Shown here: positions 1-64,000 of the stretch, piece after piece | How positions within the stretch are numbered: the first letter of the stretch is position 1 | How the letters are laid out: every line of letters begins with the position of its first letter | From: Alteriqipengyuania halimionae | Lineage (GTDB): Bacteria; Pseudomonadota; Alphaproteobacteria; Sphingomonadales; Sphingomonadaceae | NCBI RefSeq assembly: GCF_009827575.1 | Contig: NZ_WTYR01000001.1 | Location: 744,001-808,000, forward strand | Reading direction: 5' to 3' | Length of the DNA stretch: 64,000 nt | Program-made: the position numbers and the translations under genes | The notes under the pieces: generated by a model | The model's database searches: none | What the model was told of the DNA's origin: nothing | Seen by the model: only the letters and a program-made list of their open reading frames with translations

Positions 1-1637
1 TCACGCCCTATATGTATTCGACCTACGAGGCGCCCAGCTTCGGCGAGCCGGAAAACGAGGCGCAGGTTTCCGACCGGCGCAAGATCGTGATCCTGGGCGG
101 CGGGCCCAACCGGATCGGGCAGGGCATCGAATTCGACTATTGCTGCGTCCACGCCTGCTTCGCGCTGAGCGATGCCGGGTTCGAGACGATCATGGTCAAT
201 TGCAATCCCGAGACGGTCTCGACCGATTACGATACCTCCGACCGGCTCTATTTCGAGCCGCTGACGGCCGAAGACGTGCTCGAAATCCTGCGTACCGAGC
301 AGAAATCGGGCGAGCTGGTCGGCGTGATCGTCCAGTTCGGCGGGCAGACCCCGCTCAAGCTGGCGGCCGCGCTCGAGGCGGCGGGGATCCCGATCCTCGG
401 CACCAGCCCCGATGCGATCGACCTTGCCGAAGATCGCGAGCGGTTCGCCAAGCTGGTCAACAAGCTGAAACTGAAGCAGCCGATGAACGGCATCGCGCGC
501 AATCGCGACGAGGCCGCCGCCTGGGCCTCGCGGATCGGCTATCCGGTCCTGCTGCGCCCGTCCTACGTGCTGGGCGGGCGCGCGATGGAAGTGGTCGACA
601 GCGAAGCCCAGCTCGACGATTACATCGCCACCGCGGTCAATGTGTCGGGCGACAGTCCGGTGCTGGTCGACCAGTATCTGCGCGATGCGATCGAATGCGA
701 TGTCGATGCGCTGTGCGATGGCGAACAGGTCGTGATTGCGGGCGTGATGCAGCATGTCGAAGAGGCGGGCGTGCATTCGGGCGACAGTGCCTGCACCCTG
801 CCGCCGCATTCGCTGCCGACAGAGATCATCGAGGAGATGGAACGCCAGGCCGAAGCGCTCGCCATGGCGCTGGGCGTGGTCGGCCTGATGAACGTGCAGT
901 TCGCGGTGAAGGATGGCGAGGTCTACCTGATCGAGGTGAACCCGCGTGCGTCCCGCACCGTGCCGTTCGTGGCGAAGGCGATCGGCCAGCCCATCGCCAA
1001 ATACGCCGCGCGGATCATGGCGGGCGAAAAGCTTGCCGATCTGCCCAAGATCCGCCGCGCGATGGATTACATCGCGGTCAAGGAAGCGGTGTTCCCCTTC
1101 GCGCGCTTCCCCGGCACCGACCCGGTGCTGTCGCCCGAAATGAAATCGACCGGCGAGGTCATGGGCCTCGACCGCGATTTCGCGATGGCCTTCGCCAAGT
1201 CGCAGATGGGCGCAGGCGTCACGCTGCCGAAATCGGGCACGGCTTTCGTCTCTGTCAAGGATACCGACAAACAGGTGATCCTGCCGGGAGTGAAGAAGCT
1301 GCTCGATCTGGGCTTCGATGTGGTCGCGACCAGCGGCACCCATGCCTATCTCACCGAGGCCGGGCTGGACGTCACGCGGGTCAACAAGGTGGCCGAGGGC
1401 CGTCCGCATATCGTCGATGCGATCGTCGATGGCGAGATCGTGCTGATCCTCAACACCACCGAGGGTTGGCAAAGCCTGAAGGACTCGCAATCGATCCGCG
1501 CCGGGGCGCTCGATCTCAAGGTTCCGTACTACACCACCGCCTCGGCGGGGCTGGCCGCGGTCGAGGCGATCGAGGCGCTGGGTGCGCGAAAACTTGAAGT
1601 TCGCGCCTTGCAGGACTATTATAGCTCCCAAGAATAG
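1..1637 (+). CDS. carB: carbamoyl-phosphate synthase large subunit, C-terminal half (5' truncated by window)
   Basis: This is the ATP-dependent large subunit that makes carbamoyl phosphate from bicarbonate and glutamine-derived ammonia for arginine and pyrimidine synthesis. The reading frame is open at base 1 ([11 protein letters not shown]), so the gene starts upstream. About 544 of the roughly 1,100 residues usual for the family are present. They cover the second (carbamate) synthetase unit, with a pre-ATP-grasp motif ([17 protein letters not shown]), an ATP-grasp domain ([27 protein letters not shown]) and a C-terminal MGS-like allosteric domain from about [16 protein letters not shown] to the end. 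Nothing in the visible part looks damaged. A terminator and then greA follow. Confident family call. Confidence 0.97.
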
Positions 1638-1657
1638 ACAGCGCTCTTCCGACATAC

Positions 1658-1711
1658 CCCGCTTGAAAGCCGTTTCGATGTGTAATGCATCGGCCGGGCA
1701 AGCGGGTTTTT
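1658..1711 (+). terminator. rho-independent terminator after carB
   Basis: CCCGCTTG (1658-1665) is perfectly complementary to CAAGCGGG (1699-1706), and five T residues follow (1707-1711). The 33-base loop holds further complementarity (CGATG with CATCG), so the structure is a compound hairpin. It lies 20 bases after the carB stop and before greA, so greA probably has its own promoter or depends on read-through. Confidence 0.65.
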
Positions 1712-1743
1712 CACGGATGGCGCGCCCGGAAGGACGATAGAAG

Positions 1744-2214
1744 ATGGTCGAAAAAGTCCCGATGCTCGCCGAAGGCTATGAAAAGCTGACTGCGGACCTG
1801 AAGGTGCTGCGCGCCGAACGCCCCAAGATCGTCGATGCGATCGAGGAAGCGCGTGCGCATGGCGACCTGTCGGAAAATGCCGAATACCACGCAGCCAAGG
1901 AGCGCCAGGGCCACGTTGAAGCGCAGATCGGCGAGCTGGAAGACCAGATCAGCCGCGCGCAGATCATCGACCCGACGACGCTGTCGGGCGACAAGATCGT
2001 GTTCGGCGCCACGGTGACCCTGCTCGACGATGAGGACAAGCCGGTCAAATACCAGATCGTCGGCCCCGCCGAGGCGGACGCCAAGCAGGGGCGGATCACC
2101 TATTCCTCGCCGCTCGGCCGCGCGCTGATCGGCAAGAGCCTGGGCGAGGAAGTCGAAGTGACGGTGCCGTCGGGCGACAAGTTCTACCTCGTCGACAAGA
2201 TCGCTTTCGTCTGA
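1744..2214 (+). CDS. greA: transcription elongation factor GreA
   Basis: GreA inserts its coiled coil into the RNA polymerase secondary channel and stimulates cleavage of backtracked transcripts. The protein has 156 residues, close to the roughly 158 of E. coli GreA. The N-terminal coiled coil (about 10-75) carries the acidic tip signature [13 protein letters not shown]. The C-terminal FKBP-like domain shows [11 protein letters not shown] and [18 protein letters not shown]. The ATG at 1744 follows GGAAGGACGATAGAAG, which provides a ribosome binding site. A strong terminator lies directly downstream, so this looks like a single-gene unit. Very confident. Confidence 0.97.
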
Positions 2215-2236
2215 GACGACACACATCGAAATCGAA

Positions 2237-2264
2237 AGGGCGCTCCGTTCGGGGCGCCCTTTTT
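2237..2264 (+). terminator. rho-independent terminator of greA
   Basis: AGGGCGCTCC (2237-2246) pairs with GGGGCGCCCT (2251-2260) across a GTTC loop, with one T-G wobble, and a run of five T residues follows. It lies 22 bases after the greA stop and just before the stop codon of the convergent lytic transglycosylase gene, so it may also limit read-through from that side. Confidence 0.88.
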
Positions 2265-2274
2265 CGTTGCGGTG

Positions 2275-4038
2275 CTAGCGGCGCGATGAGGCCATCCGGT
2301 CGTCCGCGCTTGCGGTGGGGAAGCTGGGCCACTCCCCATTGGCCAGCGCCATGCGGCTTTCCGAGGTGGAGCCGGCCTGGCGTTCGTACATCCAGTAGTT
2401 CTTGAGCACGATCGCGACATAGCCGCGGGTTTCCCAATAAGGGATCGATTCCATGTACAGCAGCGGATCGTCCTGGTCGCGGATCTCGGTGTTCCAGCGG
2501 GTGATCGGGGTGAGCCCTGCATTGTAGGCCGCCATAATCTTGAGCAGATTGTCGCGCGTTGCCGGCGTATCGCGCAGCATTTCGAGATTGCGCTGGCCGA
2601 AGGCGAGATTGACCCGCGGATCGGTGAGATCGACCGCGCCGGGGTTCATCCCCAGCGATCCGGCATGCTGGCGGACGGTGATCGGGGTGATCTGCATCAG
2701 CCCCTTGGCATTGGCCGGGCTGACCACCGAGGTGCGGAAAATCGATTCCTGCAGGGCATGGGCAAAGGCGAGCGCGGGATCGACGCGCCATCCGCCGACC
2801 GGCTGCCAGCGCACCGTGGGATAGCGCGCCGCCGGTTCGTAATTCCCGCCCGAGGGCGCATTGTAAGCCATCCACAGCTGCGTCTGCGGCAGGCCCAGTT
2901 CACGCGCGAGGCGGGTGAGGGCGCGGTGCTCGCGCGGATCGCCGATCTTGGCCTGGTAGCGCAGCACTTCATCGGCGCGCGCATCTTCGCCCAGTTCGAC
3001 GAGTTTCACCGCCAGCTGGACGTTTTGCAGGCCGGACAGATCTTTCCAGTCGTCGCTGCTGAAATCGGGGCCGCGATGCGGATCGGGCAACTGCGTGCCG
3101 AGCGCGGCGGCGGCGATCATGCCGTAAAGCGTCTCGTCGCGGCGGGCGGCGTCGCGCAACAGGCCCTGCGCCTTGTCGGGCTGGCGACAGCGAATGTCGC
3201 TGCGTGCCTGCCAGTAGAGCGCGGCGGCGGTCAGTTCCTCGTTTTGCGACCAGTAGGAGCTGCGCTGAAACGCATCGGCGCTCGTCGCGCAATCGCCGAG
3301 CCGCCACGAGGCCAGTCCCGCAACCCACCAGCCTTCGGCGATCCAGGCACCGCTGCCACCATCTTCGACGGTCCGCGCCAGCGCCAGGGCTTCGGCGTCG
3401 CGGTTCTCGATGTAATAGCTCCAGGCAACGCGCTGGCGCCATTCGGCGCGCGCTTCCGACCCCAGCTGCGGGTCGATCTCGTTCAGCAGCGCATGCGCAC
3501 CCGACGGATCGTCATTCGTGATCGCATCGCGAATCCGTGCCTCGACATCGGACGGCATCGATCCGTCGGACGCGGGACGCGGCTTGATCCGTTTTGGGCT
3601 GTAGCCGGTCGAGGAGAGGCGTCGCGTGGCCGGCAGGTCGGGCATCTGGTCTGCTCCGCGACGGATCGCGAGGCGTCCGATCTGCTCGGCCTGCGGCAGT
3701 TCGCCGCTGCGCGCGAGCCAGTCGTTGAGGCGATCGAGCGGGATCGTGGGAGAATTGGCGTCGAGAAAATACTCGGCCATGACGAGCTTGTGCAGCGCGC
3801 TATTGTCGCCTTGCGCCAGAAGCTGCTCGACCGCATCCCAATCCTCGCGCGCGATCGCGGCGAAAACCTGTGCGTAATAGGCCTTGTCCTTGTCCGAGAG
3901 CAGCGCCGGCACGTTCGGCTCGGCGGAGAAGGATTGGTAATAGGCGGTGGTCGAAGGATTGGCGGCTGCTGCTTGCGGTATGGCACACAGTCCCGCGATC
4001 GCGGCCAGACCGATCGTGCGAAGCTTCGCGTTTGGCAT
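2275..4038 (-). CDS. soluble lytic murein transglycosylase
   Basis: This is a periplasmic enzyme that cleaves the glycan strands of peptidoglycan with formation of 1,6-anhydro-MurNAc. The 587-residue product begins with a signal peptide (about 1-26, ending AAAANP). It continues with a long helical, TPR/SEL-like U domain (about 40-410), as in Slt70. The C-terminal SLT goose-lysozyme-like domain (about 415-550) carries the catalytic glutamate in HALQES (E431), then GLMQI (446-450) and AAYNAG (503-508), which are the family signatures. The gene faces greA. Upstream, the uracil-DNA-glycosylase-like gene ends 6 bases before this start, so the two are probably co-transcribed. The Slt family is sure; assignment to a particular Slt paralogue is not. 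Confidence 0.92.
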   Translation of the reverse strand: MPNAKLRTIGLAAIAGLCAIPQAAAANPSTTAYYQSFSAEPNVPALLSDKDKAYYAQVFAAIAREDWDAVEQLLAQGDNSALHKLVMAEYFLDANSPTIPLDRLNDWLARSGELPQAEQIGRLAIRRGADQMPDLPATRRLSSTGYSPKRIKPRPASDGSMPSDVEARIRDAITNDDPSGAHALLNEIDPQLGSEARAEWRQRVAWSYYIENRDAEALALARTVEDGGSGAWIAEGWWVAGLASWRLGDCATSADAFQRSSYWSQNEELTAAALYWQARSDIRCRQPDKAQGLLRDAARRDETLYGMIAAAALGTQLPDPHRGPDFSSDDWKDLSGLQNVQLAVKLVELGEDARADEVLRYQAKIGDPREHRALTRLARELGLPQTQLWMAYNAPSGGNYEPAARYPTVRWQPVGGWRVDPALAFAHALQESIFRTSVVSPANAKGLMQITPITVRQHAGSLGMNPGAVDLTDPRVNLAFGQRNLEMLRDTPATRDNLLKIMAAYNAGLTPITRWNTEIRDQDDPLLYMESIPYWETRGYVAIVLKNYWMYERQAGSTSESRMALANGEWPSFPTASADDRMASSRR

Positions 4039-4044
4039 AGCTGC

Positions 4045-4800
4045 CTATTTCCCTGTCCATTCCAGCCAATCCCGCCAGAGCCGGGCCTTGGTTCGCGGTG
4101 CCTTGCGCATCGCGGCCAGACCGGTTCCTGCGAGGATCGGAACCTCTAGGTCTTGTTGGTTAAGACCGCGTAACGCGTAATCGCGTTGCGCCGGATCGTG
4201 CTGCAAAATCGACCGGGCGTTGTTGCCGAGCACAAGCACGCCCGTCGGCCGAACCAGCGCGATGTGGCGCCAGGCGACCGCGCCCAGATGCGCGCTGTCA
4301 TCCCAGTTGCGGGCGGGATCGTATTGCGGGGCGATGCTCGCGCGATAGATATTCGCTTCATCGAGCCCGGTGGCGCGCAGAAACGCGTCGAGCAAACTTC
4401 CGTCGGGTCCGCTCAGCAATTGCGCGCGATCCTCACGCTCGGGCTGCGAAACGAGCACCATCAGCGCGGCTTCGGACGGGCCGCGCGGCGCGATACGCCC
4501 GGCCGTTCCATCTCCCAACGCGTCCTCGGTCAGCCACCATTGCTCGAAATCGGCGAGGTCCGTCGGCCAATGCTCGGGGGCGGGCAGGGAGGGGCCGCGC
4601 GGTTCTTCGGGCGCGCGTACGGGCGTAGGCGTGCTGCCTCCTTGCGAAGTGTCGCTCGCCGACGCATCGGTTTCCTCTTCCGGCTGCGCAAGAAATCCGC
4701 TCGCATCGTCGGAATAGGCATAGTCGACCCCGGCCTCGCGCCACCATGCGATGACCGCTGCCATTGCTTTTTCACCGGCAATTTCGCGCGTTTGTGCCAA
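4045..4800 (-). CDS. uracil-DNA glycosylase superfamily protein (divergent)
   Basis: The C-terminal two thirds resembles family 4 uracil-DNA glycosylases, which remove uracil from DNA. The visible signatures are a GPDGSLLDAFLRATGL helix, YRASIAPQYDPARNW in place of the usual Y-x-x-N-x-K-x-R-P-P segment, and VRPTGVLVLGNNA for the P-x-x-I/V-x-x-L-G segment. The N-terminus (AWWREAGVDYAY) is followed by an acidic, proline-rich linker. No cysteine cluster for a 4Fe-4S centre is present, and the usual GE-x-PG motif is replaced by SQPEREDRA, so activity is uncertain. The frame is open to an ATG at 4848, but a TTG at 4800 follows TGGGGGAACC and is used here. An ATG at 4764 is another option. Confidence 0.6.
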   Translation of the reverse strand: MAQTREIAGEKAMAAVIAWWREAGVDYAYSDDASGFLAQPEEETDASASDTSQGGSTPTPVRAPEEPRGPSLPAPEHWPTDLADFEQWWLTEDALGDGTAGRIAPRGPSEAALMVLVSQPEREDRAQLLSGPDGSLLDAFLRATGLDEANIYRASIAPQYDPARNWDDSAHLGAVAWRHIALVRPTGVLVLGNNARSILQHDPAQRDYALRGLNQQDLEVPILAGTGLAAMRKAPRTKARLWRDWLEWTGK

Positions 4801-4895
4801 GGTTCCCCCATAGGCTATCGTTGCGTCACCCTTGACCGCGCGGGGCACGGCAGGTCAAGGCATACAGCACATTCTTCACGCGCGAGAGGCGAGGC

Positions 4896-6542
4896 ATGAG
4901 CGAACGCGAATCCATGGAATATGATGTCGTCATCGTCGGCGGTGGGCCGGCGGGTCTGGCGGCGGCTATCCGGCTTAAACAGATCGACGAGGAACTGTCG
5001 GTCTGCATCCTGGAAAAGGGCTCCGAAATCGGCGCCCATATCCTGTCGGGTGCGACGATCGATCCCAAGGCGCTCGACGAGCTGCTCCCCGATTGGCGCG
5101 ACGATGGCTGCCCGCTGGCCGAAACGCCTGTGATCGACAACCAGCACTGGATCCTGACGAAGGGTGGCAAGCACGAGCTGCCGCACCTCTTCATGCCGCC
5201 GCTGTTCTCCAACGACGGCAATTACACCGGCTCGCTCGGCAATCTGTGCCGCTGGCTGGCCGATAAGGCCGAAGGGCTGGGGGTCGAAATTTTCCCCGGC
5301 TTCCCCGCCGCCGAAGTCGTGTTCGACGACAATGGCAACATCAAGGGCGTCGCCACGCGCGACATGGGGATCGCCAAGGATGGCAGCCACAAGCCCGACT
5401 ACGAACCGGGCATGGAACTCCACGGCAAGTACACCTTCTTCGCCGAGGGCGCGCGCGGGCACCTGTCCAAGCACCTGATCGAGAAGTTCGACCTGCGCGC
5501 CGATGCGCAACCGCAGACATACGGCCTCGGCATCAAGGAGTTGTGGGACATTCCGGCCGACAAGCACGTGCCGGGCCGGGTGATCCACACCCAGGGCTGG
5601 CCGCTGTCCGAAAACGACGCATGGGGCGGGGGCTTCCTCTACCACCAGGCCAACGGACAGGTCGCGCTGGGTTTTGTGACGGCGCTCGATTACGCCAATC
5701 CGTACATCTTCCCGTTCGAGGAATTCCAGCGCTGGAAACAGCATCCGGCGATCCGCGAAGTGCTCGAAGGCGGCAAGCGCATTTCCTATGGTGCGCGCGC
5801 AATCAACGAGGGTGGCTGGCAATCGGTGCCCAAGCTCGACATGCCGGGCGGCGCGCTGATCGGCTGTTCGGCCGGCTTCGTAAACGTGCCGCGGATCAAG
5901 GGTACGCACACCGCGATGAAAAGCGGGATGCTCGCCGCCGATGCCGCCGCCGCCGCAATCAAATCGGGCCGCGCGCAGGATAGCCTCTCCGAATACGATC
6001 AGTCGCTGCGCGACAGCTGGATCGCGACCGAATTGAAGCTCGTCCAGAATGCCGAACCGCTGGTCGCCAAATTCGGCGGCGCGATGGGGACGCTGCTGGC
6101 GGGTGCGGATCTGTGGATGCGCACGCTCAAGATCGGCCTGCCGATTGCGATGAAGCATCACAAGGACAACGAGGCGCTCCAGCGCGCCGACCTGTTCTCG
6201 CCGATCCAGTACCCCAAGCCCGATGGCGTGATCAGCTTCGATCGCCTGTCCTCGGTGTTCCTGTCGAACACCAATCACGAGGAAGACCAGCCGAGCCATC
6301 TGGTGCTCAAGGACCCGGACATTCCGGTGGATTACAACCTGCCGGTCTTCGCGGGGCCGTCGGCGCGGTATTGCCCGGCGGGCGTGTACGAGTTCACCGG
6401 TGTCGAAGAGGGCAAGCCCCAATTCGTGATCAACGCGCAGAACTGCGTCCACTGTAAGACCTGCGACATCAAGGATCCGCTGCAGAACATCGAATGGACC
6501 GTGCCCGAAGGCGGCGGCGGTCCGAACTATCCGAATATGTGA
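4896..6542 (+). CDS. electron transfer flavoprotein-ubiquinone oxidoreductase (ETF-QO)
   Basis: This inner-membrane-associated enzyme passes electrons from the ETF, which is reduced by acyl-CoA and other dehydrogenases, to ubiquinone. The 548-residue protein opens with an FAD-binding dinucleotide fold (VVIVGGGPAGLAAAIRL, about 10-26). It carries the ETF-QO ubiquinone-binding region (HPAIREVLEGG, GCSAGFVNVPRIKGTH) and ends with a ferredoxin-like 4Fe-4S segment (ARYCPAGVYEF, then NCVHCKTCDIKDP), so four ligand cysteines are visible. Length and domain order match the mitochondrial and bacterial family. The gene is transcribed divergently from the UDG-like gene and leads a run of plus-strand genes. 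It fits with the acyl-CoA and propionyl-CoA catabolism encoded further along the window. Confidence 0.95.
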   Translation: MSERESMEYDVVIVGGGPAGLAAAIRLKQIDEELSVCILEKGSEIGAHILSGATIDPKALDELLPDWRDDGCPLAETPVIDNQHWILTKGGKHELPHLFMPPLFSNDGNYTGSLGNLCRWLADKAEGLGVEIFPGFPAAEVVFDDNGNIKGVATRDMGIAKDGSHKPDYEPGMELHGKYTFFAEGARGHLSKHLIEKFDLRADAQPQTYGLGIKELWDIPADKHVPGRVIHTQGWPLSENDAWGGGFLYHQANGQVALGFVTALDYANPYIFPFEEFQRWKQHPAIREVLEGGKRISYGARAINEGGWQSVPKLDMPGGALIGCSAGFVNVPRIKGTHTAMKSGMLAADAAAAAIKSGRAQDSLSEYDQSLRDSWIATELKLVQNAEPLVAKFGGAMGTLLAGADLWMRTLKIGLPIAMKHHKDNEALQRADLFSPIQYPKPDGVISFDRLSSVFLSNTNHEEDQPSHLVLKDPDIPVDYNLPVFAGPSARYCPAGVYEFTGVEEGKPQFVINAQNCVHCKTCDIKDPLQNIEWTVPEGGGGPNYPNM

Positions 6543-6550
6543 TGAGTGAA

Positions 6551-6571
6551 TCCTCCCCCCCGCGGGGAGGA
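6551..6571 (+). promoter_or_regulatory. hairpin covering the ispE ribosome binding site
   Basis: TCCTCCCC (6551-6558) and GGGGAGGA (6564-6571) form a perfect 8-bp inverted repeat with a 5-base loop. The 3' arm contains the GGAGG Shine-Dalgarno of ispE (6566-6570). In mRNA this stem would hide the ribosome binding site unless it is melted by a translating ribosome, a helicase or heat. It begins 8 bases after the ETF-QO stop codon. It could equally be one copy of a dispersed intergenic palindrome. Confidence 0.55.
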
Positions 6572-6578
6572 TATGACC

Positions 6579-7385
6579 ATGCGCGAAACCGCCTATGCCA
6601 AGATCAACCTCGCGCTGCATGTCCGCAAGCGGCGCGAGGATGGCTATCACGAGCTTGAGACGCTGTTCGCGTTCGTCGACGGGGGCGACACGCTCACCGC
6701 GCGTTCTGCTGCGAAAGATCGCCTGACGGTCACGGGCGAATTCGCCGGAGCGCTCGACGATCCGTTCGGCAATCTGGTGATGCGCACGCTCGGCAAACTG
6801 CCACGGCCCGACGGGCTCGACCTCACGCTCGAGAAAGCGCTTCCGGTCGCGGCGGGGCTGGGCGGCGGTTCGGCCGATGCCGGCGCGGTGTTCCGCCTCG
6901 TCGAGGCGATGCATGGCTTGCCCGACGATTGGCATGACCGCGCCACATCGCTGGGGGCCGACGTCCCGGTCTGCGTGAAAAGCGAAACCGCGATCGGCCG
7001 CGGGACGGGGGCGGATTTCGTGCCGGGACCAGGCGATCTCGCCGGAACGCCGGTGCTGCTGGTCAATCCGCGCGTTCCGCTCGCCACCGGTCCGGTGTTC
7101 CAGGCATGGGACGGCAAGGATCGCGGCGCGCTGTCCGAAGGTACGGCGCGCGAGATCGCGCTGGCGGGCCGGAACGATCTCGAAGCGCCCGCGATCGCGA
7201 ATTGTCCGGCCATTGCCGAGGTGCTCGATGCGCTGCGCGAGAGCTCCGCGTGGCTGGTTCGCATGTCCGGATCGGGCGCAACCTGCTTTGCGCTGTTCGG
7301 CGACGAGTCGGCGCGCGATTCATACGCTTCATTGACACGTGTTCGGCACCCGCAGTGGTGGCAGCTGAAAGGTAATCTGCGATGA
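6579..7385 (+). CDS. ispE: 4-diphosphocytidyl-2-C-methyl-D-erythritol kinase
   Basis: IspE phosphorylates CDP-methylerythritol in the MEP (non-mevalonate) isoprenoid pathway. It is a GHMP-family kinase, with the N-terminal AYAKINLALHV, the glycine-rich ATP loop PVAAGLGGGSADAGA and the C-terminal SGSGATCFALF segment. The ATG at 6579 is chosen because GGAGG lies 8 bases upstream and the family normally starts just before AKINL. An ATG at 6573 and an upstream GTG at 6546 are also in frame. The start gives 268 residues, slightly short for the family (about 280) but complete. Its stop overlaps the next gene's ATG, so the downstream genes are coupled. The hairpin over its binding site is listed separately. 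Confidence 0.94.
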   Translation: MRETAYAKINLALHVRKRREDGYHELETLFAFVDGGDTLTARSAAKDRLTVTGEFAGALDDPFGNLVMRTLGKLPRPDGLDLTLEKALPVAAGLGGGSADAGAVFRLVEAMHGLPDDWHDRATSLGADVPVCVKSETAIGRGTGADFVPGPGDLAGTPVLLVNPRVPLATGPVFQAWDGKDRGALSEGTAREIALAGRNDLEAPAIANCPAIAEVLDALRESSAWLVRMSGSGATCFALFGDESARDSYASLTRVRHPQWWQLKGNLR

Positions 7386-8098
7386 GCGATGTCGCCCGCA
7401 TCGTCGGCGAACCGCGTTTCGGCGGCATCCTGGTGGTCTGCGACCATGGCGGGAAAAGCGTCCCCGACGACGTCGATCTCGGCATCGATCCGGCACTGAT
7501 CGAGCAGCATATCGGGCACGATATCGGCGTCGCCGAGATCGCCGAGCGGATGGCAAGCAATCCCGGTACGGCTGCTTTTATCGCCAATTTCAGTCGCTTG
7601 GTGGTCGACCTCAATCGCGAGGCGAGTGATCCCGCGGCCTTGCCCGAGGAGAGCGACGGGCGCGCCATGCCCGGCAATCGCGACGTCGATCGCGACGCGC
7701 GCCTGGCGGCCTACCATGCCCCGTTCCATGCCCGGCTCGAAGCGCAGCTCGACGCCGCGCCCCCCGCGCTGATCCTGTTCCTCCACAGCTTCACCCCCGC
7801 CATGCAGACCGACGACACCCCGCGCCCCTGGCAGTGCGGCGTGCTCTACGAGGGCGACGATCGCGGTGCGATGATCGCGAAAATCCTGCTGGAAAAAGAA
7901 GGGCTTACCGTCGGCGATCAGCAGCCCTATTCGGGCGCTGTGTACAATGCGACGATCAGCCGCCATGCCGAGGAGCCGGGCAGGCCCTACCTCTATCTCG
8001 AAGTGCGGCAGGACCTGATCGGAGATGCAGCAGGTCAGGCCGAGTGGGCCGAATGCCTGCAGCGCGTGTGTAACCGGATCGCGATGGAGTTGATGTGA
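7382..8098 (+). CDS. N-formylglutamate amidohydrolase family protein
   Basis: The family (HutG-like, PF05013) hydrolyses N-formyl-glutamate or related N-formyl amino acids, classically in histidine breakdown. The 238-residue protein shows the metal- and substrate-binding signatures VVCDHGGKSVP, DIGVAEIAERM, FSRLVVDLNRE, HSFTPAM and SGAVYNATISRHAEE. The ATG overlaps the ispE stop (ATGA), and a lipoprotein gene overlaps its own stop. No histidine-utilisation genes are nearby, so the physiological substrate is open. Sphingomonads often carry this paralogue outside hut operons. Confidence 0.88.
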   Translation: MSDVARIVGEPRFGGILVVCDHGGKSVPDDVDLGIDPALIEQHIGHDIGVAEIAERMASNPGTAAFIANFSRLVVDLNREASDPAALPEESDGRAMPGNRDVDRDARLAAYHAPFHARLEAQLDAAPPALILFLHSFTPAMQTDDTPRPWQCGVLYEGDDRGAMIAKILLEKEGLTVGDQQPYSGAVYNATISRHAEEPGRPYLYLEVRQDLIGDAAGQAEWAECLQRVCNRIAMELM

Positions 8099-8445
8099 GA
8101 CAGCTATTCCTGGTGTCGCTCGCGGCGCTTGCCGCCTGCTCCCAACCCGCCGAATCGGGCGATCCAGCGCCCGCGCCCGAAGGCGAGAGCATCGCCTGCG
8201 CGCTGGGGGGAAGCGAGAGTTTCGACAGCCGCTGCATTCTCGAGCGCAAGGACAACGATGTCGTCCTCCACCACCCGGACGGAAGTTTCCGGCGCTTCCT
8301 GTTCTACCCCGATGGCGGTGGCCTGGTCGCGGCGGATGGTGCCGACAGTTCGAGCCAGAAGATCGACGGCGACTGGTTGCTGCTGAGTGTGGGCGGCGAT
8401 CGTTACCGGGTGCCCTTCATCGCGAAGCGCCGCGACGATGGCTGA
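8095..8445 (+). CDS. putative lipoprotein of unknown function
   Basis: This is a 116-residue product starting from GTG at 8095, which overlaps the preceding stop (GTGA). The N-terminus is a short lipoprotein signal with a lipobox-like LAACS at about residues 12-16, so the mature protein should start at the cysteine and be membrane-anchored. An acidic, proline-rich linker follows, then a compact domain of about 75 residues with CALGGSESFDSRC and RFLFYPDGGGLVAADGAD. Similar small lipoproteins occur in related genomes without assigned function. The two cysteines in the mature domain could form a disulfide. I do not recognise a named family. Confidence 0.72.
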   Translation: MRQLFLVSLAALAACSQPAESGDPAPAPEGESIACALGGSESFDSRCILERKDNDVVLHHPDGSFRRFLFYPDGGGLVAADGADSSSQKIDGDWLLLSVGGDRYRVPFIAKRRDDG

Positions 8446-9838
8446 TCCGGTCGTCACCGCCGACGAGATGCGCGCGGCCGAAGAAGCGGCGATCGCAAGC
8501 GGCACCTCGGTTGAAGAACTCATGCACCGCGCGGGTGAGGGCGCGGCAGAATGGATCTGGCGTCTCTGCGGTGGACGGGCGGTCACGGTGCTTTGCGGGC
8601 CCGGCAACAATGGCGGCGACGGCTATGTCATCGCTCGACACCTGCGCCAACGCGGCGCTTCGGTGAGCGTGGTCGCCCCGCTCGCACCAGACACCGATGC
8701 CGCGCGGGCCGCACGCGCCGACTGGGGCGATTCCGTCTCCGAAAGCTGGGACGAGGCAGGCGGCGAGGTGTTCGTCGATGCGCTATTCGGCACCGGCCTA
8801 TCACGTGGGCTATCCCCCGAGCATCAACAGCTTCTCCACAGGCTCGCCAACAGGCATGTCAACAGCGTTGCAATCGATTTGCCGAGTGGCGTTTCAAGCG
8901 ATGACGGCGCCCTGTTTGACGATATTCCGAGCTACGATCTCACCGTGGCGCTGGGCGCGCTGAAACCGGCTCATGTCCTGCTTCCCGCCGCGCCGCATCT
9001 GAGCATGGTCCGCTGCGTCGATATCGGGCTTGGCGATATCCATTACCGCGCCGAAACTCTCGATCGCCCGCAGATCGCCGCGCCGAAATCGGATGCGCAC
9101 AAATACTCGCGAGGCCTAGCCTTGGTTGTCGGCGGTGCGATGCCGGGGGCGAGCCTGCTCGCAGCCCGCGCGGCGCAGGGCGCAGGCGCAGGTTTCGTCC
9201 AGCTCGCCAGCAACGAAGCAGGCGCGGTCCCGCACGATATCGTTCAGATCGACGGCGAACTCGAACATGCACTCTCGGACGAACGGATCGATGCCGCACT
9301 GATCGGGCCCGGCCTGGGACGCGATCAGGACGCGAGCCATCGGCTTCAACGCTCGCTGGCCGCCGGCATCCCGCTCGTCATCGATGGCGACGCATTGCGC
9401 ATCATCACGCCCGCCGCGACCCGGTTCGAGCGCGAATGGGATGACAGCATCCTCACGCCGCATGAAGGCGAACTCGCCTCGCTCGAGGAGAATGGCGGGC
9501 TGGAAAAGCGCGGAAGCAAGCTCGATCGCGCGCGCCGGGTGGCCGATACCTATGGCACCATCGTCATCGCCAAGGGGCCGGATACGATCATCGCTTCACC
9601 CGACGGACACTGCGTCTGCGCGCCGCGTTCGCCGAGCTGGCTCTCGGTGGCAGGATCGGGCGACGTGCTCGCAGGCATCGCCGTGGCCCGGCGCGCGACC
9701 AGCGAGGATGGCGATGCCTTCGATGCGGCTTGCGAGGCCGTATGGTTGCATGCCGAGGCCGGGCGAATCGCGGGTGCCTCCTTCGCTGCAGGCGAGCTTG
9801 CCAATTGCGTGCGCGCGGCGCTGGAGCGCTGCCTGTGA
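8438..9838 (+). CDS. nnr: bifunctional NAD(P)H-hydrate epimerase / ADP-dependent NAD(P)H-hydrate dehydratase
   Basis: Nnr repairs hydrated NADH and NADPH. An N-terminal YjeF_N epimerase domain (about 1-200; CGPGNNGGDGYVIARHL) interconverts the R and S hydrates. A C-terminal ribokinase-like YjeF_C/CARKD domain (about 210-465; GLALVVGGAMPGAS, ALIGPGLGRD, AKGPDTIIASPDG, VAGSGDVLAG) dehydrates the S form using ADP. The fused arrangement is usual in bacteria. The ATG at 8438 overlaps the lipoprotein gene by 8 bases and begins with MADPVVTADEMRAAEE, the typical family N-terminus; an in-frame ATG at 8387 lies inside the previous gene and is less likely. The stop overlaps the GTG of the following methyltransferase. 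Confidence 0.93.
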   Translation: MADPVVTADEMRAAEEAAIASGTSVEELMHRAGEGAAEWIWRLCGGRAVTVLCGPGNNGGDGYVIARHLRQRGASVSVVAPLAPDTDAARAARADWGDSVSESWDEAGGEVFVDALFGTGLSRGLSPEHQQLLHRLANRHVNSVAIDLPSGVSSDDGALFDDIPSYDLTVALGALKPAHVLLPAAPHLSMVRCVDIGLGDIHYRAETLDRPQIAAPKSDAHKYSRGLALVVGGAMPGASLLAARAAQGAGAGFVQLASNEAGAVPHDIVQIDGELEHALSDERIDAALIGPGLGRDQDASHRLQRSLAAGIPLVIDGDALRIITPAATRFEREWDDSILTPHEGELASLEENGGLEKRGSKLDRARRVADTYGTIVIAKGPDTIIASPDGHCVCAPRSPSWLSVAGSGDVLAGIAVARRATSEDGDAFDAACEAVWLHAEAGRIAGASFAAGELANCVRAALERCL

Positions 9839-11040
9839 GCGAGACGATCATCCGCTTGGCCGCGCGCGGCGATGGCGTCACGGCGAATGGCAGGCACGTT
9901 GCGGGTGCGGTGACGGGCGACGAAGTGAGCGAGGACGGTGCGATCGAACCCGGTCCGCATCACGTCGATCCGCCGTGCCGGCATTTCCCGCAATGCGGCG
10001 GGTGCCAGCTCCAGCATGCCGATGCGGTAGCCCTCGAGCAATTCGTGCGCGAGTGCGCGTCTTCGGCGGCCGAGGGGCAGGGGATCGACGTCGGGACGGT
10101 GCAGCCCGCGCAACTCTCCCCTCCCAAGACGCGCCGCCGCGCGACGCTTCATGCGATGCGCGCCAGCGGCCGGATCGTGATCGGCTTCCGTGAGGAGAAG
10201 TCGCACCGGATCGTCGATCTGGCTGAGTGCCACGTGCTCGACCCTGCGCTGTTTGCGCTGGTTCAGCCACTGCGCGATCTGCTGACGGCGTGGCCGGGCA
10301 AGCTCGCGCTCGATATCGTGCTCACGCTTGCCGACCAGGGTATCGATTGCCTGCTGTCGGGGCTCAAGGTCGAAGAGCTCGCGCAGGAAGAGCTGCTGCG
10401 CGATTTTGCAGGACATTATTCCCTCGCGCGGCTCGCGGTTGATGACGGGCTCGGCCCGGAGAACCGGTGGGAGCCCGAGCCGGTAACGATCACGCTGGGC
10501 GGGATTCCCGTCACCATGCCGCACGGCGCGTTCCTGCAGGCGACACCGCAAGGCGAGGCGGCGCTGGTCGGTGCGGTGGTCGAGTGGGTTGCCGGGGCGA
10601 GGGTGGTGGCCGACCTGTTTTCAGGGCTGGGCACCTTCTCCTTCCCGCTGGCCGAAGGGCGCAAGGTCCTGGCGGTCGAGGCGTCACGCGATGCGCATCT
10701 GGCGTGCAAGGCGGCGGCGGGCGTATCGCGCCGCGATGTGCATGCGCTTCACCGCGATCTCTACCGCAATCCGCTGCGGCCCGAGGAAATGGCCGGTTGC
10801 GACATGGTGGTGCTCGATCCGCCGCGTGCGGGAGCGCGGGCGCAGGTCGAGCAACTCGCGGCCTCCAAGGTGGAGCGGATCGCCTATGTCAGCTGCAACC
10901 CGGTAAGCTGGGCGCGCGATTGCCGTGCGCTGGTCGACGCCGGATGGCGCTGCATCGAGCTGCGCCCGGTCGGCCAGTTCCTGTGGTCCACCCATATCGA
11001 GCTCGCGAGCCTGTTTGTCCGCGAGCCCGAAGGCGGCTAA
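9835..11040 (+). CDS. class I RNA m5U methyltransferase (TrmA/RlmD-like)
   Basis: This family transfers a methyl group from SAM to C5 of uracil in rRNA or tRNA. The 401-residue protein has an N-terminal cysteine cluster for a 4Fe-4S centre (PPCRHFPQCGGCQLQH), a SAM-binding motif (VADLFSGLGTFSFPLA), a DPPR motif (VVLDPPRAGA) and the catalytic cysteine segment AYVSCNPVSWARDC. The N-terminal TRAM-like part (IIRLAARGDGVTANGRHV) is short. The GTG at 9835 overlaps the nnr stop as GTGA, which sets the start. The Fe-S cluster points to the RlmD/RlmCD branch, but I cannot tell which uridine is modified. The 3' end overlaps the convergent MAPEG gene by 3 bases. Confidence 0.88.
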   Translation: MSETIIRLAARGDGVTANGRHVAGAVTGDEVSEDGAIEPGPHHVDPPCRHFPQCGGCQLQHADAVALEQFVRECASSAAEGQGIDVGTVQPAQLSPPKTRRRATLHAMRASGRIVIGFREEKSHRIVDLAECHVLDPALFALVQPLRDLLTAWPGKLALDIVLTLADQGIDCLLSGLKVEELAQEELLRDFAGHYSLARLAVDDGLGPENRWEPEPVTITLGGIPVTMPHGAFLQATPQGEAALVGAVVEWVAGARVVADLFSGLGTFSFPLAEGRKVLAVEASRDAHLACKAAAGVSRRDVHALHRDLYRNPLRPEEMAGCDMVVLDPPRAGARAQVEQLAASKVERIAYVSCNPVSWARDCRALVDAGWRCIELRPVGQFLWSTHIELASLFVREPEGG

Positions 11041-11486
11041 AACGGGCGCGGGCCGAGCGGGATGTCGAACACCGCAATCCCGCCGATGAAGACCAGCGCG
11101 AGCAGGACCACCATAGACAGCGAATAGAGCGCAAAGCGGACCATCACGCGGTTGATCGTGGCCTGCACCAGCGAGTGCAATACGCGCAAGCCGACATAGG
11201 CCCAGCCCAGCCACATCGCCATGCCATCTCCCGCACCGATGATCGCGAGCACGATGGCGACCGCATAGAACACCGTCGGTGCCTCATGCAGATGGTTGTA
11301 ATTGTGCGTCTTCCACTGGGCCTCGGGCGGCAGCTGACGACCCATTTCTGCGGTGTCGCGGGCGTCGTCGGGCTCGATCCCCGCTGCGTTCATCGCGGGG
11401 ATCCGGGCGAGGTACATCCAGAACCACATCACCATCGTCCACGCCGCCAGCGCGACGACGGGCTGGAGGATTCCCATCCCGATCAT
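11037..11486 (-). CDS. MAPEG family membrane protein, copy 2
   Basis: MAPEG proteins are small four-helix membrane proteins related to microsomal glutathione transferase. In bacteria most have no proven substrate. This 149-residue protein shows the family pattern: a first helix (LAAWTMVMWFWMYLARIPAM), the HNYNHLHEAPTVFYAVAI signature, GWAYVGLRVLHSLVQATINR and a final hydrophobic helix. Its ATG overlaps the stop of the preceding MAPEG gene (ATGA), so the two are translationally coupled. Both have exactly 149 residues, which suggests a tandem duplication or a heteromeric pair. The stop overlaps the convergent methyltransferase gene. Confidence 0.86.
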   Translation of the reverse strand: MIGMGILQPVVALAAWTMVMWFWMYLARIPAMNAAGIEPDDARDTAEMGRQLPPEAQWKTHNYNHLHEAPTVFYAVAIVLAIIGAGDGMAMWLGWAYVGLRVLHSLVQATINRVMVRFALYSLSMVVLLALVFIGGIAVFDIPLGPRPF

Positions 11487-11932
11487 CCGAGCGGTCCACT
11501 GCCGGCGAACAGCGTGACGCTGAGCGCGCGCAGGACGAGTACGAGCAGGCACAGCGTCGAGAGGATGAACAGCACGAAGCGCACTGGCACGCGATTGACC
11601 GTGGCCTGCCACAGTGAGTGGACGATCCGGATCGCGACATAGGCCCAGGCGAACATCGCATCGAGCCCGTTGGCGCCCATGATCGCGAGGATGATGACGG
11701 TGGGATAGAAGATCGTCGGCTGTTCCATCAGGTGCGCATAATTGTGCGCCTTCCACTGGACCTGCGGCGGCAGTACGCCTTCCAGATCCTGCCCGCGCCC
11801 GCCCGGAGGGGCTTTCGACAAGTCCATCTCGGCCTTGGACATGGCCGGGAAACGCGTCCCCGCGGTCCAGAACAGCATGATGATCGACCAGAACACCAGC
11901 ACGGCGGCCGGAGCGAGTATTTGAGCCTGCAT
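11483..11932 (-). CDS. MAPEG family membrane protein, copy 1
   Basis: This is a 149-residue integral membrane protein of the MAPEG family. A first helix (LAPAAVLVFWSIIMLFW) is followed by the signature HNYAHLMEQPTIFYPTVI, then WAYVAIRIVHSLWQATVNR and a last hydrophobic helix (LFILSTLCLLVLVL). It is the first gene of a two-gene unit with the homologous copy directly downstream, overlapping by 4 bases. The copies share the H-N-Y-x-H-L and R-x-x-H-S-L-x-Q-A-T-x-N-R cores but differ elsewhere, so the duplication is not recent. Substrate is unknown. Confidence 0.86.
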   Translation of the reverse strand: MQAQILAPAAVLVFWSIIMLFWTAGTRFPAMSKAEMDLSKAPPGGRGQDLEGVLPPQVQWKAHNYAHLMEQPTIFYPTVIILAIMGANGLDAMFAWAYVAIRIVHSLWQATVNRVPVRFVLFILSTLCLLVLVLRALSVTLFAGSGPLG

Positions 11933-11999
11933 TTCTATCCCCTCTGTGAACCGGCGAGCCTAGGCGAGTGCGGTGCGAATGCAAGCACGCCCAAGCCGC

Positions 12000-12968
12000 T
12001 TATCCCAGCAGCGTTTCGGCAAAACGCGCCGCATCGGTGTTCCCTCCGGTGAGCATCACGACCGTGTGGGAATCGACCGGCACCTTGCTCGCCAGCACCG
12101 CCGCCAGCGCCACCGCGCCGCCGGGTTCGACCACAAGGTTGAGCTGACCGAAGGCGAAGCGTTGCGCCGCGCGCACTTCATCGTCGGTCACGGTGACACC
12201 CGGTTCGGCGCGCCCGCGCAGGACATCGAGATTGATCTGTTTGGTGGCGGTGGGCTGGAGCGCGTCGCAGATCGTGCGGGGCGCATCGGGCGCAGCGTGG
12301 ACGATCTCGCCTGTCGCCAGTGCCCGACCCACCATGTCCCAGCCCTCGGGCTCGACCGGCACGATCGCGCTGCCGGGACAGCCGAGCGCGAGGCCCGCCG
12401 TCAGCCCGCCGCCGCCGCAGCACACGACGAAGCGCGAAGGTGCGGTGCCGAGCTGGGCAGTCGCTTCGACGCCTGCGCTGCCCTGGCCCTCGATCACCCA
12501 TGGATCGCCGAACGCATGGACCAACGTGGGCGCCGCTCCGTTCCGCTCGGCCCGCTCCGCAATCAGTTTCGCCGCGACCTCGTCGCGATCCTCGCCGGGC
12601 CGGTCGTAGAGGACGATTTCGGCGCCCAGCGCGCGGGTCGCTTCGAGCTTCACCTGAGGCGCGTCGCGCGGCATCACGATCGTTGCATCGATCCGTAGCC
12701 GCCGTGCTGCCCAGGCGACGCCTTGCGCATGATTGCCGCTCGACACTGCGACCACGCCCGCGCGTCGTTCCGCGTCGGTGAGGTTGGCCAGGCGCCACCA
12801 TCCGCCGCGGATCTTGAACGCGCCGATCGGTTGCAGGCTTTCGACCTTGGCACGGCACGTCACGTCGCCGATCGTGATCGGCAATAGCGGCGTGGGCGGC
12901 AGGATCTCGGCGATCGAACGGGCCGCGGCTTCGACGCCTTCGCGAGTCGGAGTGCGCAGCCTACTCAT
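12000..12968 (-). CDS. threonine/serine dehydratase-like PLP enzyme
   Basis: This is a fold-type II PLP enzyme of the threonine ammonia-lyase/serine racemase group, which converts threonine or serine to the 2-oxo acid and ammonia. The 322-residue protein contains the PLP-lysine segment PIGAFKIRGG, the substrate/PLP loop SSGNHAQGVAW, the glycine-rich phosphate loop CCGGGGLTAG and the C-terminal MLTGGN motif. It lacks the ACT regulatory domain of biosynthetic IlvA, so a catabolic dehydratase or racemase is more likely. The ATG at 12968 begins MSRLRTPT. A 286-base gap to the divergent carboxynorspermidine dehydrogenase gene must hold both promoters. Confidence 0.87.
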   Translation of the reverse strand: MSRLRTPTREGVEAAARSIAEILPPTPLLPITIGDVTCRAKVESLQPIGAFKIRGGWWRLANLTDAERRAGVVAVSSGNHAQGVAWAARRLRIDATIVMPRDAPQVKLEATRALGAEIVLYDRPGEDRDEVAAKLIAERAERNGAAPTLVHAFGDPWVIEGQGSAGVEATAQLGTAPSRFVVCCGGGGLTAGLALGCPGSAIVPVEPEGWDMVGRALATGEIVHAAPDAPRTICDALQPTATKQINLDVLRGRAEPGVTVTDDEVRAAQRFAFGQLNLVVEPGGAVALAAVLASKVPVDSHTVVMLTGGNTDAARFAETLLG

Positions 12969-13254
12969 CGGTTCGTCGCTCCTGCAGCACGGATGGACCG
13001 CGTGTTACACAGTCCAGACAAGAAAAAGCATCCGATTGCACGACGCCCGGTCAGCGGGAAAAGCGATGAAGGGGCGGGAAGTATCATGCCGTCCTTCTGC
13101 CCGTTTGCGTGCGGGTAGGAAAGCCTCGGATCATGTTGCGATGCCAGTGCATTGGATTATGTGGGCGGCAGAAAAACGGTCCCGGCATACGCAGGGACAT
13201 TCAACGCACACGAGACAAGGCCCGCCTTCACAGGGGGCGCAGAAAGAGACGAAC
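12969..13254 (+). other. divergent intergenic region and long leader of the carboxynorspermidine dehydrogenase gene
   Basis: No credible gene is seen in these 286 bases. Several stem-forming stretches lie in the plus-strand leader. One is CTGCCCG with CGGGTAG around 13098-13119. Another is GTCCC (13179-13183) with GGGAC (13194-13198), close to the start codon. A structured 5' leader on a polyamine gene is suggestive, but I cannot match it to a known RNA family. Confidence 0.35.
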
Positions 13255-14496
13255 ATGAGCAAGGTATTGGTGATTGGCGCGGGTGGAGTGAGCTCGGTCT
13301 GCGTGCACAAGATGGCCCAAGTAAACAAGGATGGGAACGCCGACATTTTCGGCGAAATCCACCTCGCGAGCCGCACCAAGTCGAAGTGCGACAGCATTGC
13401 CGCCAGCGTGAAAAAACGCACTGGCGAGACGGTGGCGACCTACGAGATCGACGCCGAGGAAGTCCCGGCGATGATCAATCTCATCCGCAAAATCGAGCCG
13501 AGCCTCGTCGTGAACCTCGCGCTGCCGTACCAGGATCTGCCGATCATGGATGCGTGCCTCGAAGCAGGCGTCGATTACCTCGACACCGCCAATTACGAAC
13601 CCAAGGACGAGGCCAAGTTCGAATACAAGTGGCAGTGGGCCTATCACGACCGCTTCCGGGAAGCGGGCCTGATGGCGCTGCTGGGTTCGGGCTTCGATCC
13701 GGGCGTCACCAGCGTCTTCACCATGTGGCTCAAGAAGCACAAGCTGAAGAGCATTCGCCAGCTCGACATCCTCGATTGCAATGGCGGCGATCACGGCCAG
13801 GCCTTTGCCACCAACTTCAACCCGGAAATCAACATCCGCGAAGTGACCGCGCCCGCGCGGCATTGGGCCAAAAAACCGGGGGAAGCCGGCGAATTCGTCG
13901 AGACCCCGGCAATGGGCAAGAAGATCACCTTCGATTTCGAAGGCGTGGGCGAGAAGAACGCCTACATGATGTATCACGAGGAGCTCGAAAGCCTTGCCAA
14001 GTTCAATCCCGAACTGGAGCGCGCGCGCTTCTGGATGACCTTCGGCGATGAATACATCAAGCACCTGACCGTGCTGCAGAATGTCGGCATGACCCGGATC
14101 GACCCGATCAAGTACAAGGGCCAGGAAATCATCCCGCTGCAATTCCTCGCCGCCGTGCTGCCCAAGCCCGAAAGCCTCGGCGAAACGACCAAGGGCAACA
14201 CCAATATCGGCGTCATCGCCACCGGCGAGGCGCTCGACGGCAGCGGCGAAAAGACGTTCTACATCAACAATATCTGCAGCCACGAAGCGGCTTACGAGGA
14301 AACGGGCAACCAAGCCGTGTCCTACACCACCGGCGTGCCCGCGATGATCGGCTCTGCGATGATGGTCACTGGCAAATGGTCGGGCGACGGCGTGTTCAAC
14401 ATGGAAGAAATGGACCCCGATCCGTTCATGGACATGCTCAACGAACACGGCCTGCCGTGGCAGGTGAAGGAACTCGACGGGCCGGTGGATTTCTGA
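13255..14496 (+). CDS. carboxynorspermidine/carboxyspermidine dehydrogenase (saccharopine dehydrogenase family)
   Basis: This enzyme (CASDH/CANSDH) condenses aspartate semialdehyde with putrescine or diaminopropane, then reduces the imine with NADPH to give carboxyspermidine or carboxynorspermidine. The 413-residue protein has an N-terminal Rossmann motif ([19 protein letters not shown]), then [20 protein letters not shown], the signature [17 protein letters not shown], and a C-terminal domain with [14 protein letters not shown]. Length and motifs match the polyamine branch rather than lysine-forming saccharopine dehydrogenase. The ATG at 13255 follows AGAAAGAGACGAAC. Its pathway partner nspC is 2 kb away and a basic amino acid decarboxylase 7 kb away, which together form the alternative spermidine route common in alphaproteobacteria. 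Confidence 0.92.
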
Positions 14497-14500
14497 CCAT

Positions 14501-15025
14501 ATGCATATCGGTGGCACCTCTATAGAGGCCGTCAAAGGCGATATCGTCACGATGGAATTCGATGCCATCGTCAATGCCGCCAATTCCTCGCTACTGGGCG
14601 GGGGCGGCGTAGACGGTGCGATCCACCGCGCGGCTGGACCGGACCTTGTTCACGAATGCCGCTTGCTCGGCGGCTGCAAGACCGGACAGGCAAAAGCGAC
14701 GAAGGGCTATCGCCTGCCCGCGAAGCACATCATCCACACCGTGGGCCCGGTTTGGCGCGGCGGCGAAAACGGTGAAGCCGAGCTTTTGGCGAGCTGTTAC
14801 CGGGAATCACTGGATCGCGCGATCGAAGTCGGTGCGCGAACGCTCGGCATCCCGGCCATTTCGACGGGTATCTATGGTTATCCGCTCGACAAGGCTGCGA
14901 AGGTCGCGGTCGATACGATCGCAATCTTTGTCCGCGACAGGCCGGGTGCATTCAAACATATCGCGCTGGTCTGTTTCGACGCTAAGGCGCTGACTGCGTT
15001 TAACGCCGCGCTGGAGGCCGTTTGA
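14501..15025 (+). CDS. macrodomain protein, O-acetyl-ADP-ribose deacetylase-like
   Basis: Macrodomains bind ADP-ribose. The YmdB-like branch hydrolyses O-acetyl-ADP-ribose and can remove ADP-ribose from proteins. The 174-residue protein is a single domain with [21 protein letters not shown] (adenine and ribose loop), [14 protein letters not shown] (catalytic loop), [17 protein letters not shown] and [16 protein letters not shown] (phosphate loop), so the binding site looks intact. It starts 4 bases after the carboxynorspermidine dehydrogenase stop and is probably co-transcribed with it. It converges on the serine hydrolase gene. No dedicated ADP-ribosyltransferase gene is nearby, so a toxin-antitoxin role is not suggested. 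Confidence 0.92.
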
Positions 15026-15046
15026 ATAGCCATAGCGAACGAGCGA

Positions 15047-16450
15047 TCAGCCGTTCGCTCGACGTCCTGAATACGCCAGTGCCAGCCTGATCGCCGCCCA
15101 TACAACGCCCAGTGCCGCGGTTGCCTTCAGCAGCAGCGCCATGTCGGGCTGGTAGATGGCAAGCGTCGAGATCGAGACACCGAACAGCTGCGGGATCAGC
15201 ACCAGGCACACCCACGCCACCGCCGCCATGGCGAGCAGCGGGAACCACAGGCTGAAACGGCCGAAAGCGCTCGATCGTTTGGAGCGCAATGCGCCGCGCT
15301 TTGCCCACGCCCAGACGATCGCCAGCAGCAGGATCAGCGGCGCGGCGGCCAGCGCGAGGAAATTGATTTTCCGCATCGTGCGGCCACTGTCGTCGGCCTG
15401 CGGGAGGTCGAGCGCGCGTGCGACGAGGCCGAACCGCAAATCGGTCGTCTCGGCAAAACCCATGCCGCCATTGGCGTTGGTCAGCACGACGACGCCGCGC
15501 CGCTGCGCCGGGATCATCGCCGCGATGGTCTCGAAGCCGGGGCTGAGCCCGGTGTGGTAAGCGCTGCCGTCCTCGGCATCGAGCATCCACCCGAACCCGT
15601 AGCCGGGGGAGGCATCGCTCGCTGGCTCCAGCATCCGGGTCTTGCCGGCTGCGCTAAGGATATCGTCCCTGCCGTTCATCATCATCCGCAGGTAACGCGC
15701 GAAATCGTTCGCCGTGGAGACGATCCCGCCTTGCGGCGCGGAGCCGAGGCCGGGAGCTGGCGCGCCGGTCCGCCGCATCGATCCGAACCAGGGTGAGTAT
15801 CCTTGTGCCAATTCCGTGTGCTGTTCGTCGCCCGAGACGTAGGTGTGGTCCATGCCGATCGGCCGGAGGATGTTGGCCGTGATATAGGCCGGGTAGGGAA
15901 AGCCGCCGACCCGCTCGATCACGCGGCCCAGGATCAGGTAATTGGCGTTGGAATATTCCCATCGGGGGCCGGGCGAATACGCCGGTTGCTGCTGCGCATA
16001 CCAGGTCGCGCGGCGGGCAATGGCATCGGCACCGGTGTCGGTCTGGGTGGGCGCGCTGTTGCCCTGCAAGGTCGAATATCCGCTTGTATGGCTCAGCAAT
16101 TGCCGGATCGTGATCGCGCCTGCGGGCCGCCCCTTGAAGTCCGGCAGGTAGTCGGAAACCGGCGCATCGGGATCGATCTTGCCCGCTTCGACCAATTGCA
16201 TGATCGCCAGCGCGGTGAAGCTTTTCGAGATCGAGCCGAGCAGGAACGGCGTGTCGGGAGTCACAGGCTGCGTGCCATCGGACGTGCCGCGTGCACCGGT
16301 GGTAACGGTGTCGCCCTCGATCACCGCCCAGGCCACGCCGGGTAGGGCGGACTGCTCCATCCGTGCATCGACGAAGTCGCCCAGTTCGCTCGCCGCCGCT
16401 GGCGATATGATTGCCATCAACAGCGCGAACAGCGCCAATATGCGGAGCAT
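15047..16450 (-). CDS. membrane-anchored beta-lactamase-fold serine hydrolase
   Basis: This is a penicillin-binding-protein-like/class C beta-lactamase-fold hydrolase (PF00144) of unknown substrate. The start at 16450 follows a GGAGACGGAG binding site and gives 467 residues. A signal peptide (about 1-20, ending PAAAS) leads to the catalytic domain, which has the nucleophile motif SISKSF (S-x-x-K), the tyrosine motif YSNANY (Y-x-N) and HTGLSPG in place of the K-T-G box. Three or four C-terminal transmembrane helices follow (LALAAAPLILLLAIVWAW, FPLLAMAAVAWVCLVL and others). The catalytic domain is therefore periplasmic and tethered by its C-terminus. Function could be esterase, D-aminopeptidase or peptidoglycan-related. 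Confidence 0.85.
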   Translation of the reverse strand: MLRILALFALLMAIISPAAASELGDFVDARMEQSALPGVAWAVIEGDTVTTGARGTSDGTQPVTPDTPFLLGSISKSFTALAIMQLVEAGKIDPDAPVSDYLPDFKGRPAGAITIRQLLSHTSGYSTLQGNSAPTQTDTGADAIARRATWYAQQQPAYSPGPRWEYSNANYLILGRVIERVGGFPYPAYITANILRPIGMDHTYVSGDEQHTELAQGYSPWFGSMRRTGAPAPGLGSAPQGGIVSTANDFARYLRMMMNGRDDILSAAGKTRMLEPASDASPGYGFGWMLDAEDGSAYHTGLSPGFETIAAMIPAQRRGVVVLTNANGGMGFAETTDLRFGLVARALDLPQADDSGRTMRKINFLALAAAPLILLLAIVWAWAKRGALRSKRSSAFGRFSLWFPLLAMAAVAWVCLVLIPQLFGVSISTLAIYQPDMALLLKATAALGVVWAAIRLALAYSGRRANG

Positions 16451-16577
16451 TCTCCGTCTCCCCCGGTTCACGCGACCCGCGACTTTGCACGCATTGGCCT
16501 GGCATCGATCGTTCGCGCGGTCACAAATCCTCGACCGGTGCATGACAAGGCTCGACTGTGTCCCTATCTGACGAGCC

Positions 16578-17750
16578 ATGGAAACCAAAGCCGGCGATCC
16601 GGGCGCCTTTCGCCATTTCGACCTCAGCCGGGTCGACAGTCCCTCCTTCGTCATCGACGCGGCCAAGCTGCGCGCCAATTGCCAGATACTGGCCGAGATC
16701 CGCGACGAGGCCGACATCAAGGTGCTGGCCGCGCTCAAGGCGTTCAGCATGTGGAGCGTCGCCCCGCTGATCGGGGAATATCTCGACGGCGTGTGCACCT
16801 CGGGCCTGTGGGAAGCGCTGCTCGCTTCCGAACATTACGATGGCGAGATCACGACCTATTGCGCGGCCTACAAGCCCGAGGACATCCCCGAGGTCTGCCG
16901 GCTGTCCGACCATGTGATCTTCAACTCCCCGGCGCAGATTGCGCGCGCCGCGCTGATCCTCGAGCAGGAGCGCGCGCGCGGCAACGATTTCGACGTCGGC
17001 CTCAGGATCAATCCGCAAGTGCCGACCGGCGAAGTGCCGCGCTACGATCCCTCCAGCCCCGGCTCGCGCCTGGGCTTCCCGATCGACCAGCTAACCGACG
17101 AGCATATGCAGGGCGTCACCGGCATCCACTTCCACAATCTGTGCGAGCAGGATTTCGAGCCGCTCCACCGCACCTGGGACAAGGTGTTCGATGCGATCGA
17201 GCCGTATTTCGACCAGCTCGACTGGATCAATATGGGCGGAGGACACCACATCACCCGCGCCGATTACCAGCGCGAGGAACTGGTCGAATTCCTGAAGGAC
17301 GCAAAGGAAGACACCGGCTGCGAAATCTATCTCGAGCCGGGCGAGGCGGTGGCGCTCGATGCGGGGATTCTCGTCGGCACCATTCTCGATACCGGGGTCA
17401 ACGAAGTGCCGTTCGCGATCACCGACGTTTCCGCCACCTGCCACATGCCCGATGTGATCGAGGCACCCTATCGCCCGGCGATGCTGGACGAGCAGGGCGA
17501 GGGCACACCGGTGCGGCTCGGCGGTCCGTCCTGCCTCGCGGGCGACGTGATCGGCGATTACATGATGCCCGGCACATGCGAGCCCGGCGCGCGCTTCGCG
17601 TTTCTCGACCAGGCGCATTACTCGATGGTCAAGACAACGACCTTCAACGGTGTGCCGCTACCCTCGATCTGGCTGTGGGACAGCGAGACCGACCAGCTCG
17701 AGCAGATCCGCAAGTTCGGCTACCGCGATTTCCGCGACCGGCTGAGCTAG
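16578..17750 (+). CDS. nspC: carboxynorspermidine/carboxyspermidine decarboxylase
   Basis: NspC decarboxylates carboxyspermidine or carboxynorspermidine to spermidine or norspermidine, the last step of the alternative polyamine pathway. The 390-residue protein is a fold-III PLP decarboxylase. The PLP lysine lies in VLAALKAFSMWSV (K54), the glycine-rich phosphate loop in WINMGGGHHIT (about 217-226), and the catalytic cysteine from the partner subunit in GGPSCLAGD (C319). KAFSMW and GIHFHNLCEQ distinguish it from ornithine and diaminopimelate decarboxylases. It is transcribed divergently from the serine hydrolase and ends in a 4-base overlap with the convergent DUF3137 gene. The carboxynorspermidine dehydrogenase is encoded at 13.3 kb on the same strand. 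Confidence 0.94.
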   Translation: METKAGDPGAFRHFDLSRVDSPSFVIDAAKLRANCQILAEIRDEADIKVLAALKAFSMWSVAPLIGEYLDGVCTSGLWEALLASEHYDGEITTYCAAYKPEDIPEVCRLSDHVIFNSPAQIARAALILEQERARGNDFDVGLRINPQVPTGEVPRYDPSSPGSRLGFPIDQLTDEHMQGVTGIHFHNLCEQDFEPLHRTWDKVFDAIEPYFDQLDWINMGGGHHITRADYQREELVEFLKDAKEDTGCEIYLEPGEAVALDAGILVGTILDTGVNEVPFAITDVSATCHMPDVIEAPYRPAMLDEQGEGTPVRLGGPSCLAGDVIGDYMMPGTCEPGARFAFLDQAHYSMVKTTTFNGVPLPSIWLWDSETDQLEQIRKFGYRDFRDRLS

Positions 17751-18694
17751 GTTCGCCGCTCCTTATCGAGCGTGTTGGCGAGATCGGCGAGGGTCCCGAA
17801 CTGCTCGCAGGTCCGCTCCAGCAATGCGCGGTCGCGGCTGCTGTCGAGCGAACCGCTTTCGAACATGTTTTTGAGTTCGACGATCACCAGCAGCTGTCCC
17901 TCGTGGAACAGGGTGCGGATGTCCTTCCCCGCAAACGCATCCTCGATCGCGATCAGCCGCTCGCAATACAGGGGATCGACCAGATAGCGGGCTTCGGTCT
18001 GGTCGGTGGTATAGAGGTCGAACGCGTCTTCGAATTCGGGATGGACGAGCTCGGCAAGGTCGAGCTGGCAATCACCAAGGGAAATCGCATCCTTGCGCCC
18101 GCCGATCAGGAACTTGCGATAGCGTCCATCGCGAGTGAGGAGGGTGGTGCCATGGAACGGGGTGCCGAAGCCGAAGCGCATGATCGCGCCGCGAAACACG
18201 GTGACATAATGCGAGTTCTTCCCGTTGGAGCGCTTCTGTTCGAGATGCGCTTCGAACAGTTCGAACGGGTGGCCGGCAATCTCGCCGCTCCAGAAATCCT
18301 CGAAGCTGCTGCGGGTGTAGCCGGGTAGCATGTCGAACGCGCGGGCGAGCGCGAAGCTGGCTCCCGCTTCGCGCTTTTCCTCGTACATCAGGCCGACCGC
18401 TTCGGCGATCGCGCTGTTGATCCCGGTCTTCATCCGGTTGATCGCCTCGGCGCGCGGCCTGTAGGCCCAGAAGAGCGCAAACATCGCGATGGCGACGTAG
18501 ATGAACGGACGCATCGCGCCGATATCGGGTATGATCGCCCACCACAGCAATGCGCCGACCAGCAGGCAGGGCACGACGATCAGGAAGCGCTTGTTCGAGG
18601 CGGCCTTGGCCTGGCGGCGGACATCGTGCTGGGTTTGCAGCCACTCGCCGAGCGGCCCTGACATCAATTGTGCCGCATCCGGCCGTTCGATCAT
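17747..18694 (-). CDS. DUF3137 domain membrane protein
   Basis: This is a 315-residue protein starting at 18694 (MIERPDAAQLMSG) after a GGGGGAAAGCG binding site. Two adjacent transmembrane helices occur at about 34-70 (FLIVVPCLLVGALLWWAI, FIYVAIAMFALFWAY). They are followed by a soluble DUF3137 domain with SSFEDFWSGEI and a C-terminal FHEGQLLVIVELKNMFE stretch. DUF3137 genes commonly sit beside lemA, as here, where lemA starts 77 bases away in the opposite direction. The biochemical role is unknown; an envelope-associated function shared with LemA is the usual inference. Confidence 0.84.
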   Translation of the reverse strand: MIERPDAAQLMSGPLGEWLQTQHDVRRQAKAASNKRFLIVVPCLLVGALLWWAIIPDIGAMRPFIYVAIAMFALFWAYRPRAEAINRMKTGINSAIAEAVGLMYEEKREAGASFALARAFDMLPGYTRSSFEDFWSGEIAGHPFELFEAHLEQKRSNGKNSHYVTVFRGAIMRFGFGTPFHGTTLLTRDGRYRKFLIGGRKDAISLGDCQLDLAELVHPEFEDAFDLYTTDQTEARYLVDPLYCERLIAIEDAFAGKDIRTLFHEGQLLVIVELKNMFESGSLDSSRDRALLERTCEQFGTLADLANTLDKERRT

Positions 18695-18771
18695 CGCTTT
18701 CCCCCTTGCGTTTGCTTTGATACGCATTGCCGTTGGCGGCGCAAGGGATGCCGCGCGCAAAGGGGATTGCC

Positions 18772-19320
18772 ATGGAATGGATCGTGCTCGGGATCGTGGT
18801 GATCCTGCTTTTCGTGCTTGTCGGGATCTACAACCGGCTGGTGTCGCTGCGGCAGAACGTGCGGCGCGGCGTGGCCGATATCGATGCGCAACTACGCCAG
18901 CGGCACGATCTGATTCCCAACCTGGTCGAAACGGTGAAGGGCTATGCCGGGCATGAGCAGGAGACCCTCCGGCAGGTGATCGAGGCGCGCAATGCCGCTG
19001 CCTCGGGCGAAGTGTCGTCGGGCGACGAGACCCGGCTCCGCGTCGCGCTCGACAAGCTGCTGGCGCTGGGCGAGGCCTATCCCGATCTGAAGGCGAGTGC
19101 GAACTTCCAGGAATTGCAGCGCGAGCTGGCCGACGTGGAAGACAAGCTCGCTGCCGCGCGCCGGGCGCTCAACGCGGCAGTCGCCCGCTACAACACCGGA
19201 ATCGAGAGCTTCCCAGCGGTCCTCTTCGCCGGGATGTTCGGCTTCAGCGAGGCCGATTTCCATCGGCTCGACGATAGCGAGAAGGGTACGGTCGACCAGG
19301 CGCCCAAAATTGCATTCTGA
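18772..19320 (+). CDS. LemA family protein
   Basis: LemA proteins are small envelope proteins with one N-terminal transmembrane helix and a long antiparallel helical bundle. The 182-residue product starts MEWIVLGIVVILLFVLVGIYN (helix, about 2-22). It continues with the family signature YNRLVSLRQNVRRGVADIDA, LRQRHDLIPNLVETVKGYAGHE and RYNTGIESFPAVLFAGMFGF. The ATG at 18772 follows AAAGGGGATTGCC; an in-frame ATG at 18727 lacks such a site. The gene is divergent from the DUF3137 gene and faces the diguanylate cyclase gene. The molecular function of LemA is not settled. Confidence 0.93.
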   Translation: MEWIVLGIVVILLFVLVGIYNRLVSLRQNVRRGVADIDAQLRQRHDLIPNLVETVKGYAGHEQETLRQVIEARNAAASGEVSSGDETRLRVALDKLLALGEAYPDLKASANFQELQRELADVEDKLAAARRALNAAVARYNTGIESFPAVLFAGMFGFSEADFHRLDDSEKGTVDQAPKIAF

Positions 19321-19347
19321 CCGGACTTCATCAGCGGCGATTTCCGC

Positions 19348-19371
19348 GGCGACCAGCTGATCCAGGTCGCC
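19348..19371. terminator. possible bidirectional hairpin between convergent genes
   Basis: GGCGACC (19348-19354) and GGTCGCC (19365-19371) are perfect complements separated by 10 bases, in the 58-base gap between the convergent lemA and diguanylate cyclase genes. There is no T tract on either side, so this is only a weak terminator candidate. Confidence 0.3.
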
Positions 19372-19378
19372 GGCTGAT

Positions 19379-21097
19379 CTAGGCTGCTTGCGGCGTTCCC
19401 GTGTTGGGGAACATGGTGGCAAGATCTCCGCTCTCGGTCTGGTAGCACAGTCTATCCCGGCCCGACGTCTTGGCGCGGTAGAGCGCAACGTCGGCAGCGC
19501 GAAAGGCCTTGCGCGGGTCGGGCGCCAGGGCGACGAGCCCCGCGCTGACCGTGACCGGTCGTGTGATCTGCGGAACATCCCTTGCCACGCGCGCGCTCGC
19601 TTCGCCGCGTAAACGGTTGAACGCGATCGCGGCAGCTTCGATCGACGGCGCTTGCATGGCAATCGCGAACTCCTCGCCGCCGAGCCGCCAGGCCCGCACG
19701 ATACCGGTATTGTCGTTCGGAGACAGCGCGTCGGCCATCACCCGCAGCACCTGGTCTCCGATATCGTGGCCATAAGTGTCGTTGATCGCCTTGAAGCGAT
19801 CGAGATCGACGAAGCCGAAAAAGTCCGCGCGCTGCCAGTCGAACTGGTCGAAATCGCGGCGGTTGGGCAGCCGGGTCAGCGAATCGGTCATCGCCGTTTC
19901 GAGCGCCGAAAGCGCCACGGCGCGCTCGCGATCGCGATCCTTGCGCAAGGTCTGCGTCTGGTATGCAATCGCCACCGTCATGACGAGCGCCTGGAATGCC
20001 AGTCCGAAGAAGAACAGGTAGTCGAGCCACATCGGGGCGAAATAGAAATCGGCGCCGCGCAGCACGCGCTCGATCCCGAGCACGATCAGTGCCGACCAGG
20101 CAAGCGCGAAGCCGATGATCGATCGCTCTCCCCGCCTCAGGGCGGAGCCGATGATCCAGAACAGGACGACGATGAAGGGGATGAAGGCGAGATGGAATAC
20201 CGTGCGCGCGTTGAAGTCGAACCACGTACTCAGCGGCAGGGCCAACGCGGCGACGAGGCTTCCTAACGTGCCCACGGCGAGGCCGATCTTCTGCGGGCGC
20301 GTGAGCGTGCCTTCGTCGACATGCAGGTAGAGGATTGGGGCGACCATCATCACCCCTATCCCGAGCAAGGCATAGCTGAACGCCTGGCGATCCCATAGCG
20401 GCAGATCGGGTGCGAGGATGAAGACGATCGAGCTCGCTGATAGCACATAACCCGCGGCACCGAGGGAGAAGATCGCATGGAGACCTGCGGAGACGCTGCG
20501 CATCAGGTAGGACAGCACACCGCTCAAAAGCGCGACGAGGATAAGCATCCCGGCGCACAGTGAATAGAAGAAGGTCCGGCTGAGCCGTTCGCGCGTGGCC
20601 TTTTCCGCTGCCTCGAGAGAAAGCTCGGTGGCCATCAATCGCGAGAGTGGCTGGCGCAATTCGATATAGATCGTCGACCCCGGCGCCACGTTTTCCGGCA
20701 GTGGCGCAGCGAAATAATTGCCGGGCGTCCAGTGCTGGCGCAGGTCGGCTTCGTAGAGCACGGTAAGGTTAACGGCATCGTCGGCCCCGTCGACGATCAG
20801 GGTCAGCCGCTCGACCGGCGCAGCCATTCCCCGGAGCACGAGATCATTGCCGACCGAATCAGGCAACGTCGTGCGGAGCCAGACATAGGGCGCTTCGGCA
20901 GCGCGGAAATCGGGGCGGCAATTCCACTGGCCGCTTTCCCTGGCCTCGGCAAAACCAATCGGTGTTTCGCTCACGAGCATGCAGCTGTGAGAGAAGATAT
21001 CGAAGCGCTGGTCGGACGTCACATGCGCATGCGAGGCATGGCTCCACATGCCCATCAGGAGCACGCACAGCGTCGCGATGCGAAGGACGAATCTCAT
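19379..21097 (-). CDS. membrane diguanylate cyclase with 7TMR-DISM-type sensor
   Basis: This enzyme makes cyclic di-GMP from two GTP. The start at 21097 (MRFVLRIATLCVLLMGM) gives 572 residues with a signal peptide. A periplasmic domain of about 150 residues resembles 7TMR-DISM extracellular domains (YVWLRTTLPDSVGNDLVLRG). About seven transmembrane helices follow (roughly 185-400). The C-terminal GGDEF domain (about 405-560) has FVDLDRFKAINDTYGHDIGD and an intact active site RLGGEEFAIAM (GGEEF variant). No obvious RxxD inhibitory site stands directly before the signature. The gene is divergent from the decarboxylase gene with its leader RNA, across 247 bases. Confidence 0.92.
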   Translation of the reverse strand: MRFVLRIATLCVLLMGMWSHASHAHVTSDQRFDIFSHSCMLVSETPIGFAEARESGQWNCRPDFRAAEAPYVWLRTTLPDSVGNDLVLRGMAAPVERLTLIVDGADDAVNLTVLYEADLRQHWTPGNYFAAPLPENVAPGSTIYIELRQPLSRLMATELSLEAAEKATRERLSRTFFYSLCAGMLILVALLSGVLSYLMRSVSAGLHAIFSLGAAGYVLSASSIVFILAPDLPLWDRQAFSYALLGIGVMMVAPILYLHVDEGTLTRPQKIGLAVGTLGSLVAALALPLSTWFDFNARTVFHLAFIPFIVVLFWIIGSALRRGERSIIGFALAWSALIVLGIERVLRGADFYFAPMWLDYLFFFGLAFQALVMTVAIAYQTQTLRKDRDRERAVALSALETAMTDSLTRLPNRRDFDQFDWQRADFFGFVDLDRFKAINDTYGHDIGDQVLRVMADALSPNDNTGIVRAWRLGGEEFAIAMQAPSIEAAAIAFNRLRGEASARVARDVPQITRPVTVSAGLVALAPDPRKAFRAADVALYRAKTSGRDRLCYQTESGDLATMFPNTGTPQAA

Positions 21098-21228
21098 CAC
21101 TGTGCGCCTTGTCAGGAAGTGGTTAACGAACGGTGCCCGGCAATCGAGCGGTCCTACGGTCGTCGTCCGGTCGCGAAAGTGCCACGACGCAGCGAGGCAA
21201 ACCTTGCGAACGGGGGTGCGATCTCCAC

Positions 21229-21256
21229 TTGCAGCGCTCGCGAAAGAGACTATATG
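21229..21256 (+). promoter_or_regulatory. sigma-70-type promoter of the decarboxylase leader
   Basis: TTGCAG (21229-21234) and TATATG (21251-21256) are separated by 16 bases, a good match to a vegetative promoter. Transcription would begin near 21262-21264, just before the first stem of the structured leader (GCTGCC at 21265). This agreement supports both calls. Confidence 0.6.
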
Positions 21257-21261
21257 CGCGG

Positions 21262-21344
21262 CTCGCTGCCCCAAGGGGACTTCCTAACCGCAAGGCAGCT
21301 TGTCGTTTCATGGTTTCAACAAACCGTTTTGGGGGTCCCTTGAG
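21262..21344 (+). ncRNA. speF-like structured 5' leader (candidate riboswitch) of the decarboxylase gene
   Basis: GCTGCC (21265-21270) pairs with GGCAGC (21294-21299). GGTTT (21312-21316) pairs with AAACC (21321-21325) over a CAAC loop. CAAGGGGAC (21272-21280) is complementary, apart from one bulged G, to GTCCCTTG (21335-21342), which adjoins the GGGGG binding site (21331-21335). The upstream segment could therefore switch between internal pairing and trapping the ribosome binding site. A speF RNA motif is known upstream of alphaproteobacterial ornithine decarboxylase genes. The location and general architecture fit, but I could not align it to the family model. The ligand is unproven. Confidence 0.6.
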
Positions 21345-22559
21345 TTGCACCATTTCCCTGACGCCAAGGCTGTAGTCGGCGCCCTTTCGCCCGACGAACC
21401 TGTGATCCTCGACCGGCCGCACGCGGCTAGCCGCGCAGCGCGTTTCTTCGTCGAGAAATTCCCGGGCAAATCGCTTTACGCGGTGAAGGCCAATCCTTCG
21501 CCCGATCTGCTGCGCGTGCTGTGGGAAGCCGGCGTGACGCATTACGACGTCGCGTCGATCGCCGAAGTGCGCCTCGTGCGTTCGATCCTGCCGGAGGCGA
21601 CCTTGTGCTTTATGCATCCGGTCAAGACGCCGCGCGCGATCGCCGAGGCCTATCACGAGCACGGCGTTAAGGTCTTCAGCCTCGACTGCCAGGAAGAGCT
21701 CGAAAAGGTTGTCACTGCCACCCGCGACGACGACGGGAACGACGCTGCCGATCTCGCTTTGCTGGTGCGCCTGCGCGTGTCGTCGGAGCATGCCGAGCTC
21801 TCGCTGGCGAGCAAGTTCGGCGTCGATCTCGCCGATGCGACCGGTCTGTTGCAGTCGACCCGCCAGGTCGCCGACACGTTCGGCATCTGCTTCCATGTCG
21901 GCAGCCAGGCGATGACGCCCTTCGCCTATGTCCAGGCGATGGAGCGCGTGCGTGCGGCGATCGTCGCAGCCTCGGTCACGGTCGACGTGATCGATGTGGG
22001 CGGCGGTTTCCCGAGCGTCTATCCCGGCATGGAACCGCCGCCGCTCGAGGATTATTTCGGCGCGATCCACAATGCTAATGAATCGCTCCCGATTTCCTAT
22101 TCGTCCGAGCTGTGGTGCGAGCCCGGCCGTGCGCTCTCGGCGGAGTACAATTCGCTGATCGTGCGGGTCGAACGTCGCCGCGGGACCGAGCTGTTTATCA
22201 ATGACGGTGCCTATGGCGCTTTGTTCGATGCCGCGCATGTCGGCTGGCGCTTCCCGGTCCGCAAGGTGACGGCCGAAGGGATGGCAGACAGCGCATCGCC
22301 GCTGGCCGAATTCGCCTTCTATGGCCCGACCTGCGACGATGCCGACTACATGGCTGGCCCGTTCCTGCTGCCCGAGGATATCGGCGCGGGCGATTTCATC
22401 GAGATCGGCATGATCGGGGCCTATGGCGCCACGATGAAGACCGGCTTCAACGGCTTCGGCGGCGCGACGGTCGTCACCGCCGAGGACGAGCCGATGGCCA
22501 GCCTCTATCGCGGCGATCGCGACATCGTGCGCCGCGACAATGTGGTGAGCCTGCGCTAA
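21345..22559 (+). CDS. fold-III PLP ornithine/lysine decarboxylase
   Basis: This enzyme decarboxylates ornithine and/or lysine to putrescine or cadaverine, feeding the carboxyspermidine pathway encoded nearby. The protein of about 404 residues has the PLP lysine in LYAVKANPSPDL (K48), then HYDVASIAEVRLVRSILP, CFHVGSQAM, the phosphate loop DVGGGFPSVYPGM, EPGRALSAE and the catalytic cysteine in GPTCDDADYM. All belong to the eukaryotic-type ODC branch. The TTG at 21345 is preferred because GGGGG lies 9 bases upstream inside a regulated leader and homologues start near HHFPDA. A TTG at 21300 is in frame but would place coding sequence through the hairpin. Substrate preference cannot be read from sequence alone. 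Confidence 0.92.
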   Translation: MHHFPDAKAVVGALSPDEPVILDRPHAASRAARFFVEKFPGKSLYAVKANPSPDLLRVLWEAGVTHYDVASIAEVRLVRSILPEATLCFMHPVKTPRAIAEAYHEHGVKVFSLDCQEELEKVVTATRDDDGNDAADLALLVRLRVSSEHAELSLASKFGVDLADATGLLQSTRQVADTFGICFHVGSQAMTPFAYVQAMERVRAAIVAASVTVDVIDVGGGFPSVYPGMEPPPLEDYFGAIHNANESLPISYSSELWCEPGRALSAEYNSLIVRVERRRGTELFINDGAYGALFDAAHVGWRFPVRKVTAEGMADSASPLAEFAFYGPTCDDADYMAGPFLLPEDIGAGDFIEIGMIGAYGATMKTGFNGFGGATVVTAEDEPMASLYRGDRDIVRRDNVVSLR

Positions 22560-22562
22560 GGA

Positions 22563-22595
22563 TTGACCTCGATCTCTGCCGCTGTATTGATACAG
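22563..22595 (+). promoter_or_regulatory. promoter-like element with operator palindrome
   Basis: A TTGACC hexamer (22563-22568) is followed at near-promoter spacing by the palindrome CTGTAT-TG-ATACAG (22582-22595). That palindrome would overlap a -10 region upstream of the hypothetical gene at 22617. Such a site could bind a dimeric repressor of the TetR or GntR type. No regulator gene adjoins it, so the factor is unknown. Confidence 0.4.
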
Positions 22596-22616
22596 TAACA
22601 CAGTGGCGGGAAAACT

Positions 22617-23366
22617 ATGAAGAGATATGTCTGGATCGCGTTGGCGGTCGTTCTGTTGGGTTTCAGTCTTTATGTCGGCAAGGTCGTGTGGGACGATCCT
22701 GCTTGGGAAACCACCCAGCCGGAAGTCACCGGCTTGCCGCGCCATTACGCTGACGATGTCCTTGTGTCCGACGACAATCCGGTAGCGCAGATAAAGGTGT
22801 CGGATGCGTACGACTATCTCGGCGGGCAGAAATTCACGCTCTACGGCACGGTCGCAGTCGATCAGTATTTCTACGTGCAACGTGACGAGGCCGGGCATGC
22901 GCAGTCTATCATCCGGCTGCAGTTCGAAAGCGTGCTCCCGGGTGTCGATCACGCTTACGATTATTCCGATGCACCGCTTCGCACGCAGATCGACGGGCTC
23001 GATTTTTTCACGCTGACCGAGGCTGCTTCGACCGGCGGCTTGCTCAATACTCTGTTCCCCTACGGCAAGCCGGGCAGCGACCGCTACCAAGCCCACAGAT
23101 TTCTTGCCTCCCACGGCGTCGAGATACCCGGCGAGTACGCATTCGCGCGCCTGGTACACATCCCGGACGAGGCTGCGCGGCACGAGATGATCGTGTTTTT
23201 CTATGACGACATGCCGAACGTGGGAATAGCGCCTGAGAATTTGGGGCCGGACGGCGCAGGTTCCGAGCAATGGGCGGATATCTCGCACGATCTGCTGGCA
23301 AAAATCACAACCGCCATCTCGTTTGCGCCGGCGCAGGATCGCAACGGCGCAGTTTCATTGGATTGA
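22617..23366 (+). CDS. membrane-anchored protein of unknown function
   Basis: This is a 249-residue product. One N-terminal transmembrane or uncleaved signal helix (about 4-24, VWIALAVVLLGFSLYVGKVVW) is followed by a soluble, presumably periplasmic domain of about 220 residues that is rich in aromatic and acidic residues. It contains KFTLYGTVAVDQYFYVQ and ARLVHIPDEAARHEMIVFFYDD. No cysteines and no motif known to me are present. A GGCGGGAAAACT binding site precedes the ATG, and an operator-like palindrome lies 22 bases further up. The gene stands alone between the decarboxylase and the convergent WYL regulator. Base composition is somewhat less GC-rich than in the flanking genes. Confidence 0.65.
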   Translation: MKRYVWIALAVVLLGFSLYVGKVVWDDPAWETTQPEVTGLPRHYADDVLVSDDNPVAQIKVSDAYDYLGGQKFTLYGTVAVDQYFYVQRDEAGHAQSIIRLQFESVLPGVDHAYDYSDAPLRTQIDGLDFFTLTEAASTGGLLNTLFPYGKPGSDRYQAHRFLASHGVEIPGEYAFARLVHIPDEAARHEMIVFFYDDMPNVGIAPENLGPDGAGSEQWADISHDLLAKITTAISFAPAQDRNGAVSLD

Positions 23367-23388
23367 AGAAGTTGCGTCGGGGCCCGGC

Positions 23389-24126
23389 TCATCCCCCCGA
23401 TCCAGGATCTTGCTGCCGCTCCTCTGCCTGTTGCGCTTTCCATTCGGCCATGCGCAGCTTCACATATTGGCGCAGCAGTTCGACCCGACGCGGGCGGAAG
23501 CTCGTTGCGCCCGGCGTGAGCCGCTCCATCCGTGCGACTTCGAACGTACGGTAGCTTTCGCGTAGCAGGCACCATCCCACCACCATCAGCGTCGTCGGGC
23601 TGTAGGACAGGCCGAGCGGGAGGATCTCGCGTTCGGAGCGGCGGTCGTTCTTGTCACGATAGGCGATATGCACGCTGGTCTCGTTCCAGCACGCTTCGCG
23701 CAGCATTTCGAGGTCGACCGTGATGTCGGGGCGCTCTTCGTCATGGCGCCACGATCGCATGATCGCGTGCATCGATTGCCGCGCCTGCCGATCGGGGAGG
23801 CTGGCAATGATCCGGGCCAGCGCGTCTTTCCCGGCGGCGGCCAGACGCTCGTCGCCCAACTGGTCGAGACTGCCAACCGCGAGCATCAGCGCTTCGGTCT
23901 CGAGGCGGGAGAAGCTCTGGGGCGGGAGCGCCGGATCTTCGGTCAGCGTGTAGCCATAGCCTGCCGCGCCATCGATCAGCGCGCCGCCCGCGCGCAACGT
24001 GGCGATATCGCGATAGAGCTGGCGCTGCGAAATCTCGGTCTCCGCCGCAAGCCGTTCGGCCGTGACGGGGGAGGGCAGCCGCCGCAATGCTGAAAGCAAT
24101 CGCATGAGTCTGTCCTGCCGCGCCAT
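23389..24126 (-). CDS. YafY-type HTH/WYL transcriptional regulator
   Basis: This is a DNA-binding regulator of the DeoR/YafY group. The 245-residue protein opens with a winged HTH (DRLMRLLSALRRLPSPVTAERLAAETEISQRQLYRDI, described here in parts: about 5-55). It ends with a WYL ligand-sensing domain (about 140-230; VHIAYRDKNDRRSEREILPLGLSY). The stop at 23389 faces the hypothetical gene. It is divergent from a glutathione S-transferase gene, with starts 73 bases apart. YafY regulators often control such a neighbour, so the GST is the probable target and autoregulation is likely. The effector is unknown. Confidence 0.9.
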   Translation of the reverse strand: MARQDRLMRLLSALRRLPSPVTAERLAAETEISQRQLYRDIATLRAGGALIDGAAGYGYTLTEDPALPPQSFSRLETEALMLAVGSLDQLGDERLAAAGKDALARIIASLPDRQARQSMHAIMRSWRHDEERPDITVDLEMLREACWNETSVHIAYRDKNDRRSEREILPLGLSYSPTTLMVVGWCLLRESYRTFEVARMERLTPGATSFRPRRVELLRQYVKLRMAEWKAQQAEERQQDPGSGG

Positions 24127-24199
24127 CGCACCCTGCTGCCTCTTTCTGTCAGGAGGGGCGGCCTATCCGATCGGTCTCGCAATCGAAAGGAGAAACCCG

Positions 24200-24766
24200 A
24201 TGCCTACCCTCTATCATTCGCCGCAATCGCGTTCGGATACCATCGTCGACCTCGTCCGCCTGCTCGGCGCCGATATCGATATCCACGAAGTCTCGATCAC
24301 GCGTCAGGACGGTTCGGGCAGTCCTGATTGGGACAATCCGCATCCCGAAAAGAAGGTGCCGTATCTCGTCGATGGCGACGAGCACGTGCGCGAGCGCGGG
24401 GCGATCGTGCTCTATCTCACCGATGCCTATCCCGACGCCAAGCTCGGCCCGGTGGTGGGCGAGGCCGGCCGCGGCGCCTACCTCTCCTGGCTGTCGTGGT
24501 ATCAGGGCGTGATGGAGCCGCTGCTGATCCTCAAAATGGCGGATATCTCACATCCGGCGATCGAAGCCGGAATTCGCGATGAAGCGACGATGCTCGAACG
24601 GCTGGCGGAGCCGCTGCGCGATGGGCCATGGCTGCTTGGCGAGCGCTTCAGCGCGGCCGACATCCTGCTGTCGTCGCCGTTCCAGTGGTTCAAGGAGATG
24701 CTGCCGGCAGATCCTGTAATCCGAGACTGGGTGTCGCGCTGCGCGGAAAAAGCGGCCCAGGGCTAG
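24200..24766 (+). CDS. glutathione S-transferase family protein
   Basis: This is a 188-residue protein with an N-terminal thioredoxin-like GST domain. It has YHSPQSRSDTIVDLVRLLGA, the conserved cis-proline in KKVPYLV, then ERGAIVLYLTDAYPD. A helical C-terminal domain ends with GERFSAADILLSSPFQW, the usual GST core motif. The ATG at 24200 follows AAAGGAGAAACCCG, a strong binding site. Proteins of this size class conjugate glutathione to electrophiles, but the substrate is not predictable. The divergent WYL regulator probably controls it. Confidence 0.9.
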   Translation: MPTLYHSPQSRSDTIVDLVRLLGADIDIHEVSITRQDGSGSPDWDNPHPEKKVPYLVDGDEHVRERGAIVLYLTDAYPDAKLGPVVGEAGRGAYLSWLSWYQGVMEPLLILKMADISHPAIEAGIRDEATMLERLAEPLRDGPWLLGERFSAADILLSSPFQWFKEMLPADPVIRDWVSRCAEKAAQG

Positions 24767-24924
24767 ACGATAAGGCGGTCGATTGGGGGCTTCGGCGATT
24801 CCGTTTCGTTTCGGTACGCAATCGAACGAGGCCGCCAATTCGCTCGCCCGGGTCCGTGAAATACCTTATGTACTGCGAAGAAATCGCACGGTGCGTTTCC
24901 TTTTCGCGACCCAAAGGCATTAAG

Positions 24925-26007
24925 ATGTTGAAATACTTCCGATCGTTTTGCGCTGTCCTGCTGTTGATGGCGGGAATCGGTGTCGCCCACGCGCAATCGA
25001 ACAATCTTCCGCTCGGTCTCGATGCGCTGCGCGAATGGAATCTGGTCGTCCTGGGAGACCTCACGTCCAATTCCGAAGTAGAGGGACGCACCTTCGTGGG
25101 TGGCGACCTCAAGGGATCGTCGTCCAATTACAACATCGTCGCGGGCCAGGATCCTTCGCCCAACGGTCAGCCGGCGCTGACGGTGGTCGGCAATGTGATC
25201 GGCGGGGCCAAGAATCTCAACAATGGCGGCGGCGCAGTCGTCGGCGGCAATGTCGATAGCGGCTTCAACCTCAATGGCAGCGCGCAGACGGTGAAGGTCG
25301 GCGGCACGATCAGCAGGACCAATGTGAACCAGAATACGGTCGAATCCGGCCTCGCCGCCAGCGACCCCAGTTTCCTTTCCGACCTCAACCAGGACAAGAG
25401 CGCGCTTACCACCAGTATGGGCAATTTGTCGGCCGACCTCGGTGAGCTGACCGCCAACAGCACGCTCGACATCCAGGGCAACAAGGGCGTTTTCTCGGCC
25501 CAGCCCGATGCGGATGGCGTTGCGGTGTTCGACATCTCGCAAGCCGATCTCGACCGCATCGGAGAAATCGAATTCGATCTCAACGGCGCGGAAACAGTCA
25601 TCGTCAATGTCGCCGGTACCGACATCACGCTCAACGACAATTTCCTCGGCGGCACGCAGAAGCTCGGCGAAAAGGTGATCTGGAACTTCCCCGATGCGAC
25701 TTCGCTCAAGACGACCACTGCCTGGGGCGGGTCGATCCTCGCGCCGAAGGCCGACGGCCAGCTCGGCAACTTCATCGAAGGTTCGGCGGTGTTCGGCAAC
25801 CTCGACCAGCGCGGCGAACTGCACCTCGGCACGTTCTCGAGCGATTATCCCGGCCCGGACATCCCGACCGGGTCGAGCGGCGGCACCACTTCGGGCGGCA
25901 CCAATGGTGGTACCCCGGTTCCCGAACCCAACATGCTGCTGCTGTTCGGACTGGCGATTGCCGGGATGATCATCGCGCGCACCGGCAAGCGCAAAAGCAA
26001 GGCCTGA
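24925..26007 (+). CDS. choice-of-anchor A family surface protein with PEP-CTERM sorting signal
   Basis: This is an exported 360-residue protein. The signal peptide (about 1-24, ending AHAQ) is followed by a choice-of-anchor A domain, recognised from LNLVV-like strands such as EWNLVVLGDLTSNSEVEGRTF, GGDLKGSSSNYN and GNVIGGAKNLNNGG. These build a beta-helix-like structure that ends in GGSILAPKA and GNFIEGSAVFGNL. A Gly/Ser/Thr-rich linker leads to VPEPNMLLLFGLAIAGM and a basic tail, the PEP-CTERM tripartite signal that is cut and anchored by exosortase. No exosortase gene is in the window. The gene converges on the c-di-GMP protein gene, and its role is probably in the surface or extracellular matrix. 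Confidence 0.86.
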   Translation: MLKYFRSFCAVLLLMAGIGVAHAQSNNLPLGLDALREWNLVVLGDLTSNSEVEGRTFVGGDLKGSSSNYNIVAGQDPSPNGQPALTVVGNVIGGAKNLNNGGGAVVGGNVDSGFNLNGSAQTVKVGGTISRTNVNQNTVESGLAASDPSFLSDLNQDKSALTTSMGNLSADLGELTANSTLDIQGNKGVFSAQPDADGVAVFDISQADLDRIGEIEFDLNGAETVIVNVAGTDITLNDNFLGGTQKLGEKVIWNFPDATSLKTTTAWGGSILAPKADGQLGNFIEGSAVFGNLDQRGELHLGTFSSDYPGPDIPTGSSGGTTSGGTNGGTPVPEPNMLLLFGLAIAGMIIARTGKRKSKA

Positions 26008-26020
26008 TCCTCACCTGCAT

Positions 26021-26039
26021 GGCGGGCGCGATGCCCGCC
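26021..26039. terminator. hairpin between convergent genes
   Basis: GGCGGGC (26021-26027) and GCCCGCC (26033-26039) form a perfect 7-bp stem with a 5-base loop in the 36-base gap between the PEP-CTERM gene and the convergent GGDEF-EAL gene. A T tract is absent, so efficiency is uncertain, but the position suits a shared terminator. Confidence 0.45.
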
Positions 26040-26043
26040 GGCG

Positions 26044-28251
26044 TCAGGCCATTCCGCCGACGACGACTTCCATGAAACGCGGCGGGCTTTTCGGCCCTTC
26101 GGGGATAATCCCCTTGGGCGCGGCGCCCTGCGGCAGCACTTCGAGCGGCATGCCGGCAGCGGCGAGAGCGTAGGGGCTCACCCGGTGGCGGGTGCACAGG
26201 CCGCCCGCGCCGTCCGACACCAGTTCGGTCTCGAACTCGACTCCGAAACGGTCTTCCCCCGCGCGCGCAACCGTTCCGACGGCGAGCTGGCCGTTGCCGA
26301 GATCGAGAACGATCTTCTCGCCCTGCGGCACGCCCACCAGGCCTTCGACGAGCGCGCCCGTTTTCGACAGGTCGCGCAGCATCGCGCCGTAGCGATGATC
26401 CTCGTGAATCACACCGATCCGGCGAAACACCGAGCGTCGCTCGGGCCGGTGCGTATCGGGGCCGTCAGGCTCGATCTTCCACTCGCCCGCTTCCATCCGT
26501 TCCAGCACTTCGGCCAGCGGCAGCGCCTTGGCGTAGAGCCAGCCCTGGATGAACTTGGCACCCTTTTCCTTGACCAGTTCGAGTTGGTCGAATGCTTCGA
26601 CCCCTTCGACCGTGACGTCCATTCCCAGCGCATCGGAAAGACCGATAATAGCGGCGATGATCTTGGCGCTGTTCTGGTCCTTGCCGGTGCAGGAATCGAC
26701 GAAGCTCTTGTCGACCTTGAGCTTGTCGAACGGCGCGGCGCGCAAATAGCTGAGCGAGGAATAGCCCGTCCCGAAATCGTCGAGCGCGATCCGCACACCC
26801 AGCTTCTTGAGCTGATCGAACATCTCCTCAACCGTCTCGCTATCGCCCATGAACACGCTTTCGGTCAGCTCGAGCTCGAGCCGGTCGGGCGCCAGTTCGC
26901 TTTCTGCCAGCGCGTTGGTGACGATCGACAGAAAGCCCTTCTGCGAGAACTGCTTGGGCGACACATTGACCGCCACCCGCACCGATTCCGGCCATTCGGC
27001 GGCATCGGCGCACGCGCGGCGCAGGGCCCACTCGCCCAAGCGGTTGATCAGCGCGGTACTTTCGGCGATCGGAATGAAGCTGTCGGGCGGCACCATCCCG
27101 CGTTCGGGATGGTTCCAGCGCATCAGGGCCTCGAACCCCACCACGGCCGAATCCTCGCAGCGGACGACGGGCTGGTAATGAAGCTCGAGCTGGTCTTCGA
27201 CAAGCGCGTCGCGCAAATCGTCGAGCAGTTCCTGACGCTCGACCTCCCCATCCTTCAAGTCTGCCGAATAGAACCGGAACTGGCCGCGTCCGCCGTGCTT
27301 GGCAGCGTAGAGCGCAAGGTCGGATGACTGGATCAGGTCCTCGCTCTCGATCCCGTCATAGGGCGCGATCGCGATCCCGACCGAGGTGCCGATGACGGCG
27401 CGCTTGTTGTCGATCGGATAGGGCTGCGAAAGGATCTGGATGATCTTGTCGGCCAGTTCGCCGAGCTTCCCGCGATCGTCGAGATCGGGGAGGATCACCT
27501 GGAATTCATCGCCGCCCAAGCGCCCGACATGGCCGCTGTCACCGATAATCGAGATCAGGCGTTCGGCCACCATCTTCAGCAGTTCGTCGCCTGCCTGGTG
27601 ACCCATTGTGTCGTTGACCTGCTTGAACTTGTCGAGATCGAGCATCATCAGCGCGCAGGAACGTTTGGCCATCTTGAACGCGGCCAGCATCGATTCGAGC
27701 CGACGGGTCATCCGGTGACGGTTGTAGAGCCCCGTGAGTGAGTCGAATTCGGCGAGGCGGCTGTCTTCGAGCTTGCGATTGTATTCGACCGTGACGTCCT
27801 TGGCGGAGCCGCGATAGCCGAGGAAATGGCCTTCATCGTCGAATTTCGGATGGGCGGAGATCTGCCACCAGATATCGGCGGACGGCTTCTTCGCGCACAA
27901 CGAGCAACGCACCACGACCGAATGAAGCTTGCCGCGCGCCTTGATCTGGAACTTGAGTGGACGCGAAGAGCGACCGTCGGGATCGTCGGGATCGGTTTCG
28001 AACAGCGATTCGAGCGGTTGATCGAGCATTCGTTCCGGCTCGAGACCGAGATGCTCGGCCGCGCCCGGCGAAAGGTAGATCAGCTTGTTCGCGGCATCGG
28101 TAGCCCAGATCCAGGAGAGTCCCGTACGCTCGTAATCGTCGAGCAGGGCCAGCCGCGCATGCGGATCGCGCATGTCGATTCCACCGGCGGTAACCGGAGC
28201 GGTCTCGTCGTCCGTATCGGCGGTATTGGCGCGCTTGCGGAATAAACCCAT
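26044..28251 (-). CDS. PAS-GGDEF-EAL-PilZ cyclic di-GMP turnover protein
   Basis: This is a cytosolic 735-residue signalling protein that can make, degrade and sense cyclic di-GMP. Domains in order are a PAS domain (about 35-155), GGDEF (about 160-320) with LDLDKFKQVNDTMGHQAGD and an intact RLGGDEF, EAL (about 330-585) with GFEALMRWNHP, ELTESVF, ALDDFGTGYSSL and VEGVE, and a C-terminal PilZ-like domain (about 595-690) with ERRSVFRR and DLSKTGALVEG. Both catalytic signatures look complete, so net output depends on regulation. A fused PilZ domain is less common and suggests product feedback. hemA lies upstream on the same strand, 146 bases away. Confidence 0.93.
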   Translation of the reverse strand: MGLFRKRANTADTDDETAPVTAGGIDMRDPHARLALLDDYERTGLSWIWATDAANKLIYLSPGAAEHLGLEPERMLDQPLESLFETDPDDPDGRSSRPLKFQIKARGKLHSVVVRCSLCAKKPSADIWWQISAHPKFDDEGHFLGYRGSAKDVTVEYNRKLEDSRLAEFDSLTGLYNRHRMTRRLESMLAAFKMAKRSCALMMLDLDKFKQVNDTMGHQAGDELLKMVAERLISIIGDSGHVGRLGGDEFQVILPDLDDRGKLGELADKIIQILSQPYPIDNKRAVIGTSVGIAIAPYDGIESEDLIQSSDLALYAAKHGGRGQFRFYSADLKDGEVERQELLDDLRDALVEDQLELHYQPVVRCEDSAVVGFEALMRWNHPERGMVPPDSFIPIAESTALINRLGEWALRRACADAAEWPESVRVAVNVSPKQFSQKGFLSIVTNALAESELAPDRLELELTESVFMGDSETVEEMFDQLKKLGVRIALDDFGTGYSSLSYLRAAPFDKLKVDKSFVDSCTGKDQNSAKIIAAIIGLSDALGMDVTVEGVEAFDQLELVKEKGAKFIQGWLYAKALPLAEVLERMEAGEWKIEPDGPDTHRPERRSVFRRIGVIHEDHRYGAMLRDLSKTGALVEGLVGVPQGEKIVLDLGNGQLAVGTVARAGEDRFGVEFETELVSDGAGGLCTRHRVSPYALAAAGMPLEVLPQGAAPKGIIPEGPKSPPRFMEVVVGGMA

Positions 28252-28397
28252 AATTGTCCCGTTCGCTCCTCACGGGTGAGGAACAGGCGGAAGCTATGGC
28301 GCGATTTGGTTTCTAATCGCCTAAGATCGCACGCGTTGGCGACGGTGTTTGCCGCAAATATCCGAAAGCGGGTGTCCGCGTGACAGCGGCCACAAGC

Positions 28398-29618
28398 CTA
28401 TGCGGCCTCCTGCAGCTCCATGTCGAGCCGGTCCCAGATTTCCACCAGCGCGTCGACCAGTTCGGCCATCAGCTCTTCGGTGTGAGCGGGGCCGGGGGTG
28501 AAGCGCAGGCGTTCGGTGCCGCGCGGCACGGTGGGGAAATTGATCGGCTGCACATAGACGCCATATTCGGCGAGCAGGATGTCGGAAATCTTCTTCGCGC
28601 GCACCGGGTCGCCGACCATCAGCGGGACGATATGGGTGGTCGAATCCATCACCGGGAGGTGGGCTTCGCGCATCATCGCCTTGAGCTTGGCGGCGCTGGC
28701 CTGCTGGGCGTCACGCTCTTCGCTCGACGCCTTCAGATGCTTGACCGAGGCGAGCACGCCGGCGACCAGCACGGGGCTGAGCGAGGTGGTGAAGATGAAG
28801 CCCGGTGCATAGGAACGGATGCAGTCGATGATCTTCTTGTCGGCCGCGATATAGCCGCCCATCACGCCGAACGCCTTGCCCAGCGTGCCTTCGATGATGT
28901 CGACCCGATCGGCGGCTTCGTCGCGTTCGGTGATCCCGCCGCCGCGCTTGCCGTACATGCCCACCGCGTGGACTTCGTCGATATAGGTGAGCGCGTTGTA
29001 TTTTTCCGCCAGGTCGCAGATCGCGTGGACCGGGGCGACGTCGCCATCCATCGAATAGACGCTTTCGAAAGCGATCAGCTTGGGCGTGTCGATGTCTTCG
29101 GCGGCCAGCAATTCCTCAAGATGCTCGAGATCGTTGTGGCGGAACACCCGCTTCTCGCAGCCCGAGTTGCGGATCCCGGCGATCATGCTGGCGTGGTTCA
29201 ACTCGTCGGAGAAGATGACACAACCCGGCAGTAGCTTGGCGAGCGTCGCGAGGCTGGCTTCGTTGGAGACGTAGCCGCTGGTGAACAGCAGCGCGCCTTC
29301 CTTGCCATGCAGATCGGCGAGCTCGTTTTCGAGCTCGATATGATAGTGCGTGTTGCCGCCGATATTGCGCGTGCCGCCAGAGCCCGCGCCGACATCGTGC
29401 AGCGCCTCTTCCATCGCGGTCACGACCTTGGGGTGCTGGCCCATGGCGAGGTAATCATTCGAACACCACACCGTGATCGGCTTCGGCCCGTTATGCCCGG
29501 CGAAGCAGCGGGCATTGGGGAAGGCCCCCTTGTTGCGCAGGATGTCGATGAAGACGCGATAACGGCCTTCCTCGTGAAGGCGTTCGATCGCTTGGTCGAA
29601 GATGTGCTGATAATTCAT
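28398..29618 (-). CDS. hemA: 5-aminolevulinate synthase
   Basis: This enzyme condenses glycine and succinyl-CoA into 5-aminolevulinate, the first step of haem synthesis by the C4 (Shemin) route of alphaproteobacteria. The 406-residue protein shows [49 protein letters not shown] and the PLP lysine in [13 protein letters not shown]. That lysine is residue 248, the position known from Rhodobacter. The start [20 protein letters not shown] is typical. It depends on succinyl-CoA, which the methylmalonyl-CoA pathway in this window also produces. murI ends 92 bases before it on the same strand. Confidence 0.97.
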
Positions 29619-29710
29619 CGGTCTCTCGTCCTTGGCGGGGCCTTAGACCTGCGATGCGCGGATTTGAAGGATTGTCTTTGCGAACGATTCTCACCAGTTA
29701 GGCGCGAATG

Positions 29711-30502
29711 CTACAGCGTCTCGCAAACCTCTAACCCGTAAGCCAAAAGTGCCGGTTCGAGCGCGGCGAACCGATCGTCGGTTTCTGTCAGAACGAGGCG
29801 ATCCGGCTGCTCTCGCTCGAAACTGTGGCCTTTGAGCAGATATGCGACTCGCCTGGCGATGCCCTCGGCCCCGTGGACGAAGCGCACATCGCCCATCGCG
29901 GCACGCAGTTCTTCCTCCACCAGCGGGAAATGGGTGCAGGCCAGCACCACTGTGTCCATCCGTTCGCCGTCGGGCTGATCGCGGAAGGCCTTGGCCACCC
30001 GTTCGAACACCGCCGGATCGGGCGTGCCGCCATGCAGTCGCTCTTCCGCCGCGGCGACCAGCCCGGCCGAGCCATGGCGAAGCAGCGTGCAATCGCTGGC
30101 GAAATCCGTCGCCAGCGCGTCGACATAGGCTTGGCGCACGGTCGCATCGGTGCCGAGCAGGCCGATCACGCCGGTCTTGGTCAGAGCGGCGGCGGGTTTG
30201 ATCGCGGGAACGGTGCCGACCACCGGGAGGTCGAGCGCGGCGCGCACATCCTCGAGCGCGATGGTAGAGGCGGTGTTGCAGGCGATCACCACGAGGCGCG
30301 GGCGATACCGCTCGACCAGTCGCCCGAGCAGCGCGGGCACACGGGTGGCGATCTGCGCCTCGCTTTTCGTGCCGTAGGGAAAGCCCGCATTGTCGGCGGC
30401 ATAGACCACCGGGGCATCGGGCAATGCGCGCCGGAGCGCCGCCAGCACGGACAGTCCGCCGACACCGGAATCGAACAAAAGGATGGGGGCGGTCGGCGAC
30501 AT
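29711..30502 (-). CDS. murI: glutamate racemase
   Basis: MurI makes D-glutamate for peptidoglycan. The 263-residue protein starts MSPTAPILLFDSGVGGLSVL, the usual N-terminus, so the start at 30502 is preferred over an in-frame ATG at 30586. Both catalytic cysteines are present in VVIACNTAST and VLACTHFPLV. The aspartate/serine loop FDSGVGG and the substrate motif PFYGTKS-like FPYGTKSEAQI are also visible. The gene follows the LuxR/EF-hand remnant and precedes hemA on the minus strand. Confidence 0.95.
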   Translation of the reverse strand: MSPTAPILLFDSGVGGLSVLAALRRALPDAPVVYAADNAGFPYGTKSEAQIATRVPALLGRLVERYRPRLVVIACNTASTIALEDVRAALDLPVVGTVPAIKPAAALTKTGVIGLLGTDATVRQAYVDALATDFASDCTLLRHGSAGLVAAAEERLHGGTPDPAVFERVAKAFRDQPDGERMDTVVLACTHFPLVEEELRAAMGDVRFVHGAEGIARRVAYLLKGHSFEREQPDRLVLTETDDRFAALEPALLAYGLEVCETL

Positions 30503-30560
30503 TCGGCTAGCGAAATGCCGCCATTTACCGCCCCCGTCAATCGAGCGTTGTGCGGTCGGT

Positions 30561-30958
30561 TCAGTCCTCCGCGACCGCGCCGGCACGGATTAGCGAGGAA
30601 GCGAACCAGTTCTCGAACTCGTCGTAGCTGACCCGCCCATCCTGGTCGTCGTCGAACAGCGCGACGGCGCTGCGACCGGTCTGCTCGGTCTTCTCTCCCG
30701 ATTTGCTGCCATCGACCTTCGACAACCGGATGTTGGAGGCTTCACCGGATTCGATGAACCCCGATCCATCCTTGTCCATCCGGTCGAAGGCTTTGCGCAG
30801 GTCGGCCTTGGCCAGTGTCCCGTTCTCGCGTGGTGCGAGACACCGAGTTCGATGGCGATTTCCTTCGCCGTGGCAGGTGCAAGCCATAGGCGCAGGCATT
30901 CCTTTTCCTTTTCGGTCAGGCGTTCGGGCGAGCGGGGTAAGGCGTTCGACATCGGCAT
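30561..30958 (-). pseudogene. LuxR-type HTH fragment fused out of frame to an EF-hand domain
   Basis: From the ATGs at 30958/30952 the frame encodes the start of a LuxR-family HTH regulator (RLTEKEKECLRLWLAPATAK, EIAIELGVSHHA). It breaks off near 30827, just where the recognition helix should continue. Beyond this point a different frame, closing at 30561, encodes two canonical EF-hand loops (DKDGSGFIESGE and DDDQDGRVSYDE), as in secreted calcium-binding proteins, but without a signal peptide. The EF-hand frame is open upstream to 30989, though that stretch is only the shadow of the HTH coding sequence. The simplest reading is one deletion that joined the 5' part of a luxR gene to the 3' part of an EF-hand gene. 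Confidence 0.62.
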
Positions 30959-31143
30959 GCATCTTAGCCCCATCGGGTGGCAGGGGCATAGTACCGAAGG
31001 CTGGTACCTTTTCGCGGCGCTTACGGCGGCTTGTCCGAATGAACCATTCCCGAGCAAGCGTCTTGTGTGCTCGGCCTGCTTGCCTCTATCGTCGTCGCGA
31101 AGACGGCGCCGTTTCCGCGCGCCGGTCGATTGCCGGAGGTTCG

Positions 31144-31728
31144 ATGGAAACGTTGCTCGCCGCACTTGCGGCCTACCTCGTTGGCTCGATCCCGTTCGGC
31201 CTGCTGCTGACCAAGGCCGCCGGTCTGGGCGATGTCCGCGCTCAGGGATCGGGCAATATCGGGGCCACCAATGTACTGCGCGCCGGGGGCAAGAAACTGG
31301 GCGCGGCGACGCTGGTGCTCGACCTCCTCAAGGGGCTCGCCGGGGTGCTGATCGCGCGCCTGGTGTTCGGTGAAGAAACCGCGCCCTATGCCGCCGTTGC
31401 CGCGGTGCTGGGCCATTGCTTCCCCGTCTGGCTCGGTTTCATGGGCGGGAAGGGCGTGGCGACCAATGCGGGTGTGAGCTTCGGCCTGGCTTGGCCGATC
31501 GGGCTGGCCTACGCGCTGGTCTGGATCGGCGTGCTGGCGCTGACGCGCATCTCCTCGCTGGCCGGGATGATTTCGGTCGTGGCCGCCGCCATTGCGGCCG
31601 CGCTGCTGGGGTACGAAGCTTATGTGCCCGCGCTCATCGTGATCGCGCTGATCATCATCTGGCTTCACCGCGCCAATATCGGGCGGCTGCTGAAGGGCGA
31701 GGAACCCAGGGTCGGATCGAAGGGGTGA
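31144..31728 (+). CDS. plsY: glycerol-3-phosphate acyltransferase PlsY
   Basis: PlsY is an inner-membrane enzyme that transfers an acyl group from acyl-phosphate to glycerol-3-phosphate, the first step of phospholipid synthesis. The 194-residue protein is very hydrophobic and has the three family motifs: GSIPFGLLLTK with the following GSGNIGATNVLR, GHCFPVWLGFMGGKGVAT, and SLAGMIS near the C-terminal helices. The ATG at 31144 follows GGAGGTTCG. dprA starts 10 bases after its stop, an arrangement common in bacteria, so the two are probably one operon. Confidence 0.96.
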   Translation: METLLAALAAYLVGSIPFGLLLTKAAGLGDVRAQGSGNIGATNVLRAGGKKLGAATLVLDLLKGLAGVLIARLVFGEETAPYAAVAAVLGHCFPVWLGFMGGKGVATNAGVSFGLAWPIGLAYALVWIGVLALTRISSLAGMISVVAAAIAAALLGYEAYVPALIVIALIIIWLHRANIGRLLKGEEPRVGSKG

Positions 31729-31738
31729 GGAGCGCGCC

Positions 31739-32836
31739 ATGAGCGAGTTGACGCAGGACGAAGCCTTTGCGCGCATTCGCCTGCTGCGTTCGCCCAATGT
31801 CGGTCCGGTGAGTTATCGCCAACTGTTGCAACGCTTTGGCAATGCCCGCGCCGCGATCGACGCGCTCCCCGATCTCGCCCAGCGGGGCGGTCGAAAGATC
31901 GCGCCGACCCCGACCGGCAAGGTTGAGGCCGAGATTGCCGCAGTGAAGGCAGCAGGTGCGCGCTATCTGTTCCACGACCAGCCCGACTATCCCCCGCTGC
32001 TGGCCGAGCTCGACAGCGCGCCGCCGATCGTCACCTATCGCGGAGATCCTTCGCTGGCCGCCAGGCCGTGCGTAGCGATGGTGGGCGCGCGCAATGCAAG
32101 CGCGGCGGCTGTCAAGCTGGCACGGGATTTCGCCCATGCCCTGGCGGAGGAAGGCTGGACCGTCGTGTCCGGCCTCGCGCGCGGGATCGACGGCGCGGCG
32201 CATGAGGGCGCCTTTCCCGGCACCATCGGCGTGATCGCAAGCGGGATCGATATCGCCTATCCGCCGCAACACGCCGCATTGCAGGAACGCATCGCCAGCG
32301 AAGCGCTGCTGATCGCCGAGGAACCGCCGGGCAGCGAGCCCCGCGCGCAGCAATTTCCCAAGCGCAACCGCATCATCGCCGGAATGGCGGCGGGCACGCT
32401 GGTGGTCGAAGCCGCGCCCAAATCGGGTTCGCTGATCACCGCGCGGCTGGCGGGCGAAGCGGGGCGCGAGGTGATGGCGATCCCGGGCAGCCCGCTCGAT
32501 GCGCGCAGCCACGGCTGCAACCAGCTGATCCGCGAAGGCGGCGTGCTGGTCCAGACGCCCGAGGACGTGATCGAGCTGCTCTCCGGCTTCGACGGCACCC
32601 CGCGCAGTACGTTCCGCGAGGCCAGTGCCCCGCTCTGGGAGCCTGCCGAGGAGCTGCCCGAAGCCGAACCCGCAGAACTTGCCGACTGGCTTACCACCGC
32701 GCCCGTCGCGGTGGACGAACTCATCCGCCAATCGGGCGACAGCGCCGCCGCAGTGCAACTGGCACTGCTGGAACTGGAACTGGCCGGACGGCTGGAGCGG
32801 CACGCTGGGGGCAGGGTGAGTTTGGTTCAAGCCTAG
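31739..32836 (+). CDS. dprA: DNA-processing protein DprA
   Basis: DprA binds incoming single-stranded DNA and loads RecA during natural transformation. The 365-residue protein has an N-terminal helix-hairpin-helix/SAM-like part (about 1-65; RSPNVGPVSYRQLLQRFG) and a central Rossmann-like domain (about 70-285) with MVGARNASAAAVKLARDFA, VSGLARGIDGAAHEGA, FPKRNRIIAGMA and ALLIAEEPPGSEP. A C-terminal winged-helix domain (about 300-365) follows. All expected parts are present. It sits between plsY and the SUFU-domain gene, which starts 12 bases after its stop. Confidence 0.96.
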   Translation: MSELTQDEAFARIRLLRSPNVGPVSYRQLLQRFGNARAAIDALPDLAQRGGRKIAPTPTGKVEAEIAAVKAAGARYLFHDQPDYPPLLAELDSAPPIVTYRGDPSLAARPCVAMVGARNASAAAVKLARDFAHALAEEGWTVVSGLARGIDGAAHEGAFPGTIGVIASGIDIAYPPQHAALQERIASEALLIAEEPPGSEPRAQQFPKRNRIIAGMAAGTLVVEAAPKSGSLITARLAGEAGREVMAIPGSPLDARSHGCNQLIREGGVLVQTPEDVIELLSGFDGTPRSTFREASAPLWEPAEELPEAEPAELADWLTTAPVAVDELIRQSGDSAAAVQLALLELELAGRLERHAGGRVSLVQA

Positions 32837-32848
32837 AAGGACTTTACT

Positions 32849-33502
32849 ATGGATCTCGAAAAAGTCTGGGAAATGCGAGAGGAAGAGATTTATCCGGCGC
32901 TGTTCGGATCGGAACAGAGAGGGATATTCACTCTCAGCTCAGAACTGTTTTCAAGCACGTTCCATCAACAAGAAGTTGATCCGCGATGGCTATCTATGGG
33001 TGTGATCGAATTCGCTCCAACCACAGAGCGCGCCTCATGGGTTTACGTGACCTCGGGTATGTCAAACCCATGGTTTCAAGAGCCTTCCGAATATGATCCT
33101 GAGGGTGAATCTGGATACGGAGTTGAGTTTACGTTTTCCGTCGCGGCGCAGGGCGATTGGGCCATAAATACGCTCGCCAACATGTTGGCATATAACCTAT
33201 TGCTCAACGCCGGGGTCTATCCAGGTTGCGATCACATTGGATTGCATGACCGGCTACCTTTAAATGCTCCTATCGACGGTAATCAGAGTTGCGAGATCAA
33301 GAATCTAATCCTCACAGAATGCGAAGACATTCCGCGAAAATTTGGTCTTCCGTCGGGCGAGGTCATTTTAGTTGGCTTTACAGGAATCACAGATTCTGAG
33401 GTTGCGTATGCAAAGTCGCATAGCTCAGACGCGTTGATCGATAAGTTGCGAGACGCTGGTGCGCATCCCGTTACTGACCCTCGTCGCCGCCCGGTGATTT
33501 AA
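32849..33502 (+). CDS. suppressor-of-fused (SUFU) domain protein
   Basis: This is a 217-residue cytosolic protein that resembles bacterial SUFU-domain proteins (PF05076). The clearest element is WVYVTSGMSNPW (about 64-75), preceded by an LSMGVIEFAP strand and followed by GVEFTFSVAAQGDWAINTLANML. Bacterial SUFU proteins often occur as immunity or accessory proteins in polymorphic-toxin regions, but no toxin gene is visible here. Composition differs from the neighbours: the 60 bases from 33181 hold 30 G/C, against far higher values in dprA and topA. This suggests acquisition by transfer. The gene follows dprA by 12 bases and has no promoter of its own that I can see. Confidence 0.75.
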   Translation: MDLEKVWEMREEEIYPALFGSEQRGIFTLSSELFSSTFHQQEVDPRWLSMGVIEFAPTTERASWVYVTSGMSNPWFQEPSEYDPEGESGYGVEFTFSVAAQGDWAINTLANMLAYNLLLNAGVYPGCDHIGLHDRLPLNAPIDGNQSCEIKNLILTECEDIPRKFGLPSGEVILVGFTGITDSEVAYAKSHSSDALIDKLRDAGAHPVTDPRRRPVI

Positions 33503-33608
33503 CGCGCCAATCTTCTCACCTGACCAATTGACCGCTTGACGAATCGCCCTCCCGCCTGACCATCGCGCGTACGTACACGTACACACGTAAGGGACTGCCC
33601 GAACTCAT

Positions 33609-36206
33609 ATGCAACTCGTTATCGTCGAATCGCCGGCCAAGGCGAAGACCATCGAAAAATACCTCGGCAAGGACTTCAAGGTTCTCGCCTCCTACGGCCA
33701 TGTGCGCGATCTGCCGCCCAAGGATGGCAGCGTGCGCCCGGACGAGGATTTCGAGATGGACTGGGAAGTCTATTCGGATCAGCGAAACCGCGCCCAGGTG
33801 AAGGCCATCGCCGATGCGGCCAAGAAGGCCGACCGCCTGATCCTCGCAACCGACCCCGATCGCGAGGGGGAGGCGATCAGCTGGCACGTGCTCGATCTGC
33901 TGAAGAAGCGGAAGGCCCTCCCTGCCGATGTCGAGCGGGTGACCTTCAACGCGATCACCAAGCAGGCGGTGACGAGCGCGATGGAGAAGCCGCGCCAGCT
34001 CGACCAGGATCTGATCGACGCCTATTTCGGGCGCCGTGCGCTCGATTACCTGTTCGGCTTCACGCTTTCGCCGGTGCTGTGGCGCAAGCTGCCCGGTGCG
34101 AAATCGGCGGGGCGCGTGCAGTCCGTCGCGCTGCGTTTGATTGTCGATCGCGAGCGCGAGATCGAAGCGTTCAAGTCGGACGAATACTGGTCGATCGTCG
34201 CCAAGATGGAGCAGGACGGTACCGGCTTCGATGCGCGGCTGGTCAAGTTCGATGGTGAGAAGCTGGAAAAGCTCACGCTCGGCAATGAAGGCTCGGCCGC
34301 CAAGGCCAAGGCCGCGGTCGAGGAAAACGAGTTCCGCGTCGTCGGCGTCGATACCAAACCGATGCAGCGCAGCCCCGCGCCGCCGTTCACCACCTCGACG
34401 CTGCAGCAGGAAGCGGCGCGCAAGCTAGGCTTCTCGGCCAGCCACACGATGCGGCTTGCGCAGTCGCTCTACGAGGCCGGCGCGATCACTTACATGCGTA
34501 CCGATGGTGTCTCGATGGAAGGCAGCGCAATCGCTTCGGCACGCAAGGCCATCACGCGCCGCTATGACGGGCATTACCTCCCGGAAAAACCGCGCCAGTA
34601 CAAAACCAAGGCCAAGAATGCTCAGGAAGCGCACGAAGCGATCCGGCCGACCGATTTCATCAAGGAAAAGGCCGGGCGCGGCGACGAGGAGAAGCTCTAC
34701 AAGCTGATCTGGACCCGCGCTCTGGCTAGCCAGATGGCCTCGGCGCGGCTCGAGCGCACGACTGTACACATGGAAGAGGCGACCGGCCGCCACGGCCTGC
34801 GTGCCACCGGCCAGGTCGTGAAATTCCCCGGCTTCCTCGCGCTCTACGAAGAAGGCATCGACAAGCGCGGCGACGAAGAGGACGAGGACGGCCTGCTGCC
34901 CTTCCTGCGCGAAGGCGATACGCCCGCCAAGCGCGCGGTCGAGGCCAATCAGCACTTTACCCAGCCACCGCCGCGCTTCTCTGAAGCCTCGCTGGTCAAG
35001 CGGCTTGAGGAACTCGGCATCGGGCGTCCCTCGACCTATGCTTCGACCATCCAGACCCTGCGCGATCGCGACTATGTGCGGATGGAGAAAAATCGTTTCC
35101 ACGCAGAGGAATCGGGGCGTCTTTTGACGGCGTTTCTCGAACGGTTCTTTACCCGCTATGTCGCGTTTGATTTCACCGCAGGGATGGAAGACGAGCTCGA
35201 CGAGGTTTCCGGTGGCCGCGCCGAATGGAAGAAGGTGCTCGAAGCCTTCTGGCGCGACTTCAAGCCGAAGAGCGACGAGGTGATGGAGCGCAAGCCTTCG
35301 GAAGTCACCGAAGTGCTCGACACCTTCCTTGAGGATTACCTTTTCCCGCCCAAGGCCGACGGCACCGATCCGCGCCTTTGTCCGCGCTGCGGCGACGGGC
35401 GGCTGGCGCTGCGTGGGGGCAAGTATGGTGCCTTCGTCGCCTGCTCGAACTACCCCGAATGCAAGTTCACCCGCCGTTTCGCCCAGCCTGGCGCCGATGG
35501 GGAGGATCCGGCCGAAGACACAATCATGGGCAAGGACCCCGAGACCGGTCTCGACGTCGAGCGCAAGTCGGGCCGCTTCGGTCCCTATGTGCAGTTGGGC
35601 GAGGGCAAGGAGGCCAAGCGCGCCTCGATCCCCAAGGACCTCGACGACTTCGATCTCGAATGGGCGCTCAAGCTGTTGGCACTCCCGCGCATCGTTGGTG
35701 AGCATCCCGAGACGGGCGAGGAAATCGAAGCAGCGATAGGACGTTACGGTCCCTATCTCAGGCACGATGGAAAGTACGCGAAGCTGCAATCGACCCGCGA
35801 TGTCTTCGACACCGGCATGAATGCGGCGGTCACGCTGCTGGCCGAAGCCGCCAATCGCAAGGGTGGAGGCCGCGCCAAGGCCGAGCCGATCAAGACTTTC
35901 GGTAAACACCCGGTGAGCGAAGCCGAGATGAAGGTGCTGCCCGGCCGCTACGGCCCCTATGTCACCGACGGCACGACCAACGCCACGATCCCGCGCGACA
36001 TGAAGCCCGAGGACGTGACCGAGGAAGACGCCATCCGCCTGATCGACGAACGCGTTGCCAAGGGGCCGGCGAAGAAGAAGGGAAAGAAGAAGGCGCCTGC
36101 CAAGAAGAAGGCTGCGCCCAAGAAAAAGGCACCGGCCAAGAAGAAAGCTGCGGCCAAGAAACCCGCGGCGAAGAAATCCGCCGAAAAATCATCGGACCCG
36201 GCATGA
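33609..36206 (+). CDS. topA: DNA topoisomerase I
   Basis: This type IA topoisomerase relaxes negative supercoils. The 865-residue protein starts MQLVIVESPAKAKTIEKYLG (TOPRIM) and has the metal-binding DPDREGEAISWH. The catalytic tyrosine lies in ITYMRTDGVSM, with further core signatures GRPSTYASTIQTL and AGRVQSVALRLI. A zinc-ribbon (CPRCGDGRLALRGG, with CSNYPECKFTRRF) and several RYGPYV/RFGPYV topo C-repeats follow. The final 45 or so residues are a lysine/alanine-rich tail (APAKKKAAPKKKAPAKKK), typical of high-GC alphaproteobacteria and probably a nonspecific DNA or RNA polymerase contact. A small basic protein gene overlaps its stop. Confidence 0.97.
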   Translation: MQLVIVESPAKAKTIEKYLGKDFKVLASYGHVRDLPPKDGSVRPDEDFEMDWEVYSDQRNRAQVKAIADAAKKADRLILATDPDREGEAISWHVLDLLKKRKALPADVERVTFNAITKQAVTSAMEKPRQLDQDLIDAYFGRRALDYLFGFTLSPVLWRKLPGAKSAGRVQSVALRLIVDREREIEAFKSDEYWSIVAKMEQDGTGFDARLVKFDGEKLEKLTLGNEGSAAKAKAAVEENEFRVVGVDTKPMQRSPAPPFTTSTLQQEAARKLGFSASHTMRLAQSLYEAGAITYMRTDGVSMEGSAIASARKAITRRYDGHYLPEKPRQYKTKAKNAQEAHEAIRPTDFIKEKAGRGDEEKLYKLIWTRALASQMASARLERTTVHMEEATGRHGLRATGQVVKFPGFLALYEEGIDKRGDEEDEDGLLPFLREGDTPAKRAVEANQHFTQPPPRFSEASLVKRLEELGIGRPSTYASTIQTLRDRDYVRMEKNRFHAEESGRLLTAFLERFFTRYVAFDFTAGMEDELDEVSGGRAEWKKVLEAFWRDFKPKSDEVMERKPSEVTEVLDTFLEDYLFPPKADGTDPRLCPRCGDGRLALRGGKYGAFVACSNYPECKFTRRFAQPGADGEDPAEDTIMGKDPETGLDVERKSGRFGPYVQLGEGKEAKRASIPKDLDDFDLEWALKLLALPRIVGEHPETGEEIEAAIGRYGPYLRHDGKYAKLQSTRDVFDTGMNAAVTLLAEAANRKGGGRAKAEPIKTFGKHPVSEAEMKVLPGRYGPYVTDGTTNATIPRDMKPEDVTEEDAIRLIDERVAKGPAKKKGKKKAPAKKKAAPKKKAPAKKKAAAKKPAAKKSAEKSSDPA

Positions 36207-36385
36207 GCAAGGAGCGTTTCGAACGTCACAAACAGCCATGGAACGCGGACGAGGTGGGCCAGCTGCGGACGCTGGCCGCCAAGGGGCAAGGACTGAAACA
36301 GATCGCGAAAGCGCTTGGCCGAAGCGAGGATTCGACCAAGGACTTCGCGAAGAAACAGAAGATCGCGATCGCCAAGAAACGCTAG
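36203..36385 (+). CDS. small basic SANT/Myb-like helical protein
   Basis: This is a 60-residue, strongly basic product whose ATG overlaps the topA stop (ATGA), so it is translationally coupled to topoisomerase I. Its core (PWNADEVGQLRTLAAKGQGL, then KQIAKALGRSEDSTKDFAKK) looks like a SANT/Myb or homeodomain-like HTH: a tryptophan near the start of helix 1, and KQIAKALGRS matching a turn and recognition helix. It therefore probably binds DNA. Small proteins of this kind are annotated in related genomes without function. The link to topA suggests a chromatin or supercoiling role, but that is inference. Confidence 0.7.
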   Translation: MSKERFERHKQPWNADEVGQLRTLAAKGQGLKQIAKALGRSEDSTKDFAKKQKIAIAKKR

Positions 36386-36416
36386 CCGTTGGCAGCATCT
36401 TGCCGCCGGCAGCGTG

Positions 36417-37319
36417 CTAGCGCGGCATTTCCAGTCCCATCGCTTCGTAGAACTCGCGATCCTCGTCCCAGCCTTCCTCGGTTTTCACGTGCAGGAAGAG
36501 GTGGACCTTGCGGCCGAGCATCTCGCTCAATTCCTCGCGCGCGGCCTGGCCGATCGATTTGATCATCGATCCGCCCTTGCCGAGCACGATGGCGCGCTGG
36601 TTGTCGCGGGCGACGACGATCTGCTGGTGGATTTCCACGCTGCCATCGTCGCGCTCGGTATAGCTCTCGGGCCGCACCGCGCTGTCATAGGGCAGTTCTT
36701 CGCGCAGCTGCTTGTAGAGCTGTTCGCGCGTCACTTCGGCAGCCAGCAGGCGCTCGCTCGCATCGGACACCTGGTCTTCAGGATAGTGCCACGGGCTTTC
36801 GGGCATCGCCTTGGCGAGCTCGGCCTTCAATTCGGGCACGCCGTCGCCGGTAAGCGCCGAGACGAAGAACACTTCGGCGAAGTCGATCTGATCGACCAGC
36901 TCCTGCGCCAGCGCCAGCAGCGGCTCCTTCACCGCCTTGTCGACCTTGTTCAGCACCAGGATCTTGCGCTCGGGCCGTTTGGCCAGCGCTTCGATCAGCG
37001 GCATCAACTCGTGTCGGCGCTGCTTGATCGGATCGACCAGTAGCAGCACTGCATCGGCCGCCTCGGCGCCTTCCCAGGCGGCGGTGACCATCGCGCGGTC
37101 GAGCTTGCGGCGCGGCGCGAAGATGCCCGGGGTGTCGACGAGGATGATCTGCGCGCTGTCATGCAGCGCGATCCCCATCATCCGGGCACGGGTCGTCTGC
37201 GCTTTGGGCGAGGTGATCGCGACCTTCTGGCCGACCAGCTGGTTGACCAGGGTGGACTTGCCGGCATTCGGGGCGCCGATCACGGCGACCACGCCGCATT
37301 GGGTTTGTTTGTCAGCCAT
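36417..37319 (-). CDS. era: GTPase Era
   Basis: Era is an essential GTPase that chaperones 16S rRNA 3'-end maturation and 30S assembly. The 300-residue protein has G1 GAPNAGKST, G2 at TTRARMMG, G3 DTPGIF, G4 NKVD and G5 SALTGDG. The C-terminal KH domain (about 205-290) has VVARDNQRAIVLGKGGSMIKSIG. The ATG at 37319 lies 8 bases inside the 3' end of rnc, so the two are coupled. The lepB-rnc-era order is a classic bacterial operon. Confidence 0.97.
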   Translation of the reverse strand: MADKQTQCGVVAVIGAPNAGKSTLVNQLVGQKVAITSPKAQTTRARMMGIALHDSAQIILVDTPGIFAPRRKLDRAMVTAAWEGAEAADAVLLLVDPIKQRRHELMPLIEALAKRPERKILVLNKVDKAVKEPLLALAQELVDQIDFAEVFFVSALTGDGVPELKAELAKAMPESPWHYPEDQVSDASERLLAAEVTREQLYKQLREELPYDSAVRPESYTERDDGSVEIHQQIVVARDNQRAIVLGKGGSMIKSIGQAAREELSEMLGRKVHLFLHVKTEEGWDEDREFYEAMGLEMPR

Positions 37320-38040
37320 AGGTTTCGATGAATTTCCTTGCCGCTTCGGTTTCGGCGTCCTGTTTGCTCGATCCGCTGGCCTCGACCGCGCCGACCTTTT
37401 CGATTTCGACCCGCACGGTGAAATGGCGCGAATGGTCGGGCCCGGAGGTGTCGATCACGCTGTAGCGCGGCGGGCGGCGATTATTGCCAGCGGCCCATTC
37501 CTGCAGCGCGCTCTTGGGATGCTTGGAACGGCCCATACGCCCCGACAGCGTATCTGACCACAATTGCTCGACCATTGCGGCGGCGTTTTCGAAATCGCCC
37601 GTCATGAAGGCTGCGCCGATCACCGATTCCATCACATCGCCGAGGATGTTGGTGCTGTCGGTGCCGCCATCGTCGCGCGCCTGCTTGCCGAGCCGGACAT
37701 GCGCGGGAAGCCCGCTAGCACGGGCGACTTCGGCGCAGGTATCGCGGCTGACCAGCGCTGCCAAGCGCTGCGCAAGCTTGCCTTCGGCCTGGTTGTCATG
37801 CGTGTAGAGCCATTGCGCGATCGCGAGGCCGAGCACGCGGTCGCCGAGGAATTCGAGCCGCTGGTAATCGCGCTTCTCGCCGGTCGAACCATGCGTCAGC
37901 GCGTCGAGCCAGACGCCTTCGTCGCCGAGGTCGCGACCGACCAGTGCGATCAGAAACGCGCGGGTGTCGTCGGAGAGGGCAGGGCGGGTCAGAGACCGTC
38001 TCCGATCCGGTCCCACCGCGCGGCCGTGAACCATGTCCAC
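37312..38040 (-). CDS. rnc: ribonuclease III
   Basis: RNase III cleaves double-stranded RNA in rRNA processing and gene regulation. The catalytic domain has ALTHGSTGEKRDYQRLEFLGDRVLGL (described in parts; signature ERLEFLGD-like QRLEFLGDRVL) and LGDVMESVIGAAFM with the metal-binding E-x-x-x-G-A. A C-terminal double-strand-binding domain runs from PKSALQEWAAG to the end. The start is uncertain. The ATG at 38040 gives 242 residues but overlaps lepB by 52 bases, and a GTG at 38016 is another option. The gene lies between lepB and era in one operon. Confidence 0.94.
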   Translation of the reverse strand: MDMVHGRAVGPDRRRSLTRPALSDDTRAFLIALVGRDLGDEGVWLDALTHGSTGEKRDYQRLEFLGDRVLGLAIAQWLYTHDNQAEGKLAQRLAALVSRDTCAEVARASGLPAHVRLGKQARDDGGTDSTNILGDVMESVIGAAFMTGDFENAAAMVEQLWSDTLSGRMGRSKHPKSALQEWAAGNNRRPPRYSVIDTSGPDHSRHFTVRVEIEKVGAVEASGSSKQDAETEAARKFIETYG

Positions 38041-38834
38041 GGAAGGAAGGTGCTTGCGCTGCCATCGCTCGACCAGATCCGCATCTGCGCTTTGCCGAGC
38101 AGCAGGTTCATCGGCACATAGCCGACCCCGCCGCCGGCCACCGCGGGTGCGCGGCTATCGAGCGAATTGTCGCGATTGTCGCCCATCATGAACAGGTTTC
38201 CTTCGGGCACGACGTAGACCGGCGTATTATCATACTGGCCCAAGCCGAAATCGAGCGTGTTGTAGGAGACGTCATTGGGCAGCGTCTCGCGGTATTGCTC
38301 GTAGCGGCAGACCGGCGTTCCGTCGTCCGACACGGTGCGGAAACGCTGGGCGGCGCAGGTCGTGTTTTCAGACTGCGGCTCGATGAAATCGGCGACCTTC
38401 TCGCGCTTCACCGCGGTGCCGTTGATGTAGAGGACGCCCTCTTTCATCTGGATCTGGTCGCCGGGCAATCCGATCACCCGCTTGATGTAGTCCTCGTGAC
38501 TGACCGGGTGTTTGAATACGGCGACGTCGCCGCGCTCGGGCTCGCTGCCGAAGATGCGCCAATCGCCCACCGGAGGTTCGAACAGCAGCGAATAGCGGGT
38601 GTAGCCGTAGGACCACTTGCTCGCCGCGAGGTAATCGCCGTTCCACAGCTTGGGCAGCATGGATTCGCTGGGGATCGAATGCGAGGCGAAGATGAAGCTG
38701 CGGAAGATGAACACGATCACGAACAGCTTGAGGATGAAGACGAAGATATTCTCTTCCTTCTTCTCCTTCTTGGCGGGCGCGTCGGTGCTCTCGTTTTCCG
38801 GCTTTTCGGCAGGCGGGGCGGCGGTGTCGGTCAT
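37989..38834 (-). CDS. lepB: signal peptidase I
   Basis: LepB removes signal peptides from exported proteins at the periplasmic face of the inner membrane. The start at 38834 follows GAGGAGCCGGCC and gives 281 residues. The N-terminus is acidic and lysine-rich, followed by a transmembrane helix (IFVFILKLFVIVFIFRSFIF). The catalytic serine lies in IPSESMLPKL, the lysine in DYIKRVIGLPGDQ, and box E in GDNRDNSLDSR. A loop insertion with two cysteines (NTTCAAQRF, TPVCRYEQY) may form a disulfide in the periplasmic domain. It is the first gene of the lepB-rnc-era unit. Confidence 0.96.
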   Translation of the reverse strand: MTDTAAPPAEKPENESTDAPAKKEKKEENIFVFILKLFVIVFIFRSFIFASHSIPSESMLPKLWNGDYLAASKWSYGYTRYSLLFEPPVGDWRIFGSEPERGDVAVFKHPVSHEDYIKRVIGLPGDQIQMKEGVLYINGTAVKREKVADFIEPQSENTTCAAQRFRTVSDDGTPVCRYEQYRETLPNDVSYNTLDFGLGQYDNTPVYVVPEGNLFMMGDNRDNSLDSRAPAVAGGGVGYVPMNLLLGKAQMRIWSSDGSASTFLPWTWFTAARWDRIGDGL

Positions 38835-38951
38835 GGCCGGCTCCTCTGCCCTTGAACCCGCTCGAAAATCAAGCGCGCAGGGATGAAGACGGGTCTTTAT
38901 TCGACGGGCGTGCCACTCTAGGCCGGTCGCCAATCATCGACGGAGACAAGC

Positions 38952-40463
38952 GTGACCGATCCGCAAGCCATCTGGAAAGAACTGACCCTTCTCGAAAAGC
39001 CGACCCTTGCGGCGCTGTTCGAGGATCAAGCGAGGGTGGACGAATGGTCCCGCGCGCTCGACCTGCCGGGGGGAACGATCCGCTTCGACTGGTCCAAAAC
39101 CCATCTCGACGATGCGCATGGCGAGGCTTTTGCCAAGCTGGCCGGTGCGATGGACTTCGCCGAAAAGCGCCGCGCGCTGTTTGCAGGCGAAATTGTCAAT
39201 CAGACGGAGGATCGGGCCGCCGAACACACCGCCGAACGCGGTCATGGCGACGATGAGGCGGTGGCGCTCGCCGATGCGCTCCACATGCGGATGCGCGGCC
39301 TGGTCGAGGCGATCCATGGCGGCGCCTTCGGCGAGGTCCGGCACCTGATCCATGTCGGGATCGGCGGTTCGGCACTCGGCCCGGCGCTGGCGCTCGATGC
39401 GCTGGCAAGGGACGATGCCAAGGTCGACGTCCACGTCGTTTCCAACGTCGATGGCAATGCGCTGAAGGCGGCGTTCGCCGCCTGCGACCCGGAAACGACC
39501 ATGCTCGCGGTCGCGTCGAAGACGTTCACCACGATCGAGACGATGACCAACGCGCAGTCGACGCTCGACTGGATGCTGGAAGGTGGCATTGCCGATCCCG
39601 AGGGCCGCGTGGTCGCGCTCACCGCCAATCCCGGGAAGGCGGTCGATTGGGGTGTCGACGAAACGCGCATCCTGCCGTTCAGCGAGACCGTGGGCGGGCG
39701 CTATTCGCTGTGGAGCTCAATCGGCTTCCCGGTCGCGATCGCACTGGGCTGGGAAGGCTTTGCCGCGATGCTCGACGGGGCGGGCGCGATGGACGCGCAT
39801 TTCCGCGAGAGCGAGGGCCTTGCGAACCTGCCGCTGCGCGCTGCCTTTGCCGATCTCTATTACACCCATCTGCGTGGTTGCCAGACCCGGGCGGTGTTCG
39901 CCTATGACGAACGGCTGGCGCTGCTGCCCGATTATCTCCAGCAGCTCGAAATGGAGAGCAACGGCAAGAGCGTGACCGTCAATGGCGAGCCCGTCCACGG
40001 CCCCACCGCGCCGATCACCTGGGGCGGCACCGGCACCGACGCGCAGCACGCGGTGTTCCAGCTCCTGCACCAAGGCACGCATCTGGTGCCGGTCGATTTC
40101 ATCGCGGCCATCGAACCCGGCCACGATCTCGACCCCGCGCATCACGAGATCCTGCTGATGAACTGCTTCGCCCAGGGCGCCGCGCTGATGGCGGGCAAGA
40201 AGAGCGAGGATGGCGCCAGGAACTACCCCGGCGACCGCCCCAGCGCGACGATCCTGTGCGACGCGCTCAACCCTGCGACGTTGGGCGTGCTGATCGCGTT
40301 CCACGAACACCGCACCTTCGCGAACGCGGTGCTGCTGGGCATCAATCCCTTTGACCAGTTCGGTGTCGAGCTGGGCAAGCAGCTCGCCCGCGCGATGGAA
40401 GAGGACGAGGGGGAATTCGACGCGAGCACGCAGGCGCTGCTGAATGCGGCGGGGTTGGGGTGA
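38952..40463 (+). CDS. pgi: glucose-6-phosphate isomerase
   Basis: This enzyme interconverts glucose-6-phosphate and fructose-6-phosphate. The 503-residue protein carries HVGIGGSALGPALALDAL, SKTFTTIETMTNAQSTLDWM, GGRYSLWSSIGFPVAIALG with the catalytic GGR-x-S motif, the glutamate in QLEMESNGKSV, the histidine region GTDAQHAVFQLLHQG, and NPFDQFGVELGK near the C-terminus. The GTG at 38952 follows GGAGACAAGC. It is divergent from lepB. The AT-rich nuclease gene starts 12 bases after its stop. Confidence 0.96.
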   Translation: MTDPQAIWKELTLLEKPTLAALFEDQARVDEWSRALDLPGGTIRFDWSKTHLDDAHGEAFAKLAGAMDFAEKRRALFAGEIVNQTEDRAAEHTAERGHGDDEAVALADALHMRMRGLVEAIHGGAFGEVRHLIHVGIGGSALGPALALDALARDDAKVDVHVVSNVDGNALKAAFAACDPETTMLAVASKTFTTIETMTNAQSTLDWMLEGGIADPEGRVVALTANPGKAVDWGVDETRILPFSETVGGRYSLWSSIGFPVAIALGWEGFAAMLDGAGAMDAHFRESEGLANLPLRAAFADLYYTHLRGCQTRAVFAYDERLALLPDYLQQLEMESNGKSVTVNGEPVHGPTAPITWGGTGTDAQHAVFQLLHQGTHLVPVDFIAAIEPGHDLDPAHHEILLMNCFAQGAALMAGKKSEDGARNYPGDRPSATILCDALNPATLGVLIAFHEHRTFANAVLLGINPFDQFGVELGKQLARAMEEDEGEFDASTQALLNAAGLG

Positions 40464-40475
40464 TGAAAGAACCTT

Positions 40476-41342
40476 ATGAGCGACCTTAGATCCATAGATA
40501 TGCGTATCATCTCAGAGATGGTCGAGTGCTTTCGTGGTGCCGGTTATGTTCTCAATTTCGGCGATGGCACCTTCGCGGAATATTTCGCAGATGAGTTTAA
40601 CATCGATATTGATGCTCCCGAGTTCTGTGAAGACGGGCAATCCAAAGGTAAGCGGCTTCGCTGCTTTTTGCGAAAGGCTGATAACACCACTGCTCTCCGT
40701 GTCATCGAGTCGTTGTGGGCGCATCGTCAGTATGAAATGGAGCGCATTGGTCGAAGCGAACAGTTGGTTGGCCTCGAAGGAAAAATCGAGCTCATCAAAG
40801 CTCGTTTGAAATCAGGTCAATCATCGTCGAGCACCCCTTTACCGCATGCATTCGACCACGGTAAGTTCGATGAACTTAAACAGCGGCTCTACAAATTGCG
40901 AAACGTACCCCCACAGCGCAGAGGGTATGAATTTGAAACATATTTAACTGATTGCTTCAATGCATTTGGCCTATCTGGACGCCGCGGTTTTCGAAACACT
41001 GGTGAGCAGATAGACGGCAGTTTTCTTCTCGATCATGAAGTGTATCTGCTGGAAGCAAAATGGACTGACTCTCCGATCGGCGTTGCCGAGCTTAGGGCGT
41101 TCTTAGGGAAGCTAGAGAAAGCATCGTGGACGCGAGGCGTTTTTGTGAGCTACAACGGTTTCATCGACGTTGGCCTGACTGCATTCGGTAATGCAAAAAG
41201 TCTCATATGCGTGAACGGTGAAGACATTTACGAGGCTTTAGGTTCAAAGGTTTCTTTAGATGAGCTTTTACGCAGGAAAGTTCGCACCGCCGCTGAAACA
41301 GGGTTACCGTTCACACCATTTTCTAAGTTGAAGATGACATGA
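40476..41342 (+). CDS. orphan Mrr-type PD-(D/E)XK endonuclease with AbiJ-like N-terminal domain
   Basis: The 288-residue protein has two parts. The N-terminus (about 5-90) has SEMVECFRGAGYVLNFGDGT, then FAEYFADEF and the basic GQSKGKRLRCFL. This resembles the helical N-terminal domains of AbiJ-type abortive infection proteins. The C-terminus (about 140-245) is a restriction-endonuclease fold: E152 in RRGYEFE, D180 in GEQIDG, and E193-x-K195 in LLEAKW form an intact catalytic set. A role as a phage-defence nuclease is likely but inferred. No methyltransferase or helicase partner adjoins it. The 60 bases from 41221 contain only 23 G/C, far below the flanking genes, so recent transfer is likely. 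Confidence 0.72.
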   Translation: MSDLRSIDMRIISEMVECFRGAGYVLNFGDGTFAEYFADEFNIDIDAPEFCEDGQSKGKRLRCFLRKADNTTALRVIESLWAHRQYEMERIGRSEQLVGLEGKIELIKARLKSGQSSSSTPLPHAFDHGKFDELKQRLYKLRNVPPQRRGYEFETYLTDCFNAFGLSGRRGFRNTGEQIDGSFLLDHEVYLLEAKWTDSPIGVAELRAFLGKLEKASWTRGVFVSYNGFIDVGLTAFGNAKSLICVNGEDIYEALGSKVSLDELLRRKVRTAAETGLPFTPFSKLKMT

Positions 41343-41428
41343 CATTTCAGCGTAAATGTCTCTCCAATGGGATAGAGGATAGCTGCGACGATGAATCATG
41401 TTTTTGCACTGGCAGGCGGGCTCCAGCG

Positions 41429-42331
41429 ATGATCCGTCTGGTCCAGACCCTGCTCGCCGCCGCTGCGCTCTGGCAGGGCGTTCCGGCGCATGCGCAGGAA
41501 GAGCAGCCTGCTCCGCAGTCGATCCTGTTTATCGGTAACAGTTTTACCCAGGGGGCCAATTCCGCCGTGCTGCGCTATCGGCCCGACAGCGTCGAGGACA
41601 TCAACGGCGAAGGCGTGGGGGGCATACCCGCCCTGTTTGCGAAATTCGCCGAGGAGGCCGGGCAGGCGTGGAGCGTGAGCCACGAATTGCGGGGCGGCAG
41701 CACGCTGGGTTTTCACCTCAACGAAAAGCGCGAGGCGATCGACCGCTCGTGGGATGCGGTGGTGATGCAGCAATATTCGACGCTCGACCCGAAGATCCCG
41801 CTCGATGCCCGCGACACGCGCGAGGATGCCCCGGCGCTGGCGCGGCTGTTCACAGCCGCCAACCCGCAGGTGCAGGTGTATCTGATGTCGACCTGGACCC
41901 GCGCCGATCAGACCTATCAGCCGACCGGGCACTGGTTCGGCAGACCGATCTCCGCCATGGCGCTCGACCTCAGGCGCGAACTCGACGCGGTCGACGCGGC
42001 AAGCGAGGAGATCGATGCGGTCCTACCCGTCGGCGAGGCCTGGAACGCTGCGATCGTAGCCGGGATCGCCGACGCCAACCCTTATGACGGGCGCGATTAC
42101 GGCAAGATCGACCTGTGGAGCTACGACCATTATCACGCCAGTGCCGAGGGCTCCTATCTCGAGGCGCTGGTGGTGTTCGCCGAAATCACCGGATACGACG
42201 TGCGCCAGTTCGGCGATGGTGAAAGGGCCGCGCACGAACTGGGCATAGAACCCAAGGTCGCCGGGCGGCTGCAAAAGGTCGCGATGGCGCAAGTGCTTGC
42301 ACAGCGCGACGCGGAAGGTGCCAAGCCCTAA
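41429..42331 (+). CDS. secreted SGNH-like hydrolase
   Basis: This is a 300-residue exported protein. The signal peptide (about 1-24, ending PAHAQE) precedes an SGNH/GDSL-like fold. Block I is ILFIGNSFTQGANS with the likely catalytic serine. A WDAVVMQQYSTLDP segment takes the place of the usual block III, and DHYHASAEGSYL provides the C-terminal His region (D-x-x-H-x-S). The ATG at 41429 is chosen because it begins the signal peptide; the frame is open back to 41339, but that stretch is the tail of the AT-rich neighbouring region. The natural substrate (an acetylated or carbohydrate ester) is unknown. Confidence 0.78.
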   Translation: MIRLVQTLLAAAALWQGVPAHAQEEQPAPQSILFIGNSFTQGANSAVLRYRPDSVEDINGEGVGGIPALFAKFAEEAGQAWSVSHELRGGSTLGFHLNEKREAIDRSWDAVVMQQYSTLDPKIPLDARDTREDAPALARLFTAANPQVQVYLMSTWTRADQTYQPTGHWFGRPISAMALDLRRELDAVDAASEEIDAVLPVGEAWNAAIVAGIADANPYDGRDYGKIDLWSYDHYHASAEGSYLEALVVFAEITGYDVRQFGDGERAAHELGIEPKVAGRLQKVAMAQVLAQRDAEGAKP

Positions 42332-42397
42332 GGCGTGCGCGGCGATCGGATCGACGTTTGGTACCGGTGCTTCCGCATCGGCTCGAACCCAAGTCGA

Positions 42398-42526
42398 TCA
42401 GCTGATCTGAAACGGTTCGAGGGTGACGCGGCGGCGCAATGCACGCGGGGGCTTGGCATGAAGCGCCAGGGCCTTGGCGGTGAGCACACATTCGATGGCT
42501 GCGCTGCGGGGACGCGGATCAGGCAT
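42398..42526 (-). CDS. possible small basic protein (42 residues)
   Basis: A short frame begins MPDPRPRSAAIECVLTAKAL with an ATG that overlaps the end of the upstream small membrane protein gene by 8 bases, which suggests translational coupling. The product is basic and contains no membrane helix or known motif. It is kept as a low-confidence gene because of the tight coupling alone. It could be a chance open frame in GC-rich DNA. Confidence 0.35.
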   Translation of the reverse strand: MPDPRPRSAAIECVLTAKALALHAKPPRALRRRVTLEPFQIS

Positions 42527-42749
42527 GGTCGTGCTCCCTCGCTTCGCGGCGTTCGCGAGCCTTGCGGGCTGCGGTCGCGCGGCGTTCGAACAGACGCCGT
42601 TCGACATTGCGCTGCGAATGGTGGCGCAGGTTCCAGATCACAATGGCCAGAACGACGACGAGCAGCGCAATCAGCGCATAGGCGATCATCACCCGCGTGG
42701 ACATGACCACGGCCCAGGGCGCGAGGGTGAGGGAGGGGACGGACGACAT
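42519..42749 (-). CDS. small single-pass membrane protein
   Basis: This is a 76-residue product with one transmembrane helix (about 21-43, MIAYALIALLVVVLAIVIW) and a long, highly charged, arginine-rich cytoplasmic tail (RRLFERRATAARKARERRE). The ATG at 42749 follows AGGAGCCGTA, a good binding site, which supports it as a real gene. It is divergent from the DEAD-box helicase gene. No family is recognised. Small helix-plus-charged-tail proteins of this kind may interact with membrane complexes or RNA. Confidence 0.55.
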   Translation of the reverse strand: MSSVPSLTLAPWAVVMSTRVMIAYALIALLVVVLAIVIWNLRHHSQRNVERRLFERRATAARKARERREAREHDHA

Positions 42750-43074
42750 TACGGCTCCTGTTCTGCGGGAGCGCGACGTAGTCTCTCAGTTCCGGGCATG
42801 CGGTTCGTTTACCGGAATGGGTGCGCTCTAGAGCATTGCCCTGGTTTCACCAAACGATTGTGCGCGGCACATAGACGGTGAAAGATTGACTTTTGCGCTG
42901 CACTGCACCACATGGGCTTCATCGAAGCGCCAGCCAGCGTGAAGCGGCGGCCTTCCAGGCAAGCCCCGGCGCGCTTCGGTTCCAGTTCTCAAGCTTCCCA
43001 TTTCACGCGGGCGGTTTTCAACCCCCGCGCCGCGCGACGATTCCGTCTGCGCGCCGCTCAAGTTACGAGTTTTC
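42750..43074 (+). other. 325-base gene-free region upstream of the DEAD-box helicase
   Basis: I see no credible coding sequence here. The 3' 180 bases would form a long 5' leader for the helicase mRNA, with a pyrimidine-rich stretch (AGTTCTCAAGCTTCCC) and CGCGGGCGG/CCCCCGCGCC complementarity near 43008-43033. Long leaders are common in front of cold-inducible DEAD-box helicase genes and often serve autoregulation. A promoter candidate inside the region is listed separately. Confidence 0.4.
42886..42914 (+). promoter_or_regulatory. promoter candidate with TGCACTGCA palindrome
   Basis: TTGACT (42886-42891) is a good -35 hexamer. The DNA about 17 bases downstream (CACATG, 42909-42914) is only a weak -10. 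The spacer holds the palindrome TGCACTGCA (42899-42907), a likely binding site for a dimeric regulator. Similar TGCACTGCA elements are associated with PHA/phasin regulation in alphaproteobacteria, but the match is from memory and unproven. Confidence 0.3.
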
Positions 43075-44472
43075 ATGACACAATTTACAGACCTCGGGCT
43101 CTCGCAGCCCGTGCTTCAGGCCCTCGATCTCAAGGGCTACGATACACCTACACCGATTCAGGCGCAGGCGATTCCGCCCGTGCTCGAAGGACGCGACCTC
43201 CTCGGCATCGCGCAGACCGGCACCGGCAAGACTGCGGCGTTCATGCTGCCCTCGATCGACAATCTTCGCGAGGCGGACAACCAGACCCCGTTCAAGTCCT
43301 GCCGCATGCTGGTGCTTGCGCCAACGCGCGAACTGGCCGGGCAGATTGCCGAAAATGCCAAGGAATATGGCGCGCTCGCCGGGCTCAAGGTCCACTCGAT
43401 CGTCGGCGGGACCTCGGTCAACAAGGATCGCAACAAGCTGCATCGCGGCACCGACATTCTCGTCGCCACGCCGGGCAGGCTGCTCGATCTCATCGACCAG
43501 AAGGCCTTCCGCCTCGACGGCGTCGAAATCCTCGTCCTCGACGAGGCCGACCAGATGCTCGACCTCGGCTTCATCCACGCGCTGCGCAAGATCAGCCAGC
43601 TGGTGCCCGACGAACGCCAGACGCTCTTCTTCAGCGCAACCATGCCGACCGCGATCAAGGAATTGGTGGGCAAATATTGTCGCAATCCGGTGACCGTCTC
43701 GGTCACGCCCGAAAGCACGACCGCAGAGCGGATCGACCAGTATCTCTTCATGGTCCAGCAGGACGAGAAGCAGAGCCTGCTCGAAATGATCCTCTCGGGG
43801 CGTCACCCGATCCCGGGCAAGATCGAACGTGTGCTGATTTTCGCGCGGACCAAGCATGGCTGCGACCGGGTGGTGAAAAAGCTCGCCCAGGTCGGCATCG
43901 CCGCCAATGCGATCCATGGCAATAAGAGCCAGCCGCAGCGCCAGCGCGCGCTAGACGAGTTCAAGCGGGCCAAGACGCCGGTGCTGATCGCGACCGATGT
44001 CGCGGCGCGCGGGATCGACATTCCCGGTGTCAGTCACGTGATCAATTACGAACTGCCGAACGTGCCCGAGCAATATGTCCACCGGATCGGCCGCACCGCG
44101 CGTGCCGGGGCGGACGGGGTCGCGATCGCCTTTTGTGCCGAAGACGAACGGGCTTACCTCAAGGACATTCGCAAGACGACCGATGCCGAATTCGAACGGC
44201 TCGATTTGCCGGAGAATTTCCGTGCGGTGGTCGAAGGCGTCGGCCCGACCAAGCGCGCTCCCCCGGGCCAGCGCGCGCCGCGTGCGAAGGTCCAGCCGCG
44301 TCCGGGCGCTGCGCCCAAGGGCGGACGGCCCAAGCAGAAGCATCCCGCTCGCAAGGGCAGGCCGCAAGGCGCCGGGAACGGTGGCGGCCAGGGTGGTTCC
44401 GGTGGTGGTCAGCGCCGTGGCAATCGCAATCGTCGCCGCAGCGGCGGCGGAGGCGGTCGGAACAATCCTTGA
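43075..44472 (+). CDS. DEAD-box ATP-dependent RNA helicase (RhlE/DeaD-like)
   Basis: This RNA helicase acts in ribosome assembly or mRNA unwinding. The 465-residue protein has the Q motif (TPIQAQAIPPVLEGRDLLG), motif I AQTGTGKTAAF, Ia PTRELAGQ, II DEAD (LVLDEADQMLDLGF), III SATMP and V/VI ATDVAARGIDIPGVSHVIN and HRIGRTARAGADG. The C-terminal tail (about 385-465) is rich in Arg, Gly, Pro and Lys (GGSGGGQRRGNRNRRRSGGG) and probably binds RNA without sequence preference. It is preceded by a 325-base region that may carry an autoregulatory leader. Confidence 0.94.
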   Translation: MTQFTDLGLSQPVLQALDLKGYDTPTPIQAQAIPPVLEGRDLLGIAQTGTGKTAAFMLPSIDNLREADNQTPFKSCRMLVLAPTRELAGQIAENAKEYGALAGLKVHSIVGGTSVNKDRNKLHRGTDILVATPGRLLDLIDQKAFRLDGVEILVLDEADQMLDLGFIHALRKISQLVPDERQTLFFSATMPTAIKELVGKYCRNPVTVSVTPESTTAERIDQYLFMVQQDEKQSLLEMILSGRHPIPGKIERVLIFARTKHGCDRVVKKLAQVGIAANAIHGNKSQPQRQRALDEFKRAKTPVLIATDVAARGIDIPGVSHVINYELPNVPEQYVHRIGRTARAGADGVAIAFCAEDERAYLKDIRKTTDAEFERLDLPENFRAVVEGVGPTKRAPPGQRAPRAKVQPRPGAAPKGGRPKQKHPARKGRPQGAGNGGGQGGSGGGQRRGNRNRRRSGGGGGRNNP

Positions 44473-44531
44473 CCCTCTTCGCTAGGGTTGTCAGGCGCTA
44501 GCTCGATAATCCACGCGGAGACGATCACGAC

Positions 44532-45518
44532 ATGACCGGCACGATACTGTTCCTGCTGCTGGGCTTTGCCCTGCTGGTGGGCGGGGGTGAATTGCTGGTC
44601 CGCGGCGCGGTGCGTTTGGCCGAGCGGCTGGGGCTTTCCTCGATGCTGATCGGCCTCACCGTGGTCGGCCTGGGCACCTCGATGCCCGAGCTGGCCGCGA
44701 GCGTGCAGGCCGCATTGGCCGGATCGCCCGGCATTGCGCTGGGTAACATCGTCGGCTCGAACCTCGCCAACACGCTGTTGATCCTCGGCACCGCTGCGCT
44801 GATCGCGCCGGTGATGGTGGAGCGCAGCGTGTTGTGGCGCGATGGTCTTGTCGGGCTGGGCGGCGTGTTGCTGCTGATGCTCGCTGGGCAGACGCTGGGC
44901 CTCGATCGTGTGGTCGGCATCGGCTTCCTGGCCGTGCTGGCGGCCTATATCTGGTTCGCCTTCCATCAGGAGAAAACCGGTGTGCACGGGGCCGCCGGAG
45001 ACCGCGTCTTGGCCGTGGAAGGCACGCATCCCGATTTCCACGTCGAGGAAGAACCGCGCGGCAGCATGTGGACGGCGGTGGCATTGTTCCTCGCCGGGCT
45101 TGTCCTGATCGTCGCCGGGGGCACGGTGCTGATCGATGCGGCGGTCAAAATCGCGGGGCATCTCGGCGTGTCGGACACGGTCATCGGCCTCACCATCGTG
45201 GCAGCGGGAACATCCTTTCCCGAACTCGTCACCACCGTGATCGCGGCGCTTCGCAAGCAGAGCGATCTCGCGCTCGGCAATGTGCTCGGCTCCAACATCT
45301 ACAACATCTTCTTCATCGGGGGAGTGACCGGCATCGTCGCGCCCGGGCCGATTCCGCTCCCGATCCTGTCTTTCGATCTCTGGGTCCTGGTCGGCGCTTC
45401 GGTCGTTGCGATGGTGTTCGCCTTTACCGGCGGACGTCTCGGGCGATGGGAAGGCGGCGCGCTGGTCCTCGCCTACACCCTCTTCATTCTTTTCACCGCC
45501 GACCTGATCCGGCTCTAG
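44532..45518 (+). CDS. calcium/sodium antiporter (CaCA family, YrbG-like)
   Basis: This is an inner-membrane cation antiporter of 328 residues. It has the two internally repeated alpha motifs of the CaCA superfamily: LTVVGLGTSMPELAASVQAAL with GNIVGSNLANTLLILG in the first half, and LTIVAAGTSFPELVTTVIAAL with GNVLGSNIYNIFFIGG in the second. The conserved glutamates sit in the G-T-S-x-P-E motifs and the G-S-N motifs are intact. A short cytoplasmic loop (about 150-180) joins the halves. gor starts 10 bases after its stop, so they may be co-transcribed. Confidence 0.93.
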   Translation: MTGTILFLLLGFALLVGGGELLVRGAVRLAERLGLSSMLIGLTVVGLGTSMPELAASVQAALAGSPGIALGNIVGSNLANTLLILGTAALIAPVMVERSVLWRDGLVGLGGVLLLMLAGQTLGLDRVVGIGFLAVLAAYIWFAFHQEKTGVHGAAGDRVLAVEGTHPDFHVEEEPRGSMWTAVALFLAGLVLIVAGGTVLIDAAVKIAGHLGVSDTVIGLTIVAAGTSFPELVTTVIAALRKQSDLALGNVLGSNIYNIFFIGGVTGIVAPGPIPLPILSFDLWVLVGASVVAMVFAFTGGRLGRWEGGALVLAYTLFILFTADLIRL

Positions 45519-45528
45519 GAGCATTTGC

Positions 45529-46896
45529 ATGACCGCCTCGAACGATACGCCCGAATACGATTACGATCTCTTCACCATCGGTGGCGGATCGGGCGGAGTG
45601 CGCGCGAGCCGGGTCTCTGCCGCACACGGCGCACGCGTCGCGCTGGCGGAGGAGTACCGCGTCGGCGGGACCTGCGTGATCCGCGGCTGCGTGCCCAAGA
45701 AAATGCTCGTCTACGGTGCGCATTTCGCCGAGGACCTGAAAGACGCGCGCGCGTTCGGCTGGTCGACCGAAAAATGCGAGTTCGACTGGAAGACGCTGCG
45801 CGACAATGTGCTCGACGATGTCGACCGGCTCGAGAGTGGCTACACCGAGACGCTCGAGAACCACGACGTCGAGATATTCAAGGAACGCGCGACGATCACC
45901 GGCGCGCATGAGATCACGCTCGAAAGCGGCCGCACGGTTACCGCGAAATACATTCTGGTCGCGACCGGCGCGACACCGCGCATGCCGAGCTGTCAGGGCG
46001 CCGATCACGCCATCAGCTCGAACGAGGCGTTCCACCTCGACGAATTGCCCAAGAAGATCATCATCGCCGGGGGCGGCTACATCGCCAACGAGTTCGCCGG
46101 TATCTTCAACGAATTCGGCTGCGATGTGCATATCGTCAACCGCGGCGATCGCCTGCTCCGCCAGTATGACGAGGCGGTGCGCGACCGGCTGCTGCAGATC
46201 AGCACGATGAAGGGGATCAAGTTCCGCTTCAACACCACTTTCGAATACATCAAGCCATGCGACGAAGGCGGCTATTTCGTGAAGCTTTCGGATTGCGACG
46301 AGGAAAAAGCCGACCTCGTGATGTTCGCGGTCGGACGCATTCCCAACACCGACGGGCTGGGCCTCGACAAGGCGGGGGTCGAACTCGGCGAGAATGGCGA
46401 GGTCAAGGTCGACCGCTTCAGCAAGACCAATGTCGATCACATCTACGCCGTCGGCGACGTCACCGATCGGGTGCAGCTTACCCCCGTTGCTATCCGCGAA
46501 GGCCAGGCCTTTGCCGACACCGTGTTCGGCGGCGGCGATCCGGTTGCGGTCGATCATTCCTGCATTCCCAGCGCCGTGTTCAGCCATCCGCCGATTGCAT
46601 CGGTGGGCATGACCGAAGGCGAGGCCAAGAACGCGCTCGGCAGCGTGAAGGTCTATCTGTCGGATTTCAGGCCGATGAAGAACGTGCTTGCGGGCCGCAA
46701 CGAGCGCAGCCTGTTCAAGATGATTTGCGACGGCGAGAACGGCAAGATCGTCGGCATCCACATGATCGCGCCCGAAGCGCCCGAAATGATGCAGGCAGCC
46801 GCGATCGCGGTCAAAGCCGGGCTGACCAAGGAAGACTTCGACGCGACCACCGCGATCCATCCGACCATGGCCGAAGAACTGGTGCTGATGCGGTGA
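45529..46896 (+). CDS. gor: glutathione-disulfide reductase
   Basis: This enzyme regenerates reduced glutathione with NADPH. The 455-residue flavoprotein has the FAD motif LFTIGGGSGGVRASRVSA, the redox-active disulfide GGTCVIRGCVPKKMLVY, the NAD(P) motif IIIAGGGYIANEFAGIFNEFG, the second FAD motif HIYAVGDVTDRVQLTPVA, and the C-terminal catalytic histidine in AIHPTMAEELVLM. The CVIRGCVPKK form is that of glutathione reductase rather than mercuric reductase or lipoamide dehydrogenase. It follows the antiporter gene and precedes an NAD-dependent reductase gene by 37 bases. Confidence 0.94.
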   Translation: MTASNDTPEYDYDLFTIGGGSGGVRASRVSAAHGARVALAEEYRVGGTCVIRGCVPKKMLVYGAHFAEDLKDARAFGWSTEKCEFDWKTLRDNVLDDVDRLESGYTETLENHDVEIFKERATITGAHEITLESGRTVTAKYILVATGATPRMPSCQGADHAISSNEAFHLDELPKKIIIAGGGYIANEFAGIFNEFGCDVHIVNRGDRLLRQYDEAVRDRLLQISTMKGIKFRFNTTFEYIKPCDEGGYFVKLSDCDEEKADLVMFAVGRIPNTDGLGLDKAGVELGENGEVKVDRFSKTNVDHIYAVGDVTDRVQLTPVAIREGQAFADTVFGGGDPVAVDHSCIPSAVFSHPPIASVGMTEGEAKNALGSVKVYLSDFRPMKNVLAGRNERSLFKMICDGENGKIVGIHMIAPEAPEMMQAAAIAVKAGLTKEDFDATTAIHPTMAEELVLMR

Positions 46897-46933
46897 TGGC
46901 GTGATATTGCGGATCTCCGAAGGGAGAGACGCA

Positions 46934-47956
46934 ATGCCCAAGACCATCCTCGTTACCGGTGGCACCGGCTTCATCGCCGGGGAGATCATCGACCGCCTGC
47001 TCGAAGCCGGGCACACCGTCCACACGACGGTGCGCAACCGCAAGAAGAGCGAGGACGGCTTGCGCGACCGGTTCGATGTCGGCGCGGCCAAGCTGAAGAT
47101 CTTCGAGGCCGATCTGATGGACGATGCCGGGTGGGCAGAGGCCAATGCCGGCTGCGACGCCGTCGCCCATGTCGCCTCGCCGATTGCGGTCGGCACGCCC
47201 AAGGATGAGGACGAGATGATCGTGCCCGCTCGCGAAGGCGCGATCCGCGCGCTGCGTTTCGCCAAGGAAGCGGGCGTCGCGCGCTTCGTGCAGACCAGCT
47301 CGGTCGCCGCGGTGTCCTATGGCAGCGATGCCAAGACCCGCACGGTCGACGAAAGCGACTGGACCGATATCACCCATGCCGAAACGGGCGCCTACGCCAA
47401 GTCCAAGACCATCGCCGAACGCGCCGCGCGCGACTGGGTGCTGGCCAATGGCGGGGAGATGGAATTCGTCTCGGTCAATCCCTCGATGGTGCTCGGCCCT
47501 GTCTACGACGCCGATTTCTCGCCCTCGGTGCAGGTTGTGAAACAACTTCTGGATGGTTCGATGCCAATGGCGCCCGATATCGGCTTCGGCGTGGTCGACC
47601 TGCGCGATCTGGCCGACCTCCATGTCCGCTGCCTGACCCAGTCCGGCCTCGCCAACGAGCGCTTCATCGCTTCTGGCAAGCCGATGAAGCTGATCGAGAT
47701 CGCCGAGGTGTTGCGCCGCCGCCTGCCGCCCGGACAGACGCGCAAAGTGCCCAAGCGGGTGATGCCGAACTGGATGGTACACGCGCTGGCGCTGTTCAAT
47801 TCGGGTGTGCGGCAGATCAAACCCGGCCTCGGGCGCACTACATATTACGATGTGAGCCATGCCAAAGAGGTGCTCGACTGGGAGACCCGCCCGCCCGAAG
47901 AGAGCGTCGTCGATTGCGCAAAAAGCCTGATCGCCTGCGGGGTAGTAAAGGTCTAG
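46934..47956 (+). CDS. extended short-chain NAD(P)-dependent aldehyde/ketone reductase (epimerase family)
   Basis: This is a 340-residue extended SDR protein. The nucleotide-binding motif is TILVTGGTGFIAGEIIDRLL. A dihydroflavonol/cinnamoyl reductase-like subfamily is suggested by VRNRKKSE, DAVAHVASPIAVG, TSSVAAVSYG, the catalytic AYAKSKTIAERAA (Y-x-x-x-K), and NPSMVLGPVYDADFSPSV. These enzymes reduce aldehydes or ketones rather than epimerise sugars. The ATG at 46934 follows AAGGGAGAGACGCA. The substrate is unknown. It lies between gor and pccB and could protect against reactive carbonyls, but that is context only. Confidence 0.86.
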   Translation: MPKTILVTGGTGFIAGEIIDRLLEAGHTVHTTVRNRKKSEDGLRDRFDVGAAKLKIFEADLMDDAGWAEANAGCDAVAHVASPIAVGTPKDEDEMIVPAREGAIRALRFAKEAGVARFVQTSSVAAVSYGSDAKTRTVDESDWTDITHAETGAYAKSKTIAERAARDWVLANGGEMEFVSVNPSMVLGPVYDADFSPSVQVVKQLLDGSMPMAPDIGFGVVDLRDLADLHVRCLTQSGLANERFIASGKPMKLIEIAEVLRRRLPPGQTRKVPKRVMPNWMVHALALFNSGVRQIKPGLGRTTYYDVSHAKEVLDWETRPPEESVVDCAKSLIACGVVKV

Positions 47957-48030
47957 CGCCCCCTCGAAGCTTGCCAACTTGCCCCGTCGGTGGCTAACCG
48001 CCTCGTAACCAAGGGAGAGCGCCAGAGCCT

Positions 48031-49563
48031 ATGTCCGCCAATATTGCCGAAATGGAACGCCGCCGCGAAGCCGCCCGCATGGGCGGGGGGCAGAAACGCA
48101 TCGATGCCCAGCACGCCAAGGGCAAGCTGACTGCGCGCGAACGGCTCGACGTTCTGCTCGACGAAGGCTCGTTCGAAGAGCTCGACACCTATGTCGAACA
48201 CGATTGCGTCGATTTCGGGATGCAGAAAAACAAGATCCCCGGCGATGGTGTGGTCACCGGTTCGGGAACGATCAACGGCCGTCTCGTCTTCGTTTTCAGC
48301 CAGGATTTCACCGTATTCGGCGGCTCGCTGTCGAAGCGCCATGCAGAGAAGATCTGCAAGGTGATGGACATGGCGATGAAGGTCGGCGCGCCGGTAATTG
48401 GCCTCAACGATTCGGGCGGCGCGCGCATCCAGGAAGGCGTTGCATCGCTCGGCGGCTATGCCGAAGTGTTCCAGAAGAACGTGCTTGCATCGGGCGTGGT
48501 CCCGCAGCTGTCGCTGATCATGGGCCCCTGCGCGGGCGGGGCGGTCTATAGCCCGGCGATGACCGACTTCATCTTCATGGTGAAGGACAGCTCCTACATG
48601 TTCGTGACCGGACCCGAAGTGGTAAAAACGGTGACCAACGAGACGGTGACGCAGGAGGAACTGGGCGGTGCGGTGACGCATACGACCAAGACCAGCGTCG
48701 CCGATATCGCCTATGAAAACGATATCGAGGCGCTGCTCGCGGCGCGCGATTTCATCGACTATTTGCCACTGTCGAACCGCGAGGATGTGCCCGACCGCCC
48801 GACCGCCGATCCAATCGAGCGCGAAGAACGCAGCCTCGATACGCTGATCCCCGACAATGCGAACCAGCCCTACGACATGCACGAGGTGCTGCGCAAAGTG
48901 CTGGACGAGGGCGAGTTCTTCGAGATCCAGCCCGCCCATGCGGCCAATATCCTGTGCGGCTTCGGCCGCGTCGAAGGCCGCACGGTGGGCGTCGTCGCGA
49001 ACCAGCCGATGGTGCTGGCGGGCGTGCTCGATATCAATTCGTCGAAGAAGGCCGCGCGCTTCGTCCGCTTCTGCGATGCGTTCGACATTCCGATCCTGAC
49101 CTTCGTTGACGTGCCCGGCTTCCTCCCCGGCACGAGCCAGGAGCATAACGGCATCATCAAGCACGGCGCGAAGCTGCTCTTCGCCTATGCTGAGGCGACC
49201 GTGCCCAAGATCACCGTCATCACCCGCAAGGCCTATGGCGGCGCGTATGACGTGATGGCGTCCAAACACCTGCGCGGCGACCTCAACTACGCCTGGCCGA
49301 CCGCCGAGATCGCGGTGATGGGCGCGAAGGGCGCGGTGGAGATCATCTTCCGCCAGGACCGCAACGATCCCGACAAGATCGCCGAAAAGACCAAGGAATA
49401 CGAAGACCGCTTCGCCAACCCCTTCGTGGCCGCCTCACGCGGCTATATCGACGAGGTGATCTTCCCGCACTCGACGCGCAAGCGGATTGCGCTGGGGCTC
49501 AGGAAGCTACGCGGGAAGGTGCTGGAGAACCCTTGGAAGAAGCACGATAATATTCCGCTTTGA
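48031..49563 (+). CDS. pccB: propionyl-CoA carboxylase beta chain (carboxyltransferase)
   Basis: This subunit transfers carboxyl from biotin to propionyl-CoA, giving methylmalonyl-CoA. The 510-residue protein has two crotonase-like halves: [52 protein letters not shown] and [16 protein letters not shown] in the first, and [56 protein letters not shown] in the second. The length and these blocks match PccB rather than AccD. Its biotin-carrying partner pccA is encoded at 59.9 kb, with the epimerase and mutase between them, so the whole methylmalonyl-CoA route is in this region. Confidence 0.95.
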
Positions 49564-49572
49564 GGTGATCGC

Positions 49573-50025
49573 ATGAAAAGGGCGCTGTTTTTCTTCGTCA
49601 TATTCCTGAGCTCTCAGGCCCTAGCCCAATCAAGTCCATGGCTAGAATGGGTGGCTGCGAACTCGCCCTACGGGTTTGACATAACTCCGGATGGGACGAT
49701 TTGGATAAATGTTGATGAAGTGGGGCAGGAGGATGATTTTGCAGTCCACGCTGAGCAGTTGCTAAATGCTCGAACGGAATCTGAACGCCAGCCCGAGTTT
49801 TGGGTCCGTGGGTACCATAAGAAAAACAGAGATGTTGATTACCGCGAGACTAAGACCCGTTATCGGCTCGACTGCGCGAAGGAACGAATTCAGGTTCTCT
49901 TGTGGGTCGCGTATGATTCCGAGGGTAGGATGATTGAGCGACAGGGTGGGGGTGCGATGAGTTACGTAATACCGGGTACTTATGGAGCTGAGTACCATCG
50001 GCTGTTTTGTATTATGCAGGATTAG
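49573..50025 (+). CDS. exported protein of unknown function, AT-rich
   Basis: This is a 150-residue product with a clear signal peptide (about 1-19, ending ALAQ). The mature part of about 130 residues has DGTIWINVDEV, a charged middle, and two cysteines (RLDCAKE, LFCIMQD) that could form a disulfide. The arrangement recalls small surface-adhesin-E-like proteins, but the resemblance is too weak to name it. Composition is lower in GC than the flanks (26 of the 60 bases from 49681). It starts 9 bases after pccB and ends 2 bases before the epimerase start, so it is embedded in the propionate operon. Confidence 0.68.
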   Translation: MKRALFFFVIFLSSQALAQSSPWLEWVAANSPYGFDITPDGTIWINVDEVGQEDDFAVHAEQLLNARTESERQPEFWVRGYHKKNRDVDYRETKTRYRLDCAKERIQVLLWVAYDSEGRMIERQGGGAMSYVIPGTYGAEYHRLFCIMQD

Positions 50026-50027
50026 AG

Positions 50028-50468
50028 ATGAAACTCGGCCGTCTCAACCATATCGGCGTCGCGACGCCTTCGATTGCGGACTCCGTCGCCTATTACCGCG
50101 ACACGATGGGCGCGGTGCGGATCAACGAGCCGTTCGACCTGCCCGAACAGGGCGTGAAGGTCTGCTTCGTCGATACGCCCGACAGCGCGGGCGAAGTCGG
50201 CAAGGGCACGCAGATCGAGCTGATCGAGCCTTATGACGAAAGCTCCCCCATCAACGGTTTCCTCGCCAAAAACCCCGCCGGGGGCCAGCACCATGTCTGC
50301 TACGAGGTGGAGGACATCGAGGCGGCACGCGAGTGGTTCGAGGGGAAGGGCAAGCGCATCCTCGGCCCGACGCGCATCGGCGCGCATGGCACGCCGATCT
50401 TCTTCCTCCATCCGAAGGACATGATGGGCCAGCTCACGGAAATCATGGAAACGCCGACCAGCGCCTGA
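50028..50468 (+). CDS. mce: methylmalonyl-CoA epimerase
   Basis: This enzyme converts (S)- to (R)-methylmalonyl-CoA, the form used by the mutase. The 146-residue protein is a vicinal-oxygen-chelate fold with metal-binding residues in LNHIGVATPSI (His), TQIELIEPYDESSPINGFLAK (Glu region), GGQHHVCYEVEDI (His) and LTEIMET (Glu). It begins MKLGRLNHIG; the ATG at 50028 sits 2 bases after the preceding stop. The linkage to pccB, methylmalonyl-CoA mutase and pccA supports the assignment over other VOC-family members. Confidence 0.94.
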   Translation: MKLGRLNHIGVATPSIADSVAYYRDTMGAVRINEPFDLPEQGVKVCFVDTPDSAGEVGKGTQIELIEPYDESSPINGFLAKNPAGGQHHVCYEVEDIEAAREWFEGKGKRILGPTRIGAHGTPIFFLHPKDMMGQLTEIMETPTSA

Positions 50469-50594
50469 TCGTCCGGGCGCGACGCATTCTCGCATTGGCG
50501 GGTCGCGACGGTCCACGGACGTTGAATTTGTTCACAAATCTGATAGGGCTGCGCTCAGGGGCGGCGGTTTGCCGATTACAGGGGGGCGACAGAC

Positions 50595-51113
50595 ATGCAA
50601 GAGCTGGATTTGCCACTCGATCGCGATCTCTTCTTCCGGAAGATGATCAGTTCGTTTGCAAAATCTCTGGAAGAAACTGTCGGTCTGGATGAGGCGGCGG
50701 GTTATGTCGCGCTGGTCGGTTCCGAAATTGGCACTTGGATCGAAGACCAGTATAAGGAATCCTCCGGCAAGGAACGGTTCGAGCCGGAGGAGCTGGCCGA
50801 GTTGCTGGTCGATCTGAAGGGGCGAATTGGGGGCAAGTTTCACGTGATCAGCGTGGATGACGACCAGATTGTGCTGGGGAACGATGCCTGCCCGTTTGCC
50901 GAGCTTGCCGAAGGGCGGCCGGCGCTTTGCCGGATGACATCCAATGTGTTTGGCCGGATTACCGCCAATCAGCTGGGTTATGCCCGCGTCGACCTCCAGG
51001 AGACTATTGCCAAAGGCGACGGGCGTTGCCGGGTCGTGATCAATCTCAAGCCCACCGATACGGCGGGCGACGAAGACCACGAATTTTTCCGCGTGGATGA
51101 CGATCTGATTTAG
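50595..51113 (+). CDS. MetOD1-domain signalling protein
   Basis: This is a 172-residue soluble protein resembling the 'methanogen output domain 1' family. An N-terminal helical part (FFRKMISSFAKSLEETVGLDE, about 13-33) leads to a domain with VDDDQIVLGNDACPFAELAE, RPALCRMTSNVFGRITANQLGYA and RVVINLKPTD. The two spaced cysteines (NDACPF and PALCRM) could bind a metal or a redox ligand. It has no DNA-binding motif. The histidine kinase gene begins 1 base after its stop, so the two surely act together, with this protein as either sensor or regulator of the kinase. Confidence 0.75.
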   Translation: MQELDLPLDRDLFFRKMISSFAKSLEETVGLDEAAGYVALVGSEIGTWIEDQYKESSGKERFEPEELAELLVDLKGRIGGKFHVISVDDDQIVLGNDACPFAELAEGRPALCRMTSNVFGRITANQLGYARVDLQETIAKGDGRCRVVINLKPTDTAGDEDHEFFRVDDDLI

Positions 51114-51114
51114 T

Positions 51115-52203
51115 ATGAAGAGCCGGGGCAGCCTTTCCGCCAGCTATTGCGCCAGGGTCGTAGACAACCTGAGCCAGGAAACCCTGCTGCTTGGCAAGGG
51201 CGGGAAGATTCTGTTCGCCAATCCGGCGGCGGAGGAATTCCTCGTCGATGGTGAGCAGCACGTGTTCGACCTATTTGCCAACGAGAATAATGAGCTGCGC
51301 GGTAAACTCCGCGCAATTGCGCAGTCGGGTCAGTGGCTGCCGCTGAATGCGACCTTCCGATCGGGCCCGATGAAAGGCGTCGAGCTGAAAATGCGCGGGC
51401 GCGGCGTGTGGGACAAGGATGCCGCCGAGCACAATATCCTGCTGGTGAGCGCGCGGGATCGCGACGAGGGTTTTGCCCAACTGCGCGGACTGGTACGAGA
51501 ACTGAACCGCGATTTATTGTCGAAGCGAAACGACAACGCCAATCTTGAGCGAGCGCTCGAGGCCGAGGGACGCCTTCACCGCGAGTTGATCCACCGGGTG
51601 AAAAACAATCTGGCGTTGCTCAATGCGCTGGTCAGTTTTCGCAGCAAGGCCAGCGATAGTGCGGATGTCAAAAAGGCGCTGAGCGACCTTGAAAACCGGA
51701 TCCACGCGATCCGTGCGGTGCACGATCTGCTGGATCAGGCGGGCGAAATCGATTTCGTGCAAGCGGGCGAGCTGATTCGGTCGCTATGCCACCAATTGCA
51801 GCAGTCGGTTTTGCCGGACAACATTTCGCTTGAGAACGAATTGCTCGATGTCACCTTGCCGGTGGAGGACGCAACACCGCTCAGCCTATTGATAAACGAG
51901 CTTATCACCAATGCCGCCAAACATGCCTTCCCGGGCAATCGCGACGGTCGTGTGAGGGTGGCGTTGCAGAAGAACGGGGTCGACAAGCTGGAAGTCAGCA
52001 TCGCCGATGATGGCAAGGGTATGTCCGACGATTCTGAGCGTGAGGGGTCTGGCAGCCGAATTATGGAAGCTCTGGCGCAGCAGATCGGCGGGGAGCTGCA
52101 GCGGAAATCGGAAGGCACGGGCACGAAATGGACGTTCATTTTCCCCTACCGTGCCGCGCATCGCGACGAAGCGTCGGTAGAGCAGGAAGCCGAATCCACC
52201 TGA
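51115..52203 (+). CDS. PAS-domain sensor histidine kinase, HisKA_2/HWE type
   Basis: This is a 362-residue cytosolic kinase without membrane helices. A PAS-like domain (about 15-120; VVDNLSQETLLLGKGGKILFANPAAEEFL in short parts) is followed by a coiled coil. The HisKA_2 phosphoacceptor is LHRELIHRVKNNLALLNALV, with the histidine in IHRVKNN. The HATPase domain has INELITNAAKHAF (N box), DDGKGM (G1) and SGSRIMEALAQQIGGEL. HisKA_2 kinases in alphaproteobacteria often feed single-domain regulators or the general stress response (PhyR). No response regulator gene adjoins it, so the target must be elsewhere or the MetOD1 partner is the output. Confidence 0.9.
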   Translation: MKSRGSLSASYCARVVDNLSQETLLLGKGGKILFANPAAEEFLVDGEQHVFDLFANENNELRGKLRAIAQSGQWLPLNATFRSGPMKGVELKMRGRGVWDKDAAEHNILLVSARDRDEGFAQLRGLVRELNRDLLSKRNDNANLERALEAEGRLHRELIHRVKNNLALLNALVSFRSKASDSADVKKALSDLENRIHAIRAVHDLLDQAGEIDFVQAGELIRSLCHQLQQSVLPDNISLENELLDVTLPVEDATPLSLLINELITNAAKHAFPGNRDGRVRVALQKNGVDKLEVSIADDGKGMSDDSEREGSGSRIMEALAQQIGGELQRKSEGTGTKWTFIFPYRAAHRDEASVEQEAEST

Positions 52204-52262
52204 TCAGGGTCTTGCTGTAAGCCGGTGACTGCGGCTAGTCGCAGGCCCGAACGGGAGGCCCG

Positions 52263-53048
52263 ATGGCAGATTACGAAAATATCCTCGTCGACCACGATAA
52301 TTCGGTCGCGAAAATCACGCTTAACCGGCCCGATCGCCTGAACGCGATCACGCCTGCCATGGCCGTCGAACTGCGCGATGCGCTGGCTGCGCCGGGTGAT
52401 GCGCGCGCGTTCCTGATCGAGGGGGCAGGGCGGGCGTTCTGCTCGGGTGCCGATCTCGCCAGTGGCCGCGACCGCGGGTCCAGCGGCGGGCGCGGGGCCT
52501 ATGACAGCCTGTCGATGAGCTACAACCCGCTGATGGTGCAGATGGCGCAATGCAGCGTGCCGATCATCGCGGCGGTCAATGGACCGGCGGCGGGCATCGG
52601 GTGCTCGATCGCGCTGGCGTGCGATTTCGTCCTCGCCGGAAGCTCGGCCTATTTCCTCCAGGCCTTCGTCAATATCGGCCTCGTGCCCGATGGCGGCGCG
52701 ACATGGATGCTGCCCCGCCTGATCGGCAAGGCCCGCGCGACCGAGATGATGATGCTGGGCGAGAAGATCGGCGCGGAAAAGGCCGAGGACTGGGGCCTGA
52801 TCTACAAGGCCGTATCCGACGAGGCGCTGTCCGACGAGGCGCAGGCCCTCGCTGCGCGCCTCGCCAAGGGGCCCACGTTGGCGCTGGGCCAGATTCGCGA
52901 GAACATCATGCACGCGCTGCAGCACGACCTGACCGGCGCGCTCCATCAGGAAGCGCTCGGCCAGCACCGCGCGGGCGACAGCAAGGATGCCGTCGAAGGC
53001 GCGATGTCGTTCCTCCAGAAGCGCAAGCCGGACTTCAAGGGCGAGTGA
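52263..53048 (+). CDS. enoyl-CoA hydratase/isomerase family protein
   Basis: This is a crotonase-fold enzyme of 261 residues that probably hydrates or isomerises an unsaturated acyl-CoA. The N-terminal VAKITLNRPDRLNAITPAMA and the oxyanion-hole segments GAGRAFCSGADLASG and VNGPAAGIGCSIALACDFVLA are clear, as is FVNIGLVPDGGATWMLPRLIG in the C-terminal half. The pattern is close to PaaG (1,2-epoxyphenylacetyl-CoA isomerase), but that reaction cannot be claimed without the other paa genes. It lies between the signalling pair and the broken transporter and may serve general acyl-CoA breakdown feeding ETF-QO. Confidence 0.88.
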   Translation: MADYENILVDHDNSVAKITLNRPDRLNAITPAMAVELRDALAAPGDARAFLIEGAGRAFCSGADLASGRDRGSSGGRGAYDSLSMSYNPLMVQMAQCSVPIIAAVNGPAAGIGCSIALACDFVLAGSSAYFLQAFVNIGLVPDGGATWMLPRLIGKARATEMMMLGEKIGAEKAEDWGLIYKAVSDEALSDEAQALAARLAKGPTLALGQIRENIMHALQHDLTGALHQEALGQHRAGDSKDAVEGAMSFLQKRKPDFKGE

Positions 53049-53078
53049 TCGCTCGCCAGCGGCGCGGCGCTGACCGGA

Positions 53079-54472
53079 TCAGGCCAGCGCTGCATCCTCG
53101 GGCTCGGCCTTGCCCATAAGGCGCGGGGCAAGCAGCAGCTTGAACAGCATGAACACCACGCCTGCCCCTGTGGCCAGAGCCATGTGGATCAGCCAGAACT
53201 GCGTTACCGGCATGGTCTCGAACCATCCGCCGACCCAGCCGACCAGCGAATTGCCGGCGAAGAACGACAGGTAATAGAGACCGATCACGGTCGCGTTGAT
53301 CTGCTTGGGTGCAAGCCGCGCGAACAGCGCGAGGCTGACCGGGAGCATGTGCGCGAGGCCGATCGAGTTGACGATGTGGAACATGACCGGCCAGGCAAGG
53401 CCGATCTTCTCGCCCGGAGGTGTGGTCGCTGCCGCCATGTAGAGGCACACCATCCCGCCGATCGAAAACACCGAGCCGATGATGATCTTGGTCAGCTCGT
53501 CGGGCTCGGTCCAGCGGGTCTTCCACCAGCGATAGAACCCCGCGACGATCGCGAGGAAGCTGACCGATACCACTGCATCGAGCGTGATCAGCCAAGTGGT
53601 CGGCAGCTTCTCGCCACCCCAATAGAGCGCGAAATCCTTGTCCGCCCAGACGAGATAGGCGTTGAAGATCTGGTTATTGGGCACGATCGCCACCGCCAGC
53701 ACCGGGATCAGCAGGATCAGCGCGGCGGTGGCGAGCCAGTCTTTGCGGCTCATCGGCTCCTTGGGCTCGGCGGTTGTTTTCGCGACGCCGAAATGTTCGC
53801 GGGGCAGGTATTTCTGGCCCCAGAGATAGATCGCGAGGCCAATGAGCATGCCGACGCCCGCCGCGCCGAAGCCCCAGTGCCAGCCCATCGTCTCACCCAG
53901 CGTGCCAACGATCAGCGGGCTGGCGATCACACCGGCGTTGATCGCGAGGTAGAAGATCTGGAACGCGTCGGCACGGCGCAGATCGTCGGGTTTGTAAAGG
54001 CTGCCGACCTGGCTGGCGATATTGCCTTGAACATGCCCGACCCCAGGATCAGGCACAGCAGCGCGAGCAGGAAGGTGACGTTGAACGCCATCAGGAAATG
54101 GCCCAGCGCCATGGTGATCGCGCCAAGCAGCACCGTGCGTCGCTTGCCCAGCACACGATCGGCAATCCAGCCGCCCAGGATGGGCGTGAGATAGACGCTC
54201 GCCGCATAGGTTCCGAAGATCGCGCTGGCGAAGGCCTGACCGTCGATTCCGCCATAAAGCGCACGCAATTGCTCGATCCCCGCCACGCTTTCGACCTCGC
54301 CCGGCAGCAGCAGCGATTTCGTCATCTAGAGCACCAGCAGCGCCTGCATGCCGTAGAAGGAGAACCGCTCCCACGCCTCGGTAAAAGCGAGATAGCCGAG
54401 CCCCTTCGGATGACCGAGGAAGGACCGGTCGGCCGGTTCGTGGAGGGTAGGGGTGGCTTCGGCAACGGGCAT
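53079..54472 (-). pseudogene. POT/PTR-family peptide transporter, disrupted by a stop and a frameshift
   Basis: The remains encode a proton-coupled oligopeptide transporter of about 464 residues with the usual helices. It starts at 54472 ([13 protein letters not shown]) and carries [25 protein letters not shown] (54326-54328) then stands where homologues have tyrosine (LVLYM), and the same frame resumes with MTKSLLLPGEVE. Near 54025-54028 one base, apparently a G of a GGG run, is missing after LGSGMFK. The rest (GNIASQVGSLYKPDD, AGVIASPLIVGTLGETMGW) continues in another frame to the stop at 53079. Two independent lesions make a sequencing error less likely. An intact product is not expected unless TAG is read through and the frame shifts. 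Confidence 0.85.
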
Positions 54473-54639
54473 GGCGTGGTTCCGGCCGTGGCAAGAATCG
54501 GGCGGGGTTAGCGCGATCTTAACCGTCTGTCGCTTGGAAGCTGCGCGTGCCAACCATTCGGCCTGTGCAAGCGCCGGATCGCGGGAAAGCGCGCCTTGTG
54601 GATTTGGCAGGCGGCGGCGTTCGGGTTACAGGCTCGGTC

Positions 54640-56807
<2,168 letters not shown>

Positions 56808-56808
<1 letters not shown>

Positions 56809-57227
56809 TGAGATTCCTACCCGCAGGTTTGGGAATGCTGTTGGCTCTTTCGCCGACGGCAGCTCAAGCCTGTCGGCAGCTGATTCCGAGCGCGAAATTC
56901 GAGCGCAGCGATCTGGTTGTAGAGGCCGAAGCCTTTTGTCTTGAGACAACTGGGGTCTGCGAGCTGCAGATTTTTGAGGTTCTCAAGGGTGACGAAAAAT
57001 TATCTGGCTCGAAAGTCAACATGCACGTCGATGAAACGCCTCCGCAAAATGAGATCGATGGGAGGATTGTGATCGGCCGGTGTCCGCAAACATTCGAGCC
57101 ATGGCAATCGAGGATTTCAGGGCGTTTCTATCTGGTTCGAAGGAATGACGGAACGTTGTTCGCAGCACATCCTCCAGACGCAACCACCGAGGCAATGATT
57201 GAAGAAGAAGGTGTCGAACCAGAATGA
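56808..57227 (+). CDS. exported cysteine-containing protein of unknown function
   Basis: This is a 139-residue product whose ATG overlaps the mutase stop (TGATG), with a signal peptide (about 1-21, ending AQAC). The mature part has several cysteines (QACRQL, EAFCLET, GVCELQ, GRCPQT), probably paired in disulfides. A beta-rich middle ([46 protein letters not shown]) recalls tissue-inhibitor-of-metalloprotease-like (OB/NTR) folds, with the cysteine next to the cleavage site as in that group. This is only an impression. G/C content is lower than in the neighbours (28 of the 60 bases from 56941). bioB overlaps its stop. Confidence 0.65.
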
Positions 57228-58249
57228 CCCAAATCCGCACCGACTGGACACGCGAACAAATCGCCGAGATGTTCGACCTTCCCTTCACCGAATTGCTTTT
57301 CCAAGCTGCCACGGTCCATCGCGAATATCATCCGCCCGAACAGGTGCAGCTGTGCACGCTGCTCTCGATCAAGACCGGCGGGTGTCCGGAAGATTGCGGC
57401 TATTGCTCGCAGTCGGTGAAGGCCGATAGCGGCGTTGAGGCGACCAAGCTGATGGACGTTCGCGCCGTGCTGCAGACTGCGGCGCAGGCGAAGGATGCGG
57501 GCAGCCAGCGCTTCTGCATGGGCGCCGCGTGGCGCAATCCCAAGGACCGCGACATGCCCGCGATTGTCGAGATCGTGAAAGGCGTGCGCGCGATGGGGCT
57601 GGAGACCTGCATGACGCTGGGCATGCTGACGCCAAAGCAGGCGGATATGCTCAAGGAAGCGGGCCTCGACTATTACAATCACAATGTCGACACCGGGCCG
57701 GAATATTACGAGCGGGTGATCTCGTCGCGCAACTACCAGGACCGGCTCGATACGCTCCAGAACGTGCGCGATGCGGGCATCAATGTGTGCAGCGGCGGAA
57801 TCGTGGGCATGGGCGAAACGCGCGAGGACCGCGTGGGCTTCGTCCACACGCTCGCCACGCTCGAACGCCATCCCGAAAGCGTGCCGGTCAACGCGCTGGT
57901 TCCGGTCAAGGGCACGGTGCTGGGCGACATGCTCGCCGATACCCCGCTCGCCAAGATCGACGATATCGAATTCGTTCGCACCGTGGCGGTCGCGCGCATT
58001 ACCATGCCGATGAGCATGGTGCGCCTGTCCGCCGGACGCGAGAGCATGAGCGAGGCCACGCAGGCAATGTGCTTCATGGCGGGCGCGAATTCGATCTTCA
58101 CCGGCGACAAGCTGCTCACCGCGCCGAATGCGGGCGACGACAGCGACGGCGCGCTGTTCGCCAAGCTGGGGCTGACGCCGCTACAAGGCGAGGAGCCCCT
58201 TCGTCAGGCTCGGACCGGGGTAGATCAGCAAATGGAGCCGGCTGAATGA
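57224..58249 (+). CDS. bioB: biotin synthase
   Basis: This radical-SAM enzyme inserts sulfur into dethiobiotin. The 341-residue protein has the radical-SAM cysteine motif [13 protein letters not shown] and the conserved [15 protein letters not shown]. Further conserved segments are [31 protein letters not shown] and the [21 protein letters not shown] region that binds the auxiliary 2Fe-2S cluster. The ATG overlaps the previous stop (ATGA). No other bio genes are seen here. Its place between the mutase and pccA fits, because propionyl-CoA carboxylase needs biotin; the location suggests coordinated supply of the cofactor. Confidence 0.96.
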
Positions 58250-58635
58250 CCGAGAAGAAATCGCTGACTGAACGCCTTGGCGGGACGACCGATGAGCAAT
58301 TGATCGCCGAGTTCAAGGGCGCAGATGCCGAGAACCTCAGCTACGATTTCTTCAAGAACATGACCTCGCTGTCGATCCTGACCTTGGGCGGCATCCTGAC
58401 TTTGTCCGAAGGCCTGTTCGCCGAGCGGATAGAGTTCTGGCAGATGCTGGTGACAGCGGGCCTGATTGCCGCAGGGGGCATCGTCGCGCTGCAATGCCAG
58501 GCCGATATTGTGCAGATGGCGCGCGGCAAGAAAGTCTCTACCTCCTGGCTGCGCTTCGGACATCGATTGGCACCCGGACTGCTCGGGGCCGGAATCGGTG
58601 CCTTCCTCGCGCTGATCGGTGGTGCCTTCAGTTGA
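58246..58635 (+). CDS. small membrane protein of unknown function
   Basis: This is a 129-residue product whose ATG overlaps the bioB stop (ATGA). About three transmembrane helices are predicted by eye ([37 protein letters not shown], and a C-terminal [19 protein letters not shown]). A hydrophilic N-terminus of about 40 residues precedes them ([20 protein letters not shown]). No motif identifies a family. It lies in the bioB-DUF3445-LprI-pccA overlap chain and is thus co-translated with metabolic genes, which may or may not indicate a shared task. Confidence 0.7.
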
Positions 58636-59426
58636 GCCTCGGCTTCTCCGTCGAGGACCTCCTTCCCAAGGCGCGCGGAGGGGGGCAGTTGAAGATGGGC
58701 CTCCAGAAGCTCGACGAGGAATGCTGGCTCCAGCCCGATCCCGACCTTGCCGCGCGGGCCGAAGGCTTCGCCGCCTATCCGGAGGGCATCCAGCTCTCTC
58801 CCGACGGTGAGGGGCCCGGAGGGGAGCTTGCCGCTATGCTCGGCCTCACCGGCGGTCTGCCCGAAGCCGCGCAGGCCCATCACGAAGACATGTGCCTCCT
58901 CACCAAGCGCGAGCAGGACGAGCAGTATCGCCTCGTCGGCGCGGCGGTGGCGTGGCCGTCGGACTGGACGCCCGCCGACAAGCTCGGCCTCCCGCTGCGC
59001 GCGCTCCATGCGCCGATCCAGGGCTATGAGGAACAGCTCGCCAGCGGGGTCGATCATTTCATGGCCAAGCTGAAGCCCGGGCCGATCTATGGCCGTTGCA
59101 ACTGGTTCATCGCCACCACCGGCGACATGCGCTGGGTGGCCGAGCCGCCTGCAACAGCATTCGCCCATGTGACTCGCCAGAATGCTGGTGAGACGCTGTT
59201 CGTCCGCTCCGAGCGCCAGACCTTGCGCCGCTTGCCGCAGACGGGCGCGATCCTGTTCACGATCGGAGTCTACGTTTCGCCGTTGGGCGATCTGTCTGCT
59301 GCCAATATCGCCATGCTCGCCCGCGCCATCGGCTCGCTGGTCGAAGGTGAGGGGGATCGCCGCGGCGCGGGGGCTTACGCCGACGCGCTAATCGGCTATG
59401 CGGCGGGACGAGAGGACAATCGATGA
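58632..59426 (+). CDS. DUF3445 (haem-dependent oxidative N-demethylase-like) protein
   Basis: Members of DUF3445 include the alpha subunit of a haem-dependent oxidative N-demethylase that acts on methylated amines. The TTG at 58632 overlaps the previous stop (TTGA) and gives 264 residues beginning [20 protein letters not shown]. Family features are EAAQAHHEDMCLLTKREQDEQYRLVGAAVAWPSDWTP (in short parts), DHFMAKLKPGPIYGRCNWFI, LFVRSERQTLRRLPQTGAILFTIGVYV and an alanine-rich C-terminus. The H-x-x-D histidine could be a haem ligand, but that is not shown here. The reductase partner subunits are not encoded nearby, so the role is uncertain. Confidence 0.8.
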   Translation: MSLGFSVEDLLPKARGGGQLKMGLQKLDEECWLQPDPDLAARAEGFAAYPEGIQLSPDGEGPGGELAAMLGLTGGLPEAAQAHHEDMCLLTKREQDEQYRLVGAAVAWPSDWTPADKLGLPLRALHAPIQGYEEQLASGVDHFMAKLKPGPIYGRCNWFIATTGDMRWVAEPPATAFAHVTRQNAGETLFVRSERQTLRRLPQTGAILFTIGVYVSPLGDLSAANIAMLARAIGSLVEGEGDRRGAGAYADALIGYAAGREDNR

Positions 59427-59857
59427 TCGTTTCTACACTGCTGCTCCTTGTCGCCGCGCCGGCCGACTGCTCCGAGAAGAGCGGCGCTAGGATTTCAAGC
59501 GAATGCGCGCTGCAGGAATCGCTCCGGCAATTGCCCGACCTCGATTGCGAAGAGCCGATGACGCAGACGGCGATGAACGTCTGCTCCTACCGCACGTATC
59601 TGCGCGCCGATATTGCGCTGAACCAGGCATGGTCGCAGGTGGCCGAGCGCTATCGCGCCGACGACGGCCAGACGGATACATGGAACGCGATCCTGAAGGC
59701 CCAGCGGTCCTGGCTGGCCTACCGCGATGCCGAATGCGCCCTGCAGCGGGACCGATTTGAAGGCGGGAGCATTGCGCCCCTGATTGCCAATAGCTGCCTT
59801 TTCACGTTGACCGAACTGCGCACAGAACAACTCCAGACCCTGTTGGACGAAAATTGA
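59423..59857 (+). CDS. LprI-like lysozyme inhibitor family protein
   Basis: This is a 144-residue exported protein (signal region about 1-16, ending LLLVAAPAD). The DUF1311/LprI domain is recognised by LDCEEPMTQTAMNVCSYRTY, followed by DIALNQAWSQVAERY, LKAQRSWLAYRDAECAL and SCLFTLTELRTEQLQTLLDE, the core pattern of the family. Six cysteines are spread over the mature protein. LprI proteins bind and inhibit lysozyme in some species, but most members have no proven role. The ATG overlaps the DUF3445 stop, and pccA overlaps its own stop, so it is in the same translational chain. Confidence 0.83.
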   Translation: MIVSTLLLLVAAPADCSEKSGARISSECALQESLRQLPDLDCEEPMTQTAMNVCSYRTYLRADIALNQAWSQVAERYRADDGQTDTWNAILKAQRSWLAYRDAECALQRDRFEGGSIAPLIANSCLFTLTELRTEQLQTLLDEN

Positions 59858-61899
59858 TGTTCAAGAAAATCCTGATTGCCAATCGCGGCGAGATCGCCTG
59901 CCGTGTGATCCAGACGGCCAAGCGGATGGGGATCGCCACCGTGGCGGTCTATTCCGATGCCGATGCGCGCGCGCCGTTCGTAAAGATGGCGGACGAGGCG
60001 GTGCATATCGGCCCGGCGGCGGCGGCGGAAAGCTATCTGGTAGCGGACAAGATCATCGATGCCTGCAAGCAGACGGGGGCAGACGCCGTCCATCCGGGCT
60101 ATGGGTTCCTCTCCGAACGCGCCAGCTTCGTCGAGGCGCTGGAGAAGGAGAACATCACTTTCATCGGCCCGCCCGCCAGCGCGATCGCGGCGATGGGCGA
60201 CAAAATCGAATCGAAGAAGCTCGCCGCCGAAGCCGGGGTCAACACCGTGCCCGGATCGGGCGGCGCGATCGCCGATACGGCCGAAGCGCTCGAATGGGCC
60301 AATAAGATCGGCTATCCGGTGATGATGAAAGCCAGCGCCGGCGGCGGCGGCAAGGGTATGCGTCTCGCCTGGGACGATCAGGACGTGAAGGACGGGTTCG
60401 AGGCTACGCAACGCGAGGGCAAGAACAGCTTCGGCGACGAGCGCGTCTTCATCGAGAAGTTCATCGAAGACCCGCGCCACATCGAGATCCAGATCCTCGG
60501 CGATAAGCACGGCAACATCATCTATCTGAACGAGCGCGAATGCTCGATCCAGCGCCGCCACCAGAAGGTGGTCGAGGAAGCGCCGTCGCCGTTCGTGACG
60601 CCGACAATGCGCAAAGCCATGGGCGAGCAAAGCGTCGCCCTGGCCGCGGCGGTGGATTACCATTCCGCCGGTACGGTCGAACTGATTGTCAGCGGCGCCG
60701 ACGAGACCGGCGAGAGCTTCTACTTCCTGGAAATGAATACCCGCCTGCAGGTCGAGCATCCGGTGACCGAAGCGATCACCGGCGTCGATCTGGTCGAGCA
60801 GATGATCCGCGTCGCGGCGGGCGAAAAGCTCGAAATGACGCAGGACGACGTGAAGATCGATGGCTGGGCGATCGAGAACCGCGTTTATGCCGAAGATCCC
60901 TATCGTGGTTTCCTGCCCTCCACCGGGCGTTTGGTGCGCTACGATCCGCCACTTCCGGGCTGGATCCACGACGACGCCGAAAACGGTCGTCGCGGTGTCG
61001 ATGGCGTGCGCGTCGACGATGGCGTGTTCGAAGGCGGCGAAGTCTCGATGTTCTACGACCCGATGATCGCCAAGCTGGTGACCTGGGGCGAGACGCGCGA
61101 CGAAGCCGCGGACCTCCAGATCGCCGCGTTGGATGCCTTCGAGATCGAGGGGCTCGGCCACAATGTCGATTTTCTCAGTGCGATCATGCAGCACCCACGT
61201 TTCCGCTCGGGCGAGCTGACCACCGGTTTCATCGCCGAAGAATACCCCGAAGGTTTCGAAGGCGCGCCTGCTGACGTCGAACTGCAGAAGCGGCTCGCCG
61301 CGATCGCGGGCTTCATCGCCACCGCGCGCAACGACCGCGCCAAGCGCATCGACCAGCAGTTGAACGGCGCGCCCGATCCGGTGTTCGACTGGACGATCCG
61401 CCTCGGCGATACCGATCACGCGGTGACGATCAACGAATCGGAAATCGTGGTCGATGGCGAGGCGGTGGACCTGTCGATGGAATACACGCCGGGCGATCGC
61501 ATCGTGCATGCGCTGTTCGATGCGGATGAGAACGGTGAAGGCAGCGAGCAAATGTCGGTTCGCCTCAAGTCCAGCGTGACCGGTCTGACGCTGACCACTC
61601 GCGGGGCGAGCCACGATCTACGGATCCTGCCCGCGCGCGTCGCGCCGCTGGCGAATCACATGATCGAGAAGGAACCGCCTGATCTTTCCAAGCTGCTGAT
61701 CTGCCCGATGCCGGGCCTGCTGGTCAGCCTACATGTCGCGGAAGGCGAGGAGGTGCAGCCCGGACAGCCGCTCGCGACGGTCGAGGCGATGAAGATGGAG
61801 AACATCCTACGCGCCGAGAAAACCGGCACGATCGCCAAGATCAATGCCGAGGAAGGCGACAGCCTGGCCGTCGACGCCGTAATCCTGGAGCTCGAATAG
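59857..61899 (+). CDS. pccA: propionyl-CoA carboxylase alpha chain (biotin carboxylase and carrier)
   Basis: This subunit carboxylates its own biotin with ATP and bicarbonate for the PccB transferase. The 680-residue protein (ATG 59857) has a biotin carboxylase N-domain (ILIANRGEIACRVIQTAKRM), an ATP-grasp domain (KASAGGGGKGMRLAWDDQ, ECSIQRRHQKVVEEAPSPF, EMNTRLQVEHPVTE) and a C-domain. A BT domain of about 100 residues follows, and a biotinyl domain ends with TVEAMKMENIL, with K646 as the biotin site. Domain order and length match PccA. The 1-base overlap with the LprI-like gene makes this the last core gene of the propionate locus. A thioesterase gene follows 2 bases later. Confidence 0.96.
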   Translation: MFKKILIANRGEIACRVIQTAKRMGIATVAVYSDADARAPFVKMADEAVHIGPAAAAESYLVADKIIDACKQTGADAVHPGYGFLSERASFVEALEKENITFIGPPASAIAAMGDKIESKKLAAEAGVNTVPGSGGAIADTAEALEWANKIGYPVMMKASAGGGGKGMRLAWDDQDVKDGFEATQREGKNSFGDERVFIEKFIEDPRHIEIQILGDKHGNIIYLNERECSIQRRHQKVVEEAPSPFVTPTMRKAMGEQSVALAAAVDYHSAGTVELIVSGADETGESFYFLEMNTRLQVEHPVTEAITGVDLVEQMIRVAAGEKLEMTQDDVKIDGWAIENRVYAEDPYRGFLPSTGRLVRYDPPLPGWIHDDAENGRRGVDGVRVDDGVFEGGEVSMFYDPMIAKLVTWGETRDEAADLQIAALDAFEIEGLGHNVDFLSAIMQHPRFRSGELTTGFIAEEYPEGFEGAPADVELQKRLAAIAGFIATARNDRAKRIDQQLNGAPDPVFDWTIRLGDTDHAVTINESEIVVDGEAVDLSMEYTPGDRIVHALFDADENGEGSEQMSVRLKSSVTGLTLTTRGASHDLRILPARVAPLANHMIEKEPPDLSKLLICPMPGLLVSLHVAEGEEVQPGQPLATVEAMKMENILRAEKTGTIAKINAEEGDSLAVDAVILELE

Positions 61900-61901
61900 G
61901 A

Positions 61902-62681
61902 ATGGCTGCAGGCGAGTTGTTCGCGGCGATCCGCCAAGAGGGCGACCGGTATCTGGCCGAAGTCCCGAATGAATGGACCCAGGGCCGCACGTCCTTTGGC
62001 GGGTATTCCGCCGCGCTGGCCTACGAAGTCGCGCGTCGGTTAGGGGGAGAATTGCCACCCTTGCGTTCGGCACAGATTGCTTTCGTCGGGCCGCTGTTCG
62101 GTGACGTGGAACTGGCGGCGCGCGTGCTGCGCAAGGGCCGCAACGCGACCTGGATCGCGGTGGAAATTACCAGCGAGAAGGGCGTCGGCCTCAGCGCGAC
62201 CTTCGTGTTCATGCAGGCGCTCGATAGCCGATACGATTTCGATCGTGTTGCAGCGCCCGCCGACATGGTTCCGCTGGATAAAGCGCGCGATCTGCCGGAT
62301 AGCCCGATGCGCCCGCAGTTCACGCGCAATCTCGACATGAAGTTTGCCCGGCCGAAGCCTGGCGAACCGCAAGCCGAGCTCTGCTGGTATGTGCGGCTGA
62401 AGGAGCGCGATGGGCTCGATCCGATGACCGAACTGTTGCTGATCGCCGATTCTTTGCCGCCCGGCGTGCTGGGCCTTGGCCCGATCGCGGCACCGATGAG
62501 TTCGATGACCTGGCAGATCAATCTGCTGACGGACCAGCCCGCGACGGAAGATGGCTGGTTCATGCTCGAGAGTCGCGCCGAACATGCCAGAGATGGAAGC
62601 TCACACCAGACAATGGGTGTGTGGGACGCCAGCGGCCGTCCGCTCGCAGCACAGACCCAGTCCTTCGCCTTGTTCGGCTGA
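61902..62681 (+). CDS. thioesterase family protein (TesB-like double hotdog)
   Basis: This is a 259-residue protein with two hotdog domains. The N-terminal part has TQGRTSFGGYSAALAYEVA, the substrate entrance motif in the TesB/PaaI-related group, and the second half has WQINLLTDQPATEDGWFMLESRAEHA with DASGRPLAAQTQSFALFG at the end. Such proteins hydrolyse acyl-CoAs. It starts 2 bases after the pccA stop, so it is probably in the same operon and could release CoA from propionyl- or methylmalonyl-type intermediates that accumulate. That substrate is a guess. Confidence 0.85.
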   Translation: MAAGELFAAIRQEGDRYLAEVPNEWTQGRTSFGGYSAALAYEVARRLGGELPPLRSAQIAFVGPLFGDVELAARVLRKGRNATWIAVEITSEKGVGLSATFVFMQALDSRYDFDRVAAPADMVPLDKARDLPDSPMRPQFTRNLDMKFARPKPGEPQAELCWYVRLKERDGLDPMTELLLIADSLPPGVLGLGPIAAPMSSMTWQINLLTDQPATEDGWFMLESRAEHARDGSSHQTMGVWDASGRPLAAQTQSFALFG

Positions 62682-62693
62682 TCAGCCTTCGCT

Positions 62694-63803
62694 TCAGTGC
62701 GCTTGAAGCTGCTGATCGAGGAAGCTAGCGACGTCGGCGAGGTCGATATCGTGCTGCATGAATGCTGCACCGATTCCGCGCAGCAAAATCAGCGGTATCG
62801 AGTCGCCGACCACTTTCTTGTCGTGCCGCATCAGGTCCGCCAGCGTGGCACCGTCGGCGTCCAAATCGAGCGCGGAGATGGCCGTCGGCAGGCCTGCGCG
62901 CCCGATCGCTTCGTCCACATGCTGCGCAGCATTTTCGCTCATCAGCCCAGTCCGCGCAGAGTATTTCACGGCGAGCACCATGCCCAGCGCGACCGCTTCG
63001 CCATGGAGCAGCGCGTCGCCGAAACCCGTCGCCGCTTCGAGCGCGTGACCGAAGGTATGGCCGAGATTGAGCAGAGCGCGCGTGCCGGTGCGTTCGGTCT
63101 CGTCGGCAGCGACGATCGACGCCTTGGCGCGCACGCAATGCGCAACGGCATCGCGCCGCAGAGCTGCATCGCCGGCCAGCAGCGCCGCACCGTTCGCCGC
63201 GCACCAGTCGAAGAAATCGGCATCGCCCAGGAGACCGTATTTGAGAACTTCGGCAAATCCTGCGCGCAATTCGCGATTCGGTAGAGTGGCGAGGCAATCG
63301 CTGTCGGCAATCACCAGCGCAGGCTGGTGGAACGCGCCGACCATGTTCTTGCCTGCGGAGGAATTGATCGCGGTCTTTCCACCGACCGAACTATCGACGT
63401 GCGCGAGCAGGGTCGTCGGCACCTGGATGAAGCCGCAGCCACGCTTGTGGATCGCGGCGGCAAATCCCGTCAGGTCGCCGACCACGCCGCCGCCGAATGC
63501 GACGACATGATCGCCGCGGGTCACGCCTTGTTCGAGCAACCAGTCGCTCAGCGCCTCGAGGCCTTGCCAGCTTTTCGCGCCTTCGCCCGGATCGACGACG
63601 TGCCAGGCAATTTCGCGACCGGCATCCGCGACAGCGCGTTCGAGCGCCGCGCCGTGCAGGTCCCGCACATTTGCATCGGTTACCACTGCGACCCGGCCCG
63701 AAGTGAGGAACGGTCCCGCCAGTTCTTCGAACTGCGCTAGCAAACCGGTGCCTACTACTACGTCATAGGACGCCGACGGGGCTTCGACCTTTATCCGATC
63801 CAT
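62694..63803 (-). CDS. aroB: 3-dehydroquinate synthase
   Basis: AroB makes 3-dehydroquinate from DAHP in the shikimate pathway. The protein of 369 residues has the NAD-binding VAFGGGVVGDLTGFAAAIHKRG region and VPTTLLAHVDSSVGGKTAIN, and the metal-binding residues in LNLGHTFGHALE and LLHGEAVALGM. The ATG at 63803 is chosen; a GTG at 63815 is an in-frame alternative. Either start lies inside the 3' end of aroK, so the two genes are translationally coupled, the classic aroK-aroB order. The stop at 62694 faces the thioesterase gene. Confidence 0.96.
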   Translation of the reverse strand: MDRIKVEAPSASYDVVVGTGLLAQFEELAGPFLTSGRVAVVTDANVRDLHGAALERAVADAGREIAWHVVDPGEGAKSWQGLEALSDWLLEQGVTRGDHVVAFGGGVVGDLTGFAAAIHKRGCGFIQVPTTLLAHVDSSVGGKTAINSSAGKNMVGAFHQPALVIADSDCLATLPNRELRAGFAEVLKYGLLGDADFFDWCAANGAALLAGDAALRRDAVAHCVRAKASIVAADETERTGTRALLNLGHTFGHALEAATGFGDALLHGEAVALGMVLAVKYSARTGLMSENAAQHVDEAIGRAGLPTAISALDLDADGATLADLMRHDKKVVGDSIPLILLRGIGAAFMQHDIDLADVASFLDQQLQAH

Positions 63804-64000
63804 CGCTCGATCCACATTTCCAGGCTGCGCGCGATGTCGATGGCGACCCTGTGATGCGCGCCGCGTCCGCTTTTGACCCAGATCGGTGCGACGCCATAGT
63901 CCGCGCGTCGTTTTGCGCGCAATTCGGCAAGCTTCGCCTCGGGATCGCCATCGCGGAGCAAGGGGCGCGTATCGCGGCGTGTGGCGCGCTCGGCGAGGGT
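63791..64000 (-). CDS. aroK: shikimate kinase, C-terminal part (truncated by window)
   Basis: Shikimate kinase phosphorylates shikimate. The last 69 residues are present. They begin TLAERATRRDTRPLLRDGDP, in which the R-D-T-R-P-L-L segment is the family's LID/adenine-loop signature. They continue EAKLAELRAKRRADYGVAP and end in IARSLEMWIERWIG, with TAA at 63791-63793. The gene starts beyond the right edge of the window. Its 3' end overlaps the aroB start, matching the conserved aroKB operon. Confidence 0.9.
   Translation of the reverse strand, partial: TLAERATRRDTRPLLRDGDPEAKLAELRAKRRADYGVAPIWVKSGRGAHHRVAIDIARSLEMWIERWIG

Follow-up and report, generated by a model that had tools for sequence, protein, structure and literature searches.

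Introduction

The odc1 motif (uORF-25-1) has been described, with 272 representatives, as a cis RNA that precedes ornithine decarboxylase genes in alphaproteobacteria (Brewer et al., 2021; PMC8632094). According to the section on this motif, the start of an upstream open reading frame (uORF) is always accompanied by a second UUG with only two nucleotides between them, and in E. coli reporters with the Sphingomonas echinoides sequence both starts work, the uORF being about 3-fold stronger. The authors suggested a functional peptide, since most of its positions are highly conserved and its length is invariant, and named a riboswitch as one possibility; a signal is not named in the odc1 section (PMC8632094). 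Their main-ORF reporter comprised the first 8 enzyme codons, and therefore the natural site of the uORF stop is absent from it. In a search of the open-licence literature, no further paper was found under the name odc1 besides Brewer et al. (2021). The speF RNA folds into a long stem-loop with bulges, after which over 150 nt follow until the start codon is reached; when ornithine, putrescine and spermidine were offered to the A. tumefaciens RNA, none was seen to bind (Corbino et al., 2005; PMC1273637).

The present study deals with the leader of an ornithine decarboxylase gene in a stretch of 64,000 nucleotides from Alteriqipengyuania halimionae, referred to here as the window. As far as the odc1 section describes the motif, this leader is a member of it. 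The element is thus already named and published, and what can be offered here is a revision of its mechanism that is testable. To our knowledge, it is unusual for ornithine decarboxylase to be controlled through an out-of-frame start beside its own.

Gene context and predicted promoter

The gene at 21345–22559 on the plus strand encodes a PLP-dependent ornithine decarboxylase with a UUG start (Pfam Orn_Arg_deC_N, 1.1e-33), and the top solved-structure matches of its product are lysine/ornithine and ornithine decarboxylases. The nearest named relative is Blastomonas marina, with an enzyme identity of 91%. A gene for a 7TM-GGDEF protein precedes the decarboxylase on the opposite strand, and directly after it, at 22617–23366 on the plus strand, lies an ORF of 249 residues for which neither Pfam nor NCBIfam gave a match at E ≤ 0.001. 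Further upstream on the plus strand, a likely carboxynorspermidine dehydrogenase (about 13250–14496), read from its translation, and the carboxynorspermidine decarboxylase gene nspC (16578–17750; TIGR01047 with 378 bits, below the cut-off of 409) would represent an alternative spermidine route about 4–8 kb upstream of the decarboxylase, with opposite-strand genes intervening.

The predicted promoter (21229–21256, plus strand) consists of the -35 element TTGCAG (21229–21234), a 16-nt spacer and the -10 element TATATG (21251–21256), from which transcription would be expected to start near 21263; a strict sigma-70 scan did not include it among its predictions. From this promoter-like pair to the start region of the decarboxylase gene, the leader spans about 80 nt. 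In relatives, TATA, TATTT or TATG was found at most 24 nt 5' of the first helix in 151 of 161 distinct leaders, and the best -10 element, sought 3–14 nt before the helix, ends 8–10 nt 5' of it in 131 of them. The sequence-only reading, which had placed a promoter directly in front of a structured leader, is borne out as far as a promoter-like pair is concerned.

Anatomy of the folded leader

The leader is organised around two helices. Helix A, the pseudoknot helix, pairs GCTGCC (21265–21270) with GGCAGC (21294–21299) on the plus strand, as indicated by the pairing itself and by the changes in relatives. Helix B, also on the plus strand, pairs AGGGGACTTCC (21274–21284) with GGGGGTCCCTT (21331–21341) over 11 bp in the MFE fold, where it contains the Shine-Dalgarno (SD) sequence and part of the first UUG; judged from the text of the odc1 paper, it is the P1 stem described there (PMC8632094). 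The SD sequence, GGGGG at 21331–21335 in the window and GGAGG in many relatives (alignment A2), lies 4 nt 5' of the first UUG and 9 nt 5' of the decarboxylase UUG. Between the strands of helices B and A lies the conserved segment AACCGCAA (21286–21293), in which CCGCAA is nearly invariant (alignment A2); it is replaced in L134 and L140, where both helices are kept. An optional linker hairpin, ATGGTTT/AAACCGT (21310–21316 with 21321–21327), shows covariation in one clade, and in many relatives the linker is too short to form it.

All of the short elements on which the sequence-only reading was built are present in the sequence, namely TTGCAG and TATATG with a 16-base spacer, GCTGCC/GGCAGC, GGTTT (21312–21316) with AAACC (21321–21325) and GGGGG, as is the complementarity it claimed between CAAGGGGAC (21272–21280) and GTCCCTTG (21335–21342). 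Its pairing on the SD side thus exists and finds some support in relatives, but the true helix is longer, comprising the 11 bp given above. The mutually exclusive pairings that it envisaged have to be abandoned, because helices A and B share no base and their strands alternate, which is the arrangement of an H-type pseudoknot and not of exclusive hairpins. Its central idea of a leader able to trap the ribosome binding site of the decarboxylase agrees with a conserved helix B that is predicted to cover the SD. The combined pseudoknot score of the window leader is 42, a value reached by 0 of 60 shuffles (mean 28.6), while its folding energy is not unusual in comparison with shuffles (z = -1.28). 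The first strands of helices A and B are only 3 nt apart, and the simultaneous full formation of both is doubtful.

Conservation of the leader in relatives

Comparison across related loci indicates that the leader is real and conserved. A total of 192 decarboxylase loci was examined (L001–L025 and L041–L207), of which 191 fit the pattern SD-NTG-NTG; 174 are distinct, including the window. Exact core duplicates were removed; a species may appear twice in the set where two tools supplied it, and the loci L026–L030 and L208–L227, which come from other families and lack the motif, stand outside this count. The enzymes of 120 full-length sequences share a mean identity of 76%, the lowest being 49% (500 sampled pairs). 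Nine of the 174 loci were left out of the helix counts (in 8 the anchor was not found, and L086 is cut off), and the remaining 165 include the 161 distinct leaders used for the helix B pairing and promoter tallies.

Helix A reads GCTGCC/GGCAGC in 142 of the 165 loci, GCAGCC/GGCTGC in 14 and GCCGCC/GGCGGC in 1, with one-sided changes in 7 more; in L005, a strand lying upstream was picked by the script. Among 46 aligned leaders, every cell of this helix is paired and one pair is changed on both sides in 6 sequences, and in L134 and L140 the helix is rewritten as 10-bp versions with other bases. For helix B, no double changes were found among the 46 aligned leaders, because its 3' side hardly varies, and its support is therefore the retention of pairing. 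Its duplex energy averages -18.1 kcal/mol as opposed to -8.8 kcal/mol for shuffled loops (50 distinct loop/tail combinations), and at most 5% of the loop shuffles pair as well in 47 of the 50 combinations, the exceptions being L099, L116 and L206; the shuffles preserve mononucleotide composition and the sequences are related rather than independent. The proportion of 80.9% paired cells in helix B is probably too low, since the alignment misplaces the SD helix in leaders that are one G shorter. In six loci (L012, L047, L062, L095, L116 and L197), extra loop bases, some of them hairpin-capable, stand before the helix B strand; pairing with the SD is still possible in all six, with L116 exceeding only 82% of its shuffles.

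For the structure as a whole, 264 of 500 shuffles contained at least as many double-changed pairs as the real alignment. Within one clade (11 distinct rows), the linker hairpin has 3 of 7 pairs changed on both sides and 98.7% of cells paired, with a covariation score reached by 0 of 500 shuffles and a number of double-changed pairs reached by 63 of 500. As to the covariance check named in the sequence-only reading, a model of the leader (R1) has matches in 212 of the 296 genomes searched in the order, and double changes occur in helix A and in the linker hairpin but not in helix B.

Distribution

All matched rows of model R1 belong to the window's own family, which is also that of the named loci from Novosphingobium, Erythrobacter and Sphingomonas, and the window's genome contains one match. 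In G141, the only listed genome of this family without a match, the decarboxylase search likewise returned nothing at the thresholds applied. Across the class, R1 has matches in 8 of 289 genomes, of which four belong to the window's family and four are weak; none of the four weak matches is followed by a decarboxylase frame within 600 bases. On these counts, the idea that the motif has spread through the remainder of the class was rejected.

Two genomes of another family of the order, G036 (locus L025) and G076 (locus L207), are not among the R1 matches (enzyme identity 72%). Their rewritten leaders are identical over at least 36 nt, and the pseudoknot scores exceed those of 97% and 93%, respectively, of 60 shuffles; in both, an overlapping ORF starts with ATG at a 4-nt offset and stops at codon 7. 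A search for the enzyme with this variant leader in 32 genomes of the G036 family returned only the two known genomes at E ≤ 1e-100.

The overlapping out-of-frame uORF

The uORF (21340–21375, plus strand), which is absent from the sequence-only reading, begins with TTG at 21340–21342, 5 nt before the decarboxylase UUG at 21345 and in a different frame, and runs for 11 codons (TTG AGT TGC ... CTG) to the stop TAG at 21373–21375 inside the decarboxylase gene. Of the 174 distinct loci, 170 have TTG as the first start, 3 have ATG and 1 has GTG, the non-TTG starts being those of L021, L024, L025 and L207. As the search pattern itself requires NTG, the conservation of this codon rests on the 191 of 192 loci that fit the pattern and not on the start tally; the sole non-fitting locus, L103, fails on the SD and has TTG at the first start. 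The two starts are offset by 5 nt in 171 loci, while the other 3 (L025, L162 and L207) have an offset of 4 nt.

The uORF stop falls at codon 12 in 167 of the 174 loci (TAG 150, TGA 14, TAA 3) and at codon 7, 10, 11, 17 or 23 in the remaining 7. Six codons precede it in L025 and L207 and 16 in L100 and L116, where five extra enzyme codons are followed by TAG in the same place (stop codon 17). From the amino acids of the decarboxylases and their own codon usage, 16.45 codon-12 stops would be expected among the 171 offset-5 loci, as opposed to the 167 observed (167 of 172 with L103). Tallies of enzyme codon 10 that are limited to loci with a codon-12 stop have GTA built in, and figures free of this condition were therefore used: where this codon encodes valine, it is GTA in 132 of 133 loci, L103 with GTG being the exception, whereas GTA accounts for 4.2% of the valine codons from codon 15 on in the same genes. 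In L150 and L199, the codon-10 GTA is not part of a codon-12 stop. Where leucine is encoded, the codon is CTA in 19 loci, CTG in 14 (each followed by ATT, which gives TGA), TTA in 3 and CTC in 1.

When changes are counted on a tree of the enzyme (119 full genes), codon 10 shows 2 at its third position, a number as low or lower being found in 2.4% of the downstream third positions. The third positions of the eight overlap codons before codon 10 show a mean of 22.75 changes, compared with 27.96 downstream, in the same 119 genes, and a smaller set (104/116 full-length genes, all with a codon-12 stop) gave 19.4 and 24.3. The identity of the stop changed at least 6 times among 120 loci, with shifted stops counted as states, and the 167 loci encode 125 different versions of the peptide, which end for instance in LTPRL, IARWG or LTHWL. 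This pattern suggests that the start and the stop of the uORF are kept rather than the encoded peptide. The comparison directs attention to a single nucleotide, the last one of codon 10 in the enzyme gene. Replacing it can leave the enzyme unaltered and yet abolish the stop of the uORF, which makes the function of the mini-ORF testable by a single silent substitution.

Three loci, L103 (2880–3060), L199 and L133, are natural losses of the leader fold. In L103 and L199, the codon-12 stop has been lost together with the leader, L103 having an ATG enzyme start and GTG at codon 10 and hence no uORF stop, while L133 has kept the stop. A programmed frameshift into the enzyme frame was also considered and rejected, as there is no common slippery sequence before the stop and the frame offset is 5 nt in 171 loci and 4 nt in L025, L207 and L162.

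Double starts in other families

In nine loci from other families (L210, L243, L248, L249, L250, L253, L262, L025 and L207), the best start candidate is located at the same distance from the lysine motif as the start in the window, 44 codons upstream of it. In 7 of these 9, an out-of-frame NTG lies 4 or 5 nt upstream of the enzyme start, with an SD-like 5-mer exactly 4 nt before it. With a stricter G-count, the layout is found in 6 of the 9 loci compared with 6 of 247 background SD-led ORFs, an NTG at -5 alone being rather common (10.9% of background ORFs). This survey began with 50 loci, of which 10 were dropped because the anchor was missing. The codon-12 stop is kept only in L248; the frame stops at codon 19 in L253 and at codon 25 in L250, and has no stop within 25 codons in L243 and L262. 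The pseudoknot of L253 scores above 98% of 60 shuffles, with a second helix that pairs the spacer and the first start instead of the SD, while in L243, L248, L250 and L262 a pseudoknot was no better than in shuffles. A similar double start thus appears to precede some decarboxylases of other alphaproteobacterial families without a supported pseudoknot; given the few loci and a layout noticed before it was counted, so that the tally is not independent, this is a lead only. In decarboxylases with a longer N-terminus (L208, L212, L222, L223, L258 and L264), the start is often ATGCCATG-like with an out-of-frame start at -5, and the 4-nt SD spacing occurs in L223 as well.

Proposed mechanism and alternatives

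We consider it probable that the odc1 fold controls access to the SD and, with it, the choice between two competing starts, of which the first opens a decoy frame. By pairing the SD and part of the first UUG, the pseudoknotted fold would lower all initiation. Once the fold opens, one SD would serve two UUG codons that are 5 nt apart and in different frames, and a ribosome at the first would make an 11-residue dead-end peptide and leave at the stop inside the enzyme gene, whereas a ribosome at the second would make the enzyme. Enzyme output would then depend on the frequency of opening and on the proportion of ribosomes that take each start. The first frame would act as a decoy and not through its peptide, and the polyamine or cation state of the cell may shift the balance as feedback. 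Polyamines affect initiation at weak sites, as in the polyamine modulon. Comparative evidence bears on three of these steps, namely the conservation of the fold and the retention of both the first start and the stop; the use of both starts was shown in the E. coli reporter for another species (PMC8632094). On the other side, L133 has lost the leader fold and yet keeps the stop, L024 has the double start and the stop with a pseudoknot that does not exceed shuffles, and a pure decoy would need no stop at one fixed codon.

A wider version of start choice is put forward tentatively: what is conserved may be a start-choice device and not the peptide, with the SD 4 nt before the decoy NTG and 8–9 nt before the enzyme start and with a decoy frame that is closed early. 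Such a device would be older than the pseudoknot, polyamines possibly acting directly on initiation, and the odc1 RNA and the fixed stop would have been added later in the Sphingomonadaceae line. Its layout (SD, 4 nt, NTG, 1 or 2 nt, NTG) can be read before short-N-terminus enzymes of several further families of alphaproteobacteria, where a pseudoknot is not supported and the fixed stop is mostly missing.

A metabolite riboswitch, in which the pseudoknot binds ornithine, a polyamine or another compound of the pathway and the SD helix closes or opens in response, is a serious candidate, although we lean against it. A compact pseudoknot that sequesters the SD and carries the nearly invariant CCGCAA would suit it, and the odc1 authors proposed it themselves (PMC8632094). 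The position of the leader before ornithine decarboxylase also speaks for it, with the reservation that this association is no test of exclusivity because the loci were chosen by that enzyme. However, CCGCAA is replaced in L134 and L140 with both helices intact, the unrelated speF RNA bound none of the three compounds offered to it (PMC1273637), and the odc1 section of PMC8632094 contains no binding data.

Two further explanations were considered. Ribosomes that finish the uORF might move some 28 nt backwards to the UUG of the decarboxylase and so promote enzyme synthesis. Reinitiation upstream of a stop codon has a precedent in the MS2 lysis gene, and a stop at one distance in 167 of the 171 offset-5 loci is what such a mechanism would favour. 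It is nevertheless unlikely, as the distances differ in L025, L207, L100, L116, L150 and L162 and the double starts of other families have a late stop (L250, L253) or none within 25 codons (L243, L262). Nascent-peptide control appears more improbable still. Here the 11-residue peptide would halt the ribosome that is making it when ornithine or a polyamine is sensed, as the SpeFL leader of enterobacteria does. The kept stop codon would fit a stalling peptide, and most of its positions are called highly conserved by the odc1 authors (PMC8632094). In contrast, 125 different peptides occur in 167 loci, the third positions of the overlapping enzyme codons, which are the second positions of the uORF, are only mildly reduced in their changes (22.75 versus 27.96), and the number of codons before the stop is 6 in L025 and L207 and 16 in L100 and L116. 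Membership of the speF family, proposed by the sequence-only reading and in keeping with a position upstream of the same enzyme class in alphaproteobacteria, can practically be dismissed, since RF00518 has no match here and exceeds its cut-off in 0 of 196 genomes of the order, and size and architecture differ.

Comparison with known RNA elements

In Rfam 15, none of the families matches the window or seven related loci at the gathering threshold. Accordingly, speF (RF00518) membership was rejected, as the window has no match at the gathering threshold and the leader none at E ≤ 10, and the covariance search with the Rfam speF model, named as a check in the sequence-only reading, gave no significant match; what had been called a speF-like leader is an odc1 element. 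The single weak RF00518 match lies in a protein frame (L031), apparently that of an acyltransferase E2 carrying a lipoyl domain. The leader shares with the speF RNA that it precedes an ornithine decarboxylase-type gene in alphaproteobacteria, but the speF RNA is much longer and of other architecture, and a uORF is not mentioned in the part of PMC1273637 that describes it. With pseudoknot leaders of the SAM-II type, as presented by Corbino et al. (2005), it has in common a single stem with a pseudoknot in a compact alphaproteobacterial leader; the gene context is different, and SAM-II (RF00521) has no match in the window at the gathering threshold.

The likeness to odc1, as the motif is characterised in its section of PMC8632094, extends to every feature named there. 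The gene directly downstream encodes ornithine decarboxylase in an alphaproteobacterium, the extended stem with the ribosome binding site on its right side corresponds to 21274–21284 with 21331–21341, and the pseudoknot between the 5' end and the loop corresponds to 21265–21270 with 21294–21299, including compensatory changes. The two UUG codons with two nucleotides between them are found at 21340 and 21345, and the 11-residue uORF runs from TTG at 21340 to TAG at 21373–21375. The 174 loci differ from the published text in that the first start, the offset, the length and the type of stop vary in rare lineages, with an ATG or GTG start in 4 loci, a one-nucleotide separation in 3 and a stop away from codon 12 in 7; a start is retained throughout and an early stop nearly always. 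As L025 and L207 belong to another family, beyond the reach of model R1, the model of the odc1 authors may not count them. Taken with the variable peptide, these rare exceptions weaken the published view that start, spacing and length are invariant and that the peptide is functional.
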